Part shown: piece by piece, positions 1 to 64,000 of the stretch
Numbering within the stretch: the stretch's first letter is position 1
Layout of the letters: each line of letters opens with the position of its first letter
NCBI RefSeq assembly: GCF_000238075.1
Contig: NZ_JH414504.1
Coordinates: 157,709-221,708 of the forward strand
Source of the DNA: Oribacterium asaccharolyticum ACB7
GTDB taxonomy: Bacteria; Bacillota; Clostridia; Lachnospirales; Lachnospiraceae
DNA length: 64,000 bases
Reading direction: 5' to 3'
Position numbers and translations under genes: made by a program
Notes under the pieces: generated by a model
Told to the model about the DNA's origin: nothing
What the model saw: only the letters and a program-made list of their open reading frames with translations
Database searches by the model: none

Positions 1-86
1 AGTCCAAGGATTTGGAGCAGTTCCAAGTGGGACAAGGAAAAAAAACAAGGACTATCTCAATAAATACTAACGCAAGCACAAGTATA

Positions 87-127
87 AAATAGGCTAAAGT
101 GACTTATCAGCCTATTTATGATATAAT
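87..127 (+). promoter_or_regulatory. Promoter and inverted repeat upstream of the XRE gene
   Basis: A perfect -10 box TATAAT lies at 122-127. A weak -35 (GTGACT, 99-104) lies 17 nt upstream. A perfect 9-bp inverted repeat, AAATAGGCT (87-95) and AGCCTATTT (109-117), brackets the -35. It could be an operator for autoregulation by the XRE protein, or the terminator hairpin of the gene entering from the left; the sequence does not decide. Positions 1-86 show no gene I can identify. Confidence 0.45.
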
Positions 128-162
128 ATATCTTAACAATAAAACGGATAAGGGGTAATAAT

Positions 163-375
163 ATGGCAATTTCTTATAAACCATTATGGCACTTATTGGT
201 AGAAAGAGAAATGAACAAAGAAGACTTAAAAAGAGCTGCAAACATAACAAGTAACATAGTTTCTAGAATGAGCAAAAACTCTTATGTGAACTTAGAATCA
301 TTAGAAAAGATTTGCCTGGCATTGGATTGCAGAATTGAAGATGTTATAGAAATTCATAGAAATGAGGTGGAATAA
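163..375 (+). CDS. Small XRE/Cro-CI-type helix-turn-helix regulator
   Basis: A 70-residue protein that is essentially one helix-turn-helix domain. The recognition region around residues 22-50 (NITSNIVSRMSKNSYVNLES) and the tail 'LEKICLALDCRIEDVIEI' are typical of the short Cro/CI-like regulators common on integrative elements of Firmicutes. Start ATG 163 follows an AAGGGG ribosome binding site. It lies in the AT-rich left block and is 36 nt upstream of the selenoprotein-like gene, so it may control it; the inverted repeat at 87-117 is a candidate operator. Such proteins regulate transcription in the cytoplasm; the target is an inference. Product class is confident, the regulon unknown. Confidence 0.8.
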   Translation: MAISYKPLWHLLVEREMNKEDLKRAANITSNIVSRMSKNSYVNLESLEKICLALDCRIEDVIEIHRNEVE

Positions 376-411
376 AATGAAGAAAATATTTTTTAGAAAG
401 GAGGAAATAAA

Positions 412-969
412 GTGAGTCAAGAAAATAAGATAAATCAATCTTGCTGAGGTTCAATACAAAAAACCACTGGTACAGTGGAAGAAAAAGCAAATTGCCCCAA
501 ATGTCACAAAATAGGAGAAAAGGTTAAGAATATAACTGTAAAGCATATGGTATCAGAAAACCTTATGGGAAAGGTTGTAGATGAAGAAACTTACTATTTA
601 TGTATGAATGAAGATTGTGATGTCGTGTATTATAACTTAAACAATGAAAGAGTTTTTTATAAGGAAGATGTAAAAGTTCCTATATGGTTTAAAAAGGATG
701 CAAATCCCAAATATATATGCTATTGCAACCAAGTTACAGAGCAACAAATTATAAACGCTGTTTTAGATGATGGTGCAAAGAATATTAAAGATATTATTAG
801 ACTTACAGGGGCAATGAAAAATGGAAAGTGCGAAATTAACAATCCTTTGGGAAAATGCTGTAGTCCTTTTATTCAAGAAACCATCAATAAGGCATTAAAA
901 GGCTATAAATGTAATATAGAAGAGCAAACTTATAGTATGAAAAGGCTTGACGTAGAAGATGAAAGTTAA
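412..969 (+). CDS. CopZ-like [2Fe-2S] selenoprotein (UGA at 445-447 read as selenocysteine)
   Basis: The frame open from 475 continues upstream through one in-frame TGA (445-447) to a GTG at 412. That GTG has a perfect AAAGGAGG site (397-404) 7 nt before it; the GTG at 475 has none. Read this way the protein has 185 residues and starts MSQENKINQSC-U-GS, a Cys-Sec pair. A zinc-ribbon-like region follows (CPKC, later C-x5-C), then a C-terminal BFD/CopZ-type [2Fe-2S] domain with Cys at CYC, GKC and KCC. Archaeoglobus CopZ has this arrangement, delivering electrons and copper to a P-type ATPase; I recall that Clostridia contain a related family with Sec-containing members. Role here is probably redox or metal handling. 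If TGA is a true stop, a 175-residue fragment without an RBS would remain, which is less likely. The gene is AT-rich relative to what follows it. Confidence 0.72.
464..478 (+). promoter_or_regulatory. Candidate bacterial SECIS hairpin
   Basis: CCACTG-GTA-CAGTGG forms a perfect 6-bp stem with a 3-nt loop whose first base is G. The loop begins 22 nt after the TGA at 445-447, inside the roughly 16-37 nt spacing known for bacterial SECIS elements recognised by SelB. It lies within the coding sequence, as bacterial SECIS elements do. Sequence-level support only; a folding search would be needed for more. Confidence 0.5.
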
Positions 970-979
970 GGAAACAGGA

Positions 980-1720
980 ATGAGAGTCTTGATAGCGGAT
1001 GATGAAGAACGAATTTGCGAGTTGATTCAGTTTTTGGGTGATTTTCAGGAGGAAGGCATGGAATGTCTCCCCTTTGCAAAGACGGGAAAAGAGGCTTTGG
1101 AAAGGGTGGAGAAAGAACTTCCGGAGCTTTTGATTACGGATATTAAGATGCCCGTTTTTTCAGGACTGGATATAGCCAAAGAAATTGCCAGAAAGAAACT
1201 TCCTACCAAGGTTATTATTATTTCCGCCTATTCAGACTTTTCCTATGCCAAGGAGGGAATACAGGCAGGGGTGTCGGACTATCTGTTAAAACCGATTAAG
1301 AAAAAGGAACTGCAGGAAAGCGTTCGGAAGATTAAGGAAGAATTGACTGGGCCAAGTCTGGAAACCATGATGAAAGATATGCCTTGCTCTCATTTGGTTT
1401 CTTTGTCTAAAAAGTATATTGACCGACATTTTGAGGAGAATATCGGTTTGGAGGAAGTGGCAGAGTATTGTAAGGTCAGCGCCTCTTATTTAAGCACACA
1501 GTTTAAGAAGGAATTGTCGCTTGGTGTCAATAAGTATATTTCAGGGCTTCGAATGGAAAGAGCCAAGCTGCTTTTGGCAGAGACCAATTTGAGTATTACG
1601 GAAATTGCCTCCCAACTGTTTTATTATGATACAAAATATTTTTCCAAATGTTTTTTTGAGAAAATGGGAATGAATCCCAAGGACTATAGGAATTCCTTAC
1701 ATGAAAATCGGAGTGAGTAA
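980..1720 (+). CDS. Response regulator, REC plus AraC-type DNA-binding domain
   Basis: A 246-residue two-component regulator. The receiver domain (about 1-118) has the acidic pair at D7/D8, the phospho-acceptor Asp54 in DIKMP, and the conserved Lys near 104 (LLKP). The last ~100 residues hold two AraC-type helix-turn-helix motifs ending in the typical 'YYDTKYFSKCFFEKMGMNP'. Start ATG 980 is chosen over ATG 959 because it gives the canonical MRVLIADDE beginning and follows AAGGAAA. The kinase gene overlaps its end by 20 nt, so the two are a pair. Such regulators usually control sugar ABC transporters in Clostridia. The AT-rich block abuts the start directly, so the native upstream neighbour and promoter may be missing. 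Confidence 0.9.
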   Translation: MRVLIADDEERICELIQFLGDFQEEGMECLPFAKTGKEALERVEKELPELLITDIKMPVFSGLDIAKEIARKKLPTKVIIISAYSDFSYAKEGIQAGVSDYLLKPIKKKELQESVRKIKEELTGPSLETMMKDMPCSHLVSLSKKYIDRHFEENIGLEEVAEYCKVSASYLSTQFKKELSLGVNKYISGLRMERAKLLLAETNLSITEIASQLFYYDTKYFSKCFFEKMGMNPKDYRNSLHENRSE

Positions 1721-3551
1721 GACAGAACATAAATCGAAATCGGGACAAGGCTTAGTAAGAGCAGAGAAGAATGGTCTGAGTTCCTTATCCTCTCGCCTTC
1801 TTCGACTGTATGCTCTAACGCTGGCTTTATTTTTGTTATCTATTTTTATTATTTACCTACTGCTCGCAACAGGAGGCAGCTTCTTTCAGACGGGAATGAA
1901 ACTGCTTCTTCTGGGGCTTCTATGTCTTTGTATATTGACACTTGCTTATTTTTATTATGACGTTCTCAGACCTTATAAAAGGTATCAGTCCACACTGCGA
2001 AGAGTCCTGGAGGGTTATAGCGAAGTGCAGGAATTGCAGGAGCTTCCGGTTTATCTGACAGAGGAAAGTCATGAAGAATACCATTATATTTCAGAAATCC
2101 TCAGTGCCAATAAAATTATAGAAGAAGGGGAAAAACTGGCCTATATACAAAACCTGCAAAACCAGATGAATCCTCATTTTCTCTATAATATTCTGGAAAA
2201 TATTCGCTCGGAAAGTCTTTTAAACGGATTGGAGTCAGTAGCAAACATGGCAGAGCTTTTGGGTGATTTCTATCGTTATACCATTTCCCAGGAGGAGAAC
2301 TTTGTTTCTTTAAAAGAGGAACTGGACAATACGGAAGTATATTTTCAAATTCAACGATTTCGTTTTTCTAAAAAACTGGAACTGGAAGTGAAGGTGCAAG
2401 AGGATTTGTTATCGCTAAAAGTACCAAGAATCTTATTGCAACCTATCGTGGAAAATAGTATTGTGCATGGTTTAGAGGGAAGAGAAACCGGAGGAAAGGT
2501 AGGGATTTCCATTAGCCGCAGTAATCGGCATGTTTATATTCAAGTCTCTGATGATGGCATCGGCATAGAGGAGGAGAAGCTAAGACAGATAAATGAAGAT
2601 CTTCGGAATATCCGTAGAGGATTTCAAGGAGGTGTAGTGGGAAAAAGGGATATGGGGAAGGCCGGAATGGGAGTTTCTCTCCTGAATATTCAGGAAAGAA
2701 TCCATTTGCTCTACGGACGGGAATACGGTTTATATTTGCAGTCCTTAGAAAATGCCGGAACGGATGTGTGCATGGTACTTCCCCGAAAACTTTCCGTAAA
2801 GCAAGAAGAGGAAAGTTTTATCAGTGAAAGTCTGAATCTTTTGTCCGAGGAAGAAAATGCTTTGATTATTAACACAATCAGTACTAAAGAGCCGGAAAAA
2901 GAAGAACTTCTCTTTGCTTTAGAGCTGTATCTGTCCGAGGGAACTCAATTTTCTGTAGAAAATCTATCCTTTCAGCTTTTTTCCGGAGAAAGCCTGATGC
3001 TTTTGTCTTTGGACAAACCTATTCCCAAGGACTTGGTCGTAGCCTTGAACGCTGAGAAAGAGTTGTATTACGGTTGTGTAAAGTCCTATGAGAGCATGAT
3101 GAAAACTGTTCCGAAGGTCTGGATGGTAGGTGATGGTAGCTCTTTAATAGAGGGGCAGAATGTGCTTTCTAATCTTTTTGTCTATCAGCCGGAATATCCA
3201 CATTTTCTCCTTCGAAATAAAGAATTGATTACAGGATATAAAGACTTGTTTCCGGAACTTTCCAAAGAAATTCCTTATCAAGAGCAGGTAGAAAATTTGG
3301 AAGAAAAACAGAGAATCTTAGTGGAAATCATGAAAGGAATGATTGCCGGCGCCAGAGTCTTTGCTTTATGGGAAGTCCATCTGGGGAAAGAGGAGGAGAC
3401 AGAGCTTTATGCCTATATAGAAAAATGGAAGAAAGAAGGCCATGCCTTTTTGTTTTTCTCTTCTAAGCCTTCGGATGCTGAAAAGCCCTGTGAGCGATTG
3501 GGGATCTGGAAGGAGGGGAGAATATTGAAGATAATTACTAACTCACAGTAA
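1701..3551 (+). CDS. LytS-type sensor histidine kinase fused to a degenerate sugar-ABC-ATPase-like domain
   Basis: 616 residues. Two membrane helices (about 37-57 and 66-86) with almost no extracellular loop are followed by a His_kinase region with phospho-acceptor His159 in NPHFLYN. The ATPase part has N-box ENSIVHG (251-257), DDGIGI (284-289) and GMGVSL (322-327). Residues ~415-616 do not belong to a kinase. Their order and spacing follow the second half of RbsA/MglA-type ATPases: 'VENLSFQLFSGESLMLLS', 'VGDGSSLIEGQNVLSNLF', 'NLEEKQRILVEIMKGMIAGARVF...' and 'EGHAFLFFSSKPSD'. Walker A, the LSGG signature and Walker B are all lost, so it cannot hydrolyse ATP as an ABC protein does; a regulatory or sensing role is inferred. 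Partner of the upstream response regulator. Confidence 0.85.
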   Translation: MKIGVSKTEHKSKSGQGLVRAEKNGLSSLSSRLLRLYALTLALFLLSIFIIYLLLATGGSFFQTGMKLLLLGLLCLCILTLAYFYYDVLRPYKRYQSTLRRVLEGYSEVQELQELPVYLTEESHEEYHYISEILSANKIIEEGEKLAYIQNLQNQMNPHFLYNILENIRSESLLNGLESVANMAELLGDFYRYTISQEENFVSLKEELDNTEVYFQIQRFRFSKKLELEVKVQEDLLSLKVPRILLQPIVENSIVHGLEGRETGGKVGISISRSNRHVYIQVSDDGIGIEEEKLRQINEDLRNIRRGFQGGVVGKRDMGKAGMGVSLLNIQERIHLLYGREYGLYLQSLENAGTDVCMVLPRKLSVKQEEESFISESLNLLSEEENALIINTISTKEPEKEELLFALELYLSEGTQFSVENLSFQLFSGESLMLLSLDKPIPKDLVVALNAEKELYYGCVKSYESMMKTVPKVWMVGDGSSLIEGQNVLSNLFVYQPEYPHFLLRNKELITGYKDLFPELSKEIPYQEQVENLEEKQRILVEIMKGMIAGARVFALWEVHLGKEEETELYAYIEKWKKEGHAFLFFSSKPSDAEKPCERLGIWKEGRILKIITNSQ

Positions 3552-3565
3552 AGGAGTCTTTTACT

Positions 3566-3694
3566 TTGGCAAAACGAAACACATTGATACTCTTCGCTTG
3601 CTGAGTCCGGAGTATTGCGGTATTTTATACGGGGATTGGGGCTTCACTCTTTCTTGCAGGAGTCCTTTTCGGCTATCCATTTTTGAAAATGTAA
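3566..3694 (+). pseudogene. Possible remnant of a membrane or exported protein gene with in-frame TGA
   Basis: An AAAGGAG site (3550-3556) overlaps the kinase stop and is 9 nt before a TTG at 3566. The frame gives LAKRNTLILFAC, a TGA at 3602, then a hydrophobic stretch 'VRSIAVFYTGIGASLFLAG' and stops at 3692. This looks like the signal/anchor end of an otherwise deleted gene, perhaps the substrate-binding component that often follows such a two-component pair. Nothing identifiable follows. It could also be chance; confidence is low. Confidence 0.2.
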
Positions 3695-3717
3695 AGAGGG
3701 TAAAGATTGGAGGAATT

Positions 3718-4440
3718 ATGCAGTATCAAATTATAGGAGATAACGATTGTCCCATCTTGGAAATCTACTTAAATGCAGGGGAAGCGGTGAAAATCGAACG
3801 CGGTTCCATGGCCTATATGTGCGGTGTGGAATTACAGGGGAAAATGAATTCCGGCTCAAACGGAGGCGGTCTTGGAGGTCTACTTAGTGCCGTGGGAAGA
3901 AGTATTGCTAGCGGAGAAAGTATGTTTATTACCGAAGCAAGAGGCGTGATGAACGGCGGAAGAATCGGTGTGGCTCCCGCCATTCCCGGGAAAATTGTTT
4001 GCTTACCGATTGGAGAAAAGCAGTATCGCTTAAATACGGGGGCCTTTTTGGCAGGAGATTATTCTGTAGGATATGCCATGAAGATGCAGGATATCGGGAA
4101 AGCTTTTTTTGGCGGTACAGGAGGACTTTTCGTGATGGAAACGGAAGGGCAGGGCGATGTTTTTGTCAATGCTTTCGGAGACCTTTTAGAGCTGGAAGTG
4201 CATCCGGATTGTCCGATGACCATTGACAATGACCATGTGGTAGCGTGGGATAGAAATCTGGACTATCATATTTCCGTGGCTTCCGGAACCTTTGGCTTTA
4301 CCACCGGAGAGGGTCTCGTAAACCGTTTTGTAGGAGAAGGAAAGGTGTATATTCAGACTAGAAACTTAAGCAGTCTGGCTTCCGCTTTGCCTCTTGCCAG
4401 AATGAATAAAAATAGCGGAAAAGGCGGATTTTCGTTCTAG
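3718..4440 (+). CDS. AIM24 / TIGR00266 family protein
   Basis: 240 residues, beginning MQYQIIGDNDCPILEIYL after a GGAGG site (3707-3711); an upstream in-frame extension to 3598 lacks a binding site and is not used. Glycine-rich beta-strand repeats ('MNSGSNGGGLGGLLSAVGR', 'GKAFFGGTGGLFVMETEGQG') and the closing 'LASALPLAR' are characteristic of the AIM24 (old DUF124) family. These are beta-helix-like proteins related to mitochondrial AIM24; bacterial function is not established. No transmembrane helix is seen. Followed by a strong terminator, so it ends its transcription unit. Confidence 0.88.
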   Translation: MQYQIIGDNDCPILEIYLNAGEAVKIERGSMAYMCGVELQGKMNSGSNGGGLGGLLSAVGRSIASGESMFITEARGVMNGGRIGVAPAIPGKIVCLPIGEKQYRLNTGAFLAGDYSVGYAMKMQDIGKAFFGGTGGLFVMETEGQGDVFVNAFGDLLELEVHPDCPMTIDNDHVVAWDRNLDYHISVASGTFGFTTGEGLVNRFVGEGKVYIQTRNLSSLASALPLARMNKNSGKGGFSF

Positions 4441-4478
4441 CTTGATTTTTCCTGTCAGAGAACGCCCGGCATAGCAAA

Positions 4479-4508
4479 AGAGAATCGGTAAAGCCGATTC
4501 TCTTTTTT
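4479..4508 (+). terminator. Rho-independent terminator after the AIM24 gene
   Basis: Perfect 10-bp stem AGAGAATCGG / CCGATTCTCT with loop TAAAG, followed by a run of T. It separates the AIM24 gene from the zinc operon. Confidence 0.92.
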
Positions 4509-4556
4509 ACAAATCCATTTTATGAATTTCTTAGATTATTATAAGGACTGTGCTTA

Positions 4557-4584
4557 TTGACAAAGGAGCGCAGAGTGTTAAAAT
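4557..4584 (+). promoter_or_regulatory. Sigma-A promoter of the zur-znu operon
   Basis: TTGACA (4557-4562), 16-nt spacer, TAAAAT (4579-4584), about 55 nt upstream of the zur start. No clear Zur palindrome was recognised around it by eye. Confidence 0.65.
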
Positions 4585-4638
4585 ATGAAAACGGTTTTCA
4601 TTTTAAGGCAAAGAAAATGTGAAAATGACGGAGGAAGT

Positions 4639-5079
4639 ATGGCTGAAAAAACCATTTATAAAACCCAACATAAAGAGGAGCTTTTATCCTACCTTTCTAC
4701 TTGTCCCGGTATGCACTTTACGGTGTCGGATCTGGTTTCTCATTTTCGGGAGGAGGGAAAACCAATCGGCACAACCACGGTTTATCGACAGTTGGAGCGA
4801 CTGTGCGAAAAAGGAGTGGTAAACAAATACATCATCGACCAGAACAGTCCGGCTTGCTTTGAGTATGTCGGAGAAGGGGAAAAGGCGGAGGAAGCCCATT
4901 CCTGTTTTCATTGCAAGTGCAATGTCTGCGGGAAACTCATTCACTTACACTGCCATGACCTTGAGGGGATGATGCAACACCTCCTTACGCACCACGGTTT
5001 TCACTGGGATTCCAAGAAAACGGTCTTCTACGGATTATGTGCAGACTGTGCCAAGAAAGAGGAGCAGAACAAACTATAG
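4639..5079 (+). CDS. zur: Fur-family metalloregulator, probably Zur
   Basis: 146 residues. The N-terminal winged helix contains 'GTTTVYRQLERLCEKGVV', the signature recognition helix region of Fur proteins. The C-terminal part has the Cys4 structural zinc site (CNVCG and LCADC) and a His/Cys-rich segment (HSCFHC, HLHCHD). Start ATG 4639 follows GGAGGAA; the longer reading from 4585 has no binding site. It lies 24 nt upstream of znuA in what looks like one operon, so Zur (zinc repressor) is more likely than Fur or PerR, by context. It would repress the uptake genes when zinc is ample. Confidence 0.85.
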   Translation: MAEKTIYKTQHKEELLSYLSTCPGMHFTVSDLVSHFREEGKPIGTTTVYRQLERLCEKGVVNKYIIDQNSPACFEYVGEGEKAEEAHSCFHCKCNVCGKLIHLHCHDLEGMMQHLLTHHGFHWDSKKTVFYGLCADCAKKEEQNKL

Positions 5080-5103
5080 TATTTTCAAGAAAGGAGCCTC
5101 AAG

Positions 5104-6207
5104 ATGAGACTGAAAAAATGCATTTTGGCGGGAGGAATCTTGCTTTCCACTGCCGTACTGTTTGCCTGTGGAAACAAGAGCGGTAAAGAAGCGGAGACAA
5201 CAGCCGCTGCTGTAACAACCGATGCGGAAAAGAGTATGGAAACCGAAAAAAGTACGGATAAGCCCACAGAAGGAAAAAAGTTACAGATTGTGACCACAAA
5301 TTTCCCCTCCTATGATTTTGCCCGTGCCATTACCAAAGAAGATGCGGATGTTACCATGCTGGTTAAGCCGGGTGCGGAAACGCACAGTTTTGAACCGAGT
5401 CCGCAGGACATTATCACCATTCAGAATGCGGATCTCTTTATCTATACCGGGGGAGACAGCGACGAATGGGTAGACGGAATTCTGGAATCCGTGCAGAATA
5501 AAAATTTCCATGTGTTTAAGATGATGGATGCCGTAAATCTCATCGAAGAAGAGACGGTAGAAGGCATGCAGGAAGAAGAGCATGAGCATGACCATGCGGA
5601 TGCAGACCATGCGAATGAGGAAGCAGACCATGACCATGAAAAAGCGGATCAGGCTGAAGAGCATGAAGAGGAAGGTCCGGAAATGGATGAGCATGTTTGG
5701 ACTTCCCCGAAAAATGCCATTACCATTGTAGAAAAGCTGGAAGAGACTCTTTCCGGACTTGATGAGAGCCATAAAGAGAACTTCAAGGCAAACAGTGACT
5801 CCTATGTCAAGGAACTTGAGGAGCTGGATAAGAGTTTTAAGGAAGTAGTGGACAGCGGAAAGAGAAAAGAAATCATTGTGGCGGATCGTTTCCCCTTTGC
5901 TTATTTCTGTAAGGAATACGGCTTAAGCTACTTTGCCGCTTTTCCGGGATGCTCAACCGATACCCAGCCGTCTGCAGCAACCATTGCTTTCTTAACGGAT
6001 AAGGTTAAGGAAGATAAGATTCCGGTTGTTTTCCATATCGAAATGGGAAATGAGGATATGGTCAATGCCATCAGTAAAGATACCGGGGCAAAGAAGCTGC
6101 TGCTTAATTCCGTGCACAATGTGACAGACAGCGATTTTAAGGCAGGAAAGACCTATGTGGATCTGATGAAGCCGAATGTGGAAGCTTTAAAGGAGGCGTT
6201 AAACTAG
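5104..6207 (+). CDS. znuA: Zinc ABC transporter substrate-binding lipoprotein
   Basis: 367 residues with a lipoprotein signal (lipobox LFAC, Cys about residue 22) and a threonine/glutamate-rich linker. The ZnuA/TroA fold follows: 'VTTNFPSYDFARAI', 'GAETHSFEPSPQDI', and a central His/Asp/Glu-rich loop (HEHDHADADHANEEADHDHE) typical of zinc-specific members. Then come 'DEHVWTSPKNA' and the closing helices. The His in ETHSF, the one in DEHVW, a third in FHIEMG and an acidic residue near the C-terminus are the expected metal ligands. Anchored outside the membrane, it hands zinc to ZnuB. The stop is directly followed by the znuC start. Confidence 0.93.
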   Translation: MRLKKCILAGGILLSTAVLFACGNKSGKEAETTAAAVTTDAEKSMETEKSTDKPTEGKKLQIVTTNFPSYDFARAITKEDADVTMLVKPGAETHSFEPSPQDIITIQNADLFIYTGGDSDEWVDGILESVQNKNFHVFKMMDAVNLIEEETVEGMQEEEHEHDHADADHANEEADHDHEKADQAEEHEEEGPEMDEHVWTSPKNAITIVEKLEETLSGLDESHKENFKANSDSYVKELEELDKSFKEVVDSGKRKEIIVADRFPFAYFCKEYGLSYFAAFPGCSTDTQPSAATIAFLTDKVKEDKIPVVFHIEMGNEDMVNAISKDTGAKKLLLNSVHNVTDSDFKAGKTYVDLMKPNVEALKEALN

Positions 6208-6918
6208 ATGTCCTATATATCCCTTAACAATGTTGGATTTTCCTACGAGGGAAAGACGGTATTGTCCGATATTCATTTCTCCGTAGAAAAAGGCGACTAC
6301 CTTTGTATTGTTGGGGAAAACGGCGCAGGAAAAAGTACCCTTTTGAAGGGACTTTTGGGCTTAAAGAAAGCGAGTGAGGGGAGCATTGTCTTCGGAGACG
6401 GTTTGAAGGCAAATGAAATCGGCTACCTTCCCCAGCAAACCGAAAGCCAAAAGGATTTTCCCGCCAGCTGTTATGAGGTAGTAGAGTCGGGTAGATTAAA
6501 TAAACTTTCGTTTTTCCTTTTTATTCGAAAGGAAGATAAGAAGAGCGTGGAAGACGCTATGGAGTACTTAAAGGTGACAGGTCTTAAGAAGTCTTGCTTC
6601 AGAGACCTGTCCGGCGGACAACGGCAGAGGGTTCTTTTAGCAAGAGCCCTCTGTGCCAGCGAAAAACTCCTCGTGGTGGATGAGCCGGTTGCCGGACTGG
6701 ATCCTCTCGCACAGAAAGAGCTCTATGAAATGCTCGATAAGTTAAATAAAGAAAAGGGGATGACCATTATCATGGTTTCTCATGATGTGAAGGAAGTGGT
6801 GCAGCGTGCAAAAACCATTCTGCACCTTGACCGTACACAGCGCTTTTTCGGAAGTGCAGAGGACTATCTTTCCTCGAAGTGGGGGAAACTTTTGGTAAAG
6901 GAGGAAGAAAATGCTTAA
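6208..6918 (+). CDS. znuC: Zinc ABC transporter ATP-binding protein
   Basis: 236 residues. Walker A GENGAGKST, Q-loop LPQQT, signature LSGGQRQR, Walker B 'LLVVDEPVAGLD' and switch His in VSHD are all intact. The start touches the stop of znuA and the gene overlaps znuB by 8 nt, so the three subunits are translationally coupled. It powers import through ZnuB from the cytoplasmic side. Confidence 0.94.
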   Translation: MSYISLNNVGFSYEGKTVLSDIHFSVEKGDYLCIVGENGAGKSTLLKGLLGLKKASEGSIVFGDGLKANEIGYLPQQTESQKDFPASCYEVVESGRLNKLSFFLFIRKEDKKSVEDAMEYLKVTGLKKSCFRDLSGGQRQRVLLARALCASEKLLVVDEPVAGLDPLAQKELYEMLDKLNKEKGMTIIMVSHDVKEVVQRAKTILHLDRTQRFFGSAEDYLSSKWGKLLVKEEENA

Positions 6919-7735
6919 TTCTTTACTGAAAATGTTCCAGTACGACTTTATGATTCGTGCTCTTGTGGTCGGAGGTCTGGTTTCTTTGTGTTCCGCCCTT
7001 CTTGGAACAAGCCTTGTTTTAAAACGGTATTCCATGATTGGAGACGGTCTTTCCCATGTGGGCTTTGCGTCATTGGCCATAGCTTATGCCCTTAATTTCG
7101 CACCGATGTCGGTATCCATTCCGGTCTGTGTAGTGGCGGCATTTTTCCTCCTGCAGCTGGAAGAGAGCTCCAAAATAAAGGGGGACGCGGCTACGGCACT
7201 GCTCTGCAGCGGGGCTTTGGCTGTCGGTGTTATGACGATATCCCTAACCTCCGGAATGAATACGGATGTGTGCAACTATATGTTCGGATCCATTTTGGCC
7301 ATCAGCCCTTCGGATCTTAGGCTTTCCGTCGTCCTTTCCATAGTGGTTTTATTCTTATATATTGTGTTTTATCCGCGGATTTTTGCGGTTACTTTTGATG
7401 AGAGTTTTGCGAAGGCCAGCGGTACCAATACACGCTTTTACAATATGGTTTTGGCACTTCTTACCTCCATTACCATTGTGCTCGGAATGCGCATGATGGG
7501 AACCTTGCTGATTTCCAGCTTGATCGTATTCCCTTCCATTACGGCGATGCGGGTATGCAAGAACTTCCTTTCGACGATTCTTGTAGCGGCGCTTCTTTCG
7601 CTCTTCGGTTTTATTGTCGGAATCAGTCTGTCCTTTTTGCACAGTATTCCTACAGGAGCGTCCATTGTTATTGTAGATATGATTTTGTTCTTCCTATTCT
7701 TAGGCCTTGAGATGCTGCGGAACAGAAAGAGTTAG
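6911..7735 (+). CDS. znuB: Zinc ABC transporter permease
   Basis: 274 residues, about eight hydrophobic segments, with the ABC-3 family signature near the N-terminus ('MIGDGLSHVGFASLAIAYAL') and the coupling region 'RMMGTLLISSLIVFPSITAM'. Family proteins form the membrane channel for zinc or manganese; the His-rich loop in ZnuA and the adjacent Zur favour zinc. Overlaps znuC by 8 nt. Confidence 0.93.
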   Translation: MLNSLLKMFQYDFMIRALVVGGLVSLCSALLGTSLVLKRYSMIGDGLSHVGFASLAIAYALNFAPMSVSIPVCVVAAFFLLQLEESSKIKGDAATALLCSGALAVGVMTISLTSGMNTDVCNYMFGSILAISPSDLRLSVVLSIVVLFLYIVFYPRIFAVTFDESFAKASGTNTRFYNMVLALLTSITIVLGMRMMGTLLISSLIVFPSITAMRVCKNFLSTILVAALLSLFGFIVGISLSFLHSIPTGASIVIVDMILFFLFLGLEMLRNRKS

Positions 7736-7743
7736 GAGGAAAA

Positions 7744-8562
7744 ATGAGGAATAAGGAGCAGAAGAATCGGAAAAGACATCCGATAGCAACGGAATTTTTC
7801 TGTTTGACTCGGCTTTACTTAAGGAAAACGGCGTATATTCTCTTTTCTCTTTTGTGTTTTTCTTTTGTTTTGACATCCTGCAAAAAGGAAAATAATGTGA
7901 GGAAATTACAAGATAAGAGCACGGAGGCAAGCGGATCATCCGTTTCGGAAGAAGAGGCTCTGTCCATGGCTAAGGATTTGGAAAGTCTGGAGCAAAAAGA
8001 GCAGGAGTCACTGGATAAGGAGTATGGTTCCAAAGATGACTCATCGACCGAGGCGGAAGCAAATGAAAATGCATCCGATGCAAAATCCGGAGAGAAGTCT
8101 CCCGACGGGAAGACGGAAGGGGAGGAAGAATCATATCCCTATGAGGATTATCCCTATGACCCGAAGGAAGACAGGGGAAAGGTAAACCTGGATAAGCCGG
8201 ATATCGTAGTGGGAGACAAGCACTATGCAACGCAGATTAATGACTGGTATATGAACTTTCAAGATTATGAGGGGAAGACGGTCAGTATTGACGGCTATTA
8301 CATGAACTTCGGGGGGTATACTCTGGTCGGAAGAATGGGACCGTCTTGTCCCTATTGTACCGGCGGCTATGTAAATTTTGAATTTAAAACGGACTTGGAT
8401 TTGTCTAAGCTGAAATCAGAAGAATCCTGGATTCGTGTAAAAGGGATTCTTCGAAAAGGGAAGTATTCCATTTCGAACGATCTTTCTCAACTTATCTACT
8501 ATATTGAAGCCCTGGATGTGGAAGAGCTTCCGGAGGTGGGGGTAGATACGGTGACGGACTAA
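7744..8562 (+). CDS. Lipoprotein with a C-terminal OB-fold-like (DUF1980-like) domain
   Basis: 272 residues, 8 nt after znuB behind AGGAGG. A hydrophobic signal ends in a lipobox (VLTSC), followed by a ~100-residue acidic, low-complexity linker. The C-terminal part (about 155-265) reads 'YEGKTVSIDGYYMNFGGYTL', 'RMGPSCPYCTGGYVNFEF' and 'ESWIRVKGILRKGKY'. This resembles the C-terminal domain of YcgQ/DUF1980 proteins, which often accompany metal transport genes. The CPYC pair could bind a metal or be redox active. Last gene of the zinc operon by position; a role in zinc homeostasis is an inference. Confidence 0.65.
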   Translation: MRNKEQKNRKRHPIATEFFCLTRLYLRKTAYILFSLLCFSFVLTSCKKENNVRKLQDKSTEASGSSVSEEEALSMAKDLESLEQKEQESLDKEYGSKDDSSTEAEANENASDAKSGEKSPDGKTEGEEESYPYEDYPYDPKEDRGKVNLDKPDIVVGDKHYATQINDWYMNFQDYEGKTVSIDGYYMNFGGYTLVGRMGPSCPYCTGGYVNFEFKTDLDLSKLKSEESWIRVKGILRKGKYSISNDLSQLIYYIEALDVEELPEVGVDTVTD

Positions 8563-8642
8563 AACATGGCGAGAATTGGTGACTTCGTTTATTCGACTTA
8601 AACGGATAAGCGAAAAAAGACAGTATTTGAAGAAGGACAGTG

Positions 8643-9518
8643 CTAGTCTAAAATCGGCAAATATTCCTCAATGGGAATGGTTTTCTCACCATGGTTTTTC
8701 TCTTGAAAAGCATCTAAAATAGAATTTATTTTCTGAAGGGTCCATTCTCCGGCGGAAAGAAAATTTTTCACCTGCAAATATTTTCCGATAAACAGAGAAG
8801 AGAAAAGGTCTCCGGTACCCCCAAGATTCAATTTTCTTTCTGTATAGGGGAGAGTATGAAATTCCTTTGTACTTTCTTCATAAAGGAAAATACAGGGCAT
8901 TTCATCGATTTTCATGCTGGTGATACAGATATTTTTTGCACCTTTTTGAGCTAAAGAATAAATCAACTCTTTTGCTTCATCCAAGTTAAAATTATCCGGA
9001 ACGGTTTTGAGGTCTGCCAGGAGGCAGGCCTCTGTTTTATTCGGGAAAATACAATCGGCGACCTGCATGAGCTGTTTTCTGCTTTCAATGTCCTTTTTTT
9101 GAAGGCCGTTATAAAGTTTTCCGTGATCCGCCATAATGGGATCGAAGAAGATATAGCTTCCTTTTTCTTTTTCCTCTTTTGCAAATTGGTAAATTTGATT
9201 TACCTGTGCATTTCCGAGGACAAAGCCGATAAAAAGTGCGGAAAAAGAAAAGCCGAGTTCTTTCCAAACGGAGAGGCTATGAAAGAGGTATTCTGTCGTA
9301 TCCAGTATTTCCGCCTTTCCGTAATTTAAGGTATTCGATACCAGGGCAGTCGGAAGGGAAAAGACATCATAATGGAGCTTACCCAGTACGGCAGAGGCCA
9401 TTCTAAGTGCCACCGTACCGTAGGAGGGAAAATCGCTTAAGAGCAGGATGGGCACATTTTTATTCTGAACGAGGGTCGCTTGCGACGCCTGCGCTATCTC
9501 ATTAATATCTTTTTGCAT
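8643..9518 (-). CDS. pdxY: Pyridoxamine/pyridoxal kinase
   Basis: 291 residues, the only gene on the minus strand. Ribokinase-like PfkB fold of the pyridoxal kinase branch: 'LLLSDFPSYGTVALRMAS' near the N-terminus, 'YIFFDPIMADHGKLYNGL' in the middle, 'IFPNKTEACLLADL' and the catalytic/anion-hole motif GGTGDLFSS near the C-terminus. It would phosphorylate pyridoxamine, pyridoxal or pyridoxine in vitamin B6 salvage. A TATAAT -10 (9547-9542, minus strand) lies about 25 nt upstream of the start, with no clear -35. Convergent with the zinc operon. The symbol is by family; clostridial members are often named simply pyridoxamine kinase. Confidence 0.88.
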   Translation of the reverse strand: MQKDINEIAQASQATLVQNKNVPILLLSDFPSYGTVALRMASAVLGKLHYDVFSLPTALVSNTLNYGKAEILDTTEYLFHSLSVWKELGFSFSALFIGFVLGNAQVNQIYQFAKEEKEKGSYIFFDPIMADHGKLYNGLQKKDIESRKQLMQVADCIFPNKTEACLLADLKTVPDNFNLDEAKELIYSLAQKGAKNICITSMKIDEMPCIFLYEESTKEFHTLPYTERKLNLGGTGDLFSSLFIGKYLQVKNFLSAGEWTLQKINSILDAFQEKNHGEKTIPIEEYLPILD

Positions 9519-9673
9519 GGTTCTATCTCCGTTTATGAATGATTATATTGCGAGAGTGCAAAAATATCTTCTGCTTAATCAAAGATTATAGGAAGCTGAA
9601 TGCAGTGTAAAGAGTATAGCGCATTTTTATAAAAATATACCAGTTCCCAATATGGACAAATCATTTCTTAATC

Positions 9674-9701
9674 TTGACATTTTGGTACGAAAGATTAAAG
9701 T
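9674..9701 (+). promoter_or_regulatory. Promoter of the AbrB/RelE toxin-antitoxin operon
   Basis: TTGACA (9674-9679), 16-nt spacer, TAAAGT (9696-9701). The tandem octamer array begins one base after this -10, so the transcript would start inside the array. Confidence 0.5.
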
Positions 9702-9702
9702 A

Positions 9703-9766
9703 GAAACAAAGAAACAAAGAAACAAAGAAACAAAGAAACAAAGAAACAAAGAAACAAAGAAACAAA
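9703..9766 (+). repeat. Eight tandem copies of the octamer GAAACAAA
   Basis: Eight perfect, contiguous copies of an 8-bp unit occupy 64 bp between the -10 box (9696-9701) and the ribosome binding site of the antitoxin gene at 9795. It is a simple-sequence repeat prone to slipped-strand length change. It lies outside any coding region I accept; a minus-strand open frame through it is only the repeat translated (FFVSLFLC repeats). Confidence 0.97.
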
Positions 9767-9794
9767 GATTATATTTGGAGTAAGAGGGAAGAAT

Positions 9795-10166
9795 ATGAAA
9801 ACGATTATGGATAGGAAAGCAAGCGAAGTGAAAAAGCTCAGTATTTCCCCTAAAAGGCAAATTACCATTCCCCAAAAGTTTTATACGCAACTGGGGTTTT
9901 CGCGTGGCGCAGAGTGCGAGATACGTGGAAAAGAGTTGATTCTACGTCCGCTTCAGGAGAATGGAGGAGAGTTTGCGGAAGAAATCCTTTCGGATTTGAT
10001 TAAAGAGGGGTTTTCCGGTGAGGAACTCTTGCGAGCTTTTCGAAGTAGGCAGAAGCAAATTCGTCCGGCGGTGGAAGAGATGCTGAAGGAAGCGAAGAGA
10101 GTTGCTGAAGATAAAGTACCTTACTATACCATGCAAGAGGTGTTTGGAGAGAGGGGAGAAAAATAG
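9795..10166 (+). CDS. AbrB/MazE/SpoVT-type antitoxin
   Basis: 123 residues. The N-terminal swapped-hairpin DNA-binding domain is clear: 'KLSISPKRQITIPQKFYTQL' and 'GAECEIRGKELILRPL' (about 15-55). The C-terminal half is a charged helical region that probably wraps the toxin. Start ATG 9795 follows GAGGGAAG. It is 2 nt upstream of a RelE-type toxin gene, so it is the antitoxin and autorepressor of the pair. Its leader contains the octamer array. Confidence 0.85.
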   Translation: MKTIMDRKASEVKKLSISPKRQITIPQKFYTQLGFSRGAECEIRGKELILRPLQENGGEFAEEILSDLIKEGFSGEELLRAFRSRQKQIRPAVEEMLKEAKRVAEDKVPYYTMQEVFGERGEK

Positions 10167-10168
10167 GA

Positions 10169-10459
10169 ATGCCGGAGCTTCGATTTCTTCCCGCAGCGGG
10201 TAAATATCTTAAAAAGTTAAAAGATAAAGGCTTAAAAGAAAAGTTTCACGAGGCTATCCAAACAATTTTAGAGAACCCATTCGTTGGAGAAGCAAAGAAA
10301 GGGGACCTGGAGGGGATATTCTGTCAGGATATATTTTATAATAAGACAAATTATGAGTTAGCTTATGCGGTTTATCAAGAAGAAGCTCAGATTATTATTG
10401 TTATTATGGCAGGAACTCGTGAAAATTTTTATGATAGTTTAAAGAGGTATAGGAAATAA
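10169..10459 (+). CDS. RelE/ParE-family toxin
   Basis: 96 residues with the RelE fold pattern: 'FLPAAGKYLKKLKDKGLKEKF' (first helices), 'NPFVGEAKKGDLEGIF' and the C-terminal strand 'IIIVIMAGTRENFYDSLKRY'. RelE-family toxins are usually ribosome-dependent mRNA endonucleases. Basic and aromatic residues at the C-terminus (R, Y, K) fit that chemistry, but the subfamily cannot be fixed. Immediately downstream of the AbrB-type antitoxin. Confidence 0.85.
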   Translation: MPELRFLPAAGKYLKKLKDKGLKEKFHEAIQTILENPFVGEAKKGDLEGIFCQDIFYNKTNYELAYAVYQEEAQIIIVIMAGTRENFYDSLKRYRK

Positions 10460-10609
10460 GGATTTTTATCATTTTCTATTATTTATAGCGTATTCAAATA
10501 GTGTCTCGGATTCATCGGATAATCCATTCTATATTGCAAGAAAATCCGGCTTAGAAATCAATGTCAGATATAACTATAATTACTATATGGACTGTGGGAC
10601 TAAAACGGA

Positions 10610-10647
10610 AAATCATAACCACCCCGGTTGACGGGTGGTTATGATTT
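10610..10647. terminator. Perfect 15-bp inverted repeat, probable terminator
   Basis: AAATCATAACCACCC (10610-10624) and its exact complement (10633-10647) flank an 8-nt loop. The right arm ends in TTT only, so the U-tract is short. Symmetry would allow function in both directions. It stands in the 313-nt gap between the two toxin-antitoxin loci (10460-10772); nothing else was recognised in that gap. Confidence 0.6.
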
Positions 10648-10772
10648 AATGGTAATAGATTGCAATTTATCATGTGTTGGGAAAATATCTTAAAATTATC
10701 GTGCAATGTATTGCATATTTCGTGCAATGTATTTATTATTTACATAAATGCATAAGGAAAGAAGAGGAAGAT

Positions 10773-11051
10773 ATGGCAAAATCAACGACTAATATCAGCA
10801 TTCGCATGGATAGTGAGTTAAAGGCGGAGGCGGAATCGCTCTTTAATGAATTGGGAATGAATCTTACAACAGCTTTCAATATATTTGTTCGACAATCTCT
10901 TCGAGAGGGGGGGATTCCGTTTGATGTGAATCTTCGTGTACCCAATAAAGAGACAATGGCTGCCATTGCCGAAGCGGAAAGGATTGCAAAAGATTCTGCT
11001 GTTAAAGGCTATACGGATTTGGATGAATTATTCGCTGATTTAAAAAGATGA
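10773..11051 (+). CDS. RelB/DinJ-family antitoxin
   Basis: 92 residues. The ribbon-helix-helix N-terminus 'TNISIRMDSELKAEAESLF' and 'GMNLTTAFNIFVRQSL' is diagnostic of RelB/DinJ antitoxins. Start ATG 10773 follows AGAGGAAG; the longer frame from 10674 is not supported. The toxin gene that should follow is reduced to a stub (11048-11122), so this is an orphan antitoxin. It may still repress its own promoter or neutralise toxins elsewhere. Confidence 0.9.
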   Translation: MAKSTTNISIRMDSELKAEAESLFNELGMNLTTAFNIFVRQSLREGGIPFDVNLRVPNKETMAAIAEAERIAKDSAVKGYTDLDELFADLKR

Positions 11052-11122
11052 AAGAAAGCAAACTGACCGTTAAGTTAACGACAATATTTAAAAAAGATTA
11101 TAAGATGGCAATGAAGCTATAA
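11048..11122 (+). pseudogene. Truncated YafQ-type toxin
   Basis: ATG 11048 overlaps the RelB stop, the usual coupling for DinJ-YafQ pairs. It encodes 24 residues ending 'LTTIFKKDYKMAMKL' before TAA. YafQ toxins begin with a very similar 'TTQFKKDYK(L/M)A.KR' segment and run to about 90 residues. The rest, including the catalytic region, is absent: the following 119 nt hold a hairpin and the next leader. Confidence 0.6.
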
Positions 11123-11151
11123 GTTATACAAGCTATACCGACAATCTATGG

Positions 11152-11175
11152 CAGAGGGAGGAGAAACTCCCTCTG
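11152..11175 (+). terminator. Terminator-like hairpin after the RelB locus
   Basis: Perfect 9-bp stem CAGAGGGAG / CTCCCTCTG with a 6-nt loop, followed by TCTTCGTTT. The T-run is interrupted, so termination may be partial. Confidence 0.6.
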
Positions 11176-11181
11176 TCTTCG

Positions 11182-11210
11182 TTTACACATCTCCTCTTCT
11201 GTGTTAGAGT
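11182..11210 (+). promoter_or_regulatory. Possible promoter of the TrpXYZ-type ABC operon
   Basis: TTTACA (11182-11187), 17-nt spacer, TAGAGT (11205-11210), 31 nt upstream of the substrate-binding protein start. No T-box or other riboswitch was seen in the short leader. Confidence 0.35.
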
Positions 11211-11241
11211 AAAGCCTTGCAAGAGGAAAAGGAGGGTATTT

Positions 11242-12363
11242 ATGAAGAAAAAATTACTGGTAACTCTTGGTTTGGCATCCGTGCTTGCTTTAGCGGCTTG
11301 TTCCAAGCCTGCGGAGAAGGCGGAAAGTAAGGGAGATGAAAGTATTTCCGCGGAAGAAAAAGGAACGGAAGCCAAGGCAGAAGAAAAGACGGAGGAAAAG
11401 GGAGAAACCGGGGAGGAAAAAACCTATAAAGTAGGAATTTTAAAGTTTATGGACCATCCTTCACTCAATCAGATTGAGGACAGCCTTTGCACAGAGCTGG
11501 ACAGTCTTTCCAAGGACGGCGTAAAGTACGAGTATAAGGAGTACAAATTAAACGGGCAGGGCGATGCCTCTGTACTAAACCAGATGACGGCACAGCTTCT
11601 TGCAGATAAGGTGGATGTTATTGTTCCGATTGCCACTCCTGCAGTACAGGTGGTACAGTCCGCTACGGAAGGGAAGAATGTTCCCGTCGTTTTCTCCGCA
11701 GTATCGGATCCGGTTTCCGCAAAGCTTGTCAAGTCCATGGAAGAGCCGGGCGGTATGATTACCGGAACTTCCGACTATTTGAATACGGATGCCATTATGA
11801 ATTTGATTTTTGCGGCAAATAAGGATGCAAAGAAAATTGGACTGCTCTACTCAAAGAGTGAGGACTCTTCCAAGGCTCCTATTGAAGACGCAAAGAAATT
11901 CTTAGCGGATAAGGGTGTGGAAGTGGTAGAAAAGACCGGAACGACTACCGATGAAGTAAATCAGGCAGTGGATGCTCTCATTGCAGAAAAGGTGGATGCG
12001 ATTTTCACTCCGACGGATAACACCATCCAGAAAGCGGAGCTCAGCTTCTATGAGAAATTGCAAAAGGCGAAGATTCCTCACTACGGCGGAGCCGATTCCT
12101 TTGCTTTAAACGGTGCTTTTGCCGGCTACGGTGTAGACTATGTACAGCTCGGAAAGGCAACAGCGGATATGGTGGATGAGGTTTTACACGGCGGAAAAGA
12201 AACGGCAACGCTTCCTGTACAGACCTTTGACAACGGTATTGCGACTGTGAATACCGATACAGCGGAAAAACTCGGCTTTTCCATGGATGAGTTAAAGGAA
12301 GTCTTTAAGCCCTACTGCACAAAGGTAGAAGAAATCAAGACCAATCAGGAATTTGCAAAATAA
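11242..12363 (+). CDS. ABC transporter substrate-binding lipoprotein, TrpX-type
   Basis: 373 residues. Lipoprotein signal with lipobox ALAAC, a Glu/Lys-rich linker (about 22-60), then an ABC_sub_bind (PF04392) fold: 'YKVGILKFMDHPSLNQIED', 'VIVPIATPAVQVVQSAT', 'PVVFSAVSDPVSAKLV' and 'HYGGADSFALNGAFAGYGVDY'. TrpX proteins of Gram-positive bacteria bind tryptophan or other aromatic amino acids; substrate here is unproven. Start ATG 11242 follows AAAGGAGG. The permease and ATPase genes follow, making a complete importer. Confidence 0.87.
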   Translation: MKKKLLVTLGLASVLALAACSKPAEKAESKGDESISAEEKGTEAKAEEKTEEKGETGEEKTYKVGILKFMDHPSLNQIEDSLCTELDSLSKDGVKYEYKEYKLNGQGDASVLNQMTAQLLADKVDVIVPIATPAVQVVQSATEGKNVPVVFSAVSDPVSAKLVKSMEEPGGMITGTSDYLNTDAIMNLIFAANKDAKKIGLLYSKSEDSSKAPIEDAKKFLADKGVEVVEKTGTTTDEVNQAVDALIAEKVDAIFTPTDNTIQKAELSFYEKLQKAKIPHYGGADSFALNGAFAGYGVDYVQLGKATADMVDEVLHGGKETATLPVQTFDNGIATVNTDTAEKLGFSMDELKEVFKPYCTKVEEIKTNQEFAK

Positions 12364-12379
12364 ATTTTTACACGAAATT

Positions 12380-12479
12380 CTGTACGGAGAAGATAGCACT
12401 GCTATCTTGATAAGTAGTACAGGATGAATTTGAGAACAATTTTTATGCCGAAGCGGAGTGGATAACGAGGCTTCGGCAT
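12380..12479 (+). promoter_or_regulatory. Two intercistronic stem-loops between the binding protein and permease genes
   Basis: The first is nested: CTGTAC/GTACAG (12380-12385 with 12417-12422) around AAGATAGC-ACT-GCTATCTT (12390-12408). The second has a perfect 9-bp stem, ATGCCGAAG (12445-12453) with CTTCGGCAT (12471-12479). Neither has a T-run. They would suit partial attenuation or mRNA stabilisation, giving more binding protein than permease; this is an inference. Confidence 0.5.
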
Positions 12480-12537
12480 TCGAGTAACATTAAATAAATT
12501 CGAGTAACATCAAGTAAATTCAAGTAGAATAAGTAGG
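12478..12537 (+). repeat. Three 20-bp direct repeats before the permease start
   Basis: Units at 12478-12497 and 12498-12517 share 18 of 20 bases (ATTCGAGTAACAT core). A third, more divergent unit (12518-12537) runs to the permease start codon. The block replaces a normal ribosome binding site: only a weak TAGGATG lies before ATG 12538. Confidence 0.8.
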
Positions 12538-13473
12538 ATGAGTATGGCTGAATTTTTTACGATAGGAATTATTAAGACTGCTTTGGAAATCGGGCTTATT
12601 TATGCGCTGGTTGCTATGGCCCTTTTTATTTCCTACAGTATCTTAAATATCGCGGATCTTTCCACGGACGGATCCTTTACGCTCGGTACTGCGGTATCGG
12701 CAGTGTTTACGATTTCCGGGCATCCCATACTGGGAATTTTTATGGCAATGCTTTCCGGCTCTCTTTCGGGCTTTTGCACCGCTTTTTTGCAAACGACGCT
12801 CGGAATTGAAAGTATCCTTGCCGGAATCATTGTGAATACCGGGCTTTACACCATTAACCTTGCAGTAATGGGCTTTTCCTCGAATCTTTCCATATTTGGA
12901 ACGGACACGGTATTTACCCTGTTTGCAGGGGAAAATCCCTTCCTTTCCGAGTGGGGAACGCTGATTCTCCTTCTTCTTATTTTACTGGTAGTGGCTTTTG
13001 CTTTACGTTGGTTCTTCGGAACGGGGCTCGGGCTTTCCATTCGTGCAACGGGAGACAGTCCGGCTATGGTACGGGCATCTTCCATTAACCCTGCATTTAC
13101 GATTACGGTAGGACTCTGTCTTTCCAATGCCTTAACCGGTCTTTCCGGAGCTTTGATTGCTCAGTACAATAAAGCCTCGGATATCAACTTGGGAAACGGT
13201 ATGGTCACGGTAGCGCTTGCTTCTCTTGTAATCGGAGAGACGCTTTTCGGGAAGAGAAAGCTTCTTGGAAGAATCCTCGGGGTTATCGGCGGAGCGATTC
13301 TTTATCGTTTGGTCATTGCTCTTGCACTTCGCCTGCGTGTTCCGACAGAAGCTTTTAAGCTGGTCAGCGCTTTAATTGTTGCTCTTGCGATTTCTTCCAC
13401 AAGAATCAAAGAGCTTTTCCACTACGCAAAGCTCAGAAGAAACGCGATGCGGGAAAGGGGAGAAAATGCTTGA
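12538..13473 (+). CDS. ABC transporter permease, TrpY-type (branched-chain amino acid permease fold)
   Basis: 311 residues with about nine hydrophobic segments. Family features: 'ISYSILNIADLSTDGSFTLG' near residue 30-50, the conserved 'IRATGDSPAMVRASSI' loop, and 'NALTGLSGALIAQYN'. These match the BPD_transp_2 permeases that pair with TrpX-type binding proteins. ATG 12544 is an alternative start, since the binding site is weak for both. Overlaps the ATPase gene by 8 nt. Confidence 0.87.
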   Translation: MSMAEFFTIGIIKTALEIGLIYALVAMALFISYSILNIADLSTDGSFTLGTAVSAVFTISGHPILGIFMAMLSGSLSGFCTAFLQTTLGIESILAGIIVNTGLYTINLAVMGFSSNLSIFGTDTVFTLFAGENPFLSEWGTLILLLLILLVVAFALRWFFGTGLGLSIRATGDSPAMVRASSINPAFTITVGLCLSNALTGLSGALIAQYNKASDINLGNGMVTVALASLVIGETLFGKRKLLGRILGVIGGAILYRLVIALALRLRVPTEAFKLVSALIVALAISSTRIKELFHYAKLRRNAMRERGENA

Positions 13474-14260
13474 TTTAAAGAATATTTCCAAAACCTTTAA
13501 TCCGAATACCATTCACGAGAAAAAGGCACTGGAAAACCTTTCTTTGCACCTTGATAAGGGAGATTTTGCGACCATTGTAGGAAGTAACGGGGCGGGAAAG
13601 TCCACCCTTTTTAATGCCATTTCGGGCTCTTTCCTTTTAGACAAGGGCAGTGTTATTTTGGAAGGAAGGGATATCACTTTCTTACAGGAGCATAAGAGAA
13701 GTGCCTTTATCGGAAGGCTTTTTCAGGATCCCTTGATGGGTACGGCTCCTCATATGAGCATTGAGGAAAATCTTTCGGTCTCCTACATCAGGGCGAGCGG
13801 TCTTTCCTTATTTTCCCGTGCGGGAAAGAAGGAGAGAGCCTACTTTAGAGAGCAACTAAGTCTTCTTGATATGGGATTGGAAGATCGAATGAATCACCCT
13901 GTAGGTCTTCTTTCCGGAGGACAGAGACAGGCACTCACACTTTTAATGGCGACCATGGTTACGCCGAAGATTCTGCTTCTTGATGAGCATACGGCGGCAC
14001 TGGATCCGGGAACCGCGGAAAAGGTGCTTTCGCTCACAAAAAGAATTGTTGCGGAGCGGGAAATCACCTGCCTTATGATTACTCACAATATGCATCAGGC
14101 ACTGGAGCTTGGAAACAGAACCTTAATGATGGACAGCGGAAAAATCGTTCTGGATCTTTCCGGAGAAGAAAGAGAGCATCTCACGGTGGATATGCTTCTT
14201 CGGAAGTTTTCCGAGAAGGCGGGGAAGGCTTTGGATAACGACCGTATTTTACTGTCCTAA
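13466..14260 (+). CDS. ABC transporter ATP-binding protein, TrpZ-type
   Basis: 264 residues. Walker A GSNGAGKST, signature LSGGQRQ, Walker B 'LLLDEHTAALDP' (His in place of the usual Pro after Glu) and switch His in ITHN. The start ATG 13466 overlaps the permease stop and follows AAAGGGGAG; a longer frame from 13376 lies inside the permease gene and is rejected. It energises the TrpXYZ-type importer and is the last gene of the operon. Confidence 0.9.
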   Translation: MLDLKNISKTFNPNTIHEKKALENLSLHLDKGDFATIVGSNGAGKSTLFNAISGSFLLDKGSVILEGRDITFLQEHKRSAFIGRLFQDPLMGTAPHMSIEENLSVSYIRASGLSLFSRAGKKERAYFREQLSLLDMGLEDRMNHPVGLLSGGQRQALTLLMATMVTPKILLLDEHTAALDPGTAEKVLSLTKRIVAEREITCLMITHNMHQALELGNRTLMMDSGKIVLDLSGEEREHLTVDMLLRKFSEKAGKALDNDRILLS

Positions 14261-14333
14261 GAAGAGAATCCGGAAACAAGAGAGAAGAAGATTTCTGTAA
14301 AAAGTGAAAAAGGTAGAGGATAAAGTAAAAAGG

Positions 14334-14384
14334 AGGCAGTTCAGCACGTAGAGACAATTTTTTAGCTGTGCGACTGCCTTTTCT
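14334..14384 (+). terminator. Terminator after the ABC importer operon
   Basis: Outer stem AGGCAGT (14334-14340) with ACTGCCT (14373-14379), inner CAGC/GCTG pairing, and TTTT after the right arm. A TATAAT (14389-14394) just downstream may be the -10 of the next gene, but no good -35 was found. Confidence 0.7.
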
Positions 14385-14431
14385 GTATTATAATAAGAAA
14401 AACAATACCGCTAGCAATGTAGGAGGCGAAT

Positions 14432-15067
14432 ATGCTTACAAAAAAACTGGTTATTACGATTGGAAGACAGTATGGTTCCGGAGGCCGCACTGTAGGAAAA
14501 AACTTGGCAGAATCTTTGGGCATTCCTTTCTATGATGAGGAAATCTTGCGTATTACTTCCGAAAAGACGGCAATCGGAGAGCAGTACTTCCGTTTGGCGG
14601 ACGAGAAGGCGGGAAGTAATCTCCTATACAAGATTGTGGATTCTTTAAAACCGAGACTTGGAAAGCCGAGTCTTGAAGAGGACATCGTGAGTCCCGAGAA
14701 CCTCTTTCGTTTCCAAAGTCAGGTTGTGGTGGAACTTGCGGAGCAGGAGAACTGTATTATTGCAGGACGCTGTGCCAATGTAATCTTACGGGAAGCGAAG
14801 AAAGAACATGTGGATTTCTTTGTTTATGCGGATATGGAGAAGCGTATCGAAAGAACCATGGATTACTGTAAGGTGGATGAAGAAGAGGCAAAGAAGCGTA
14901 TCAAGAAGATTGACCGGGAAAGAAGAGAGTATCATAAGTATTACACCGGAGAGGACTGGATGAAGGTGGATAATTATGACTTGATGATTAATGCTTCCCG
15001 TATTGATTACCGGGAAATGGAAGTACTCATGCGGAATTATTTGGAAATGAAGGGGTATCTTAAGTGA
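14432..15067 (+). CDS. Cytidylate kinase-like family protein
   Basis: 211 residues. The P-loop is 'ITIGRQYGSGGRTVGKNLAE', followed by 'IPFYDEEILRITSE'; later 'CIIAGRCANVILRE' and 'RKEYHKYYTGEDW'-like segments mark the PF13189 (AAA_26, cytidylate-kinase-like) family. A genuine cmk lies at 60906, so this paralogue probably has a different or accessory nucleotide-kinase role; its substrate is not known. Overlaps aroA by 4 nt (GTGA). Confidence 0.87.
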   Translation: MLTKKLVITIGRQYGSGGRTVGKNLAESLGIPFYDEEILRITSEKTAIGEQYFRLADEKAGSNLLYKIVDSLKPRLGKPSLEEDIVSPENLFRFQSQVVVELAEQENCIIAGRCANVILREAKKEHVDFFVYADMEKRIERTMDYCKVDEEEAKKRIKKIDRERREYHKYYTGEDWMKVDNYDLMINASRIDYREMEVLMRNYLEMKGYLK

Positions 15068-16404
15068 TTGCGAAGCTCTATGGAGTAGGAAGAGTGTTAA
15101 AGGGGAAGCTTTGTGTTCCGGGGGACAAGAGTATTTCCCATAGGGCGATTATGTTTTCATCTCTTGTGAAGGGAAAAACAGTGGTAGAGGGCTTTCTTCC
15201 TTCCGAAGACTGTCTCTCTACTATGGATATCTTTCAGAAACTCGGTGTTTCCATAGAAAGAGAAGGTACAAAACTGATAATCGAGGGAAAGGGTATGGAG
15301 GCTTTAGAGGCGCCTGCCGACTCTCTTTATTGCGGAAATTCCGGAACAACCATGCGCCTTATGGCGGGAATCCTTTCCGGACAGACTTTTTCTTCCGTAC
15401 TTTTCGGAGATGAGAGTCTGGAAAAACGTCCTATGGGGAGAGTGCTGACCCCTTTATCAAAGATGGGAGCCAAGATTTCCGCGGAAGGAGAAAAATGCAC
15501 TGCGCCCTTAAAGATAGAAGGCAGTGCACTTAAGGGGATTTCTTATGAAAGCCCCATCGCTTCCGCACAGGTAAAGTCTGCCTTACTTTTGGCGTCTCTT
15601 TATGCAAAAGGGGAGACGGTCTATACGGAGCCTTCTCTTTCACGGGATCACACGGAGAGATTGCTTTCTGCGATGGGAGCGGATATTGAGACAAAAATCC
15701 TGGAAGACGGAAAAGCCGAGATTCATTTAAGACCGGGAAAAGCCTTGCAATCCATTCCGGGAATTTTTTCCGTCCCGGGAGACATTTCCTCCGCAGCCTA
15801 CTTTATGGCGGCCTGCTTCTTCCTGCCCGGCTCCGAAATACTTTTAGAAAATGTCGGCCTAAATGAAAGCCGGAGCGGAATCCTGGACGTTCTTTCCAAT
15901 ATGGGTGCGAAATTTCAAACTTTAAATAAAAAGACGATAGGGGGAGAAGAGAGAGGAGATGTTCTCTTTACTTACGGAAAACTTCGCGGTGCGGAAATTG
16001 CAGGTTCTCTTATCCCAAGACTCATAGATGAGCTGCCGATTCTTGCCGTACTCGCTACAATTGCGGAAGGAGAAACCGTAATTCAGAATGCGGAGGAACT
16101 GAAGGTGAAGGAAAGTAACCGCATAAGAGCGGTGGTGGAGAATCTTAACCGTCTCGGAATTCCTTGTGAAGAAACGGAAGACGGCATGCGAATTTACGGA
16201 CAGGGCGGTATTTTTCCTTTAAAGGGAAAGCGAATTCCAAGCTTTAAAGACCATCGCATTGCCATGAGCTTTGCCGTGCTCGGACTTCTTTGTCCGAAGG
16301 AAAGTCCTATGGAGATTGAAGATGCGGAGTGCATTTCCATTTCCTATCCGTCATTTTTCAAAGATTTAGAAAATTTGCTTGACGGAAATCCTACGGTATG
16401 CTAG
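15064..16404 (+). CDS. aroA: 3-phosphoshikimate 1-carboxyvinyltransferase (EPSP synthase)
   Basis: 446 residues. Signature motifs are present: 'GDKSISHRAIMFSSL' (PEP/shikimate site), 'LYCGNSGTTMRLMAGIL', 'KSALLLASLYAKG', 'DISSAAYFMAACFFLPG', 'LIDELPILAVLA' and 'KESNRIRAVVENL'. It joins shikimate-3-phosphate and PEP in the pathway to chorismate. GTG start coupled to the previous stop. A tRNA gene begins only 29 nt after the stop. Confidence 0.95.
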   Translation: MIAKLYGVGRVLKGKLCVPGDKSISHRAIMFSSLVKGKTVVEGFLPSEDCLSTMDIFQKLGVSIEREGTKLIIEGKGMEALEAPADSLYCGNSGTTMRLMAGILSGQTFSSVLFGDESLEKRPMGRVLTPLSKMGAKISAEGEKCTAPLKIEGSALKGISYESPIASAQVKSALLLASLYAKGETVYTEPSLSRDHTERLLSAMGADIETKILEDGKAEIHLRPGKALQSIPGIFSVPGDISSAAYFMAACFFLPGSEILLENVGLNESRSGILDVLSNMGAKFQTLNKKTIGGEERGDVLFTYGKLRGAEIAGSLIPRLIDELPILAVLATIAEGETVIQNAEELKVKESNRIRAVVENLNRLGIPCEETEDGMRIYGQGGIFPLKGKRIPSFKDHRIAMSFAVLGLLCPKESPMEIEDAECISISYPSFFKDLENLLDGNPTVC

Positions 16405-16433
16405 AATTCGCTAGTCGGTTTCAAATCGACTAA

Positions 16434-16505
16434 GGCGAATTGGTCAAGAGGTTAAGACGCAGCCCTCTCACGGCTGAATCCCGGGTTCGATTCCCGGATT
16501 CGTCA
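16434..16505 (+). tRNA. tRNA-Glu (anticodon CTC)
   Basis: A full cloverleaf can be drawn: acceptor GGCGAAT with ATTCGTC, D-arm, anticodon stem CAGCC/GGCTG around loop CTCTCAC (anticodon CTC, reading GAG), and T-arm CCGGG-TTCGATT-CCCGG. The discriminator base is A and no CCA is encoded. It starts 29 nt after aroA with no obvious promoter of its own in that gap, and ends at a strong terminator. Confidence 0.95.
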
Positions 16506-16506
16506 T

Positions 16507-16534
16507 ATCCCGAGCGGTGCTCGGGATTTTTTTT
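16507..16534 (+). terminator. Terminator of the tRNA-Glu transcript
   Basis: Perfect 9-bp stem ATCCCGAGC / GCTCGGGAT with loop GGT, then eight T. Confidence 0.95.
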
Positions 16535-16556
16535 ATATAAAAATCGGAGGATTGTA

Positions 16557-17180
16557 ATGATTTCTTATAAGAATATTCTGTTTGATATGGGAAATGTCTT
16601 GGTAACCTATAACCCGGAATGGGTTATCCGGCACTATACGGAAGATGAGGAATTGATTCGAGAGGTAAAGAACATTGTCTTTAACTCGCAGGAGTGGTTT
16701 TTACTGGATGCCGGACTCATAGAGGAAGAAAAGGCTGAGAGCAACTGGATGGAAAGGCTTAGTTCCGATAAGGCAAGAGAACTCGCCCATCTTTCTTTTC
16801 AGAATTGGCACCTATATAATATGAAGGTCATTCCGGGGACAGCGGAAATGATTCGTGCTTTAAAGGAAAACGGAAAAGAAATCTATTTGCTTTCCAATGC
16901 CTCCATGCGTCTCCTTTCCATTTATAAGGAAGTGATTCCTGCAGTGGAGTGCTTTTCCGGTATTTTTTATTCTGCAGCACATAAGTGTGTAAAGCCGCAG
17001 GACATCATCTATGAGCGCTTTTTAAAGGAATACAGCTTAAAACCTTCGGATTGCTTTTTTATTGATGATTTGGAGGAAAATATTTCTGCAGCGAAGGCGG
17101 TCGGTATTTCCGGAGCCGTGATGAAAAGCAGAACGGCAAAAGAAACAGCGGAAATTTTAGGTTTGAATATAGGAGTATAG
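16557..17180 (+). CDS. HAD-superfamily hydrolase (phosphatase)
   Basis: 207 residues. HAD motif I 'ILFDMGNVLVTY', where the first Asp is the nucleophile and the expected second Asp is replaced by Gly-Asn as in the YihX/HAD-IA 'FDxGNVL' group. Motif II is 'IYLLSNAS', motif III the Lys in 'CVKPQDIIY', motif IV 'CFFIDDLEEN'. Likely a small-molecule phosphatase. Start ATG 16557 after CGGAGG; the open frame upstream crosses the tRNA and is not coding. pgeF follows with its binding site inside this gene. Confidence 0.88.
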   Translation: MISYKNILFDMGNVLVTYNPEWVIRHYTEDEELIREVKNIVFNSQEWFLLDAGLIEEEKAESNWMERLSSDKARELAHLSFQNWHLYNMKVIPGTAEMIRALKENGKEIYLLSNASMRLLSIYKEVIPAVECFSGIFYSAAHKCVKPQDIIYERFLKEYSLKPSDCFFIDDLEENISAAKAVGISGAVMKSRTAKETAEILGLNIGV

Positions 17181-17181
17181 T

Positions 17182-18036
17182 TTGAAGACAATTTTTCCGA
17201 TAAAAGACTACAAAAGCGGGAATCATACAGTTCCCCTCATTGAATCTCCTCTTTTACAGGAAATTAGAGGACTTCGACACGGCTTTTCCACGAGGAAAGG
17301 CGGTGTTTCGAAAGAACATCTTTCTTCTCTGAATTTAGGCTTCAATTTGGGAGATGAAAGGGAGAAAGTTTTAGAAAATTTTCGTATTTTAGGAAGTCTT
17401 TTTGAAGCGAAGCCGGAAGATTTTGTGCTTACACAGCAAACACACAGTGTAAATGCCCGCCACGTAGGAAGGGAAGACCGAGGAAAGGGCATTTTCCGAG
17501 AAAGGGATTACACGGATGTGGATGCCCTAATGACCGATGAAGAGGGCGTGATTTTGAGCGCTTTTTCTGCGGATTGTGTGCCGATACTTTTCTACGATAA
17601 AGGACATAGAGCCATCGCCTCCTGTCATAGCGGCTGGAGAGGAACGCACGGAAGGATTTTGGCACGCGTGATAGAGGCAATGCAAAGAGAATTTTCTTCC
17701 AAACCTGAGGAAATCTACATTGCAATCGGACCGAGTATCTGTAAGAATTGCTATGAGGTGTCAGAGGATGTGGGAGAAGCATTTTTGGACGCTTTTCCTG
17801 CACTAAAGGAAATGGCAAAAAATGATTCCCCCATTGAACGGGTTTCCAAAGAAAAGTTCCACATTGATTTATGGGAATTAAATCGTTGGATTGCGCTCGA
17901 AAATTCGATTCCCGCAGAAAATATTTCCGTCAGCGGTTACTGCACGATGGAAAGACCTGATTTGTTTTTTTCTCACCGATACAGTCAGGGAAAAAGAGGG
18001 GTACAGGGAGCGTTTATCGGACTAAGTGAGGTGTAA
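17182..18036 (+). CDS. pgeF: Peptidoglycan editing factor PgeF / YfiH-type polyphenol oxidase family
   Basis: 284 residues with a TTG start 1 nt after the HAD stop; AGGAG at 17171-17175. Family motifs: 'HGFSTRKGGVS', 'LTQQTHSVN', 'DADALMTDEEG'-like region, 'SADCVPILFYD', 'SCHSGWRGTHGRIL' and 'IGPSICKNCYEV'. The His and Cys residues in these form the Zn/Cu site. YfiH proteins have multicopper-oxidase-like and purine nucleoside phosphorylase/adenosine deaminase activities; E. coli YfiH corrects Ser-for-Ala errors in peptidoglycan precursors. Confidence 0.92.
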   Translation: MKTIFPIKDYKSGNHTVPLIESPLLQEIRGLRHGFSTRKGGVSKEHLSSLNLGFNLGDEREKVLENFRILGSLFEAKPEDFVLTQQTHSVNARHVGREDRGKGIFRERDYTDVDALMTDEEGVILSAFSADCVPILFYDKGHRAIASCHSGWRGTHGRILARVIEAMQREFSSKPEEIYIAIGPSICKNCYEVSEDVGEAFLDAFPALKEMAKNDSPIERVSKEKFHIDLWELNRWIALENSIPAENISVSGYCTMERPDLFFSHRYSQGKRGVQGAFIGLSEV

Positions 18037-18071
18037 AACGGTTCATGGCTTGTAAAAACAGGTAGCTTACT

Positions 18072-19676
18072 ATGAAGAAGAGAAAGAGTAAAAACAGAAT
18101 TCGAAGAATAGGCTTACTGCTTTTGTTTGCGAGCCTTTTTTTGTGTTCTTGCAGGCATTCCTCCGAAAAGGAAAAAGCCAGTGCGTCCGTCTTATCCCCG
18201 AGCGAAATGGGAGGAGATTCGGACAAGGCGAGTGATTCGGAGCTGAAGTTTAAGCTTGATGAGAAAATTAAGACAGAGCAGGAAGAGGCACTCGCTAAAT
18301 ACCAAAATTTAGGTCTGGTACAATGCGATTCTTACATTAATTTTCGTTCGGATACCAATGAAAATGATATTCGAAATATCATCGGTCTTTTGCGAAATGG
18401 CGCCGGTGTGGAAGTACTGGATGCCAATCCGGAAGGAAAAGACGGTTGGGCGAAGGTGCGTTCCGGCGGCCTGGAGGGATATATTGCAAAACAATATCTT
18501 CTGGAAGGGGAAGAGGCGAGGAAAAAAGCCTGTGATTTTATGGCACCGAGGGTGACCATTTTAGCTGACAAACTTCGTATTCGTTCCACACCGGAAAAAA
18601 TAGAGGGAAATACGCTTTCCTCCTGTGCTAAAGGGGAGCGTTACATTGTACTGAGTCGAAGCGGAAAAGATTATCTGAAGATTTTTACGGATACCATTGA
18701 AGGAGTGGAAGAAGCTTATATTTCCTCCAAGTCGGAGAATGTCCGTCTGGAATATGGGCTCGATGAAGCAAGAAGCTTAAATCTCCGCCAGAAAGTCCTG
18801 AATCTGTATGACAATTTGGGCGTTTCCAAGGCACAGGATTATATTAATATTCGTTCGAGTCCCGAGGATAAAGGAATAGAGAATATCATCGGTAAGTTTC
18901 CGAGCTTTGCGGGAGCAAATATTCTTTCCGAAGAAAACGGGTGGTTAAAAATAGAGTCCGGGGGGATTACGGGCTATGTGAAGGCGGAACTTGTAGCAAG
19001 AGGGAAGGAAGCGGAAAACCTTGCATTGGAACATGCTACGGTAATGGCGATTGTGAATACCGATGCCTTGAATGTTCGCTCCAATCCGGACTTAAACTCA
19101 TCAGCCTGGACAAAAATTACGAGAGACCAAAGATATTCCGTGGTGAATCAGTTGGACGGTTGGGTGCAGCTTGATTTGGACTCCGGTGATGATGAGGATG
19201 GAGAACAGGGGGCCTTTGTCTCAACAAGAGACAATAATGTTTCCGTGAGCTATGCTCTCTATGAGGCAATCAGCTATCGCCCGGCACAGGACAGGGCAAA
19301 CCAGGCGGCCAAGAGAAGGAGTGATTTAGTGAATTTTGCCTGCCAGTTTGTAGGAAATCCCTATGTATGGGGAGGAACCTCTCTTACGCGCGGTTGTGAT
19401 TGTTCCGGATTTACACAGACGATTATGAGTAAATACGGTGTATCTCTTCCGAGAGTGTCCAGGGAACAGGCTAAAACCGGAATAAAAGTAAGCAGTGAAA
19501 ACATTAAACCCGGTGATTTGATTTTCTATGCGAACCGCAGAGGAGTGATAAACCATGTAGGCATCTATATCGGAAACGGCCAGGTCGTAAATGCCGCATC
19601 CCGTCGTTCCGGGATTCGGATTTATCGTTGGAATTACAGAACACCGGTAGCGATTCGAAATGTACTCGGAGAATAG
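18072..19676 (+). CDS. Lipoprotein with repeated SH3 domains and an NlpC/P60 peptidase
   Basis: 534 residues. Signal with a lipobox near LFLCSC. Four bacterial SH3-like units follow, recognisable by 'YINFRSDTNENDIRNIIGLL', 'LRIRSTPEKIEGN', 'YINIRSSPEDKGIENIIGKF' and 'LNVRSNPDLNSSAW'; the first and third are near-duplicates. The C-terminal NlpC/P60 domain (about 415-534) has catalytic Cys in GCDCSGF and His in 'INHVGIYIG'. It should cut peptide stems in the cell wall from outside the membrane. Probably first gene of its unit. Confidence 0.9.
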   Translation: MKKRKSKNRIRRIGLLLLFASLFLCSCRHSSEKEKASASVLSPSEMGGDSDKASDSELKFKLDEKIKTEQEEALAKYQNLGLVQCDSYINFRSDTNENDIRNIIGLLRNGAGVEVLDANPEGKDGWAKVRSGGLEGYIAKQYLLEGEEARKKACDFMAPRVTILADKLRIRSTPEKIEGNTLSSCAKGERYIVLSRSGKDYLKIFTDTIEGVEEAYISSKSENVRLEYGLDEARSLNLRQKVLNLYDNLGVSKAQDYINIRSSPEDKGIENIIGKFPSFAGANILSEENGWLKIESGGITGYVKAELVARGKEAENLALEHATVMAIVNTDALNVRSNPDLNSSAWTKITRDQRYSVVNQLDGWVQLDLDSGDDEDGEQGAFVSTRDNNVSVSYALYEAISYRPAQDRANQAAKRRSDLVNFACQFVGNPYVWGGTSLTRGCDCSGFTQTIMSKYGVSLPRVSREQAKTGIKVSSENIKPGDLIFYANRRGVINHVGIYIGNGQVVNAASRRSGIRIYRWNYRTPVAIRNVLGE

Positions 19677-19721
19677 AGACTTCCATTGATACAAGGCGTT
19701 AAATGATAGAAAGGATAAAAG

Positions 19722-20594
19722 ATGGAGAATTATATACTCTCTTGTTGTTCTACCATGGATTTAAGAAAGGGCTGGGCGGAGGAACGGGGCGTCAACCTGA
19801 TTTATGCGAAGTTTTTCCTGGAGGGAGAGGAGTTCCGGGATGATTTTTATGAGTCCATCTCGCAGGATAAGCTCTTTGAACAGATGCTTTCCGGTGAAAA
19901 AAGCCAGACAACACAGGTGAATACCGAGGAATATATCGGTAGTTTCCGAAAATATTTAGAACAGGGCCAGGACATTTTTCATATCTGTCTCTCCAGTGGG
20001 GTATCCGGAACCTTTAATTCCTGTCACATTGCAAAGGACATTTTACTGGAAGAATTCCCGGAGCGAAAAATCGAAATCGTGGATTCCTTAATGGCTTCTT
20101 GCGGTTACGGACTTTTAGTGGATAAGGCCTGTGAGCTGAAAAAGCAAGGCTTGGATATGGAAACACTTCGCATAGAAGTGGAAAAATGGAGAAATCGCCT
20201 TCACGGCTATTTCTTTACTTCCGACCTTCGCTTCTTTATCCAAGGCGGAAGAGTCAGTAAGGCGGCAGGCTTTATTGGCGGACTGCTTAAAATTTGTCCG
20301 GTTTTAAAGATTACGGAAGAGGGAAAGCTGAAGCCCATCGAGAAAGCCCGTGGGAAGAAGCAGGCTATGGAAAACATTCTTTCCAAGATGGAGAAGGAAG
20401 GGTATCTTTCTACTGAAAAGTGCTTTATCAGTCACTCGGCTTGTCCTCTGGATGCGAAGAAACTTGCGGAAAGTATTCGAGACCGCTTTCATCCCGAGGG
20501 AAACATTGAAATCTTTGATATCGGCGGAACGATTGCCTGTCATACCGGTCCCGGAACGGTATCCAGCTTTTTCTTCGGAAAAGAAAAGGCATAG
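19722..20594 (+). CDS. DegV-family fatty-acid-binding protein
   Basis: 290 residues. DegV fold markers: 'MENYILSCCSTMDL' start, 'QTTQVNTEEY', 'FHICLSSGVSGTFNSC', 'IVDSLMASCGYGLLV', 'FFIQGGRVSKAAGFIGGLL' and the closing 'HTGPGTVSSFFFG'. In Firmicutes such proteins (FakB) present fatty acids to the FakA kinase. The usual 'SDS' near the N-terminus is CST here. A terminator follows. Confidence 0.9.
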   Translation: MENYILSCCSTMDLRKGWAEERGVNLIYAKFFLEGEEFRDDFYESISQDKLFEQMLSGEKSQTTQVNTEEYIGSFRKYLEQGQDIFHICLSSGVSGTFNSCHIAKDILLEEFPERKIEIVDSLMASCGYGLLVDKACELKKQGLDMETLRIEVEKWRNRLHGYFFTSDLRFFIQGGRVSKAAGFIGGLLKICPVLKITEEGKLKPIEKARGKKQAMENILSKMEKEGYLSTEKCFISHSACPLDAKKLAESIRDRFHPEGNIEIFDIGGTIACHTGPGTVSSFFFGKEKA

Positions 20595-20635
20595 AACTAA
20601 AACGATTTGCAGAAACGGAAGTCATACAGCTATAG

Positions 20636-20680
20636 AAACGAAGTCATGCAGTAGGAATACTGTGTCACTTCGTTTTTTTT
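20636..20680 (+). terminator. Terminator after the DegV gene
   Basis: Outer stem AAACGAAGT (20636-20644) with ACTTCGTTT (20667-20675), inner CAGTA/TACTG, then a run of T to 20680. Confidence 0.92.
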
Positions 20681-20708
20681 CCTCCCCGTAAAAGCAGGTG
20701 ATATTTCA

Positions 20709-20737
20709 TTTACAAAACAAATGTTTTGTTATATTAT
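20709..20737 (+). promoter_or_regulatory. Promoter with LexA-like operator upstream of the Y-family polymerase
   Basis: TTTACA (20709-20714), 17-nt spacer, TATTAT (20732-20737). An 8-bp-arm palindrome, ACAAAACA-AA-TGTTTTGT (20712-20729), fills the spacer. It contains AAAC-N4-GTTT, a close variant of the Gram-positive LexA box GAAC-N4-GTTC. A repressor there would block RNA polymerase. Assignment to LexA rests on this similarity and on the gene behind it. Confidence 0.65.
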
Positions 20738-20758
20738 ACAGGACAAAGGAGAGAAGCA

Positions 20759-22297
20759 ATGGAAGAGAAAGAGTCCTGTGGAATTATGGCTATCGATTTA
20801 AAGTCTTTTTATGCTTCCTGTGAGTGTGTGGAAAGGGGCTTGGATTCGATGGATGCCTATCTTGTGGTGGCAGACGGCGGAAGAACGGAAAAGACCATCT
20901 GCCTTGCGGTGAGCCCTGCTTTAAAGAACTTCGGAATTCCCGGAAGACCGAGACTTTTTGAGGTGATTGAGAGAGTTAAGGAAATTAACTATCAAAGGAA
21001 GTGGAAGACGGAAGAGAGAAGGCTGGTGGGAAGCTCCTGCCTGGATTCCGACTTGAAGGCTTATTCTTTTTTGGCTCTTTCTTATATTACGGCACCTCCC
21101 AGAATGGCTCTGTACATGGAGTACAGCAGAAGAATTTATGAAATTTATCTGCGTTTTGTGTCCAGAGAGGATATTCATGTTTATTCCGTAGACGAGGTGT
21201 TCATTGATTTACGCCCCTATGAGAAAATTTATCGGAAGAGTGCGGAAGAGCTTGCGGCAGAAATTGCGAGGACGGTATATGGGGAAATGGGAATTGTCGC
21301 CACGGTGGGTTTGGGAGAGAATTTGTACTTGGCAAAGGTTGCGATGGATATTCTGGCGAAGCATTTAAAGACGACGGAAGATGGGCTTCGCCTGGCAAAG
21401 CTCACAGAACGCAGCTACCGAAGAGAACTTTGGGGGTATCGTCCGATTCGAGATTTTTGGCGAATCGGAAGAGGAACGGCAGAAAAGCTGGAAAGTTATG
21501 GAATCTATACCATGGGAGATATCGCGTTAGCCTCTCTTTCCAGGGAAGAAAAAAAGCAGAATCAGACACTGCTTTATAAGCTTTTCGGCATACAGGCGGA
21601 ATATCTTATCGATCATGCCTGGGGGTATGAACCTTGCAGAATTGCCGATATTCATGCTTTGCAGGCAAAACGAAAGAGTCTTAGCTCGGGGCAGGTCCTG
21701 CCCTGTCCCTACGATTTTCAAAAAGGAAGAATTGTTGCGGAGGAGATGGCGGAGGCCTTGGCCTATGAGCTGAAAGAGAAAGGGCTTTGTACAGAATTGG
21801 TACAGCTTTCGATTTCCTTCGACGGGGAAAATGTAGGAGAGTCTTATGCCGGAGAGAAGCGGAAAAATCATTATGGGAAGTTTGTTCCCAGAGGAGTACA
21901 TGGACTGCGTCACCTGATGGAACGAAGTAATCGGGAGAAAGAGATTACGGAGGCGATTTTATCTATCTATGATGAAATCATGGACAGACGATTGTCCATC
22001 CGAAAGCTTTCTTTGTCTTTTGAAGATATTTCTCCCGTTAAGAAAGAGAAGCTCGGTCAAGTGGATCTCTTTACCTATTGCAGGGAGAAAGAAGAGAATG
22101 AGAAAAAAGAAGAGGGATGCGGTAAAGGAATCTTGCAAGAGCGTTTTCCGGATAGGGAAGAGCGTGTGAGGGAGGCTTCCCTACAGCTTATGCAGAAGTA
22201 TGGAAAGAATGCGGTATTAAAAGCCTATCAATATCTGGACGGGGCGAGGGGCAGAGAGCGAAATAAACAGATAGGAGGACACAGCAGTGGAATATAG
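20759..22297 (+). CDS. Y-family DNA polymerase (UmuC/DinB-like, UvrX type)
   Basis: 512 residues. Catalytic motifs of translesion polymerases: 'IMAIDLKSFYASCECVERG' (first metal Asp) and 'VYSVDEVFIDLRPY' (Asp-Glu pair), plus 'ATVGLGENLYLAKVAMDILAK' and the helix-hairpin-helix 'RPIRDFWRIGRGTAEKLESYGI'. Length and C-terminal little-finger region fit the UmuC/YqjW branch that works with YolD-like proteins. Start ATG 20759 follows AAAGGAGAG. The LexA-like operator implies SOS induction. It overlaps the YolD-like gene by 11 nt. Confidence 0.9.
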   Translation: MEEKESCGIMAIDLKSFYASCECVERGLDSMDAYLVVADGGRTEKTICLAVSPALKNFGIPGRPRLFEVIERVKEINYQRKWKTEERRLVGSSCLDSDLKAYSFLALSYITAPPRMALYMEYSRRIYEIYLRFVSREDIHVYSVDEVFIDLRPYEKIYRKSAEELAAEIARTVYGEMGIVATVGLGENLYLAKVAMDILAKHLKTTEDGLRLAKLTERSYRRELWGYRPIRDFWRIGRGTAEKLESYGIYTMGDIALASLSREEKKQNQTLLYKLFGIQAEYLIDHAWGYEPCRIADIHALQAKRKSLSSGQVLPCPYDFQKGRIVAEEMAEALAYELKEKGLCTELVQLSISFDGENVGESYAGEKRKNHYGKFVPRGVHGLRHLMERSNREKEITEAILSIYDEIMDRRLSIRKLSLSFEDISPVKKEKLGQVDLFTYCREKEENEKKEEGCGKGILQERFPDREERVREASLQLMQKYGKNAVLKAYQYLDGARGRERNKQIGGHSSGI

Positions 22298-22577
22298 GAA
22301 AAGAGAAGTTGCCGAAACGGAAGCCATAGGGAGGATGGAGCTTGCCCGGCAAATGGAATCCGTAGGGAGAACGGAGCTTGCCGGGAAAACGAAAAGAAAT
22401 AAGAGGATAGAGCGAAAAAATACGGAGCCCATGAAGCAATGCGGAAAATACAGTACGATTCTAAGTCATCCATATCCTTTCCCACTCTGTCGGCAGAGGG
22501 TCGATTTATCCCATAGAGCGGTACAATTTTTTTCTTTTGCGGCATTAAAGGGCTATGAGGAGATGATAGAGGAATAA
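22287..22577 (+). CDS. YolD-like protein
   Basis: 96 residues from a GTG behind AGGAGG (22273-22278). The C-terminal half, 'YSTILSHPYPFPLCRQRVDL' then 'SHRAVQFFSFAALKGYEEMI', is the YolD motif (usually 'RAaQFaPFaAL.GY'). The N-terminal half is a charged extension with an internal near-repeat (GRMELAR / GRTELAG). YolD-like genes regularly sit next to UmuC-type polymerases in Firmicutes, as here, and are thought to assist them. Confidence 0.82.
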   Translation: MEYRKREVAETEAIGRMELARQMESVGRTELAGKTKRNKRIERKNTEPMKQCGKYSTILSHPYPFPLCRQRVDLSHRAVQFFSFAALKGYEEMIEE

Positions 22578-22614
22578 ATTCATTTTCTCCGGGAAAGTAA
22601 ATTTATTTTCATTC

Positions 22615-22643
22615 TTGACATATACCCTATGGGGGTATATTAT
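22615..22643 (+). promoter_or_regulatory. Copper-responsive promoter with CsoR-type operator
   Basis: TTGACA (22615-22620), 17-nt spacer, TATTAT (22638-22643). Between them is an inverted repeat, ATATACCC (22620-22627) and GGGTATAT (22633-22640), with a GC-rich centre. This C-tract/G-tract palindrome is the known form of CsoR operators, and csoR is in the same operon. Confidence 0.85.
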
Positions 22644-22730
22644 ACCTTCTGAAAGGATAGCTCGAGAAGTTCCTTTCCCGAAAGAAAAGCGGCTTTCATA
22701 AATTGCTTTATGCTATAGATAGGAGGGTAA

Positions 22731-25307
22731 ATGAAAAAATATACAGTGACCGGGATGTCTTGTGCAGCCTGTCAGACAAGGGTGGAAAAGGCCGTGCAGA
22801 AAGTGCCGGGGGTAAAATCTTGTTCGGTTTCTCTGCTTACCAACAGTTTGGCAGTGGAAGGAGAGGTTTCGGAAACAGCCGTGCAGGAAGCGGTGGAGAA
22901 AGCCGGATATGGCTTTATATCCGATACGAAGTCGGAAGCACAGAAGGAAGATGCTTTGGAAGACCGAGAAACTCCAAAGCTAAAAAAGCGTTTTTTGCAG
23001 TCTCTTGTTTTTTTACTTGTTCTTATGACGCTGTCTATGGGGCCGATGCTTTTTCATTTTTCCTTACCGGCAGTTTTACGCTATCCCGGAATTCTTGCTC
23101 TTACGGAAATGTTGCTTGCCATTATCGTAATGCTGATTAACAAGAAATTTTTCACTTCGGGCTTCTCTGCCTTATTTCGGCTCGCTCCCAATATGGACAG
23201 TCTGGTAGCCTTAGGCTCCTCGGCTTCATTCCTTTATTCTTTGGGCGTTCTCTATGGGATAAACTATTATTTGGAACTGGGAAATGCGGAAATGGCACAT
23301 CAAATAGGGCATCATCTTTACTTTGAGACGGCAGCGATGATTCCTACCCTGATTACTCTGGGAAAGATGTTGGAATCGATTTCAAAGGGAAGAACCACGA
23401 GTGCTCTAAAAGGGCTGATGGATCTAAGTCCCAAGACCGCTGTGCTTTTAAAAGACGGCGTAGAGAAGACGGTGTCTGTTGATGATGTAGCGGTTGGAGA
23501 TGTTTTTGCGGTGAAGCCCGGGGAACAGATTCCCGTGGACGGGCTGATTCTCTCCGGACGTACGGCGATAGATGAGTCGGCACTTACGGGAGAATCGATT
23601 CCGGCGGATAAAGAAGAGGGAGACAAGATTTCTGCGGGAACCTTGAATCGATCGGGATATATCACGGCGAAAGCGGTTCGTATCGGAAAGGATACAAGTC
23701 TTTCACAGATTATCGAAATGGTGTCCGATGCCGCCGCAACGAAGGCCCCCATTGCCCGCATTGCGGACAAAATTTCCGCTGTTTTTGTTCCTTTTGTCAT
23801 GGGAATTGCACTCCTTACTTTTCTCGTTGTGCTGGGAAGCGGAGCGGAATTTTCCACGGCACTTTCCCGAGGAGTGGCGGTTCTTGTCATCAGCTGTCCC
23901 TGTGCACTGGGGCTTGCGACGCCCGTTGCGATTATGGTAGGAAACGGTGTTGGGGCAAAAAACGGTATTCTTTTTAAAACGGCATCTTCTTTGGAAGAAG
24001 CGGGAAGAGTGGAAATCATTGCCTTGGACAAGACCGGAACCGTGACAAACGGAACTCCGGTAGTCACCGATATAGTTCCGGTTCGGGAAGAGAAGAAAGA
24101 GGAACTTTTAAAGCTTGCTGTTTCGATAGAAAAGAATTCCGAACATCCGCTTGCCAAGGCAATACAGAGCTATGGGGAGCAAAACGGAATTTCTCCTTAT
24201 CCGGTAGAAGATTTTCAAGCCATGGCCGGGCACGGTATCACGGCAAGTTATGGGGGAGAGAAAATCATTGCTTGCTCGGAAGGGTATTTACGGGAGCATT
24301 TCCCGGTGAAAGAGGAATTTTTAGAAAATCTGAATGTCCTTTCCGCAGAGGGTAAGACCAATCTGTTTTTCCTAAGAGGAGAAGAGCTTTTGGGTGCCAT
24401 CTCCGTAGCGGACAGTTTGAAGACGGACGCAAAGGAAGGGATTGAAGAGCTTAAGAAACAGGGTGTCTTTACGGTTATGTTGACGGGAGATCGGAAGAAT
24501 ACGGCGGAGGCGATAGCAAAGGAAGCAGGGGTGGATTTAGTGATTGCCGAAGTCCTTCCGGACGGTAAGGAAGAAGTCATCAGGAAGCTGCAGGAATTCG
24601 GAAAGGTAGCGATGGTGGGAGACGGCATTAATGATGCGATTGCTTTAACCAGAGCGGATTTGGGAATCGCCATCGGAGCGGGAACGGATGTAGCGATTGA
24701 TGCGGCGGATATTGTACTGATGAAGTCAAATGTTTCGGATATTCCGAGGAGTATTCGACTCTCCCGCGCCACGATTCACAACATCCATGAGAATTTATTC
24801 TGGGCATTTTTTTACAATGTAATCTGCATTCCCCTTGCGGCAGGATTTTATTCAGCCGTATTTCACTGGAATTTTGAAATGAACCCGATGGTTGGAGCTT
24901 TAGCCATGAGTTTATCCAGTGTGACGGTTTGCCTGAATGCCCTTCGTTTGAATTTATTTTCCATAAAAGACACGAAGAAGGACAGGAAAAAGGGGATTGG
25001 AGAAGAAAAGAGACAGGCGATTTTGGCGGAATTTTCCCAAAAGGGAACGGCAATAAAAAATCAAAGTGAAAATACGGAAAATCAGGAGGAAAAAAGAATG
25101 GAAAAGAAAATGGAAATTACGGGAATGATGTGCGGGCATTGTGAGGCCAGAGTAAAGAAGGCTTTAGAAGCAGTCAGCGGGGTGGATCATGCGGAAGTAA
25201 GCCATGAGAACGGAACAGCCACCGTTTTTCTGAAGGAAGAAGTGGACAATGCGACTCTGAAAGCGGCAGTAGAGGCACAGGATTACGGTGTTACAAATAT
25301 TGAATAA
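22731..25307 (+). CDS. copA: Copper-exporting P1B-type ATPase CopA with fused C-terminal CopZ domain
   Basis: 858 residues. N-terminal HMA domain with CAAC (Cys11/Cys14), eight predicted membrane helices, actuator 'DESALTGESIP', the ion-binding CPC in 'VISCPCALGLATP', phosphorylation site DKTGTVTNG and hinge 'MVGDGINDAIAL'. After the last helix comes a charged linker (about 745-789), then a second complete HMA domain (790-858) with CGHC. It pumps Cu(I) out of the cell. The C-terminal domain is unusual for CopA and has its own start (see 25098). Under the CsoR-type operator; csoR is 12 nt downstream. Confidence 0.93.
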   Translation: MKKYTVTGMSCAACQTRVEKAVQKVPGVKSCSVSLLTNSLAVEGEVSETAVQEAVEKAGYGFISDTKSEAQKEDALEDRETPKLKKRFLQSLVFLLVLMTLSMGPMLFHFSLPAVLRYPGILALTEMLLAIIVMLINKKFFTSGFSALFRLAPNMDSLVALGSSASFLYSLGVLYGINYYLELGNAEMAHQIGHHLYFETAAMIPTLITLGKMLESISKGRTTSALKGLMDLSPKTAVLLKDGVEKTVSVDDVAVGDVFAVKPGEQIPVDGLILSGRTAIDESALTGESIPADKEEGDKISAGTLNRSGYITAKAVRIGKDTSLSQIIEMVSDAAATKAPIARIADKISAVFVPFVMGIALLTFLVVLGSGAEFSTALSRGVAVLVISCPCALGLATPVAIMVGNGVGAKNGILFKTASSLEEAGRVEIIALDKTGTVTNGTPVVTDIVPVREEKKEELLKLAVSIEKNSEHPLAKAIQSYGEQNGISPYPVEDFQAMAGHGITASYGGEKIIACSEGYLREHFPVKEEFLENLNVLSAEGKTNLFFLRGEELLGAISVADSLKTDAKEGIEELKKQGVFTVMLTGDRKNTAEAIAKEAGVDLVIAEVLPDGKEEVIRKLQEFGKVAMVGDGINDAIALTRADLGIAIGAGTDVAIDAADIVLMKSNVSDIPRSIRLSRATIHNIHENLFWAFFYNVICIPLAAGFYSAVFHWNFEMNPMVGALAMSLSSVTVCLNALRLNLFSIKDTKKDRKKGIGEEKRQAILAEFSQKGTAIKNQSENTENQEEKRMEKKMEITGMMCGHCEARVKKALEAVSGVDHAEVSHENGTATVFLKEEVDNATLKAAVEAQDYGVTNIE
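25098..25307 (+). CDS. copZ: CopZ-type copper chaperone, in-frame internal product of copA
   Basis: Within copA, AGGAGGA (25084-25090) stands 7 nt before an in-frame ATG at 25098 (Met790). Initiation there would give a 69-residue protein, MEKKMEITGMMCGHCEARVK..., with the size and CxxC motif of free CopZ. The coding of the preceding linker is compatible with a former copA-copZ intergenic gap. Whether both the fusion and free CopZ are made is an inference from the ideal spacing of this site. Confidence 0.5.
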   Translation: MEKKMEITGMMCGHCEARVKKALEAVSGVDHAEVSHENGTATVFLKEEVDNATLKAAVEAQDYGVTNIE

Positions 25308-25319
25308 GGTAGGGAATGC

Positions 25320-25622
25320 ATGGAAAAATGTCACTGCGCCGAGAGAAAAAAGCTGAAGCCTCGGAATGAGGCGGAGAAAAAGGCATTAATATCCCGATTA
25401 AATCGAATGGAGGGGCAGATTAAGGGGATTCGGAACATGCTGCTGGAAGATCGATACTGTGTGGATATTATCACGCAGGTCAGTTCGGTTTCCTCAGCCC
25501 TAAAGGCCTTCAGTAAAGAACTTTTACAGAGACACATTTCGAGCTGTGTAGTGGAAGAGATTCAGGACGGAAAGGAAGATGCGGTAGAGGAACTTTGCGA
25601 ACTGATTAAAAAGATTATGTAG
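25320..25622 (+). CDS. csoR: Copper-sensing repressor CsoR
   Basis: 100 residues, all-helical CsoR/RcnR family. The Cys-His-Cys Cu(I) site is visible: Cys in 'LLEDRYCVDIITQVSS', then His and Cys in 'LLQRHISSCVVEEI'. The N-terminus has an extra CHC. It represses the operon through the palindrome at 22620-22640 and releases on Cu(I) binding. Last gene of the copper operon. Confidence 0.92.
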   Translation: MEKCHCAERKKLKPRNEAEKKALISRLNRMEGQIKGIRNMLLEDRYCVDIITQVSSVSSALKAFSKELLQRHISSCVVEEIQDGKEDAVEELCELIKKIM

Positions 25623-25730
25623 TAGAAAGAAGGCTCTGGAAGAAGAACTTATTCTGAAAGGAATCGGTGTGATTCCAAAAGAAAAGAAAAAGAGAAGTAT
25701 TCTTGAAGATTTTCATACTTTAAACACAAA

Positions 25731-25767
25731 AGGACTTTATACTGCCGTGTATAGAGTTCTTTTTTTG
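25731..25767 (+). terminator. Terminator of the copA-csoR operon
   Basis: A 12-bp stem with two wobble pairs (25731-25742 with 25749-25760) is followed by a T-run to 25767. The rest of the 185-nt gap before ftsH shows no further feature. Confidence 0.88.
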
Positions 25768-25807
25768 AACAGATAGACAGAAAGCAATAAAGTAAGGAGA
25801 ATTACGG

Positions 25808-27757
25808 ATGGATAATAAAAACTCATTTCCGAACTTTGACGATTTTTTTTCGAATAGACAAAATCACAACAAACAGGGAAATAATGGGAATAGACAGACG
25901 CCTTTTCTATTCTATGTTTTTGTGGCGTTAATCATCACTTTACTCTTAAACAGTTTTGTGATTCCCGCTATCAAGCAGGCCAGAATTGAAAGCAGTACCT
26001 ATTCCGACTTCCAACAGGCGGTAGAAAACAAGGAAGTTAAGGCGGTTGAACTTGGGGAGAACAGCATTAAGTACGAAGTGGAGAAGGATGGAAAAACGAC
26101 CATTTACAGTACGACCAGAATAAAGAATGAATTTACCGAAGCGCAGATTTTAAGTGAACTTACCAAGCAGGGCGTAAAATATAATGAAACCCTTCCGGTA
26201 GAAAATAATTTTCTCCTGAATTTCATTTTTTCCTGGGTGATTCCCTTGCTTCTCTTTATGGCTGTCGGAAGTTGGTTGTCAAAGCGAATGACTTCCGCAA
26301 TGGGCAACATGGGAGGCGGCGGCTTCGGACTGGGCGGTTTCGGGAAATCCAATGCAAGAGAGTATGAGAAGAAAGACGACAGCATTCGTTTTAGGGATGT
26401 AGCCGGAGAAGATGAGGCGAAAGAACTTCTTACGGAAATGGTGGATTATCTCAACAATCCGGACAAATATTCGAAGATTGGTGCGAAAATTCCAAAAGGA
26501 GCCCTCTTGGTAGGCCCTCCCGGAACCGGTAAGACTATGCTTGCGAAAGCGGTAGCCGGAGAGGCGGGGGTTCCGTTCTTCTCCATTTCCGGTTCGGAGT
26601 TTGTGGAAATGTTTGTCGGCATGGGTGCAGCAAAGGTGCGAGATCTCTTCGATCAGGCAAAGAAGAAGTCCCCCTGTATCATCTTTATCGATGAGATTGA
26701 TGCCATCGGTAAGAAGAGAGGTGCAGGCGGTTTAGGGGGCAATGACGAGAGAGAACAGACCTTAAACCAGCTTCTTACGGAAATGGACGGGTTTGACAGT
26801 TCAAAGGCAATCATCCTTTTGGCGGCAACCAACCAGCCGGACCAGTTGGATCCGGCACTGCTTCGCCCCGGCCGTTTTGACAGAAGAGTTCCGGTGGAGT
26901 TACCGGATTTCCAGGGAAGAGTGGATATCTTAAAGGTACATGCGAAGAAGATTAAAATGTCCGACAATGTGAATCTGGAAGCCATAGCGAAGGCTGCTCC
27001 CGGTGCCTCCGGTGCAGAGCTTGCCAACATCATCAATGAGGCGGCGCTTCGTGCAGTTCGTGCCGGCAGAGAGAGGGTGATTCAGTCTGATCTTGAAGAG
27101 TCCATTGAAGTGGTTATTGCGGGATATCAGAAGAAAAATAAGGTTATGACGGATAAGGAGAAGTTGATTGTTTCTTATCATGAAGTCGGCCATGCTCTGG
27201 TAGCGGCGCTGCAGAAGGATTCCGCTCCGGTGCACAAGATTACCATTATTCCGAGAACATCGGGAGCTTTGGGCTATACCATGCAGGTAGAGGAAGAAGG
27301 GAACCATTATCTTTACTCCAGAGAAGAGCTGGAAAATGAAATTGCAACACTTACCGGAGGGCGTTGTGCGGAGGAACTTATTTTCCATACCTGTACCACC
27401 GGTGCGGCAAATGATATTGAGCGTGCGACAAAGTCGGCAAGAGCGATGATTACCCGTTACGGAATGGCAGACAGCATCGGTATGGTTGCCATGGAACAGT
27501 TGCATAACCAGTATCTTGGCGGCGATGCGACGCTTACGGTTTCTCCCGAAACGCAGACCAAGATAGATGAAATGGTTGTGGAGCTGGTCAAGAAGCAACA
27601 CGATAAGGCTTATAAACTCTTGGAGGAAAATATCACAAAGTTGCACGAGATTACAAAGTTCCTCTATGAGAGAGAAACCATTTCCGGGGAAGAATTTATG
27701 GAGATTCTAAACCGTAAGGAGGTAGATCCTTCTGTGGTAGCAAGGGTGGAAGACTAG
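25808..27757 (+). CDS. ftsH: ATP-dependent zinc metalloprotease FtsH
   Basis: 649 residues. Two membrane helices (about 30-50 and 137-157) flank a small extracellular domain. The AAA+ domain has Walker A GPPGTGKT, Walker B 'CIIFIDEID', the pore loop '[17 protein letters not shown]' and second-region-of-homology arginines. The zinc site HEVGH is around residue 458. It degrades misfolded membrane and regulatory proteins. It appears to be a single-gene unit bounded by terminators. Confidence 0.96.
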
Positions 27758-27803
27758 ACAGGATTTTCCGGCGGAAGAGCGCTACATTGTAGTGATATAA
27801 AAG

Positions 27804-27831
27804 AAATGCCGTATTCTTTGATACGGCGTTT
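27804..27831 (+). terminator. First hairpin after ftsH
   Basis: Stem AAATGCCGTAT / ATACGGCGTTT (one wobble) with a 6-nt loop. The T-run is short. It is the first of two hairpins in the 320-nt gap between ftsH and fbp. Confidence 0.65.
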
Positions 27832-27843
27832 CCCGTAAATAAA

Positions 27844-27911
27844 AGGATTACAAGGGCATGTGTCTGTTTCGGGATTTAACAAGAGACAGGCATGACCTTG
27901 TAGTCCTTTTT
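27844..27911 (+). terminator. Long hairpin terminator between ftsH and fbp
   Basis: A long imperfect stem pairs AGGATTACAAGG...TGTCT with AGACA...CCTTGTAGTCCT and is followed by TTTTT. Beyond it, 27912-28077 is the AT-rich fbp leader with a possible -10 TATACT at 27980-27985 but no convincing -35. Confidence 0.8.
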
Positions 27912-28077
27912 GCTTTATAGGCATTTTGTGTAGAAGAAAAAATCCCTTTTATCTTTTCGAAAATATGTTAAAGTGAAAATATACTATAGAAGCGTAAGAA
28001 TAGAACAAATTGAATAAAGATGGTTTGTATACAGAAAAATAGTTCGAGAAGATTTCATAGAAGAGCGGGGAGAAATT

Positions 28078-30024
28078 ATGAAAAAAGACTTGGATTATCT
28101 TCGTTTGCTGGCAAAATCCTTTCCCACTGCGAATCAGGCAGCGGCGGAGATAATCAACTTGAAAGCAATTTGTGCCCTTCCCAAGGGAACGGAGTATTTT
28201 TTTTCTGACCTTCATGGAGAAAGTGAAGCCTTTATTTTTCTTATGCGGTCGGCTTCCGGTGTAATTCGCGATAAGATTTCGGAAATATTTTCCCATTTTC
28301 TTCCGGAGGAAGAACAGCTTCGTCTGGCTAATTTGATTTACTATCCGAGAGAAACTTTTTTGAATCGAAAAAACGCCTTTATTGAAGACAAGGAATGGCA
28401 GAAGATTACCATTCATCGATTGACGGCCCTTTGTCTGAAAATTGCATCCAAGTATACCCGCTCTAAGGTAAGGAAGAAACTTCCGAAGGAATTTGCCTAT
28501 GCGATTGATGAACTTTTACATGATGAAGAGGAAGATACGAAGCTTTATCATAAGGAGATTTTACATGGAATTTTGGATGTCAATCGAGGCAGGGAATTTA
28601 TTATTGCCCTTTGCGAATTGATTCAGAATCTAAGTATAGATAGTCTGCATATTATCGGAGATATTTTTGACAGAGGACCGCATCCGGATCTCATTATGGA
28701 AGAACTGATGTGCTTCCATGATGTGGATATTCAGTGGGGAAACCATGATGTGGATTGGATGGGAGCCTTTGCAGGAAATCCCGCCTGCATTGCCAATGTG
28801 CTTCGCATTGCCACTTCCTATAACAGCTTCGATGTTTTAGAGGACGGTTATGGAATCAATCTCCGCCCTCTATCGATGTTCGCGCAAGAAATCTACGGAG
28901 AGGATCCCTGTACATGCTTTTATCCGCATCTTTGGGATAAAAATATTGCCGATTCGGTGGAGCCGGAGCTCGCTGCAAAAATGTGCAAAACCATCAGTGT
29001 GATAATGTGGAAGGAGGAGGGGCAGCTTATTCGGAGACATCCGGAGTATGGTTTGGAACATAGGATGCTTCTTCATAAAATGGACCTGGAAAAGAAGGTG
29101 GTGGAGGTCGAGGGAAAAATCTATCCTTTAAGGGACTGCTTTTTCCCGACGATAGATTGGACAGATCCCTATGCACTCTCGAAAAAAGAAAAAGAGCTCA
29201 TGGATACGCTCGTCTATAGTTTTACGCATTCCAAAATGCTGAAAAAGCATATGGATTTTTTCTTTACCCATGGTTCCATGTATAAAATTGTAAATCACAA
29301 TATTCTTTACCATGGATGCATTCCGATGACGGAAGAGGGAGATTTTCTCTCCATCTCGACGAGAGACGGAGAGGTCTTCGGAAGGCATCTTATGGACTAT
29401 TGCGAACAAAAGTGCATAGAAGCATATTTTATGAATCGTGATTTGGATCCGAACGGAAAACTTTATGCAACGGATTTTTTCTGGTATCTTTGGTGTGGAC
29501 CGAAGTCACCTCTTTTCGGAAAAGATAAAATGTGTACCTTTGAACACTATTTCATTGCCGATTCGGAAAGTTATCAGGAAAACTACAATGCCTACTATAA
29601 GTGGATTGAAAAGGAAAGCTATGTAGATAAAATCATTGAGGAATTTCGTGAAAATCCGGAACTTTCTCATATTATAAACGGGCATGTCCCGGTAAAAAGC
29701 AAACAAGGAGAAAGTCCGATTAAGGCTTCCGGAAAGCTTTTTATGATTGACGGAGGAATTTCTAAGGCGTATCATTCTAAAACCGGGATTGCAGGATACA
29801 CCTTGATTTATGATTCTAAACATCTTTCCCTTGCGGAGCATAAAGATTTTCAAAAGGGAGAAGAAAATACACCGGATATTCGAGTTGTGGAAAGAATGAA
29901 GAGCAGAATACGCATTGCCGAGACGGATAAGGGAACGGAACTCCGGCAGCAGATGGAAGATTTATGGGATTTACTGAAGGCTTACGGAAACGGAGATTTA
30001 AAGGAAAGCCTGCGAGAAGTATAA
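28078..30024 (+). CDS. fbp: Class III fructose-1,6-bisphosphatase
   Basis: 648 residues, the normal size for the Firmicutes class III enzyme (PF06874). Metallophosphatase motifs are present: 'FFSDLHGESEAF', 'IIGDIFDRGPHPD', 'QWGNHDVDWMGA' and 'HIINGHVPVK'. It hydrolyses fructose-1,6-bisphosphate to fructose-6-phosphate in gluconeogenesis. Start ATG 28078 follows GGGGAG. Alone between a terminator and the MATE gene 19 nt downstream. Confidence 0.96.
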   Translation: MKKDLDYLRLLAKSFPTANQAAAEIINLKAICALPKGTEYFFSDLHGESEAFIFLMRSASGVIRDKISEIFSHFLPEEEQLRLANLIYYPRETFLNRKNAFIEDKEWQKITIHRLTALCLKIASKYTRSKVRKKLPKEFAYAIDELLHDEEEDTKLYHKEILHGILDVNRGREFIIALCELIQNLSIDSLHIIGDIFDRGPHPDLIMEELMCFHDVDIQWGNHDVDWMGAFAGNPACIANVLRIATSYNSFDVLEDGYGINLRPLSMFAQEIYGEDPCTCFYPHLWDKNIADSVEPELAAKMCKTISVIMWKEEGQLIRRHPEYGLEHRMLLHKMDLEKKVVEVEGKIYPLRDCFFPTIDWTDPYALSKKEKELMDTLVYSFTHSKMLKKHMDFFFTHGSMYKIVNHNILYHGCIPMTEEGDFLSISTRDGEVFGRHLMDYCEQKCIEAYFMNRDLDPNGKLYATDFFWYLWCGPKSPLFGKDKMCTFEHYFIADSESYQENYNAYYKWIEKESYVDKIIEEFRENPELSHIINGHVPVKSKQGESPIKASGKLFMIDGGISKAYHSKTGIAGYTLIYDSKHLSLAEHKDFQKGEENTPDIRVVERMKSRIRIAETDKGTELRQQMEDLWDLLKAYGNGDLKESLREV

Positions 30025-30043
30025 AAGGCAGAAAAGAGGAAGT

Positions 30044-31402
30044 ATGGGAAAAAAGACAGTGATGGTGGATTTGACCAAGGGAAATCCGATGAGCCTCATC
30101 ATCGGATTTGCTTTGCCTATGTTTTTGGGAACATTGTTTCAACAGTTTTACAGTATGGTGGATACGATTATCGTAGGAAAGCTTCTCGGCTTAAATGCTT
30201 TGGCGGGTGTCGGTTCCACAGGGGCAATCAGCTTTATGATTAACGGTTTTGTTATAGGACTTTGTTCCGGTTTTGCTATTCCGGTAGCGCAGAAGTTCGG
30301 CGCCAAACAGGAAAGTAAACTTCGGAAGTATGTGGGAAACCTGCTCTGGCTCAGCATTATATTTTCCATTGTCATGACGGCTTTGATTGCCTTGGCGACC
30401 GATGGGATACTCCGCTTTATGAATACGCCGGAAGAAACCTTCTCTTATGCTTTTGACTATATTTTTATTATCTTCCTGGGCATACCGACCACCTTTTTAT
30501 ATAATATGACGAGTTCCACAATCCGTGCTCTCGGAGATTCGAAGACTCCGCTCTATTTCTTGATCTTTGCTGCCGTGTTAAATATTATTTTGGACTATCT
30601 CAGCATTCGTTATTGGGGCTTCGGGGTGGACGGTCCGGCCTATGCTACGGTAATTTCTCAGCTTCTTTCCGGTCTTTTGTGCCTTTTCTATATGAAAAAG
30701 AAGTTTCCTATTTTACATTTTAAAAAAGGGGAACTCAGACTGGAAAAGCATTATTACAAAAGACTCTTGTTTATCGGTGTGCCGATGGGATTACAATACA
30801 GTATTACGGCGATCGGCTCCGTAGTTCTGCAGACGGCGGTAAACGGTTTGGGTGCGGCTCCGATGGCGGCAATTACAGCAGGGCAGAGAATCAGCGGATT
30901 TTGTTGTTGTGTTTTTGATGCCTTGGGGGCAACTATGGCAACTTATGCCGGACAAAACTCGGGAGCAAGAGAATATAAGCGGATTGACAGAGGGCTTTGG
31001 GACGCAACAAAGATAGGCAGTATTTATGCTGTTTTGATTTGCATTCTTCTCGTCCTGTTCGGAGGAGAAATTCCGAAAATCTTTATTGACGGCAAGGAAC
31101 GAGAAGTGCTGGCTATGACAAAACAATTTCTGGTAGCCAATTCCCTCTTTTTTATTCCGCTGGTTTTTGTAAACTGTTGGCGTTTCACCATTCAGGGAAT
31201 GGGCTTTTCCGGCTTTGCGATGCTTGCGGGAGTGAGTGAAATGATAGCGCGTTCTCTGGTGGCCTTTATTTTTATTCCAATATTCGGCTATATTGCAGCT
31301 TGCTATGCTTCTCCGCTGGCGTGGCTTTTCGCGGACATTTTTTTGGTGCCGGCGTTTTATAGCTGCCTAAAGAAACTGAAGAGTAAAACGAGTGTGATTT
31401 AG
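30044..31402 (+). CDS. MATE-family multidrug exporter
   Basis: 452 residues with twelve hydrophobic segments. MATE hallmarks: 'PMFLGTLFQQFYSMVDTIIV', 'ALAGVGSTGAISFMINGFVI', 'LYNMTSSTIRALGDSKTPLY' in the first half and 'AAPMAAITAGQRISGF' in the second. These antiporters use Na+ or H+ gradients to expel cationic compounds. Substrate is unknown. Probably transcribed with the ABC-F gene 13 nt downstream. Confidence 0.93.
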   Translation: MGKKTVMVDLTKGNPMSLIIGFALPMFLGTLFQQFYSMVDTIIVGKLLGLNALAGVGSTGAISFMINGFVIGLCSGFAIPVAQKFGAKQESKLRKYVGNLLWLSIIFSIVMTALIALATDGILRFMNTPEETFSYAFDYIFIIFLGIPTTFLYNMTSSTIRALGDSKTPLYFLIFAAVLNIILDYLSIRYWGFGVDGPAYATVISQLLSGLLCLFYMKKKFPILHFKKGELRLEKHYYKRLLFIGVPMGLQYSITAIGSVVLQTAVNGLGAAPMAAITAGQRISGFCCCVFDALGATMATYAGQNSGAREYKRIDRGLWDATKIGSIYAVLICILLVLFGGEIPKIFIDGKEREVLAMTKQFLVANSLFFIPLVFVNCWRFTIQGMGFSGFAMLAGVSEMIARSLVAFIFIPIFGYIAACYASPLAWLFADIFLVPAFYSCLKKLKSKTSVI

Positions 31403-31415
31403 ACCGGGAGAAAAT

Positions 31416-33314
31416 ATGGCAGCAAGTATTCTAAATGTGGAAAATGCTTCAAAAAGCTTTCAAAATAAAGTTTTATTTCAGGACGCAAACTTCTATATGC
31501 AGGAAGGAGAAAAGGTAGCCCTAATCGGGAAGAACGGGGGCGGAAAGTCCACTCTTCTTCGTGTAATTGCGGGAGAAGAGGAACTCGACCGGGGAACGGT
31601 TGTAAAGAAACGGAATTTAAAAATTGCCTACCTTCCTCAAGAAACAAAATTTCCGGAAGAGGAGTCGGTTTTACAAGCTCTTATCAAGCATTTTTCGATA
31701 CAGAACACGGTAGAAGAGAAGGAAGCCTTCGGGAAAAAGGTCATGCAGGAACTGGGGCTTTTGGAGTATGATGCCCCCTGTAAGACGCTTTCCGGCGGAC
31801 AGAAAAAGCAGCTTGCTCTTCTTTCCGTTTTAAATGTGGAGCCGGACTTACTGCTTCTGGACGAGCCGACCAACCATATTGATGAAGAGGTGAGCGAGTG
31901 GCTGGAGGGAAAACTTTCTCAGTTTAAGGGAAGTATTCTTTTGGTCAGCCACGACCGCTATTTTTTGGACACGGTTTGTAACCGCATTGTGGAACTGGAG
32001 AGAGAAGGCTTTATTTCCTATGACTGCAAATATGATGCATACCTTGAGGAAAAGGCGAACCGGCTTTCCGCAGAGGTGGCAAAGGAGCGGGCAAGACAAA
32101 ACCTTCTAAGAAAGGAGCTTGCCTGGGTTAGAAGAGGGGCCAAGGCGAGAAGTACCAAGCAGAAGGCCAGGTTGGATCGTTACGAGAAGCTTTCTAAGAT
32201 GCACGGACCTACGGAGGAGGAAGAGTTAAATTTATCTTCCATCTATACCAGACTTGGAAAATCTACTATTTTCCTAAAGGATATTTGTAAAAGCTATGAG
32301 GAGAAGTGCCTGTTTTCCCATTTTTCCTATAACTTTCTTCGGAATGACCGAATTGGCATTATCGGGAAAAACGGAGTGGGAAAGTCTACACTCATGAAGG
32401 TGATCCTCGGAGAAATTACTCCGGATTCCGGTACGGTGGAAATCGGACAGACCGTACGGATTGCTTATTTTCGACAGGAAAATGAAGAGCTGAACGACGA
32501 GGAGCGTGTGATTGACAGCATTAAGGAAATTGCCGATTATCTTCCTACGACAGAAGGTTTGATTTCCGCGGCACAGATGGCGGAACGCTTTCTTTTTACA
32601 CCGGAAATGCAGTTTGCTCCGATTGGGAAGCTTTCCGGCGGAGAAAAAAGGAGGCTTTATCTTCTTCGGATTCTGATGTCTGCACCGAATGTGCTTTTTT
32701 TGGACGAGCCGACCAATGACCTCGATATCGCAAGCCTTATGGTTTTAGAGGATTTTTTAGACCATTTTTCCGGAATTGTCCTTATGATCAGCCATGACCG
32801 CTATTTTCTGGACAGAACGGTAAATCGTCTTTTCGCTTTTCAGGAAAACGGAAGGATTCGTCAGTTTGAAGGAGGATACACGGACTACCAGGTAGCGCTG
32901 CTTTCCGAGAGTCTTTCGGAAGAAGGGCGAGGCGGAAAGGAAAGTTTGGAAAGTACGAAAGGAAACAAGAACGGGAACAGGAACGGAATGAACGGAAAGG
33001 ACGGGGAAGAGGCGGATAAACAAGCGGGGACGGAGTCCGGCGGGAAATCCCGGAGAAAAGAACGGGCGTTGAAGATGAGCTACCGTGAACAGAAGGACTA
33101 TGAGACGATAGAAGAAGAAATCGGAAAGCTCGAGGAAAAAATAGAGGAATTGGATAGACAGAGTGTAGAGAATGCAAGAGATTTTGTTCGTTTGCAGGAA
33201 TTACAGAAGGAAAAGGAAGAAGCGGAACGTCTGCTCAGTGAAAAATGGGAAAGATGGGAATATCTTTCGGACTTAGCGGAAAGAATAGAGACAGGAGAAA
33301 AAAGACTCGATTGA
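31416..33314 (+). CDS. ABC-F family ATPase (Uup/YdiF type)
   Basis: 632 residues with two complete nucleotide-binding domains: Walker A GKNGGGKST and GKNGVGKST, signatures LSGGQKKQ and LSGGEKRR, Walker B 'LLLLDEPTNHID' and 'LFLDEPTNDLD'. The interdomain linker is 'ARQNLLRKELAWVRRGAKAR'-type. There are no membrane segments. The C-terminus (about 520-632) is a charged coiled coil, as in Uup/YdiF. ABC-F proteins act on the ribosome; some give antibiotic protection, but this C-terminal form is more like the housekeeping Uup group. Confidence 0.92.
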   Translation: MAASILNVENASKSFQNKVLFQDANFYMQEGEKVALIGKNGGGKSTLLRVIAGEEELDRGTVVKKRNLKIAYLPQETKFPEEESVLQALIKHFSIQNTVEEKEAFGKKVMQELGLLEYDAPCKTLSGGQKKQLALLSVLNVEPDLLLLDEPTNHIDEEVSEWLEGKLSQFKGSILLVSHDRYFLDTVCNRIVELEREGFISYDCKYDAYLEEKANRLSAEVAKERARQNLLRKELAWVRRGAKARSTKQKARLDRYEKLSKMHGPTEEEELNLSSIYTRLGKSTIFLKDICKSYEEKCLFSHFSYNFLRNDRIGIIGKNGVGKSTLMKVILGEITPDSGTVEIGQTVRIAYFRQENEELNDEERVIDSIKEIADYLPTTEGLISAAQMAERFLFTPEMQFAPIGKLSGGEKRRLYLLRILMSAPNVLFLDEPTNDLDIASLMVLEDFLDHFSGIVLMISHDRYFLDRTVNRLFAFQENGRIRQFEGGYTDYQVALLSESLSEEGRGGKESLESTKGNKNGNRNGMNGKDGEEADKQAGTESGGKSRRKERALKMSYREQKDYETIEEEIGKLEEKIEELDRQSVENARDFVRLQELQKEKEEAERLLSEKWERWEYLSDLAERIETGEKRLD

Positions 33315-33380
33315 CTTTGTCTTTAATTTATGTTAACAATGCTACTATAGTTTTAGCATAGAATTAAAGGAGAAGAGTCT

Positions 33381-34712
33381 ATGTATTCGGTTGCCATTGT
33401 AAGTCCGGAGAAGTCTCTGGAACCAATAGAAAAGGTGATTCAGGACAAGAGTTTTGAATGTCATTTTTATCCCTATATTTATACCCACCTCAGTGACATT
33501 GACAAGATCTATGAGGACTGTCGGAAGAAGTGTGATGTGATTTTCTTTTCAGGGGAACTTGGCTATCATTATATTCTGAAAAAGTTTCCGGATATCCGGA
33601 TACCTTGTGCTTTTACGGCGTATGAACCAATCGATGTTTTATCGATTTTTTTGCAATTTCAGATCGAACACAAGGATATTCCTCTGAATCGTGTATTTTG
33701 TGATTTTTTGACCGAAACCAATCATTACATGGGTGTAAGCAAGTATATTCAGGAGGAAGAACGCCCCTATTTTTACAAAGACAGTCAATATGATTATAAG
33801 CATATTACGGAGTATGCCAAGAAGCTCTGGGATAAGGGCAAAATAGACATGATTTTATCCCGCAGCATCAATAATCTTAAACGTCTGGATGAATTAAAAA
33901 TACCCTATGTAGCGGTATTTCCCAATGAAGAAATGATTCGGAACTCCATACAACATGCCTTGGATGATTTGCGTCTAAGTACCATTGTGGAAGAGAAAAC
34001 TTTGTCCGTTTTATTGCGTCTGCCTTTCTCGGAGGAAGTTGATAAAGATGAGAAGGAATTTAGAGAGGCGCAGGTCTATCAGTTTTTAACGGCATACAGA
34101 AAGGCGAAACATCTTCATTTTTCTATTGAAAAAGGTTTTAATCAGTTCGCCGTGAGTGCGGAGATTTCGATGGATGCGGAGATTTTTCCCATTTTGGAAG
34201 AAATTCTAAACCAATGCAGAAAAAATCTGAATTTTCCATTCCGTCTGGGAATGGGACTGAGCACTTCCATGGAAAGAAGCCGTTATTATGCCGAGAGAGC
34301 ATTGATGGAAAGCAATCACTATAGCAGAAATGATGCTTTCTTTATGGAGGAAGAAGGAAAGATTACGGGACCACTTTCTCAGGAACTCCGTTTGGTGTAT
34401 AACTATAAGAATGAGAAGGCACTTCAGTTTGCAAAAGCACAGGGAATCCATGAAAGTAATATTTTAAAGCTGATTGGACTTTATGAACAGGCTCCGGAAA
34501 AAGCCTTCAATGCACAAAGTTTAGCTGAGCTTTTAGGGATTACTTCTCGCTCAGCGAGCCGGATTTTGGCAAAGCTTTTACAACTGCGTCTTATCCGGGA
34601 AGGGGTAATCGAAGAGAAAAAAAATTCCGGAATAGAGAAAAAGATGCGCCATGGCAGGCCGGCTTTGCACTTTCACTTTGTGAAGGAAAATTTTGAGGCA
34701 AGCTTTTTGTGA
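33381..34712 (+). CDS. Putative transcriptional regulator with N-terminal sensory domain, GGDEF-like middle and C-terminal winged helix
   Basis: 443 residues; not matched to a named protein. The N-terminal ~190 residues alternate strands and helices around 'CDVIFFSGELGYHYILKKF' and 'IDMILSRSINNLKRLDELKI', reminiscent of PrpR_N-type sensory domains. The middle (about 205-325) ends with 'LGMGLSTSMERSRYYAERAL', the pattern of degenerate GGDEF-like domains in CdaR-type regulators. The C-terminus (about 370-443) has a helix-turn-helix 'SLAELLGITSRSASRILAKL'. Ligand and targets are unknown. Neighbours (ABC-F upstream, ftsK 23 nt downstream) give no firm clue. Confidence 0.6.
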   Translation: MYSVAIVSPEKSLEPIEKVIQDKSFECHFYPYIYTHLSDIDKIYEDCRKKCDVIFFSGELGYHYILKKFPDIRIPCAFTAYEPIDVLSIFLQFQIEHKDIPLNRVFCDFLTETNHYMGVSKYIQEEERPYFYKDSQYDYKHITEYAKKLWDKGKIDMILSRSINNLKRLDELKIPYVAVFPNEEMIRNSIQHALDDLRLSTIVEEKTLSVLLRLPFSEEVDKDEKEFREAQVYQFLTAYRKAKHLHFSIEKGFNQFAVSAEISMDAEIFPILEEILNQCRKNLNFPFRLGMGLSTSMERSRYYAERALMESNHYSRNDAFFMEEEGKITGPLSQELRLVYNYKNEKALQFAKAQGIHESNILKLIGLYEQAPEKAFNAQSLAELLGITSRSASRILAKLLQLRLIREGVIEEKKNSGIEKKMRHGRPALHFHFVKENFEASFL

Positions 34713-34735
34713 GAAAGTGGAACGAGTAGGAGTTT

Positions 34736-37321
34736 ATGGCAAGAAAACAAAAGACAAAGAGAACAACGAGTAGAAAGAAGCAGGCAGAACGAAACATTGT
34801 GACGGATTCGAAAATCAGGGAGGAGATAGTGCTGATTATCACCTGCCTGTTTTCCGTCCTGCTTTTTTTCAGCAATTTGGGATTTTGCGGCTTTTTGGGA
34901 GAAATTTTAGTTAAAATACAGTTTTTCTTTTTTGGAACGTTTGCTTTTTTGTTTCCTTTTCTTCTTCTTTTTTTACTGCTTTTTTTTATGGCACAGAGGG
35001 AAAATCCAACGGTTTATCGCAGAATCTTTTCTATCATCATTTTTTATCTTTTTCTGGAAAGCTTTATCGGAACGATATTTTTGGGGAAAGAAATTCCCTT
35101 TGACTTCAACTCTTTATTGGATGGGGGTGGAGTACTGGGGAATGGAATCCTCTTTCTTTTGTCCCGGATTTTAGGGAAGTTGGGAGCGCTTTTTGTTCTT
35201 TTCTTTTTGCTTCTTCTCTCTCTTGTTTTTATTACGGAAAAACCGATAGTCAGTTTGTTTACGGCGTATTCCGTCCGTACTGCGGAAAAGGCGGGGCGCA
35301 AAGCAAAGGAGGACATCCGACGGATTTCGGAGAATGCGAAAGAGGCACTGCGGGAGCGCCGAGAAAAAAGGGAACAAAGAGAGGCGAGAGGAGTGGATTT
35401 TTCCGCGACGGATTTTCATCTGGAAGATTTTGTAGAGGAAAGTAAGGACAACGCCGGAATCCCGTTTAAAGTGATGCGGGAAGAGGGAGGATTCTCCTTT
35501 GAAGAGCTGGATTTAACAAGAGGCTTGGGGGAATCTTCAGACAATCGGAAGGATGAAGAGTTCAGCGAGCGGGAAGGCGGCAGACCGGAAGAGAACAGCA
35601 TAGTGGAAAATGGCAGTTTTACACTAAAGGAAGATATACTCGAATCCCCAATGACTATAGAGGAAAGAGGAAGGTCGCGAAAGCGGAAAACGGAAGAGGA
35701 TTCGGATCTGAAAAAAAGACTTCTGGAACAGGATTCTTCCACAAGGGTGGTGGAGACGGCATCCGGCGGAAGAATTGCATCCGATATGGAAAAATTGCAG
35801 GAGAGAATTGCGGAAAAGAAAGAGGAACAGGAAATAAACCCTGTGCAGGAAACGCCTCCTTATTATTTTCCGCCGCTCTCTCTTTTGAAGTGCTCTAAAG
35901 ACAAGCATGCCGGCGAGAAAAATGAAATAGAAAAGAATGCCAGAACTTTGCAGGAAACCTTGAAAAGTTTTGGAATCAGTGTCAGTATCACCAATGTTTC
36001 CGTAGGCCCTTCCGTGACCCGTTATGAATTACAGCCGGAACAGGGCGTGAAGCTGGCAAAAATTGTATCCTTAAGCAATGATATCAAGATGCGTCTTGCT
36101 GCAGCGGATATTCGAATTGAAGCGCCAATACCGGGAAAATCCGCAGTAGGGATAGAAGTGCCGAATAAGAACAGTCAGGTTGTGTACTTAGGAGATATTC
36201 TCTCTTCTGAGGAATTTCAAAAGAATACAATGCGTCTTGCCTTCGGCGTAGGAAAAGATATCGCGGGGAAGGTGGTTGTGACAGACATTGCAAAAATGCC
36301 GCATCTTTTGGTAGCGGGAGCCACCGGCGCGGGAAAATCCGTTTCCATTAACACTTTGATTATGTCCATCCTATACAAATATAGTCCGGAAGAGGTCAGA
36401 ATGATTATGGTGGACCCGAAGGTTGTGGAATTACAGGTCTATAACGGCATTCCGCATCTCCTGATTCCGGTCGTAACCGATCCGAAGAAGGCGGCACAGG
36501 CACTGAACTGGGCTGTTGCGGAAATGACTAACCGCTACAAAAAATTTGCCAATTTTGCGGTGCGCGACTTGGCGGGGTACAATGAAAAAATTCGGAAAAT
36601 GTCTAAAGAGGAGAGAGAAAAGGAGGGAGTGGACGTTTTACCGCAGATTATCATCATTATCGATGAGCTTGCGGATTTGATGATGGTTTCCGCACAGGAG
36701 GTTGAGGATGCCATTGTGCGCTTAACCCAGCTTGCCAGAGCCTGCGGAATGCATTTGATTATTGCGACACAAAGACCGTCGGTAAACGTCATTACCGGTT
36801 TGATTAAGGCAAATGTTCCTTCCCGAATTGCTTTTTCCGTGAGCAGCGGTGTAGATTCCAGAACCATTATTGATATGAATGGTGCCGAGAAACTCTTGGG
36901 CAAGGGAGATATGCTTTTCTTCCCGCAGAATCTGCCGAAGCCTATTCGTGTGCAGGGTGCCTTCGTATCCGATGAGGAAGTCGGAAAGGTTACGGATTTC
37001 CTGAAAAATCAAGGAACGGTAGAATACAACGAACGCATTATAGACAGCATTGAACAGGGTGAGAGCGGCAATACGGCGGAGGCGTCTTCATCCGACCGGG
37101 ATGAACTCTTTATCGATGCCGCCAGAACGGTAATCGATACGGAGAAGGCCAGCATCGGATTTTTACAGAGAAGATTCAGAATTGGCTTTAATCGTGCGGC
37201 CCGCATTATGGACCAGCTGGCAGAGGCCCATATTGTAGGAGAAGAGGAAGGAACAAAGGCAAGACAGATTTTGATGAGCGAGGAAGAGTTCGAGGCGAAC
37301 TTTGTAAATAAGGGGGAATAA
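34736..37321 (+). CDS. ftsK: DNA translocase FtsK/SpoIIIE
   Basis: 861 residues. Four membrane helices occupy about 30-190, then a long charged linker (190-385). The motor domain follows with Walker A '[17 protein letters not shown]', '[19 protein letters not shown]', Walker B '[13 protein letters not shown]' and '[20 protein letters not shown]'. The C-terminal gamma winged helix ends '[20 protein letters not shown]'. It moves chromosomal DNA through the division septum. Start ATG 34736 follows TAGGAG. fhs starts 2 nt after its stop. Confidence 0.95.
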
Positions 37322-37323
37322 AA

Positions 37324-38989
37324 ATGAAATCTGATTTGGAAATTGCGCAGGAGAGAGAGTTGTTGAACATTACGGATGTTGCGGCAAAATACGGCATCCC
37401 GGAGGAAGAGCTTGAACTATATGGAAAATATAAGGCCAAGCTTTCTCCTTCGGTTTATAGAAAAAAGGAAGAAAGAGAAGGACGGAAAATTGATTTTGGT
37501 GACGGCCATTAATCCCACGCCCTTAGGGGAGGGAAAAACAACGGTTTCTGTCGGTCTTACCGATGCCTTAAATCGTCTGGGAAAGAAAACAACTGTTGCC
37601 CTTCGTGAACCGAGCCTGGGTCCCTGCTTCGGAGTTAAAGGAGGAGCAGCCGGAGGCGGCTATGCCCAGGTCGTTCCCATGGAAGATTTGAATCTTCACT
37701 TTACCGGGGATTTTCATGCCATTACGGCGGCGAATAACCTTCTTGCCGCCATGCTGGACAACCATATCCAACAGGGAAATGCCTTGGATATCGATTTGAA
37801 GCGCATTCAATGGAAACGCTGTGTGGATATGAATGACAGGGTGCTCCGCAACGTCACTGTTGGCTTAGGCGGTCCCGGAGACGGTGTTGTCAGAGAAGAC
37901 CATTTCATTATCACAGTGGCATCTGAAATTATGGCTATTCTTTGCTTAAGTAAGGATATAGAGGATTTAAAGGAAAGACTATCCCGTATCATTGTAGCTT
38001 ACAACAGGAAGGGAGAACCGGTACGGGCAAAAGAGCTCCATGCTGTCGGTTCGATGGCGGTTCTTCTAAAGGATGCCATGAAACCGAATATCGTGCAGAC
38101 TTTGGAAGGGAATATGGCACTTGTGCATGGCGGTCCCTTTGCCAATATCGCTCACGGCTGTAATTCTATTATGGCAACAAAATATGCTTTGAAGCTTTCC
38201 GACATCGTGGTGACGGAAGCCGGATTCGGGGCAGACCTCGGTGCTGAAAAGTTTTTTGACATTACCTGCCAGCTTGGAGACTTAAAACCGGATTGTGCCG
38301 TGATTGTCGCAACGGTTCGTGCTCTAAAGTATAATGGCGGAATGGAAAAGAATGCTCTTTTGGAAGAGAATCTCGAAGCCCTGGAAAAGGGAATTGTCAA
38401 TTTGGAAAAACATATTGAAAATGTACAGAAGTATGGTCTTCCGGTAGTTGTGTCCATAAACCGCTTTGCTTCGGATTCGAAGAATGAACTGAATTTTATT
38501 GCACAATTCTGTGAGAAAAAGCAGGTCGGTTTTGCCATTACGGAGGTTCACGGAAAAGGTGGAGCGGGCGGAGAGGCGCTGGGGAAGGAAGTTCTGAAGC
38601 AACTGGATAAAGCCGCCGCCTTCCAGCCCGTGCAGACACTGAGTCTTTCCTTGGAAGAAAAGATAGGAAAGGTGGCAAAGGAAATTTACGGTGCTAAGGA
38701 TGTAAACTACAGTCCTAAGGCTAAAAAGGAGCTGGAAAAGCTTTCTTTACTGGGCTTTTCGGAATGTCCGGTCTGTATGGCAAAAACCCAGTACAGCCTT
38801 TCGGATAACCCGGCTTTACTGGGAAGACCGGAGGGATTTACCCTGCAGGTAAAAGACCTTTATGTTTCCGCCGGGGCGGGCTTTGTAGTTGTTCTCACCG
38901 GAGATATTATGACGATGCCGGGCTTACCGAAGGTGCCTGCGGCAGAACGGATAGACCTTATTGACGGGAAAATTATCGGGCTTTCCTAA
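37324..38989 (+). CDS. fhs: Formate--tetrahydrofolate ligase, interrupted by a one-base frameshift
   Basis: The N-terminal part (from ATG 37324, '[20 protein letters not shown]', '[14 protein letters not shown]') and the rest ('[20 protein letters not shown]', '[15 protein letters not shown]') are both clear Fhs sequence but in different frames. One extra A in the run of six at 37461-37466 explains it; with five, the reading is continuous and about 554 residues, the family's normal length. The enzyme makes 10-formyl-THF from formate, THF and ATP. All downstream motifs are intact, which argues for a recent mutation, phase variation or a sequencing error. Read literally, the first frame stops at 37512. 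Confidence 0.85.
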
Positions 38990-39029
38990 GAGGATGCCTG
39001 TCAGAAGAGAGCGGAAAGAAGGAAATAAA

Positions 39030-40523
39030 ATGTCTCAGTGGATAGATGCCTTAACAGCCTGCCGGGTTCTTTTGGGGGATCCGACAAAGGAAGAATTACA
39101 GAGTATTTCTTATGACTCCAGAAAAGCGAAGGCGGGAGATTTATTTCTCTGCCTGAAAGGAACGAAACTGGATTCTCATGACAAGATTCCGGAGCTGATT
39201 GCTTCCGGCGTTCGAATTTTTGTAGTGGAAAAAGAACTGGAAGAATTGCATTTAGCGGATGCGGAGCGAGATAAGCTTTGTATTGTGAAAGTAGAAAACG
39301 GGAGGGAGGCGCTTGCAGAACTATCAGCTTTTTATTTTCACTATCCGTCAAGAGAGATGCTGATGATCGGGATCACCGGGACGAAGGGAAAAACCACCAC
39401 TGCAAGCATGGTGCGGAGCATTTTGGAAGAAGGCGGATATCGCACCGGGCTTATTGGAACAACCGGAATTGATTATGCGGGAATTCATGAAGAAAGCAGA
39501 AACACTACACCTGAATCTTATACGCTTCAGGAAACTTTTCGGAAGATGAGAGAAAAGGGTTGCACTGCAGTGGTAATGGAAGCCTCTTCCCAGGGTTTCA
39601 AAATGCATAGAACAGATGAAATTCTGTTTGACTACGGCATTTTCACCAATATTGAAGAAGACCATATCGGTGAAAATGAACACAAGGATTTTGCAGAGTA
39701 TAAATATTATAAGTCCTGCATTTTTAAGCAGTCGAAGATAGGGCTTGTCAATCGCGACGCCAATTTTGCGGAAGAATTTTTGGAAAATGCCCCCTGTCCC
39801 TGTTACACCTTTGCCCTGGAGAACATGGCGGATTTTCAAGCGAAAGAAATTGAGAATTTACGGCAGGACGACTTCATCGGAACCTGCTTTACCTTCCTGC
39901 ATGGAGAAGTAAAGGAACGCATTTTCAACCATCTTCCCGGAGCCTATAATGTATATAACGCTCTGGCAGCGGTTTCTTTAGCGTGTCTTTTGAAGATTCC
40001 GATGGAGAAGATAAAGCATGCTCTTTCCAAGATTAAAGTGAACGGACGTATGGAGGTTGTTCTGCAGAGAGACGGACATACGGTGATTGTGGACTATGCA
40101 CATAATGCGATGGGAATGAAGAACCTTTTGCAAACGCTTCGCTCCTATAATCCGGGCCGCTTAATCGTGGTTTTCGGCTGTGGCGGAAATCGTTCTAAAG
40201 ATAGAAGATACGGGATGGGAGAAGTTGCAGGCGAAATGGCGGATTTCAGTATTTTGACCGCAGACAATTCCCGTTATGAAAAGACGGAAGACATTATTGC
40301 CGATATTGAAAGTACCTTGTCGAAAAAAAGCTCCGCTTACATTGCCATTCCGGACAGAAGAGAGGCCATTGCCTATGCTTTAGCACATGCAAAGCGTGGA
40401 GATCTTATTGCTGTAATCGGAAAGGGACATGAGGAATACAATGAGGTTAACGGGCAGTTGACACACTTTGTGGATCGGGAAGTGATTCTGGAAGAAGCGG
40501 ATAAATTGGCGGAGAAAAAATAG
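39030..40523 (+). CDS. murE: UDP-N-acetylmuramoyl-tripeptide synthetase MurE
   Basis: 497 residues. Mur-ligase motifs: 'SISYDSRKAKAGDLFLCLKG', P-loop 'MIGITGTKGKTTTASMV', 'HEESRNTTPESYTLQ', 'FTNIEEDHIGENEH' and 'VIVDYAHNAMGMKNLL'. The position that selects the third amino acid reads DNSR; DNPR is usual for meso-diaminopimelate enzymes, so DAP is likely but not certain. It adds the third residue to the peptidoglycan stem. Start ATG 39030 follows GAAGGAAA. murF follows after 1 nt. Confidence 0.92.
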   Translation: MSQWIDALTACRVLLGDPTKEELQSISYDSRKAKAGDLFLCLKGTKLDSHDKIPELIASGVRIFVVEKELEELHLADAERDKLCIVKVENGREALAELSAFYFHYPSREMLMIGITGTKGKTTTASMVRSILEEGGYRTGLIGTTGIDYAGIHEESRNTTPESYTLQETFRKMREKGCTAVVMEASSQGFKMHRTDEILFDYGIFTNIEEDHIGENEHKDFAEYKYYKSCIFKQSKIGLVNRDANFAEEFLENAPCPCYTFALENMADFQAKEIENLRQDDFIGTCFTFLHGEVKERIFNHLPGAYNVYNALAAVSLACLLKIPMEKIKHALSKIKVNGRMEVVLQRDGHTVIVDYAHNAMGMKNLLQTLRSYNPGRLIVVFGCGGNRSKDRRYGMGEVAGEMADFSILTADNSRYEKTEDIIADIESTLSKKSSAYIAIPDRREAIAYALAHAKRGDLIAVIGKGHEEYNEVNGQLTHFVDREVILEEADKLAEKK

Positions 40524-40524
40524 A

Positions 40525-41859
40525 ATGGATTTTGAAAAACTCTTCTTAGCAATAGAAAAAATCGTAGTGGATTCCCGGGAGGATTGCTCTTCTGCACTTT
40601 TTGTGCCCATTCGGGGAGAAAAAGTAGACGGACATCACTTTATCCCGATGGCAATCAGCCATGGAGCAAAAGAAATCTTCACGGAGGAGGACTTTTCCGA
40701 TTTGGGAAAGCAGTATCCGGATGTACATTTTCACAGGGTGGAGAATACCCTGGCAGCGCTCCAGGATTTTGGTGCATATTGCCGAAGGAGGTATAGGGGA
40801 AAACTCATCGGCGTTACGGGATCCGTCGGAAAAACGACCACAAGAGAAATGATTGCCACGGCTCTTTCTTCCGAAAAAACGGTATTCCAAACAAAAGGAA
40901 ACGCCAATTCCCAGATTGGTGTTCCGATTACACTTTTTCATATGGCCAAAGAAGAGAGGGAAATCAGTGTTATTGAGATGGGCGTATCGATTCCCGGAGA
41001 GATGGAGAAGTTGGCACGAATGGCCAGTGTGGACATGGCCGTCTTTACCAATATCGGCACTGCCCATCTTGAAAATATGCAGACAAAAGAGAACACCTGT
41101 TTTGAGAAGATGCATATTCTTATGGGAGAAAATAGAACGGTTGGTCTCTACCTTCCGAAGAAAGATCCGATTCTCTCTGTTCTGGATGAGAAAAAAATCT
41201 ATGAAATGGGATTTTTGGGTGGAAAGCGGGAGGACAGGGAAGGCTCTGTAAAAGGAAGTTCAGAGAAAGAAGAGAGAATTCATCTCAAGTTATCTTTCTA
41301 TGAAAAGGCCAATATTCCGCTTTCCGTTCCGGGAGAACATATGCAGGAAAATGCGGGAATTGCCTTACTGCTTTCGAAAGAGCTCGGGGTTTCAGAAGAA
41401 GCGGCAAAAAAAGCGCTTTTCACTTTTACGGGACTACCCGGGAGAGGTGAGAAAATTCAGACGAAGAAGGGAATTACTATTCTGGATGACAGCTATAATG
41501 CTTCTCCCGATTCCATGAAGGCCAGTCTCCATGTTCTTTCTGCAGAAAAGGGAGGAAGGAAAATAGCGGTTCTGGGAGATATGAATGAATTGGGAAGAGA
41601 TGAATTGCTTTTACATAGAGAAATAGGAGAAGAACTTCGAAAGCTTTCTATTGATGTACTTTTTACGTTGGGAGAAAAATCGAAAGAAATATGGAAGGGT
41701 TTGGGCGAAAAGAAAATTCCGGGAGAAGCCTGTACTTCTCTTTCCGCTTTGACGGAGGCAGTAAAGGATGAAGTAAGGGCGGGTGACACGGTTTTGTTTA
41801 AAGCCTCCCATTCGCTCTCCTTATCAACGGTTATTAACAAGCTTTTGGAAGAGGAATAA
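40525..41859 (+). CDS. murF: UDP-N-acetylmuramoyl-tripeptide--D-alanyl-D-alanine ligase
   Basis: 444 residues. N-terminal 'VVDSREDCSSALFVPIRGEK', P-loop 'GVTGSVGKTTTREMIATAL', 'IEMGVSIPGEMEKLARMASV', 'FTNIGTAHLENMQTKENT' and 'ILDDSYNASPDSMKASL' are diagnostic of MurF. It adds D-Ala-D-Ala to complete the UDP-MurNAc pentapeptide. Starts 1 nt after murE. Confidence 0.94.
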   Translation: MDFEKLFLAIEKIVVDSREDCSSALFVPIRGEKVDGHHFIPMAISHGAKEIFTEEDFSDLGKQYPDVHFHRVENTLAALQDFGAYCRRRYRGKLIGVTGSVGKTTTREMIATALSSEKTVFQTKGNANSQIGVPITLFHMAKEEREISVIEMGVSIPGEMEKLARMASVDMAVFTNIGTAHLENMQTKENTCFEKMHILMGENRTVGLYLPKKDPILSVLDEKKIYEMGFLGGKREDREGSVKGSSEKEERIHLKLSFYEKANIPLSVPGEHMQENAGIALLLSKELGVSEEAAKKALFTFTGLPGRGEKIQTKKGITILDDSYNASPDSMKASLHVLSAEKGGRKIAVLGDMNELGRDELLLHREIGEELRKLSIDVLFTLGEKSKEIWKGLGEKKIPGEACTSLSALTEAVKDEVRAGDTVLFKASHSLSLSTVINKLLEEE

Positions 41860-41868
41860 GGAGTTGAT

Positions 41869-43848
41869 TTGTACGCAGAGGTCATTGTAGACATAAGCCA
41901 TGAGGCAATTGATAAGAGTTTTAGTTATAGGATTCCCGAGGACATGGTTCTCCATGTCGGGGATCCTGTTTTAGTTCCTTTTGGAAGAGGAAAGAAAAAA
42001 GCTTATGTCTTGTCCATTCATGAAAGGGTTTGTTTTCCGGAAGAAAAAATCAAGGATATTGATTCCGTTTTAGATAAGGAATTTTCCGTTGAGGAAGAGC
42101 TTCTTTCTTTGGCTGTTTGGATGAGCAGGGAATATGGAACCGGCTTAAACCAATGCTTAAAGACGGTTATTCCGGTAAAGAAAAAAGTCAAAAAGAGGGG
42201 AAAAGCTACCAAACTTTTGTGGAAAGCGGAGGAGGCTCCTCTTTCTCTTACAAAAGAGCAGGCAAATGTCCTGGAAGGAATCAAACTTGCCTTCTCCAAG
42301 GGCGAGAAGGCTGCCCTATTGTTTGGGGTGACCGGTTCGGGAAAAACAGAAGTTTATCTCAAACTGATGGAAGAAATCATCCGGAAAGGAAAAGAAGTGA
42401 TTTTTCTGATTCCGGAGATTTCTCTGAGTTTTCAAACCCGCTCTCGTATAGAAAAACGCTTTCCGGGACTCGTTTCAGTACTTCATTCTAAAATGAGTCA
42501 GGGAGAACGGGCAGAAAGCATGGAAAAGTGTCGCTCCGGTGAAGTGAAGATTCTTATGGGACCGCGTTCCGCCCTTTTTGCTCCGTTTTCGAATTTAGGA
42601 CTGATCATTATGGATGAGGAGCAGGACAGGTCATACAAATCGGAACAGGCACCGCGTTATGAGACACGAGACGTTATACGAAAGAGAGGAGAATTGTCTT
42701 CCTGCCCGGTTCTCTTTGGTTCCGCTACCCCTTCCGTGCAGCTTTTTTCCGAGGTGGAGAAGGGAAACCTGCCCTGTTTTTGTTTGCATAATCGAGCGGT
42801 AGAAGGAAGTACTTTACCGAAGATGCAAGTAGTGGATATGAGAAAGGAGCTGGAAGAGGGAAATCGCTCTATTTTTTCTCGGGTGTTGGAAGGGAAAATT
42901 CAGGAAAGGCTGGACAGAGGAGAGCAGGTGATGCTCTTTATGAACCGAAGAGGGTATGCGCCCTTTGTGAGTTGCAGAAAATGCGGAGAAGCACTTCGTT
43001 GCCCACACTGTGATGTAAGCTTGAATCTGCATAAAAACGGAATTCTGCAGTGCCATTACTGCGGTTATCAAACAAATCTTCCGAAGATTTGTCCGAACTG
43101 TAAGAGTAAATATCTCGCAGCCTTTGGAACCGGAACGGAAAAATTGGAAAGCATCTGTCATAGTATATTTCCAAAGGCCGGAATTCTCAGGATGGATCGG
43201 GACAGTACCGGTAAAAAAGGAAAGTATGAAGAGATTCTGCAAGCATTTTCGGAAGAAAAGGCGGATATTCTTCTGGGGACACAAATGATTGTAAAGGGAC
43301 ATGATTTTCAGAAGGTGACTTTGGTCGGAATCATTGCAGTGGATCAGATTCTTTTGGATTCCGACTTTCAGGCCGGAGAATGGGCTTATCAGTTGATTAC
43401 CCAGGTTTCAGGGAGGGCCGGACGCGGAGAAAGAGCCGGAGAAGTGCTTATCCAAAGCTATCAGCCGGATCATCCGCTACTGGAACTTGCCCTTAAGCAG
43501 GACTACCTGTCTTTTTACAAGGAGGAAAAGAACTATAGAAAACGACTCTCTTATCCTCCTTTTTCCGTTATGCTGGCTATGCAATGCATTTATACGGAAG
43601 AAGCTTATCTGGACTATATTCTCGGAAAGCTTATGCCCAGAGTACAGGAAAGGATAAGAGACGGAGGGGGAGAAACCTATGGTCCTTTCCCGGCTACCGT
43701 CTATAAAATAAAAGATAAGTTTAGGAAAATTATCTATATTAAGCATAGTAATCATGATATAATTTTGCAGCTAAGGGACTATTTTATACAAGAATTAAAG
43801 CAGGAAGATAAGAGAAATTTGATTTTGCTACAGTTTGATCTTCTATAG
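41869..43848 (+). CDS. priA: Primosomal replication protein N' (helicase PriA)
   Basis: 659 residues from a TTG start behind AAGGAG. The 3'-DNA-end-binding domain starts 'YAEVIVDISHEAIDKSFSY'. Helicase motifs include Walker A 'LLFGVTGSGKTEVYLKLM', 'LIIMDEEQDRSYKSEQAPRY' and 'FGSATPSVQLF'. The zinc-binding insert has paired cysteines (CRKCGEALRCPHCD, CHYCGY, CPNCKS). It restarts stalled replication forks. Confidence 0.94.
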   Translation: MYAEVIVDISHEAIDKSFSYRIPEDMVLHVGDPVLVPFGRGKKKAYVLSIHERVCFPEEKIKDIDSVLDKEFSVEEELLSLAVWMSREYGTGLNQCLKTVIPVKKKVKKRGKATKLLWKAEEAPLSLTKEQANVLEGIKLAFSKGEKAALLFGVTGSGKTEVYLKLMEEIIRKGKEVIFLIPEISLSFQTRSRIEKRFPGLVSVLHSKMSQGERAESMEKCRSGEVKILMGPRSALFAPFSNLGLIIMDEEQDRSYKSEQAPRYETRDVIRKRGELSSCPVLFGSATPSVQLFSEVEKGNLPCFCLHNRAVEGSTLPKMQVVDMRKELEEGNRSIFSRVLEGKIQERLDRGEQVMLFMNRRGYAPFVSCRKCGEALRCPHCDVSLNLHKNGILQCHYCGYQTNLPKICPNCKSKYLAAFGTGTEKLESICHSIFPKAGILRMDRDSTGKKGKYEEILQAFSEEKADILLGTQMIVKGHDFQKVTLVGIIAVDQILLDSDFQAGEWAYQLITQVSGRAGRGERAGEVLIQSYQPDHPLLELALKQDYLSFYKEEKNYRKRLSYPPFSVMLAMQCIYTEEAYLDYILGKLMPRVQERIRDGGGETYGPFPATVYKIKDKFRKIIYIKHSNHDIILQLRDYFIQELKQEDKRNLILLQFDLL

Positions 43849-43893
43849 CAGGGTCCGTATTATTTGAAAATAAACACATTGAAAGGGGATAAA

Positions 43894-44388
43894 ATGGCTA
43901 TTCGTTCCATAAGAACCATAGGAGATCCGATTTTAGAAAAGAAAACCAAGCCGGTAAAGGAAATGACCGACCGCATAAAGGACTTGATTTCCGATATGTT
44001 TGAAACGATGTATGAGGCGAACGGAGTGGGTCTGGCCGCTCCGCAGGTAGGAATTTTAAAACAGCTTTTTGTTGTGGACATCGGAGACGGAAAGCAGTAT
44101 GTGGCAATTAATCCGGAGATTACGACCCTGGGAGAAGAAATGCAAACAGGAGAGGAGGGATGCCTTTCCGTTCCGGGAAAAGAAGGAGTGGTAACTCGCC
44201 CCATGCGTATTCTCATGAAGGCCCTCAATCAGAATATGGAGGAGTATGAACTGGAAGCAAGCGGCTTCTTAGCCAGAGCCTTTATGCATGAGAATGATCA
44301 CTTACAGGGAATACTCTATACCGAAAAAGTGGAGGGTGAGCTTGAAGATGTTGTGTATGAAGAGCTCGACGAGGAGGAGCAGATTTGA
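43894..44388 (+). CDS. def: Peptide deformylase
   Basis: 164 residues. All three motifs are intact: 'GVGLAAPQVGI', EEGCLSVPG and the metal site HENDH. It removes the N-formyl group from new proteins. Start ATG 43894 follows AAAGGGG. Overlaps fmt by 4 nt, the usual pairing of deformylase with formyltransferase. Confidence 0.95.
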   Translation: MAIRSIRTIGDPILEKKTKPVKEMTDRIKDLISDMFETMYEANGVGLAAPQVGILKQLFVVDIGDGKQYVAINPEITTLGEEMQTGEEGCLSVPGKEGVVTRPMRILMKALNQNMEEYELEASGFLARAFMHENDHLQGILYTEKVEGELEDVVYEELDEEEQI

Positions 44389-45395
44389 AAATAGTCTTTT
44401 TGGGAACGCCTGATTTTGCAGTAGAGAGTCTGGAAGCTTTAGAGGCAGCAGGTCATGAAATTGCCCTGGTCATCAGTCAGGAAGATAAGGCCAAGGGAAG
44501 AAAAGCCATTGTTGAGAAAACTCCGGTAAAGCTGGCTGCAGAGAGGCTCGGCCTTCCGGTTCAATCGGTTCACCGTTTAAGAACGGATGAAGACTGCATC
44601 CGAAGAATCAGAGAAATTGCACCTGATTTTATTGTGGTATCCGCTTTTGGCCAGATTCTTCCGAAGGAAGTATTGGATATTCCAAGATTTGGGGCAATCA
44701 ATATTCATGCGTCTCTCCTTCCGAAGTACAGAGGGGCGTCTCCGATTCAGCAGGCTGTTTTAGACGGAGAAAAGGAGAGCGGTATCACAACGATGCTTAT
44801 GGCGGAAGGCCTGGATACGGGAGACATTCTCTTACAGGAAAAGCTGCCTTTAGACAGGAAGGAGACGGCGGACAGTCTCTTCCAAAAGCTTGCCGAACTT
44901 TCGAAAACCTGCATTGTAAAGACTTTGGAGGGATTTTCCAAAGGAGAAATTCATCCTGTAGCGCAGGAGGATGAAAAGGCAAGCCTTACAGGTATCATAA
45001 AAAAGAGGGACGGCTTTATTAACTGGAACAGAGAGGCGTCCTATATTGAAAGAATGGTAAGAGCTTATACACCTTGGCCGAATGCCGTGAGTATCCTTCC
45101 GAACGGGAAAACTTTTAAAATCTGGCAGGCGGATGCAGTGAATAAGCCGGACGAGGAAATGCTGAGTTTGGGGAAAATACAGAGAGGAGATATAGAGCAT
45201 TTTCTGGGAGATAACTTTAAAGAAGAGTATATTCCGACGGACGGAGCGGGAGGACTCTTTTGTTCCAAGAATAAGCAAAAGCTGTTTTTTTCTACAGGAA
45301 AGTCTTTTCTGGAAATCACGGAGCTACAGGTAGAAGGAAAAAAACGGATGGCGACTTCGGATTTTCTCAGAGGCTATAGCGGAAAAGCGGAATAG
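44385..45395 (+). CDS. fmt: Methionyl-tRNA formyltransferase
   Basis: 336 residues with a TTG start overlapping the def stop. Motifs: 'MKIVFLGTPDFAVESL', the folate/catalytic segment 'INIHASLLPKYRGASPIQQA', 'GLDTGDILLQEKLPLD', and the C-terminal tRNA-binding domain from about 205. It formylates Met-tRNA for initiation, using 10-formyl-THF, the product of fhs upstream. The 107-nt gap to rsmB holds no recognised element. Confidence 0.95.
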   Translation: MKIVFLGTPDFAVESLEALEAAGHEIALVISQEDKAKGRKAIVEKTPVKLAAERLGLPVQSVHRLRTDEDCIRRIREIAPDFIVVSAFGQILPKEVLDIPRFGAINIHASLLPKYRGASPIQQAVLDGEKESGITTMLMAEGLDTGDILLQEKLPLDRKETADSLFQKLAELSKTCIVKTLEGFSKGEIHPVAQEDEKASLTGIIKKRDGFINWNREASYIERMVRAYTPWPNAVSILPNGKTFKIWQADAVNKPDEEMLSLGKIQRGDIEHFLGDNFKEEYIPTDGAGGLFCSKNKQKLFFSTGKSFLEITELQVEGKKRMATSDFLRGYSGKAE

Positions 45396-45502
45396 TTTTG
45401 AAGCTTTATATATTGCAGAGGGGAATAGCTCGCGAAATTTGATGGGATGAGCATCCTATCGGAGACAAGTTCTCGTTTTTTGGAACAAAGTCAAAAGGAG
45501 TT

Positions 45503-46846
45503 ATGGTGGAAAGAAAAAAGAGAGAAAGGCTAAGCGGTAAAAAAACGCAGGGAGACTGGAAAAAGAGGCTGGCAGAGTCTAAAACGGCAACTCCCTGTAT
45601 CCATAAAAAAACGGAGAGAGAAGCAGTTTTGGAACTGCTTTGTTCTGTTTTTACGGGGGGAGAATTCTTGCACCTTGCCTTAAGAAAGCTTTTTTCGGAA
45701 GAATCTTATTTTGATACACGTTCAAGAGCCTTCATCACCCGCTTGAGTAGAGGAATACTGGAACGTTATATCCAGATCGATTACTTCCTTTCACTCTATT
45801 CCAATACTCCTTTACGGAAAATGAAGCCTGTTCTCTTGCAGGTTCTGCGGCTTTCCGTATACCAGCTTCTTTTTCTGGATAAAATTCCGCCGCACGCCGC
45901 CATTAATGAAGGTTTGAACTACCTAAAGAAAAGAAAATTGCAGGGCCTCGTACCCTTTGCCAATGCTATTTTACGGAAAATAGCACAGGATAAAGAGCAG
46001 CTTCTTCAGAAATTAGAGCAGGAATACAGAGAAGATGCGATTGGAGCAGCTCTTCCGGAGGAGATTTTTGCATTTTTAAAGAGAGATTACGGAGTGGAGG
46101 AGACACTTCGAATAGCAAAAAGCTTCTTGTCCTCCGATGCTGGTTTTTATATTCGAAATGAAGCCGGAGAGGGAGAAAAAGTACTGGGGAATATCATGGA
46201 GGAAGAACGTTTTCTCTCCGGAGAGGTGAGCATTCAGGATTTTTCTTCGCAGGAGGTGGGAAGGATTGCTCATTTACGAGAGGGAAGCAGAGTCTTGGAT
46301 TGTTGCAGCGCTCCCGGCGGAAAGGCTTGCCATATGGCGAGTCGATTGAAAGGAAGCGGAATGGTCTATGCCAGGGATGAAAAATCGGATAAGCTACATT
46401 ATATTGAGGAAAATCGAGAAAGATTGCATCTTGAAAATATGGAGATAGAAGCCTGGGATGCGAGAAAACCGGATTCCCGATTTGCAAAGGAAGAGGACAA
46501 ACTGGATGTGGTTCTTTGTGATGCACCCTGCTCGGGACTCGGCGTCATCGGGAAAAAAGCGGATCTTAGACTGCATTTTTCTAAAGAAGGAGTAAAATCT
46601 TTACAAAGCTTGCAAAGAGAAATTCTTAGTACGGTACAGAGCTATGTGAAGAGGGGAGGACAACTGATTTACTCCACCTGCACATTAAGCAGGGAGGAAA
46701 ATGAAGAAAACCGAGACTTTATTTTAAAATCCTTTCCTTTTCGTCTGGAAACGGAAAAGAAATTTCTCCCGGGAGAGCCGGGAGACGGCTTCTACTATGC
46801 CAGCTTTATTCGAACGGAGGAAACGGGACAGCCATGCAAAGTTTAA
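45503..46846 (+). CDS. rsmB: 16S rRNA (cytosine-967-C5)-methyltransferase RsmB
   Basis: 447 residues. The N-terminal NusB-like domain (about 30-170) includes 'PHAAINEGLNYLKKRK'. The methyltransferase part has SAM-binding 'LDCCSAPGGKACHMASRL', the first catalytic motif 'LCDAPCSGLGVIGKKADL' and 'LIYSTCTLSREENEENRDF' with the catalytic Cys. An extra basic N-terminal stretch of ~30 residues is present. Overlaps rlmN by 13 nt. Confidence 0.93.
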   Translation: MVERKKRERLSGKKTQGDWKKRLAESKTATPCIHKKTEREAVLELLCSVFTGGEFLHLALRKLFSEESYFDTRSRAFITRLSRGILERYIQIDYFLSLYSNTPLRKMKPVLLQVLRLSVYQLLFLDKIPPHAAINEGLNYLKKRKLQGLVPFANAILRKIAQDKEQLLQKLEQEYREDAIGAALPEEIFAFLKRDYGVEETLRIAKSFLSSDAGFYIRNEAGEGEKVLGNIMEEERFLSGEVSIQDFSSQEVGRIAHLREGSRVLDCCSAPGGKACHMASRLKGSGMVYARDEKSDKLHYIEENRERLHLENMEIEAWDARKPDSRFAKEEDKLDVVLCDAPCSGLGVIGKKADLRLHFSKEGVKSLQSLQREILSTVQSYVKRGGQLIYSTCTLSREENEENRDFILKSFPFRLETEKKFLPGEPGDGFYYASFIRTEETGQPCKV

Positions 46847-47886
46847 GAGATTTGGAAGAAAAGGAAGTAGAGGCTTGGGTGTTGGAACATCATTTTCCCA
46901 GGTATAGGGCGGAACAGATTTTTCGCTGGGTACAGGAGAAGGATGTAACGGATTTTTCGGAAATGGAAAATCTTCCCAAAGATCTCAGGCAAGCCTTGCG
47001 TGAAGAATTCAGCCTTGCCCTTCCGGAACTTTACCGTCGTTATACTTCCAAACTGGATGAAACGGAAAAATTTCTTTTTACACTCGCAGACGGACATCGA
47101 ATTGAAGCGGTGTTTATGGCTTATCACCACGGGAACACTGCGTGTATTTCCACGCAGGTGGGTTGCAGGATGGGATGCGCGTTTTGTGCATCGACGCTAT
47201 CAGGCCTCGCAAGAAATTGCAGCTCCGGAGAAATGCTCGGGCAAATTGTTGCGATAGAGCATCTTACGGGGAAAAAGATTTCCAATGTTGTGCTGATGGG
47301 ATCGGGAGAACCCTTGGATAACTATATGGAAGTACTTCGCTTTATTCACCTTCTTAGCGGGAAAATCGGCAGAAATATATCGCAGAGAAATATAACTCTT
47401 TCTACCTGCGGAATTGTACCGAGAATTTTGGAGCTTGCAGAGGAAAAACTGGGCATCACGCTGGCGCTTAGTCTGCATGCGGCAACGGATGAAAAACGAA
47501 AGAAAATTATGCCGATTGCCAATCGTTATGCTTTGTCCGATGTGATGGAAGCGGTTCGCTTTTATTTCAAAAAGACGGGAAGAAGAATTAGCTTTGAGTA
47601 TGCTCTGGTCTTCGGCGTAAATGACGGGGAAGAGGATATACGGGAGCTGAGTGGACTTTTAAAGAAGAAAGGGGAGCATTTTCCCGCACATGTAAATTTA
47701 ATTCCCGTGAATCCCATTAAGGAAAGAGATTTTACCGCGCCGGATCGAAAAAAAATCAATCGTTTTAAAGAAGGGCTTGAAAAGCAGGGAATAACTTGTA
47801 CCATTAGAAGGGAGATGGGCGCGGATATTTCCGGTGCATGCGGGCAGCTGCGAAGAGATGCGGAAATGGAAGAGAAGGAGGATTGA
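46834..47886 (+). CDS. rlmN: 23S rRNA (adenine-2503-C2)-methyltransferase RlmN
   Basis: 350 residues. Radical-SAM cluster Cys in 'VGCRMGCAFCAST', 'VLMGSGEPLDNYMEVLRFI', 'SLHAATDEKRKKIMPI' and the C-terminal catalytic Cys in 'DISGACGQLR'. No feature suggests the resistance paralogue Cfr. Stop and next start overlap as TGATG. Confidence 0.94.
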   Translation: MQSLRDLEEKEVEAWVLEHHFPRYRAEQIFRWVQEKDVTDFSEMENLPKDLRQALREEFSLALPELYRRYTSKLDETEKFLFTLADGHRIEAVFMAYHHGNTACISTQVGCRMGCAFCASTLSGLARNCSSGEMLGQIVAIEHLTGKKISNVVLMGSGEPLDNYMEVLRFIHLLSGKIGRNISQRNITLSTCGIVPRILELAEEKLGITLALSLHAATDEKRKKIMPIANRYALSDVMEAVRFYFKKTGRRISFEYALVFGVNDGEEDIRELSGLLKKKGEHFPAHVNLIPVNPIKERDFTAPDRKKINRFKEGLEKQGITCTIRREMGADISGACGQLRRDAEMEEKED

Positions 47887-48620
47887 TGCAGTTTTTTGCG
47901 AAAACGGATCAAGGGAAAATGAGAAAAATGAATCAGGACTTCCTTTTTGCAACGAAGGAGGGACTGGGAGTATTTCCCAACCTTTTTTTGTTGGCTGACG
48001 GCATGGGAGGACATAAGGCGGGAGATTATGCTTCCCGTTATCTGGTGGAAAGCTTAGTTTCCTATCTTGGAGAGATGAAAGAGGAATCCCCTATACGGTG
48101 CTTGGATTTGGGAATCAATAGAATGAATAGGGAGCTTTTTTGCCTTTCCCAAAATAATGGAAATCTTCGAGGAATGGGGAGTACTCTTGTTACCGCCTAT
48201 GTAGAAGACCGTGTGTTGTTTGTTTCCAATGTGGGAGACAGTAGGGCCTATCTTTTTCGAAAAAGTCGTTTGAAACAGCTCACAAGAGACCATAGTTATG
48301 TGGAAGAAATGATTGAAAGAGGAAAGATGATTCGCGGTTCGAGAGAATATCTGAGTTATAAAAATTATATTACCCGGGCTGTGGGTGTAGAAGAACAGCT
48401 GGCGGTGGATTATTTTGAAGAAGAATTGGAAGATGGAGACCTGTTTTTTCTTTGTTCGGACGGATTAAGCAATATGGTGGATTATGAAAGCATGGTACAG
48501 GTGCTGAAAGATGATGCGAGTTTAGAGGAGAAGGGACAGGCCTTGATTGATTTGGCAAATATCAATGGCGGAAAAGACAATATAGCCTTGATTCTTGTTG
48601 ATCCCTTTGGAAAGGAGTAG
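47886..48620 (+). CDS. PP2C-type protein serine/threonine phosphatase
   Basis: 244 residues. Metal-binding and catalytic motifs: 'KTDQGKMRKMNQDFLF', 'LLADGMGGHKAGDYAS', 'GMGSTLVTAYVED', 'NVGDSRAYLFR', 'LCSDGLSNMVDYE' and 'NGGKDNIALILV'. It reverses phosphorylation by the PASTA kinase encoded 6 nt downstream (PrpC/Stp type). Start ATG 47886 follows AGAAGGAGG; the longer frame from 47838 lies inside rlmN. Confidence 0.93.
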   Translation: MQFFAKTDQGKMRKMNQDFLFATKEGLGVFPNLFLLADGMGGHKAGDYASRYLVESLVSYLGEMKEESPIRCLDLGINRMNRELFCLSQNNGNLRGMGSTLVTAYVEDRVLFVSNVGDSRAYLFRKSRLKQLTRDHSYVEEMIERGKMIRGSREYLSYKNYITRAVGVEEQLAVDYFEEELEDGDLFFLCSDGLSNMVDYESMVQVLKDDASLEEKGQALIDLANINGGKDNIALILVDPFGKE

Positions 48621-48626
48621 GGAAAT

Positions 48627-50645
48627 ATGAAGATTGAAAAGGATACCCTGCTTCAGGAACGATACAGGATAGAAGGTCTGATCGGCGAAGGCGGGATGAG
48701 TTACGTCTATAAAGCAAAGGATATTAAACTCGGAAGAATTGTGGCGTTGAAGGTTTTGAAGGATGAGTTTGCGGGAGATGCAGAATTTGTAAACAAATTT
48801 CAAAATGAAGCAAAAGCGGCAGCCAAATTGAATCACTTGAATATTGTTTCCACCTTTGACACGGTTGATGAAGGGGATTTGCACTTTATCGTTATGGAAC
48901 TTGTCGAGGGGATAACTTTAAAGAACTTTATCCAAAGAAAGGGGAAAATTGCGGAGAGAGAAGCAATCGGGATAGCATTGCAGTTGATTGACGGCATAGA
49001 CCTCGCTCACAAGATGGGGATTGTCCATCGTGACATTAAACCCCAAAACATCATTGTAAGTACGGAAGGTGTTGTTAAAATTGCCGACTTCGGTATTGCA
49101 AGAGCAGCCAGTCAGGAAACGGTTAACACGGCTGTAATGGGGTCTGTGCACTACATTTCTCCGGAACAGGCTCGTTTAGGGGTAAGCGATGCGAGGTCGG
49201 ATATTTACTCCTTCTCCTGTACGCTCTATGAGATGTTGACCGGAAAAGTGCCCTATGCGGGAGAAAACTCCATGGCAGTTGTATTTTCACACCTGGAAGA
49301 TCCGATTCCCAGAGTTCGAGACAGTGTAAAAGAAATATCCAAGGCTCTGGATTATATCGTTTGGAGAGGAATGCAGAAAAAGGCTTCCCTTCGTTATCAA
49401 AGTATAGCGGATATGGGAGAAGATTTACGTCTTGCGCTGGAGGATCCGGATGGAAGCTTTCTTTCCGAGAGAGAGGACGATGGAGGAAAAGGAGTCTTCG
49501 GAAGAAACGGATTGGACCAGGGAATCAGTAATCTCTACAAAGGCCTGGCTATTGCATCGGTTATTTTGATTGTAGGAGTATTTCTCTTTTTGGGATATAA
49601 GGTGGTGGGACTTCTCCGTTCCGTGCAAAGCATTTCCTCTGACGAAACAAAGCTTACGGAGAAGACTACGGAAGACAGTACGCAGGTTGCTATTACGATT
49701 TCCGCATTGGACAGCTTGCTGCCGGGAATTATCGGAAAGACAATCCCCGAAGCGGAAGATATTTTGAAGAATTATGATATTCGCCTTTATGAAGATAAGG
49801 CGGAGTTTTCCGATGAATATGAGGAAGGGCAAATTATCTCTTACCCCGGTGGACAATATAACAGCCATAGTCGTATTTATGTAACTCTTTCCAAAGGAAG
49901 TAAAGATTTGGAGTTTTATGACCCCAAAAATCCGGAAGATTTGTCCTCTTTGCAAAAGATGTCTATTGCAGAGCTGGAGCGGAAATTACAGGATAGAAAC
50001 ATTCAGTACAGCATCAAGGAAGAAGCCTCCGATACAGTTCCTGCAGGCTATGTGATTCGAACCAACAAAGCCGGTACAAAAGATGCCGGAGCCTTGGAAA
50101 TCACGGTCAGTACCGGAGCTGCCAGCAATTTGGTGGCAGTTCCCGACCTTGTCGGTATGACGGAAGATGAGGCGGTTTTAGCGATACAGTCTGAGGGGCT
50201 GGTAGTAGGAACAATCACTTATGTTTCCGGTACGTCGGTGGATGCGGATTATGTGCTTAGCCAGAGTATTCTGAGCGGTACTATGGTGGAGCAGGGACAG
50301 GCTGTTTCCCTTACCGTAATCAGAGGGCAGAGTTCCAAGCCTTCCACCTCTACGGAAAAGGCATGGGTTTCCAGCATTAATCAAAGTGTGAGCATAGGAA
50401 GCGGAGGACCCGGTGTTCAAGGGACCGTTTTGGTTGTTGTTTATCTGATTCAGGAAATTGATGGAGAAAGTCGTTATACTACCATACAGTCTGCCAGATC
50501 TTATGCCCTGGGCAGTGAGATGCAGCTGAGCATCAACCGGATTGTAGGGGCTACCGGGCTTTCCAAGGGAACCATAGAGGTAGTCGATGCGGAAAATGAT
50601 CGCGTACTGGCCTCCTTCGACTTGGAATTCCACCCGGAGGGTTAG
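48627..50645 (+). CDS. PASTA-domain serine/threonine protein kinase (PrkC/PknB type)
   Basis: 672 residues. The kinase domain (about 10-275) has 'IGEGGMSYVYKAKDIKLG', 'VHRDIKPQNIIV' and 'KIADFGIARA'. One membrane helix at about 310-332 leads to three extracellular PASTA repeats: 'LPGIIGKTIPEAEDIL', 'QKMSIAELERKLQDRNI' and 'VPDLVGMTEDEAVLAI'. A C-terminal beta-rich tail follows. It senses muropeptides or cell-wall precursors and adjusts growth and wall synthesis. Sits with its phosphatase, rsgA and rpe as in many Firmicutes. Confidence 0.94.
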   Translation: MKIEKDTLLQERYRIEGLIGEGGMSYVYKAKDIKLGRIVALKVLKDEFAGDAEFVNKFQNEAKAAAKLNHLNIVSTFDTVDEGDLHFIVMELVEGITLKNFIQRKGKIAEREAIGIALQLIDGIDLAHKMGIVHRDIKPQNIIVSTEGVVKIADFGIARAASQETVNTAVMGSVHYISPEQARLGVSDARSDIYSFSCTLYEMLTGKVPYAGENSMAVVFSHLEDPIPRVRDSVKEISKALDYIVWRGMQKKASLRYQSIADMGEDLRLALEDPDGSFLSEREDDGGKGVFGRNGLDQGISNLYKGLAIASVILIVGVFLFLGYKVVGLLRSVQSISSDETKLTEKTTEDSTQVAITISALDSLLPGIIGKTIPEAEDILKNYDIRLYEDKAEFSDEYEEGQIISYPGGQYNSHSRIYVTLSKGSKDLEFYDPKNPEDLSSLQKMSIAELERKLQDRNIQYSIKEEASDTVPAGYVIRTNKAGTKDAGALEITVSTGAASNLVAVPDLVGMTEDEAVLAIQSEGLVVGTITYVSGTSVDADYVLSQSILSGTMVEQGQAVSLTVIRGQSSKPSTSTEKAWVSSINQSVSIGSGGPGVQGTVLVVVYLIQEIDGESRYTTIQSARSYALGSEMQLSINRIVGATGLSKGTIEVVDAENDRVLASFDLEFHPEG

Positions 50646-50646
50646 T

Positions 50647-51543
50647 ATGATAGGAAAAATCATCAAAGGCGTAGGCGGATTTTACTATGTGCACACGAAG
50701 GACGGGGTATACGAATGTCATGCCAAAGGTGCTTTTCGCAATAAAAAGGAGAGACCTTTGGTTGGCGACAGGGTCGAGTTTTCGGAAGTTCCGGACAGTG
50801 AAAAGGAACACACAGGCCATATTTTACGTATACTGGAAAGAAAAAATGAACTCATTCGACCTTTGGTCAGTAATATTGATCAGGCAGTGCTTCTCTTTGC
50901 CGTAAAAAATCCGGCTCCGTCTTTTCCCCTTATAGACCGGTTTCTTTTACATCTTCTGGTGAAAGAGATTCCCTGTCTCTTGTTCTTTAATAAGAAAGAC
51001 CTCTTGACTAGGGAAGACGGTGATTTTATAGAAGAAATAAAGGAAATTTACAAAAAAGCGGAGCTCCCCGTTTATTTTCTGCAAGGAAACAGCGCGGAGG
51101 ATAAGAATAGAATTCTTTCTCTTTTAAAAGGGAAGACGACAGTGTTTTCCGGCCCGTCCGGTGTAGGAAAATCGACCATGATTAACTCCCTCCTCGGAGA
51201 GGAAAAGATGGAAACGGGCGGGCTTTCCGAGAAGATAGCAAGAGGAAAAAATACGACAAGACATGCTGAGTTTTTCGCTTTGGATGAGGACAGTTATGTT
51301 TTGGATACACCGGGCTTTACTTCCCTTTTTCCTCCGGAAATCAGCCCGGAGAATCTTCGCTATTTTTATCCGGAGTTTGAAGCCTACAGAAAAGACTGCC
51401 ATTATAACAGCTGCGTTCATATCGGAGAGAGAAAAACGGATTGTGCAGTAAAACGGGCAGTTTTGGAAGGAAAGATTTCGGCTGTTCGCTATGAGAGTTA
51501 TAAAAAACTTTACCAAGAGTTAATAGAAGAAGGCAGGCAGTAA
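50647..51543 (+). CDS. rsgA: Ribosome small-subunit-dependent GTPase RsgA
   Basis: 298 residues. An N-terminal OB domain ('MIGKIIKGVGGFYYVHTKDG') precedes a circularly permuted GTPase: G4 'LLFFNKKDLL' comes before G1 'TVFSGPSGVGKSTMINSLL' and G3 'DTPGFTSLF'. A C-terminal zinc site has C-x-Y-N-S-C-x-H and a final Cys. It helps mature the 30S subunit. Start ATG 50647 lies behind GGAGGG, 1 nt after the kinase stop. Confidence 0.95.
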   Translation: MIGKIIKGVGGFYYVHTKDGVYECHAKGAFRNKKERPLVGDRVEFSEVPDSEKEHTGHILRILERKNELIRPLVSNIDQAVLLFAVKNPAPSFPLIDRFLLHLLVKEIPCLLFFNKKDLLTREDGDFIEEIKEIYKKAELPVYFLQGNSAEDKNRILSLLKGKTTVFSGPSGVGKSTMINSLLGEEKMETGGLSEKIARGKNTTRHAEFFALDEDSYVLDTPGFTSLFPPEISPENLRYFYPEFEAYRKDCHYNSCVHIGERKTDCAVKRAVLEGKISAVRYESYKKLYQELIEEGRQ

Positions 51544-51563
51544 GCAGAAAGAAGGTGCAAAAG

Positions 51564-52229
51564 ATGAAAAACAGACTGTCTCCATCTGTCCTTGCGGCGG
51601 ATTTCGGAGCGTTAAGAGAAGATCTTTATTTAGCGGAAGAGGCGGGAGCCGAGAGTTTTCATTTTGACATTATGGATGGACATTTCGTGCCCAACCTTTC
51701 CTACGGTTTAAGTCTTGTTTCCGCTTTGAGAAAGAACTCCAAGGCATTTTTTGACGTGCATCTTATGGTGGACAATCCGGACTTTTATTTTCCGCTGTGT
51801 AAGGAAGCCGGAGCGGACAGAGTCAGTTTTCATGTGGAAGCGACTCCACATATTGACCGCTCCCTTCATGCGATAAGAGAACTTGGGATGGAGGCGGGGG
51901 TGGCTCTAAATCCGGCAACTCCTCTTTCCTCTTTGGATGAAATTTTACCTATTTTAAGTTATGTGCTTCTTATGAGTGTGAATCCGGGATTTGGGGGACA
52001 AAAGTTTATTCCTTATAGCCTGGATAAGGTAAAACGGCTTAGAAAGTTGGCGGAGGCACGAGGATTTGATTTGGAAATCGGCATAGATGGCGGCGTGGGA
52101 TTGCAAAATATTCGGGATATTCTGGACAACGGGGCGAACTTTATTATTGCCGGCTCTTCCGTATTCTCCAAAAAAGAGGAAGTCGGAGAGAGTGTGAGAC
52201 AGTTCAATCGTTTTATTCGGAAAAATTGA
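51564..52229 (+). CDS. rpe: Ribulose-phosphate 3-epimerase
   Basis: 221 residues, a TIM barrel beginning 'LSPSVLAADFGALREDL', with 'FHFDIMDGHFVPNLSYG', 'VSFHVEAT', 'LMSVNPGFGGQKFIP' and 'IGIDGGVGLQNI' supplying metal and phosphate ligands. It interconverts ribulose-5-P and xylulose-5-P in the pentose phosphate pathway. ATG 51564 is preferred to GTG 51555 because AGAAGGTG is well spaced for it. Confidence 0.94.
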   Translation: MKNRLSPSVLAADFGALREDLYLAEEAGAESFHFDIMDGHFVPNLSYGLSLVSALRKNSKAFFDVHLMVDNPDFYFPLCKEAGADRVSFHVEATPHIDRSLHAIRELGMEAGVALNPATPLSSLDEILPILSYVLLMSVNPGFGGQKFIPYSLDKVKRLRKLAEARGFDLEIGIDGGVGLQNIRDILDNGANFIIAGSSVFSKKEEVGESVRQFNRFIRKN

Positions 52230-52359
52230 TTTTTCTGCAATACAAGGCAGTGGCTTGAAAAAGCTATCGTATCAGTTTATATTTAAAAGAACGACAAACC
52301 GGAATAAGCGTATTCCATACGGGAAAATGCAATACTCGATAGGAAAAGAAGGGGGCAGT

Positions 52360-53676
52360 ATGCTGGATATTAAATTTATTAGAGAAAATCCTGATCTGGT
52401 TAAGGAAAATATCAAGAAGAAATTTCAGGATGAGAAATTGAATCTTGTGGATGAAGTAATTAATTTGGATGTAGAAGCCAGAAAAGTACAGATGGAAGCC
52501 GATGAATTAAGAAGTAAGAAAAACCAGGTTTCCAAGCAGATTGGCGCCCTTATGGCTAAAGGAGAAAAGGAAGAAGCGGAGAAGGTAAAGGAAGAAGTTG
52601 CCGCTTTCTCCAAAAGACTTTCCGAATTGGAAGAGAAGGAGCCCATGTTGCAGGAAGAGATTCTGAAACGCATGATGGTGATTCCGAATATGATTGATCC
52701 GTCTGTACCCATTGGAAAGGATGATAGCTGTAATGTGGAAAATGAACGCTTTGGAGAGCCGCTTGTTCCGGATTTTCCCATTCCCTACCATGCAGACATT
52801 ATGGAGAGTTTTGGCGGTTTGGATATGGATGCTGCAGGACGTGTTGCAGGAAACGGTTTCTATTATTTGGTGGGGGATATGGCAAGATTGCATTCTGCAG
52901 TCCTCTCCTATGCGAGAGATTTCATGATTGACAGAGGCTTTACCTATGTTATTCCACCCTATATGATTCGTTCCAAGGTGGTGGACGGTGTAATGTCCTT
53001 TGCCGAAATGGATGCCATGATGTATAAGATTGAAGGAGAAGATCTCTATTTAATCGGTACTTCGGAGCACTCCATGATCGGAAGATTTATCGATCAGATT
53101 TTACCCGCAGCCTCTCTTCCCTTAACGTTGACATCCTATTCTCCCTGCTTCCGAAAAGAGAAGGGGTCTCACGGAATTGAAGAAAGAGGGGTTTACCGCA
53201 TTCATCAGTTTGAGAAGCAGGAAATGATTGTGGTTTGTGAGCCGGAAGATGCGATGAACTGGTATCAGAAGCTGTGGCAGAATACGGTGGATTTCTTTAG
53301 AAGCCTGGATATCCCGGTCAGAACTCTGGAATGTTGTTCGGGAGACCTTGCTGACTTGAAGGTAAAGTCCTGTGACGTGGAGGCTTGGTCTCCAAGACAA
53401 AAGAAGTATTTTGAGGTAGGATCCTGCTCAAACTTAGGGGATGCACAGGCGAGACGCTTGAAGATTCGTGTGAAGGGAGAGGATGGAAAGAATCATTTGG
53501 CCTTTACCTTAAACAATACCTGCGTAGCTCCACCCAGAATGCTGATTGCCTTTCTTGAAAACCATTTGCAAGAGGATGGAACGGTAACGATTCCAAAGGC
53601 ATTGCAAGCTTATATGGGAGGAAAGGAAGTTTTAGTTCCGAAGTATAATTCCGTTGAAAAAGAGAGAAAAGCTTAG
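52360..53676 (+). CDS. serS: Seryl-tRNA synthetase
   Basis: 438 residues. An N-terminal coiled-coil tRNA-binding arm (about 30-105), then class II motifs: 'GSHGIEERGVYRIHQFEKQE' (motif 2 region), 'ECCSGDLADLKVKSCDVEAW' and 'NNTCVAPPRMLIAFLENHLQ' (motif 3). It charges tRNA-Ser. Start ATG 52360 follows AAGGGGGC; the frame upstream to 52255 lacks support. The 130-nt leader was inspected for a T-box and none was found. Confidence 0.95.
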   Translation: MLDIKFIRENPDLVKENIKKKFQDEKLNLVDEVINLDVEARKVQMEADELRSKKNQVSKQIGALMAKGEKEEAEKVKEEVAAFSKRLSELEEKEPMLQEEILKRMMVIPNMIDPSVPIGKDDSCNVENERFGEPLVPDFPIPYHADIMESFGGLDMDAAGRVAGNGFYYLVGDMARLHSAVLSYARDFMIDRGFTYVIPPYMIRSKVVDGVMSFAEMDAMMYKIEGEDLYLIGTSEHSMIGRFIDQILPAASLPLTLTSYSPCFRKEKGSHGIEERGVYRIHQFEKQEMIVVCEPEDAMNWYQKLWQNTVDFFRSLDIPVRTLECCSGDLADLKVKSCDVEAWSPRQKKYFEVGSCSNLGDAQARRLKIRVKGEDGKNHLAFTLNNTCVAPPRMLIAFLENHLQEDGTVTIPKALQAYMGGKEVLVPKYNSVEKERKA

Positions 53677-53740
53677 TTTTGTACCTGCTCGCTCATTTTC
53701 CATAAAATGAAAGCGGAAAAGTAAATAATCTGTAACGGAG

Positions 53741-53779
53741 AAGCCGTTCTTTCTGTCATAAAGAGAGAACGGCTTTTTT
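53741..53779 (+). terminator. Terminator after serS
   Basis: Stem AAGCCGTTCT (53741-53750) with AGAACGGCTT (53766-53775), then T to 53779. It ends the long housekeeping run. Confidence 0.92.
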
Positions 53780-53831
53780 CTTATAAAATGCAGTTTTTAA
53801 AAAAGATATAAGGAAGTAAGAAAGAGATTTA

Positions 53832-53860
53832 TTGATAATTTTTCGCCTATCCTCTATACT
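53832..53860 (+). promoter_or_regulatory. Promoter of the ABC exporter operon
   Basis: TTGATA (53832-53837), 17-nt spacer, TATACT (53855-53860), 44 nt upstream of the ATPase start. Confidence 0.6.
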
Positions 53861-53903
53861 TTTAGAAATAGTGCCATACTTGCCTAGCTTAGAAAGGAAA
53901 AAT

Positions 53904-54692
53904 ATGGAACCAATCATTTCCGTGAGGAATTTGAAGAAAGTTTTCAAAATTGGAGACAATGATGTCCCGGCACTAAACGGTCTGGACTTTGATATCTATC
54001 AGGGTGAATTCATTGCCATAGTGGGAACCTCCGGATCGGGCAAATCCACTTGTTTAAATATGTTGGCAGGATTGGAGAAACCCAGTGAAGGAGAGATTCA
54101 CATCGTCGGGGAAGCCATAGAGAAGATGAGTGAGTCGGAACTTGTCAGTTTCCGCAGAAATCATGTGGGATTTATTTTTCAAAGCTACAACCTGATTCCT
54201 TTTTTAAATGCTGTGGAAAATGTCGCTCTGCCGCTTATGTTTCGCGGCGTGGATAAGGAAGAGAGAAATAAAGAGGCCCTGCATTATCTGGAACTTATGA
54301 ATATTGCGAAAGAAGCGGAACATACGCCGAATCAGATGTCCGGAGGACAGCAACAAAGAGTGGGGATAGCTAGAGCCTTGGTTATTAATCCGGAAATCAT
54401 CTTTGCGGATGAGCCGACCGGAAACCTGGATTCCCATACCACGGAAGAGGTGCTGAGCCTGATGAGAAAGATTGTGGAGGAACAGAAAAAAACCTTGATT
54501 ATGGTTACGCATGATCCCCATATTGCATCCTGGTCCGACAGGCAGCTTCGAATCGTAGACGGCAGAATTGTAGAAACGGTGCTCCGGGAAGGAAGCGCCA
54601 TAGAAGAAGAAATTTTAGCGAATAACGGAAAACGCCCCTATACAGTGGTGCATCCTTTAAAAAATGAGGTGAAGAATGATGAAAGAGAATAG
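53904..54692 (+). CDS. ABC transporter ATP-binding protein, MacB/LolD type
   Basis: 262 residues. Starts 'MEPIISVRNLKKVFKIGDND'; Walker A GTSGSGKST, signature MSGGQQQR, Walker B 'IIFADEPTGNLD' and switch His in VTHD. The 'DEPTGNLDS' form is typical of the MacB/LolD/FtsE group that works with FtsX-like permeases. Start ATG 53904 follows AGAAAGGAAA. It overlaps the next gene by up to 17 nt. Confidence 0.92.
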   Translation: MEPIISVRNLKKVFKIGDNDVPALNGLDFDIYQGEFIAIVGTSGSGKSTCLNMLAGLEKPSEGEIHIVGEAIEKMSESELVSFRRNHVGFIFQSYNLIPFLNAVENVALPLMFRGVDKEERNKEALHYLELMNIAKEAEHTPNQMSGGQQQRVGIARALVINPEIIFADEPTGNLDSHTTEEVLSLMRKIVEEQKKTLIMVTHDPHIASWSDRQLRIVDGRIVETVLREGSAIEEEILANNGKRPYTVVHPLKNEVKNDERE

Positions 54693-56763
54693 AAAAAGAA
54701 GAAAAGCAGGGGAAGGAGTAAGAGCATTCCTGAGAACTACGATACGAAGCAGTGCGGTTTTCTTCTTGTCTTTTACTATGCTTTTTCTCTTCTGCTTTGA
54801 AAGGCATGCCTATGCATCCTATGTCAATACAAACTTAAATACCTTTTTTCATGATCCGCAGGACATTCCTACAGGATATCCCGGCCAGGAGATGGAGATT
54901 AAGGTAAGAGTAGGTTATAACGGAGTTAACGGTTTGGCCAACCCGAATACCGATGAAATCAAGAATGTTCGTGTTCGTCTGTCCAATGACCAAAGCTACC
55001 TGACAACAAAGAACAGTCCTACCAGAACGAATAAAGACAATCCTTATAAAAATGCCGGCGATGACGATGAGCAGGGAGAGGCACAGAAGGATGCTTGGGA
55101 TGAGGGCTATAAGGCGGGAAAGAACAATGCCTATAAAAACGGATTAAATTATGTTTATCCCGTGGACGGCGGCGTCTATCCCTTTGAAGTGAATGCTTCT
55201 CTTTTCACACAGGAAAAAACGTTAGCTTCTCTAAAAAAAGGAGAGTATCAGGAGCTGACCTTTAAGGTTAATGTTCGTGCGGATGCCCTGAAGATGAAAG
55301 ACGGTGCGGGAAATACCAGCGACGGCTATTTCGGTGTTCCTTTTACCATTTGGTATACCGATGGAAACGGACAGGAGCAAAACAGAACCGAGTTTGTCAA
55401 TGTGTTTATTACCGAAAGCGGAGAAGTCAAGAATTCCGGTACGAAAATATTGGAGAAAACTTTTGTTGTGGGAGAGAATCAGTTGACCCCGACGGGAAAT
55501 TATCCGACACCGATGAATTTTTCCGTAAATTTCAGAAACCAGAGTAAGAATACTCTCTATGATGTTAAAGTGAAGTTTAACACGGCACTCGCTGAGAAAG
55601 AAACCGTACAGCTTACAGAAAATCCGAAGTCGGAAGCACAAAAGGATTTTCCCTTTGCCATTAATGAGGCAAATTATGACCGGGATTTTGCCGTGGTAAA
55701 ACCCGGAGAAACCGTAAGCCCGAGCTATTCCATGGCAATCAAATCCAATACGGCAAGCGGCTATTATCCGCTTTCCTATACGGTAAGCTACAAGGTGGCA
55801 CCGGGAGCAAATGTTTCTGTCAGCGATACGTATTCCTTCTATGTTAACGTGCGCAATTCCACGATGATTCAGGTGGATAAGGAAAAATTGGGTGATTTCA
55901 ACGCCAATGACAGAACAAAGGCAAGACTCATAGTCAGTGCCTATCGTACGGAACCGGAGAAGGTTTATGCCGGACAGGATTTTAAGCTTTATTTGACGAT
56001 GAAAAATGCTTCGACTTCCATCGCGGCTAGCAATATTCTTTTTACTTTAACTTCCGAGAAAAGTCAGGATGCCGCCGTGTTTGCTATCGCTGACGGAGCC
56101 AATTCCTTTGTGGTCAATTCTCTCGCGGCCGGAGCGGAAACGGAACTGACTTTAACCGTGAAGGCGAACGCCGGTGTGGATCCGAAGTCCTATGTGATGA
56201 GTATCAATGAGAAATATGATTCTCCGGACTTTAAGAATGCGGAAGAAAAGGTGGATATTGATATTCCTGTAAACCAGACGGCGCGCATGGGATTCTCCAA
56301 CTTTAGCGTAACACCGGAGTCCGTGAGTGTAGGAAGCGAATCCAATGCGATGTTCGGCATCAATAATACCGGTAAGGTTATCCTCTATAATGTACAGGCT
56401 ATATTCCAGAGTGATTACATTAAAAAGGCAACAGCGTATGTAGGAAACATTAAGCCCGGTGAAACCGGAAATGTGGATGTGATGCTTTCTGCCGTGAAGG
56501 CAACGGGTGGTGACGATACGATTCCGGTAGAAATTCAGTACGAAGATGTAAACGGTAATAAATTTACCGAGAAAACGGAAATCAACTTGACGATTACGGA
56601 ACAGGCCGAGACTCTTCCGGGAGATTCCATGGATAATGTACCCAATTCACGGATACCCGAAAATCATACTTCGTCCGTTCCCTTAGCGGTAGGCGCTGTT
56701 GTAGCTGCCCTTATCCTTTGCGGAATCGTTGTAAAGATAAAGAAAAAAGGAAAGAATAAATAA
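54676..56763 (+). CDS. Large exported, C-terminally anchored Ig-like protein of an ABC exporter operon
   Basis: 695 residues (694 if ATG 54679 is used). Basic N-terminus and hydrophobic segment about 26-48, with a likely signal cleavage after AYA. The body consists of repeated beta-sandwich-like units of the CARDB/COG1361 kind ('YPGQEMEIKVRVGYNGVNGL', 'NYPTPMNFSVNFRNQSKNTL', 'VYAGQDFKLYLTMKNASTSI', 'VSVGSESNAMFGINNTGKVI'). A C-terminal helix 'VPLAVGAVVAALILCGIVV' with a Lys-rich end is a membrane anchor. Its place between ATPase and permease suggests an extracellular part of the transporter; substrate is unknown. Confidence 0.75.
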   Translation: MMKENRKRRKAGEGVRAFLRTTIRSSAVFFLSFTMLFLFCFERHAYASYVNTNLNTFFHDPQDIPTGYPGQEMEIKVRVGYNGVNGLANPNTDEIKNVRVRLSNDQSYLTTKNSPTRTNKDNPYKNAGDDDEQGEAQKDAWDEGYKAGKNNAYKNGLNYVYPVDGGVYPFEVNASLFTQEKTLASLKKGEYQELTFKVNVRADALKMKDGAGNTSDGYFGVPFTIWYTDGNGQEQNRTEFVNVFITESGEVKNSGTKILEKTFVVGENQLTPTGNYPTPMNFSVNFRNQSKNTLYDVKVKFNTALAEKETVQLTENPKSEAQKDFPFAINEANYDRDFAVVKPGETVSPSYSMAIKSNTASGYYPLSYTVSYKVAPGANVSVSDTYSFYVNVRNSTMIQVDKEKLGDFNANDRTKARLIVSAYRTEPEKVYAGQDFKLYLTMKNASTSIAASNILFTLTSEKSQDAAVFAIADGANSFVVNSLAAGAETELTLTVKANAGVDPKSYVMSINEKYDSPDFKNAEEKVDIDIPVNQTARMGFSNFSVTPESVSVGSESNAMFGINNTGKVILYNVQAIFQSDYIKKATAYVGNIKPGETGNVDVMLSAVKATGGDDTIPVEIQYEDVNGNKFTEKTEINLTITEQAETLPGDSMDNVPNSRIPENHTSSVPLAVGAVVAALILCGIVVKIKKKGKNK

Positions 56764-58109
56764 TGAAGATGCAGGACTTATTTCTTCTGGCTTTTTCCAA
56801 TCTGCGAAGAAGAAAAATCAGGACCTTACTCACTGTGCTCGGTGTAGTGATTGGAACGGCATCTATCGTAGTCATGGTGAGTCTGGGGCTGGGAATGAGC
56901 GAAAGTCTTTTACGTTCGTTTCAAAGTTCCGGCTCTCTTACCAAGATTAATATCACAAACTACGGCGGTATGGGAACGAATGCCAAAAATAAGGTGGAGC
57001 TCACGGATGAAAGCATTCAGTCCTTTGAATCCATCCCTCATGTTATTGGGACCTCACCTTCCTTGGAAGTGTATGTCACGGCAAAGGTGGGAGCGCTGCA
57101 GGGAGATTTCAGTTTGAGAGGAGTTTCACAGGCCTATTTTCAGCAAATGAAGCTGAAGGAAGGGACTTATCCGAAGAAGGGTGACGCCGAGCTGAGTCTT
57201 ATTTACGGAAATACGGTGGCAGGTTCCTTTCATAAGGGAAACAACTGGGACAAAGAATATTCCATAGATCCGATGAAGGATACTCTTTTCTATATATTCC
57301 CGGAAGCGCAGGATAACAGTAAACCCGGCACGGCCCAAACGCAAGGCGAACAGAATAAACCGCAAAAAAAGTACATCATTAAGACTTCCGGAGTGATGGA
57401 AGGCAGTGCAGAAGATTATAGTGAAGATTCCAGCTATGTTTATGCAGACCTGGACAGCCTAAAGGCTTTCCTAAAGAAGATTTATAAGAAAAATCTGGTG
57501 CCTGATCCGAAAACCGGAAAGAATGGAAAGCCTCTTCGTTATTATTCTTATGACCAGGCCTATGTCTTTGTGGATGATATGAATAATGTTGCCGCTGTGC
57601 AAAAGCAAATCACGGATATGGGCTATTCCTGCTATTCTCAGGTGGAGTGGTTAAAGCAGGCGCAGGAACAAATCAAGACGACACAGCTTGTTTTGGGCGG
57701 AATCGGTGCGGTTTCCCTCCTTGTTGCGGCAATCGGCATCATGAATACGATGATGATGTCTATTTTCGAACGAACCAAGGAAATCGGTGTTATGAAGGTT
57801 CTGGGCTGTGATATGGGGGATATTCGTAATATGTTTCTTACGGAATCGGCCTTAATCGGAATCCTTGGAGGCATAGTCGGAATAGTGTTAAGCTATGGCG
57901 TGTCTTTTATCATTAATTTTCTTTCCTCAGGCGGAGGAGAAATGGTGGACAGCTATACCGGAGGAGGTGGCGGAAATATCTCTACTATACCTCTTTGGCT
58001 TGCCGGTTTTGCCATTATTTTTGCCATGCTTGTCGGAATGCTGTCCGGTTACTTCCCCTCAGTCCGTGCCATGAAGCTGAGTCCGCTTGCAGCAATTCGA
58101 AATGAATAA
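56763..58109 (+). CDS. ABC transporter permease, MacB/FtsX type
   Basis: 448 residues. Helix 1 (about 20-45) is followed by a large extracellular MacB_PCD-like domain (to about 305), then three helices. The conserved loop 'IMNTMMMSIFERTKEIGVMK' and C-terminal 'SVRAMKLSPLAAIRNE' are family signatures. The external domain carries an insertion with Gln/Lys/Pro-rich stretches. It forms the transporter with the ATPase upstream, probably extracting lipoproteins, peptides or drugs from the outer face. Confidence 0.92.
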   Translation: MKMQDLFLLAFSNLRRRKIRTLLTVLGVVIGTASIVVMVSLGLGMSESLLRSFQSSGSLTKINITNYGGMGTNAKNKVELTDESIQSFESIPHVIGTSPSLEVYVTAKVGALQGDFSLRGVSQAYFQQMKLKEGTYPKKGDAELSLIYGNTVAGSFHKGNNWDKEYSIDPMKDTLFYIFPEAQDNSKPGTAQTQGEQNKPQKKYIIKTSGVMEGSAEDYSEDSSYVYADLDSLKAFLKKIYKKNLVPDPKTGKNGKPLRYYSYDQAYVFVDDMNNVAAVQKQITDMGYSCYSQVEWLKQAQEQIKTTQLVLGGIGAVSLLVAAIGIMNTMMMSIFERTKEIGVMKVLGCDMGDIRNMFLTESALIGILGGIVGIVLSYGVSFIINFLSSGGGEMVDSYTGGGGGNISTIPLWLAGFAIIFAMLVGMLSGYFPSVRAMKLSPLAAIRNE

Positions 58110-58126
58110 ATCGAGTCTTGTTTCAT

Positions 58127-58161
58127 GAATGGGAAAATGATACAATTTTCCCATTCTTTTT
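58127..58161 (+). terminator. Terminator after the ABC exporter operon
   Basis: Perfect 12-bp stem GAATGGGAAAAT / ATTTTCCCATTC with a 6-nt loop, then TTTTT. It lies close to the start of the aspartate kinase gene, so that gene's promoter is not obvious. Confidence 0.93.
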
Positions 58162-58184
58162 GTATATGGAGAAAGGGAAAATTT

Positions 58185-59513
58185 ATGCTTAAAATTGCGA
58201 AATTCGGAGGCAGTTCCTGCGCCAGCAGCGAACAGTTTGAAAAAGTAAAAAATATTGTGATGGCAGACCGGGATAGGAAGTATATTGTGGTTTCCGCACC
58301 GGGAAAAAGAAACGGTAAGGATACCAAGGTTACCGATTTATTTATTTCCCTATATGAAGCCGTGCAGAAAAAGAAGGGAATCGAGGAAATTGTAGAAAAG
58401 ATTAAAAGACGATATCAGGAAATTATAGAAGGCTTATCTTTGTCTATTTCTTTGGAGGACGATTTTTCGGAAATTGTGAGAAGACTTATGGAGGGGGACA
58501 GCTTGGATTATGCCGCTTCTCGTGGAGAATATTTAAATGCCCGTGTCATGGCGGAATACCTCGGATTTCCTTTTATCGATGCGGAACGGCTGATCTTCTT
58601 TTCCGGAGATTCCTGTGACTTTAAAAAGACGGAGGAGGTGGCAAAGTCTGTCCTTTCTTCTGTGGAATATGCTGTTATTCCCGGTTTCTATGGGGTAAAT
58701 GAAAACGGAGAAGTGGTAACCTTTAGTAGAGGCGGTTCCGATGTGACCGGCTCTCTCATTGCCGCGGCGGTTTATGCGGATTTATATGAAAACTGGACCG
58801 ATGTTTCGGGATTCCTTGTCTCCGATCCGCATATTGTGGAGAAACCGGAGGTGATTGATTACATCACTTACAGAGAACTGCGCGAGTTAAGCTATATGGG
58901 TGCCGGTGTATTGCATGAAGACGCTATTTTCCCGGTAAGAAAAGAGGGGATTCCCATCCAGATCAAGAATACCAATGCGCCGGAGGATCATGGTACGATG
59001 ATTGTGGCGAATACCTTAAAAAAGCCCCGTTTCATCATTACCGGAATTGCGGGAAAGAAGAATTTTTGTTCTATCAATATTGAGAAAGCCATGATGAATG
59101 CGGAAATCGGCTTTATCCGGAAGGTGCTTTCCGTAATTGAAGAAAATGGCATTTCCGTAGAACATACACCGTCCGGAATTGACACCTTAACGCTTTTTAT
59201 TCATCAGGAGGAGTTGGAGTCTCACGAGCAAAAGGTATTGCAAGGGATTCAGAGGGCTGTGAATCCGGATCTAATTGAATTGGAATCGGATCTTGCTCTG
59301 ATTGCGGTTGTGGGAAGAGGAATGAAGTCCTCCCGCGGTGTTGCCGGAAGGATTTTCTCGGCTCTTGCGCATGAATACATCAACATTAAGATGATTGACC
59401 AGGGTTCATCCGAGTACAATATCATCATCGGCGTGAAGAACGAAAATTTCGAAGCGGCGATCCGGGCTATTTATAATATGTTTGTGCTTTCCGCCCTGCC
59501 GACTAAGAAATAG
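58185..59513 (+). CDS. Aspartate kinase
   Basis: 442 residues. 'KIAKFGGSSCASSEQFEKVK' is the nucleotide site, 'SRGGSDVTGSLIAAAVYADL' and 'DVSGFLVSDPHIV' the catalytic segment. Two ACT regulatory domains occupy about 300-440 ('GIAGKKNFCSINIEKAMM', 'AVVGRGMKSSRGVAGRIF'). It makes aspartyl phosphate for lysine, threonine, methionine and diaminopimelate. Start ATG 58185 follows AAAGGGAAAA. No lysine riboswitch is present in the short leader. Confidence 0.93.
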   Translation: MLKIAKFGGSSCASSEQFEKVKNIVMADRDRKYIVVSAPGKRNGKDTKVTDLFISLYEAVQKKKGIEEIVEKIKRRYQEIIEGLSLSISLEDDFSEIVRRLMEGDSLDYAASRGEYLNARVMAEYLGFPFIDAERLIFFSGDSCDFKKTEEVAKSVLSSVEYAVIPGFYGVNENGEVVTFSRGGSDVTGSLIAAAVYADLYENWTDVSGFLVSDPHIVEKPEVIDYITYRELRELSYMGAGVLHEDAIFPVRKEGIPIQIKNTNAPEDHGTMIVANTLKKPRFIITGIAGKKNFCSINIEKAMMNAEIGFIRKVLSVIEENGISVEHTPSGIDTLTLFIHQEELESHEQKVLQGIQRAVNPDLIELESDLALIAVVGRGMKSSRGVAGRIFSALAHEYINIKMIDQGSSEYNIIIGVKNENFEAAIRAIYNMFVLSALPTKK

Positions 59514-59625
59514 ATAGTGATATGGAATGACAGAAAGTAAACCGGTAAGGGATGAAGATGCGGTTAACAAACTTAAAGGGAGTCAAGGAAAAGTCCGAAA
59601 AAGGAAGGAATGCAAAGGGAGAAAA

Positions 59626-60888
59626 GTGGATATTATCGTAGTTGGCGGAGGGCCGGCAGGCATGATGGCGGCCATTTCCGCAAAGCAACATAAGAAGAAT
59701 GCTGAAGTTCTTTTAATTGAGAAAAATGAAAAGCTCGGGAAAAAGCTTTTCATCACCGGAAAAGGGAGAGGAAATCTGACCAACAGCTGTGAAGAAGAGC
59801 AGTTTTTTTCCCATTTTCTCAGAAATCCGCGCTTTATCTACCCAGCCTTTCGTGCCCTTTCCAATCGGGACTTGATGGATTTTATGGAGAAAAACGGCTG
59901 TCCCTTAAAGGAAGAAAGGGGAGGCAGAATTTTCCCCGTCAGCGATAAGGCCTACTCCTTAACCGATGCCCTGAAATTTGCCTTAAAAAAACTTGGTGTC
60001 AAGGTAGAATGCGACCGGACTTTGAAGACAGTGAAGAGAAAAGAGGATGGCTTTCTTTGTAATATTGGAGGAGAGGAAGTTTTTACCAAGAAGCTGATTC
60101 TTGCTACGGGAGGCCTTTCCTATCCCTCTACCGGTTCTACCGGAGACGGCTATCGTTTTGCGAAGGAGTTCTCTATTCCCGTCACCAAGCTTTATCCCTC
60201 TCTGGTCAAAATGGAGGTTTTGGAAGAGGATATTTTCTCTCTTTCCGGACTTAAGCTAAAGCATATTACTGCAACGGTAGAGGATGAAAAAGGAAAGGTT
60301 TACGGAAAAAAGACGGGAGAACTCTATTTTCAAAAGGACTCCGTGCTGGGCCCGACCGTGCTCTCCCTTTCCGCGGAACTTTCTCCTATGATTCACGAAT
60401 CCCCTATGGGGGCTTTTGTCCTCGTTATCGATTTAAAAGGAGAAATGGAGGACTTTGACAGAACTTTCCTTTCAGAATGCGAAAAAAGAGGAAAGGAGAG
60501 TTTGAAAGATTTGATTCAAGAAAAGCTTCCGAAACAGCTATTTTTAAGCTTCTGTAAACGCTTGGAAAAAGAGGGGGTCGCTTTGGGAAAAAGGGCTTCG
60601 GAAAGTAAAAAAGAAGAACGGAAAAAGATTTTAAAGCTCTTTCATCATTTTCGTTTTACGATTGCCGCAACAGGTAGTTTTAAGGAAGCAATAGTTACCA
60701 TAGGGGGGATAGATGTGAAGGCTCTTTCCAAGAAAACCATGGAGGCGAAGAGCGTAGCGGGATTGTATTTTGCCGGAGAAATCATTGATGCAGACGCCTA
60801 TACAGGCGGTTACAATATGCAGATTGCCTTTTCCACGGGATACCTTGCCGGAAAGTCTGCGGCAGAGGCTCTTGCTATATTGCAGTAG
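59626..60888 (+). CDS. BaiN/HI0933-family NAD(P)/FAD-dependent oxidoreductase
   Basis: About 420 residues from GTG 59626, giving the usual 'VDIIVVGGGPAGMMAA' FAD-binding start behind AAAGGGAG. An in-frame ATG at 59527 would add a basic 33-residue extension with no binding site and is considered less likely. Further motifs: 'GKKLFITGKGRGNLTNSC', 'LILATGGLSYPSTGSTGDGY' and 'AGEIIDADAYTGGYNMQIAF'. These mark the HI0933 flavoprotein family, which includes the bile-acid reductase BaiN; the substrate here is unknown. Confidence 0.88.
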   Translation: MDIIVVGGGPAGMMAAISAKQHKKNAEVLLIEKNEKLGKKLFITGKGRGNLTNSCEEEQFFSHFLRNPRFIYPAFRALSNRDLMDFMEKNGCPLKEERGGRIFPVSDKAYSLTDALKFALKKLGVKVECDRTLKTVKRKEDGFLCNIGGEEVFTKKLILATGGLSYPSTGSTGDGYRFAKEFSIPVTKLYPSLVKMEVLEEDIFSLSGLKLKHITATVEDEKGKVYGKKTGELYFQKDSVLGPTVLSLSAELSPMIHESPMGAFVLVIDLKGEMEDFDRTFLSECEKRGKESLKDLIQEKLPKQLFLSFCKRLEKEGVALGKRASESKKEERKKILKLFHHFRFTIAATGSFKEAIVTIGGIDVKALSKKTMEAKSVAGLYFAGEIIDADAYTGGYNMQIAFSTGYLAGKSAAEALAILQ

Positions 60889-60905
60889 AAGTGAAAGGAG
60901 AAAAA

Positions 60906-61574
60906 ATGCCCTATTCAATTGCTATTGACGGTCCTGCAGGTGCGGGAAAGTCGACCATTGCCAAAGCGCTTGCGAAAAGCTTGGGCTACTATTATGTGGA
61001 CACGGGGGCTCTATACAGGGGCCTTGCCTTCGGTCTTTTGCAAAAAGGAGTTCCCTTTCAGAATGAAAAGGCTGTGGAAGAGGAAATCAAAGGAATCCAT
61101 GTAGAGCTTCTTTATGAAAACGGAGTGCAAAAGGTGCTATGCAACGGAGTGGACTGTAGTGCTCTTATTCGTACTTCGGAAATAGGGGAGGGGGCTTCCG
61201 TGATTTCACAATATGCCTCCGTTCGAGAAAAACTCCTGGATTTACAGCGCAATGTGGCAAGGCAACATTCTTGCGTGATGGATGGAAGAGATATCGGCTC
61301 CGTGGTCCTGCCCGATGCCAATAAAAAGTTCTTCCTGACTGCCTCTCCGGAAGTGCGTGCAAGACGAAGAACGCTGGAATTTCAACAAAAAGGAGAATCT
61401 GCGAACTACGAATCCGTTCTGGAAGAAGTAAAGAAAAGGGATGAGAGAGATATGAGTCGCGCTGTAGCGCCTTTAAAGCAGGTGGAGGATGCGATTTTAA
61501 TTGACAGCTCCGGCTTGAACATTGAGGAAGTAGTGGATAAAATGCTCGCTTATTGCGTGGGAAGTGAGGCATAA
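60906..61574 (+). CDS. cmk: Cytidylate kinase
   Basis: 222 residues. P-loop 'IAIDGPAGAGKSTIAKALA', 'YYYVDTGALYRGLAFGLL', 'VMDGRDIGSVVLPDA' and 'RDERDMSRAVAPLKQ' are all standard for Cmk. It phosphorylates CMP and dCMP. Start ATG 60906 follows GAAAGGAG. The Clostridia order cmk-ispH-S1 is conserved here. Confidence 0.95.
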   Translation: MPYSIAIDGPAGAGKSTIAKALAKSLGYYYVDTGALYRGLAFGLLQKGVPFQNEKAVEEEIKGIHVELLYENGVQKVLCNGVDCSALIRTSEIGEGASVISQYASVREKLLDLQRNVARQHSCVMDGRDIGSVVLPDANKKFFLTASPEVRARRRTLEFQQKGESANYESVLEEVKKRDERDMSRAVAPLKQVEDAILIDSSGLNIEEVVDKMLAYCVGSEA

Positions 61575-61575
61575 G

Positions 61576-62448
61576 ATGGCGGTTGTCCTGGCAAAAAGTG
61601 CAGGATTCTGTTTTGGTGTGGAAAGAGCGGTGGATGCGGTATACCGTGTTTTGGAGGAAGAGGAGAAAAAAAATCCGAAGGACCGTCTTCCCATTTATAC
61701 TTACGGGGCTATTGTACATAATGAAAAAATAGTGGAGAATCTGGAAAGCCGCGGAGTTCATGTGCTGAAGAGCAAAGAAGAATTAAAAGCGCTTGAGCAA
61801 GGAATTGTTGTGATTCGGGCGCATGGCGTCGGAAAAGATATTTATGAGCTTTTGGAAAAAAGAGGACTGAAAATAGTGGACAGTTCCTGCCCCTTTGTAC
61901 GAAAGATTCAGAAATTGGTTGCCGAGCACAGCAAAGCCGGAGAATCGGTAATCGTTATGGGGGATCCCGAGCATCCGGAAATTCAGGGCATTCTCGGATG
62001 GGGAGATGGTGATGTTACGGCGTTAAAAGGGATAGAAGAGGTTTTGTGCTTACCCGACGGAAACGGAAAAAAGATTTTTGTTGTGGCACAGACCACTTTC
62101 CATATTGATAAATTCAAAACAGTTCTTGAAACTTTTAAAAAAAAGGGGTATCATACATCTGTTATCAATACGATTTGCAACGCAACTTTCGAACGGCAGT
62201 CAGAAGCAAAGGAATTAGCTGGTAAGTCCGATGCCATGGTGGTTATCGGTGGAAGCAGTTCATCTAACACGAAGAAGTTATATGAGATATGCAAGGCGAT
62301 TTGTCCTAATACCCAGCTGATACAAACGGTGAAAGATCTCAAATTCAACTCGGATGAAGCGATTCGCAACGTAGGTATCACAGCAGGGGCAAGCACCCCA
62401 AAAGAAATTATAGAGGAGGTTCTAACTTATGTCAGAAATGAGTTTTGA
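61576..62448 (+). CDS. ispH: 4-hydroxy-3-methylbut-2-enyl diphosphate reductase
   Basis: 290 residues. The three iron-sulfur Cys are in 'AGFCFGVERAVDAVY', 'IVDSSCPFVRKIQ' and 'NTICNATFERQSEAKEL'. It catalyses the last step of the MEP isoprenoid pathway. In many Clostridia this protein is fused to the S1 domains; here it ends in its own stop codon, 20 nt inside the next gene. ATG 61576 is preferred to GTG 61564. Confidence 0.95.
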   Translation: MAVVLAKSAGFCFGVERAVDAVYRVLEEEEKKNPKDRLPIYTYGAIVHNEKIVENLESRGVHVLKSKEELKALEQGIVVIRAHGVGKDIYELLEKRGLKIVDSSCPFVRKIQKLVAEHSKAGESVIVMGDPEHPEIQGILGWGDGDVTALKGIEEVLCLPDGNGKKIFVVAQTTFHIDKFKTVLETFKKKGYHTSVINTICNATFERQSEAKELAGKSDAMVVIGGSSSSNTKKLYEICKAICPNTQLIQTVKDLKFNSDEAIRNVGITAGASTPKEIIEEVLTYVRNEF

Positions 62449-63535
62449 ACAATTGCTTGAAGAATCATTAAAATCGGTTCATGCAGGAGAAATCGTTACA
62501 GGAACAGTCATCAGCGTAAAGCCGGATGAGATTGCACTGAACATCGGGTACAAGTCCGATGGAATCATGACCAGAAGTGATTACAGTGCCGACAATCAGT
62601 TGGATCTTACTACCGTTGTAAAGGTGGGAGATGAGATTGAATGTAAGGTAAAGAAGGTCAATGACGGGGAAGGACAGGTTATCCTTTCTCACAGAGACGC
62701 TTTACAGTCTAAAGCTTCCGAGGAGTTGAGAAAGGCTTTCGAAGAGAATGCAATCCTTACAGGAAAGGTTGTTCAGGTAGTTAAGGGCGGATTGAATGTG
62801 GAGGTGGACGGAGCAAGAATTTTCGTTCCCGCATCTTTGGTATCCGACAGCTTCGAGAGAGATTTAAATAAATACCAGGGACAGGATATTCAATTTGTTA
62901 TTACGGAGTTCAATCCTGCGAAGAGAAGAATCATCGGTGATAGAAAGCAGATTATGTCTGCACAGAAGAAGGAACAGCATGACAAGCTTTTCTCCGAGTT
63001 AAAAGAAGGAGATACTCGTACCGGTGTGGTTAAGAACCTTACCGACTTCGGTGCCTTTATCGACCTTGGCGGAGCAGATGGACTTCTTCACATCTCCGAG
63101 ATGAGCTGGGGAAGAATTGAAAATCCGAAGAAGCTCTTTAAGCCGGGACAGGAAGTAGAAGTTTTGGTTAAGGAAATCAGCGGAGAGAGAATTGCGCTGA
63201 CCAGAAAGTTCCCGAATGAGAATCCGTGGAAGGATGCGGAAAGTAAGTATGCTGTAGGGGAGATTGTAAAGGGAAAGGTTGCCAGAATGACCGACTTCGG
63301 TGCATTCATCGAGTTGGACAAGGGCATCGATGCACTTTTGCACGTTTCTCAGATTTCCAAGGATCATGTAAACAAGCCGTCCGACGTGCTTGAGCCGGGT
63401 CAGGAAATTGAGGCAAGAGTGGTTGATCTCGATGTAGATAACCACAAGATTTCTCTTTCCATCAAGGCTCTTCTTCCGGAAGAAGAGGAAGATACGGCTG
63501 ATGTAGATGTATCCGCTGTCAGTGAAGAAGAGTAA
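62429..63535 (+). CDS. rpsA: S1 RNA-binding-domain protein, 30S ribosomal protein S1 type
   Basis: 368 residues with four S1 (OB-fold) domains, at about 15-85, 102-170, 188-258 and 275-345. The last two carry 'GVVKNLTDFGAFIDLGGADG' and 'GKVARMTDFGAFIELDKGID', the strongest S1 signature. The C-terminus is acidic. It binds mRNA at the ribosome; Firmicutes members are shorter than the six-domain E. coli S1. AGGAGG stands before ATG 62429, inside the end of ispH, so translation is probably coupled. Confidence 0.9.
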   Translation: MSEMSFEQLLEESLKSVHAGEIVTGTVISVKPDEIALNIGYKSDGIMTRSDYSADNQLDLTTVVKVGDEIECKVKKVNDGEGQVILSHRDALQSKASEELRKAFEENAILTGKVVQVVKGGLNVEVDGARIFVPASLVSDSFERDLNKYQGQDIQFVITEFNPAKRRIIGDRKQIMSAQKKEQHDKLFSELKEGDTRTGVVKNLTDFGAFIDLGGADGLLHISEMSWGRIENPKKLFKPGQEVEVLVKEISGERIALTRKFPNENPWKDAESKYAVGEIVKGKVARMTDFGAFIELDKGIDALLHVSQISKDHVNKPSDVLEPGQEIEARVVDLDVDNHKISLSIKALLPEEEEDTADVDVSAVSEEE

Positions 63536-63588
63536 TCCACCGGGATTTCTTAAACAAGCGATGCGTTTATCTTGCAATATCATGAATG

Positions 63589-63616
63589 AAAGGCTGGGCT
63601 TAGCTCAGCCTTTTTT
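63589..63616 (+). terminator. Terminator after the S1-domain gene
   Basis: 11-bp stem AAAGGCTGGGC / GCTCAGCCTTT (one wobble) with a TTA loop; the T-run extends to 63616. The group II intron begins within two bases of it. Confidence 0.92.
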
Positions 63617-63617
63617 A

Positions 63618-64000
63618 GTATGACGGGCATGCCGTCAATCTGTGGTGCAAGTCCACAAGGGGCGTAGTTGCCGACGAACCCCATAGCGACTCCCAAGGTT
63701 TACATCGCGAGGTGTAGGCGAGAAGAAGGGATAGCGAAATCGTAGCCTGACGAACAGAAACCTGATATTAAGGCGTTTACGGCGGATGAGCTGGCTAAAA
63801 GCAGCAAAGTCCAAAAGGCAACCGTAACCCGTAGGCGTAAATCAGGCAGGTAGACGAGGAAAGACTGGCAGGCTTATCCCGTGAGGTCTCACAGACGAGG
63901 AAACTCGCCGTAGCAACAACGAACTGTGAGAAGTCAGCAGAAGCCGTAGTAGGTATGATTCTGAAATGGATGATACCGAAGGGCTGAACAAGGTAACTGT
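63618..64000 (+). mobile_element. Group II intron, 5' part (runs off the window)
   Basis: From about 63618 (GTATG) the sequence changes to a structured non-coding RNA with no long open frame. It begins with hairpin TGACGG-GCATG-CCGTCA (63621-63637) and continues with segments I recognise from domain I of intron families common in gut Clostridia, such as GACGAACCCCATAGCGACTC, GTAGCCTGACGAACAGAAAC and GGGCTGAACAAGGTAACTGT. The reverse transcriptase/maturase gene would lie beyond 64000. The exact 5' splice site is uncertain by a few bases. Confidence 0.82.

Follow-up and report, generated by a model that had tools for sequence, protein, structure and literature searches.

A probable selenocysteine codon in a CopZ-like gene on recently transferred DNA of Oribacterium asaccharolyticum

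Near the start of a copZ-like gene in Oribacterium asaccharolyticum ACB7 the reading frame is crossed by a TGA codon, which raises the questions whether this codon ends translation or is decoded as selenocysteine (Sec), what the protein might do, and how the gene came to lie where it does. The gene is located in a stretch of 64,000 nucleotides (contig NZ_JH414504.1, positions 157,709 to 221,708), referred to here as the window, where it is preceded by the end of a gene and a small HTH_26 regulator and followed by an AraC-type response regulator and a histidine kinase (Table 1). An earlier note on this DNA had described a ribosome binding site that serves a GTG at 412, from which translation meets the TGA directly after a Cys codon, and this arrangement was confirmed on the sequence; translation of 412-969 with the TGA read as Sec indeed gives one continuous protein of 185 residues. 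As the same note had anticipated, standard gene calling misses the N-terminus: mechanical ORF calling yields just 475-969, starting at a GTG (475-477) that has no ribosome binding site before it on inspection by eye and that falls within the 3' arm of the hairpin described below. The site at 397-404 is the only good one, and the reading frame upstream of the TGA is kept in the group of closely related copies that we call the mobile clade (L001-L013). TGA is an ordinary stop codon here, ending 8 of the 47 non-overlapping window ORFs of at least 150 aa. An in-frame UGA within an otherwise continuous conserved frame is what characterizes a bacterial selenoprotein gene, and the selenoprotein reading of 412-969 is, at the level of sequence, well supported.

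Table 1. Features in and around the copZ-like gene (window coordinates)
Feature	Position	Strand	Evidence and remarks
Second shared segment	2-241 (from 2 or 9)	+	91-98% identity in 5 of the 11 genomes sharing 385-903; blastn
Small HTH_26 (XRE/Cro-type) regulator	163-375	+	Directly upstream of the copZ-like gene; PF13443, 61.7 bits
Shared DNA segment	385-903 (to 899 or 910 in some)	+	96.5-99.2% identity in 11 genomes outside Oribacterium; blastn
Ribosome binding site AAAGGAGG	397-404	+	Read directly
Putative CopZ_Nterm_CU selenoprotein gene	412-969	+	GTG start 412-414, TAA stop 967-969, Sec12; NCBIfam NF045877
Cys11-Sec12 codon pair TGC-TGA (predicted)	442-447 (TGC 442-444, TGA 445-447)	+	Sec/Cys exchange in relatives
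Candidate bacterial SECIS hairpin	464-478	+	6-bp stem 464-469/473-478, loop GUA 470-472, 16 nt after UGA
zf_CopZ zinc-binding domain	487-675	+	Residues 26-88; Cys28, 31, 64, 69; Pfam PF18423, 86.6 bits
Fer2_BFD [2Fe-2S] domain	712-831	+	Residues 101-140; Pfam PF04324, 30.1 bits
C-terminal tail	904-969	+	Only in window and O. parvum among the loci fetched; ORF crosses from shared segment into host DNA
AraC-type response regulator	959-1720		Downstream of the copZ-like gene
Histidine kinase	1701-3551		After the response regulator

The TGA is followed by a putative SECIS hairpin. RNAalifold, applied to 24 distinct TGA-bearing sequences starting at the TGA (the window and 23 relatives, leaving out L029 and L039 (TGA before Cys)), predicts one hairpin, exactly in the register of the window. 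Across these sequences all six stem pairs show compensatory changes on both sides and 96.5% of cells are paired. The covariation score is 0.656 against a shuffle mean of 0.382, with none of 500 shuffles as good, and it drops to at most 0.305 when the partner is slid by 1-3 columns; less telling measures are the number of covarying pairs, reached by 29 of the 500 shuffles, and the number of pair types, reached by 206. In L011 and L012, ATT...ATG replaces ACT...GTG, which alters two amino acids and keeps the pair, and a 6-nt deletion in L029 leaves the same five pairs 6 nt closer to the UGA. When identical sequences are counted once, with L039 placed among the non-TGA rows and 13 unmatched loci absent, a mean of 4.76 of the 5 inner pairs is in register in TGA forms (25 distinct), versus 2.63 in non-TGA forms (35 distinct), and all five are in register in 22 of 25 TGA rows versus 3 of 35 others (L005, L030 and L039). 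With shifts of up to 9 nt permitted, five pairs are found in 23 of 25 TGA rows and in 9 of 35 non-TGA rows, and thus only the fixed register separates the two groups well. As a check on chance, 20 of the 1712 TGA triplets on both strands of the window have five pairs in the exact register, and three, including that of the gene itself, have five pairs together with GT at loop positions 2-3.

The bSECIS model given in the available text of PMC13188914 specifies a loop of 3-9 nt, a stem of 4-16 bp, G in the first two loop positions, a UGA-to-loop distance of 16-37 nt and an energy of -7.5 or lower. The window hairpin conforms to this model, with 22 nt to the loop and an energy of -7.5 kcal/mol that lies exactly at the limit; among three TGA-bearing relatives that were folded, L019 (-8.7) is within the energy limit and L011 (-5.2) and L036 (-7.3) are outside it. 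Folding of the single window sequence was rejected as proof of a SECIS element, as its result is not significant (13 of 200 shuffles as good for the hairpin, and 76 of 200 for a 59-nt stretch); the weight of the hairpin evidence is the covariation across relatives. An Rfam scan of the window assigned no family to the hairpin; its hits were one tRNA and two group II intron pieces, the latter at the right end (63701-63984), and scans of L001, L007, L010, L036 and L124 found nothing.

The residues that relatives carry at the TGA position point in the same direction. The earlier note had named Cys or Sec there in homologues, a criterion for selenoprotein genes, as supporting evidence, and both are found: 67 of 80 GTDB loci fit the pattern of a pair, with Cys-TGA in 29, TGA-Cys in one, Cys-Cys in 34, Cys-Gly in two and Cys-Trp in one. 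The other 13 loci are outside the pattern; by eye, L072 has Cys-TGA, L024 Cys-Cys and L035 TGA-Ser-Cys, L015, L021 and L033 are tail-less, and the remainder are without the pair or cut. The three tail-less loci, all Tissierella relatives, represent the form that the earlier note regarded as contrary evidence, namely homologues that start past the TGA; this form exists but is confined to this minority. Sec precedes Cys in L039 (TGA-TGT at L039:5998-6003) and stands two residues ahead of it in L035, and these variants indicate that Sec can occupy more than one place in the tail. In the mobile clade the codon is TGA in 10 of 13 copies, TGT in L002 and L009, and GGA in L005; that is, the Sec codon turned to Cys twice and to Gly once, and L002 and L009 each lack one inner stem pair and L005 none. 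A quick tree of 73 of the 87 rows, in which 9 of 66 inner branches are starred, requires a minimum of five switches between TGA and other codons, three of them forced by starred branches. It follows from the tail-less Tissierella relatives and the Gly in L005 that the Sec residue is not always needed. We consider it very probable that Sec is inserted at UGA 445.

Decoding of UGA 445, aided by the hairpin, would require Sec machinery in the host, and the earlier note had proposed a search for the sel genes. This search was run on the congeners O. parvum and O. sinus, and selA, selB, selD and tRNA-Sec were all over cut-off in both, selD itself having one TGA in each. O. parvum is colinear with the window (93% over the first 4.5 kb), and the results for the two congeners suggest that the ACB7 strain possesses a SelA/SelB/SelD/tRNA-Sec system by which the codon would be read. 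Both congeners also have a second, distant SelB beside D-proline reductase genes (L117:4351-6282 in O. parvum, L118:3871-5868 in O. sinus), which is 37% identical to the SelB that follows selA in O. parvum. Matches to prdA and prdB were obtained in O. parvum, and in both species the prdB frame is interrupted by a TGA. The two SelB paralogues per genome may read different SECIS elements. Over a broader set of 38 genomes, SelB and tRNA-Sec were both over cut-off in 18 of 19 with the Cys-TGA or TGA-Cys form and in 15 of 19 others, so that Sec machinery is a weak predictor of the TGA form. Mobilitalea sibirica (L019, genome G018), outside the mobile clade, has a TGA-form copZ with an intact hairpin, and its genome yielded no selA, selB, selD or tRNA-Sec over cut-off; this copZ may be a stranded selenoprotein gene, or there may be a gap in the assembly.

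As for its family, the protein scores 266.8 bits with NCBIfam NF045877 (CopZ_Nterm_CU; cut-off 190) and 91.1 with NF047645 (CopZ_Nterm_CC), below the cut-off of 100; the latter model describes a putative iron-sulphur cluster-binding metallochaperone with a related domain and Cys-Cys at the N-terminus. NF045877, the Csac_0668 family 2Fe-2S cluster-binding (seleno)protein, has the same domain order as the window protein. There are indeed Sec-containing relatives in Clostridia, as the earlier note had mentioned, and the family already has an NCBI model under the name '(seleno)protein'. It is also tabulated as a selenoprotein family with motif CU (PMC13188914, in the text available) and as CopZ-family form 2 (PMC9312934, likewise in its available part). 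Since the family is already known, Sec coding here is not new. For Csac_0668 of Caldicellulosiruptor, the accessible text of PMC4510573 proposes a role in hydrogen production from homology and context, a suggestion that counts against the soft-metal role considered below. What distinguishes the window copy from NF045877 is the host-derived C-terminal tail (904-969), the recently transferred DNA and the XRE regulator in front.

Pfam gives only zf_CopZ and Fer2_BFD, and an HMA copper-binding domain is absent. Besides the four cysteines of the zinc ribbon, Cys103, 105 and 140 in the Fer2_BFD region and Cys149 and 150 just past the match are conserved; the count per position for these nine is 111-120 among 120 aligned rows, made up of the query plus 119 homologues out of 120 listed (the short P0102 being omitted), so that the zinc ribbon and BFD ligand-type cysteines characteristic of NF045877 are all kept. 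A structure model built from 120 sequences (pLDDT 82.8, residues 1-23 with low confidence), which replaced a poor first model from 17 sequences (pLDDT 60.8), has as its best PDB match 2hu9, the N-terminal domain of Archaeoglobus fulgidus CopZ (Foldseek E 1.7e-11), which the protein also matches by sequence (phmmer E 2e-21). The two proteins share the Zn ribbon and the BFD-type [2Fe-2S] domain. The A. fulgidus Fe-S domain, however, is fused to a CopZ-like copper chaperone, a part that the window protein does not have, whereas the window protein adds an N-terminal tail, predicted to be flexible, that would carry the Cys-Sec pair. The CopZ-like name used in the earlier note holds for the fold, but a copper role is not established by the name.

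The genes next to relatives of the copZ-like gene give indications about its role. Clustering placed metal-related neighbours in operon-like order at 12 of the 80 GTDB loci: the order ArsR-merA-copZ occurs in six (L022, L030, L031, L036, L053 and L059), and in six further loci ArsR ends at or just inside the copZ start. Three merA products that were tested score 573.2, 560.9 and 561.4, over the MerA cut-off of 454.45; they exceed the dihydrolipoyl dehydrogenase cut-off as well, though by less (423-429 versus 408.8). MerA is over cut-off in all five genomes of the six ArsR-merA-copZ loci but in none of the 13 mobile-clade genomes; the gene is thus not a regular member of mer operons, genome content does not support mercury as the substrate of the cassette, and the mer neighbourhoods do not settle the metal. 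No metal-resistance gene was seen by eye beside the cassette in the ORF lists of L001, L002, L004, L007, L010 and L012. In L126 a P-ATPase precedes the Cys form, scoring 529.6 with the cadmium family (cut-off 313.5) and 372 with the copper model (cut-off 397). Among 28 plasmid records with protein matches, five of lower identity were examined (H7, H11-H14); all five proteins have a Cys-Cys N-terminus and pass CopZ_Nterm_CC, and their annotated neighbours are an Hg-type merR (three), a MerR-family regulator (one), and ArsR with a metal P-ATPase (one). The two best matches are a Cys form on the conjugative Anaerococcus plasmid pAPRE01, where the annotation shows no metal gene inside 8 kb, and a TGA form in an unannotated region of a 2.6 Mb record. 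In the window itself, a Fur-family regulator and ZnuA, followed by what appear by eye to be an ABC ATPase and a permease, lie at 4585-7735, 3.6 kb from the gene; this closeness is probably accidental, because the selenoprotein gene is a recent arrival.

Based on these neighbours, a role as soft-metal metallochaperone or scavenger with a Cys-Sec tail has, in our view, slightly better than even chances, the metal and the partner being the least firm parts of it. The folded part would consist of the zinc ribbon and the BFD-type [2Fe-2S] domain; the tail could capture a soft metal ion (Hg, Cd, Cu or similar) by its thiolate-selenolate pair, the Fe-S centre could supply or buffer electrons, and the metal might be handed to an efflux pump or reductase, or simply be held. 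Taken as a whole, the reading as a Sec-containing member of the Csac_0668/CopZ_Nterm_CU family that handles soft metals and lies on recently transferred DNA seems to us reasonably probable.

Other explanations have to be weighed against this reading. The one that survives best accepts the selenoprotein and assigns it to thiol/disulphide redox chemistry with a thioredoxin partner instead of metal handling. The Cys-Sec pair is a classical redox motif, and in 4 of the 13 mobile copies (L003, L010, L011 and L013, with the identity tested on the proteins of L010, L011 and L013) only 2 nt separate the end of a Thioredoxin_9-type gene from the matched start; in L009 such a gene lies 194 nt upstream. 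However, in the wider family it is metal regulators and MerA that recur beside the gene, with P-type ATPases in L126 and on plasmids, and among the 80 loci no thioredoxin cluster reaching four loci was found outside the mobile clade. We consider a pure redox role unlikely, if still a serious competitor. Less likely again, and in our opinion improbable, is a copper-specific chaperone of the Archaeoglobus CopZ type. Apart from the fold match to 2hu9, this explanation draws on the reduction of Cu(II) by A. fulgidus CopZ through its Fe-S domain, as described in the available text of PMC7558416, but the missing HMA domain and the cadmium-type score of the L126 ATPase argue against it.

The remaining explanations concern the codon itself. 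If the TGA were a plain stop, the copy would be decayed or N-terminally truncated, and a functional protein would start past the TGA. The mechanical ORF from 475, the tail-less Tissierella relatives and the Mobilitalea TGA form without Sec genes over cut-off are compatible with this idea. On the other hand, the part of the frame ahead of the TGA is maintained in the mobile clade and lies behind the only good ribosome binding site, the hairpin covaries, and L002 and L009 have Cys in place of Sec at this codon, which makes a plain stop very improbable. Reading of the TGA as tryptophan (code 4 type), to which the Sec column of the database homologues might seem to point (Trp in 61 of the 83 that have a residue there, Cys in 21 and Glu in one), is rejected as scarcely credible on the stop usage given above and on the DNA of relatives, since the 13 closest loci have TGA, TGT or GGA, never TGG, and the sole TGG among the 80 loci is in the distant L074. 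Many of the Trp entries are on short contigs and, in view of the codons in the DNA of close relatives, they look like products of gene calling with table/code 4.

With the Sec reading preferred, we return to how the gene reached its present place. Firstly, the 11 genomes outside Oribacterium (Lachnospiraceae) that share the segment carrying it are of Peptoniphilaceae type (L002-L006 and L008-L013). Secondly, within the genus, window positions 163-910 match O. parvum without a difference for 748 bp, against 91.7% identity in the flank 911-4480, and O. sinus is 99.3% identical over 743 bp but has other genes at its flanks. For comparison, the selA locus of O. parvum shows patches of 66-70%, or nothing at E 1e-5, against five of the 11 genomes, and 67-74% against O. 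sinus. Thirdly, the genes around the mobile copies vary. Hence, the gene almost certainly moved recently between Oribacterium and distant anaerobes. Window positions 9-353 are 96.2% identical to DNA preceding a type I restriction subunit M gene in Aerococcus, and hsdM-type ORFs are found near four copies (L009, L010, L011 and L013; that of L013, which was tested, scores 765.8 bits over 242.75). The gene would thus have entered the window as recently transferred DNA and would now be preceded by a small XRE regulator seen elsewhere ahead of a type I restriction module.

Phage records gave no match, either for the protein or for the DNA of 385-910. In a 34.8-kb IMG/VR contig, putatively a phage or phage-plasmid, ArsR stands before a TGA-form copZ (L124:7646-8507). 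Downstream of the cassette in L002 lie an unnamed 125-aa ORF and a TIR-domain ORF (L002:6642-7951), a setting that points to a defence island; relatives of the 125-aa ORF are present in 8 of the 13 mobile copies. Pfam gave no name for this ORF, nor for the 200-aa ORF of L012, the 38-aa ORF of L006 and the 129-aa ORF of L007.

Oribacterium, Anaerococcus, Finegoldia, Fenollaria, Ezakiella and Peptoniphilus are anaerobes of human mucosa. We tentatively propose, at somewhat less than even chances, that a Sec-dependent gene for protection against soft metals may be mobile cargo among such anaerobes, bringing its own SECIS element and using the Sec machinery of its hosts, and that it would be a transferable rather than a core trait. 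In the mobile copies Sec would have given way to Cys or Gly and the hairpin would have begun to decay, and a related TGA form would, in Mobilitalea, have reached a host without Sec machinery over cut-off. Among the open-access entries listed, judged by title and abstract start, none dealt with the spread of this gene or with its presence in Oribacterium.

The analysis exposes two annotation errors, namely the N-terminus cut by ORF calling and the Trp at the Sec position in many database entries. The near-identical copies in distant hosts would mean that a UGA-recoded gene has recently been crossing family boundaries. Moreover, the mobile copies provide natural Sec, Cys and Gly versions on nearly the same protein background and, therefore, the question why this protein keeps selenium becomes directly testable.
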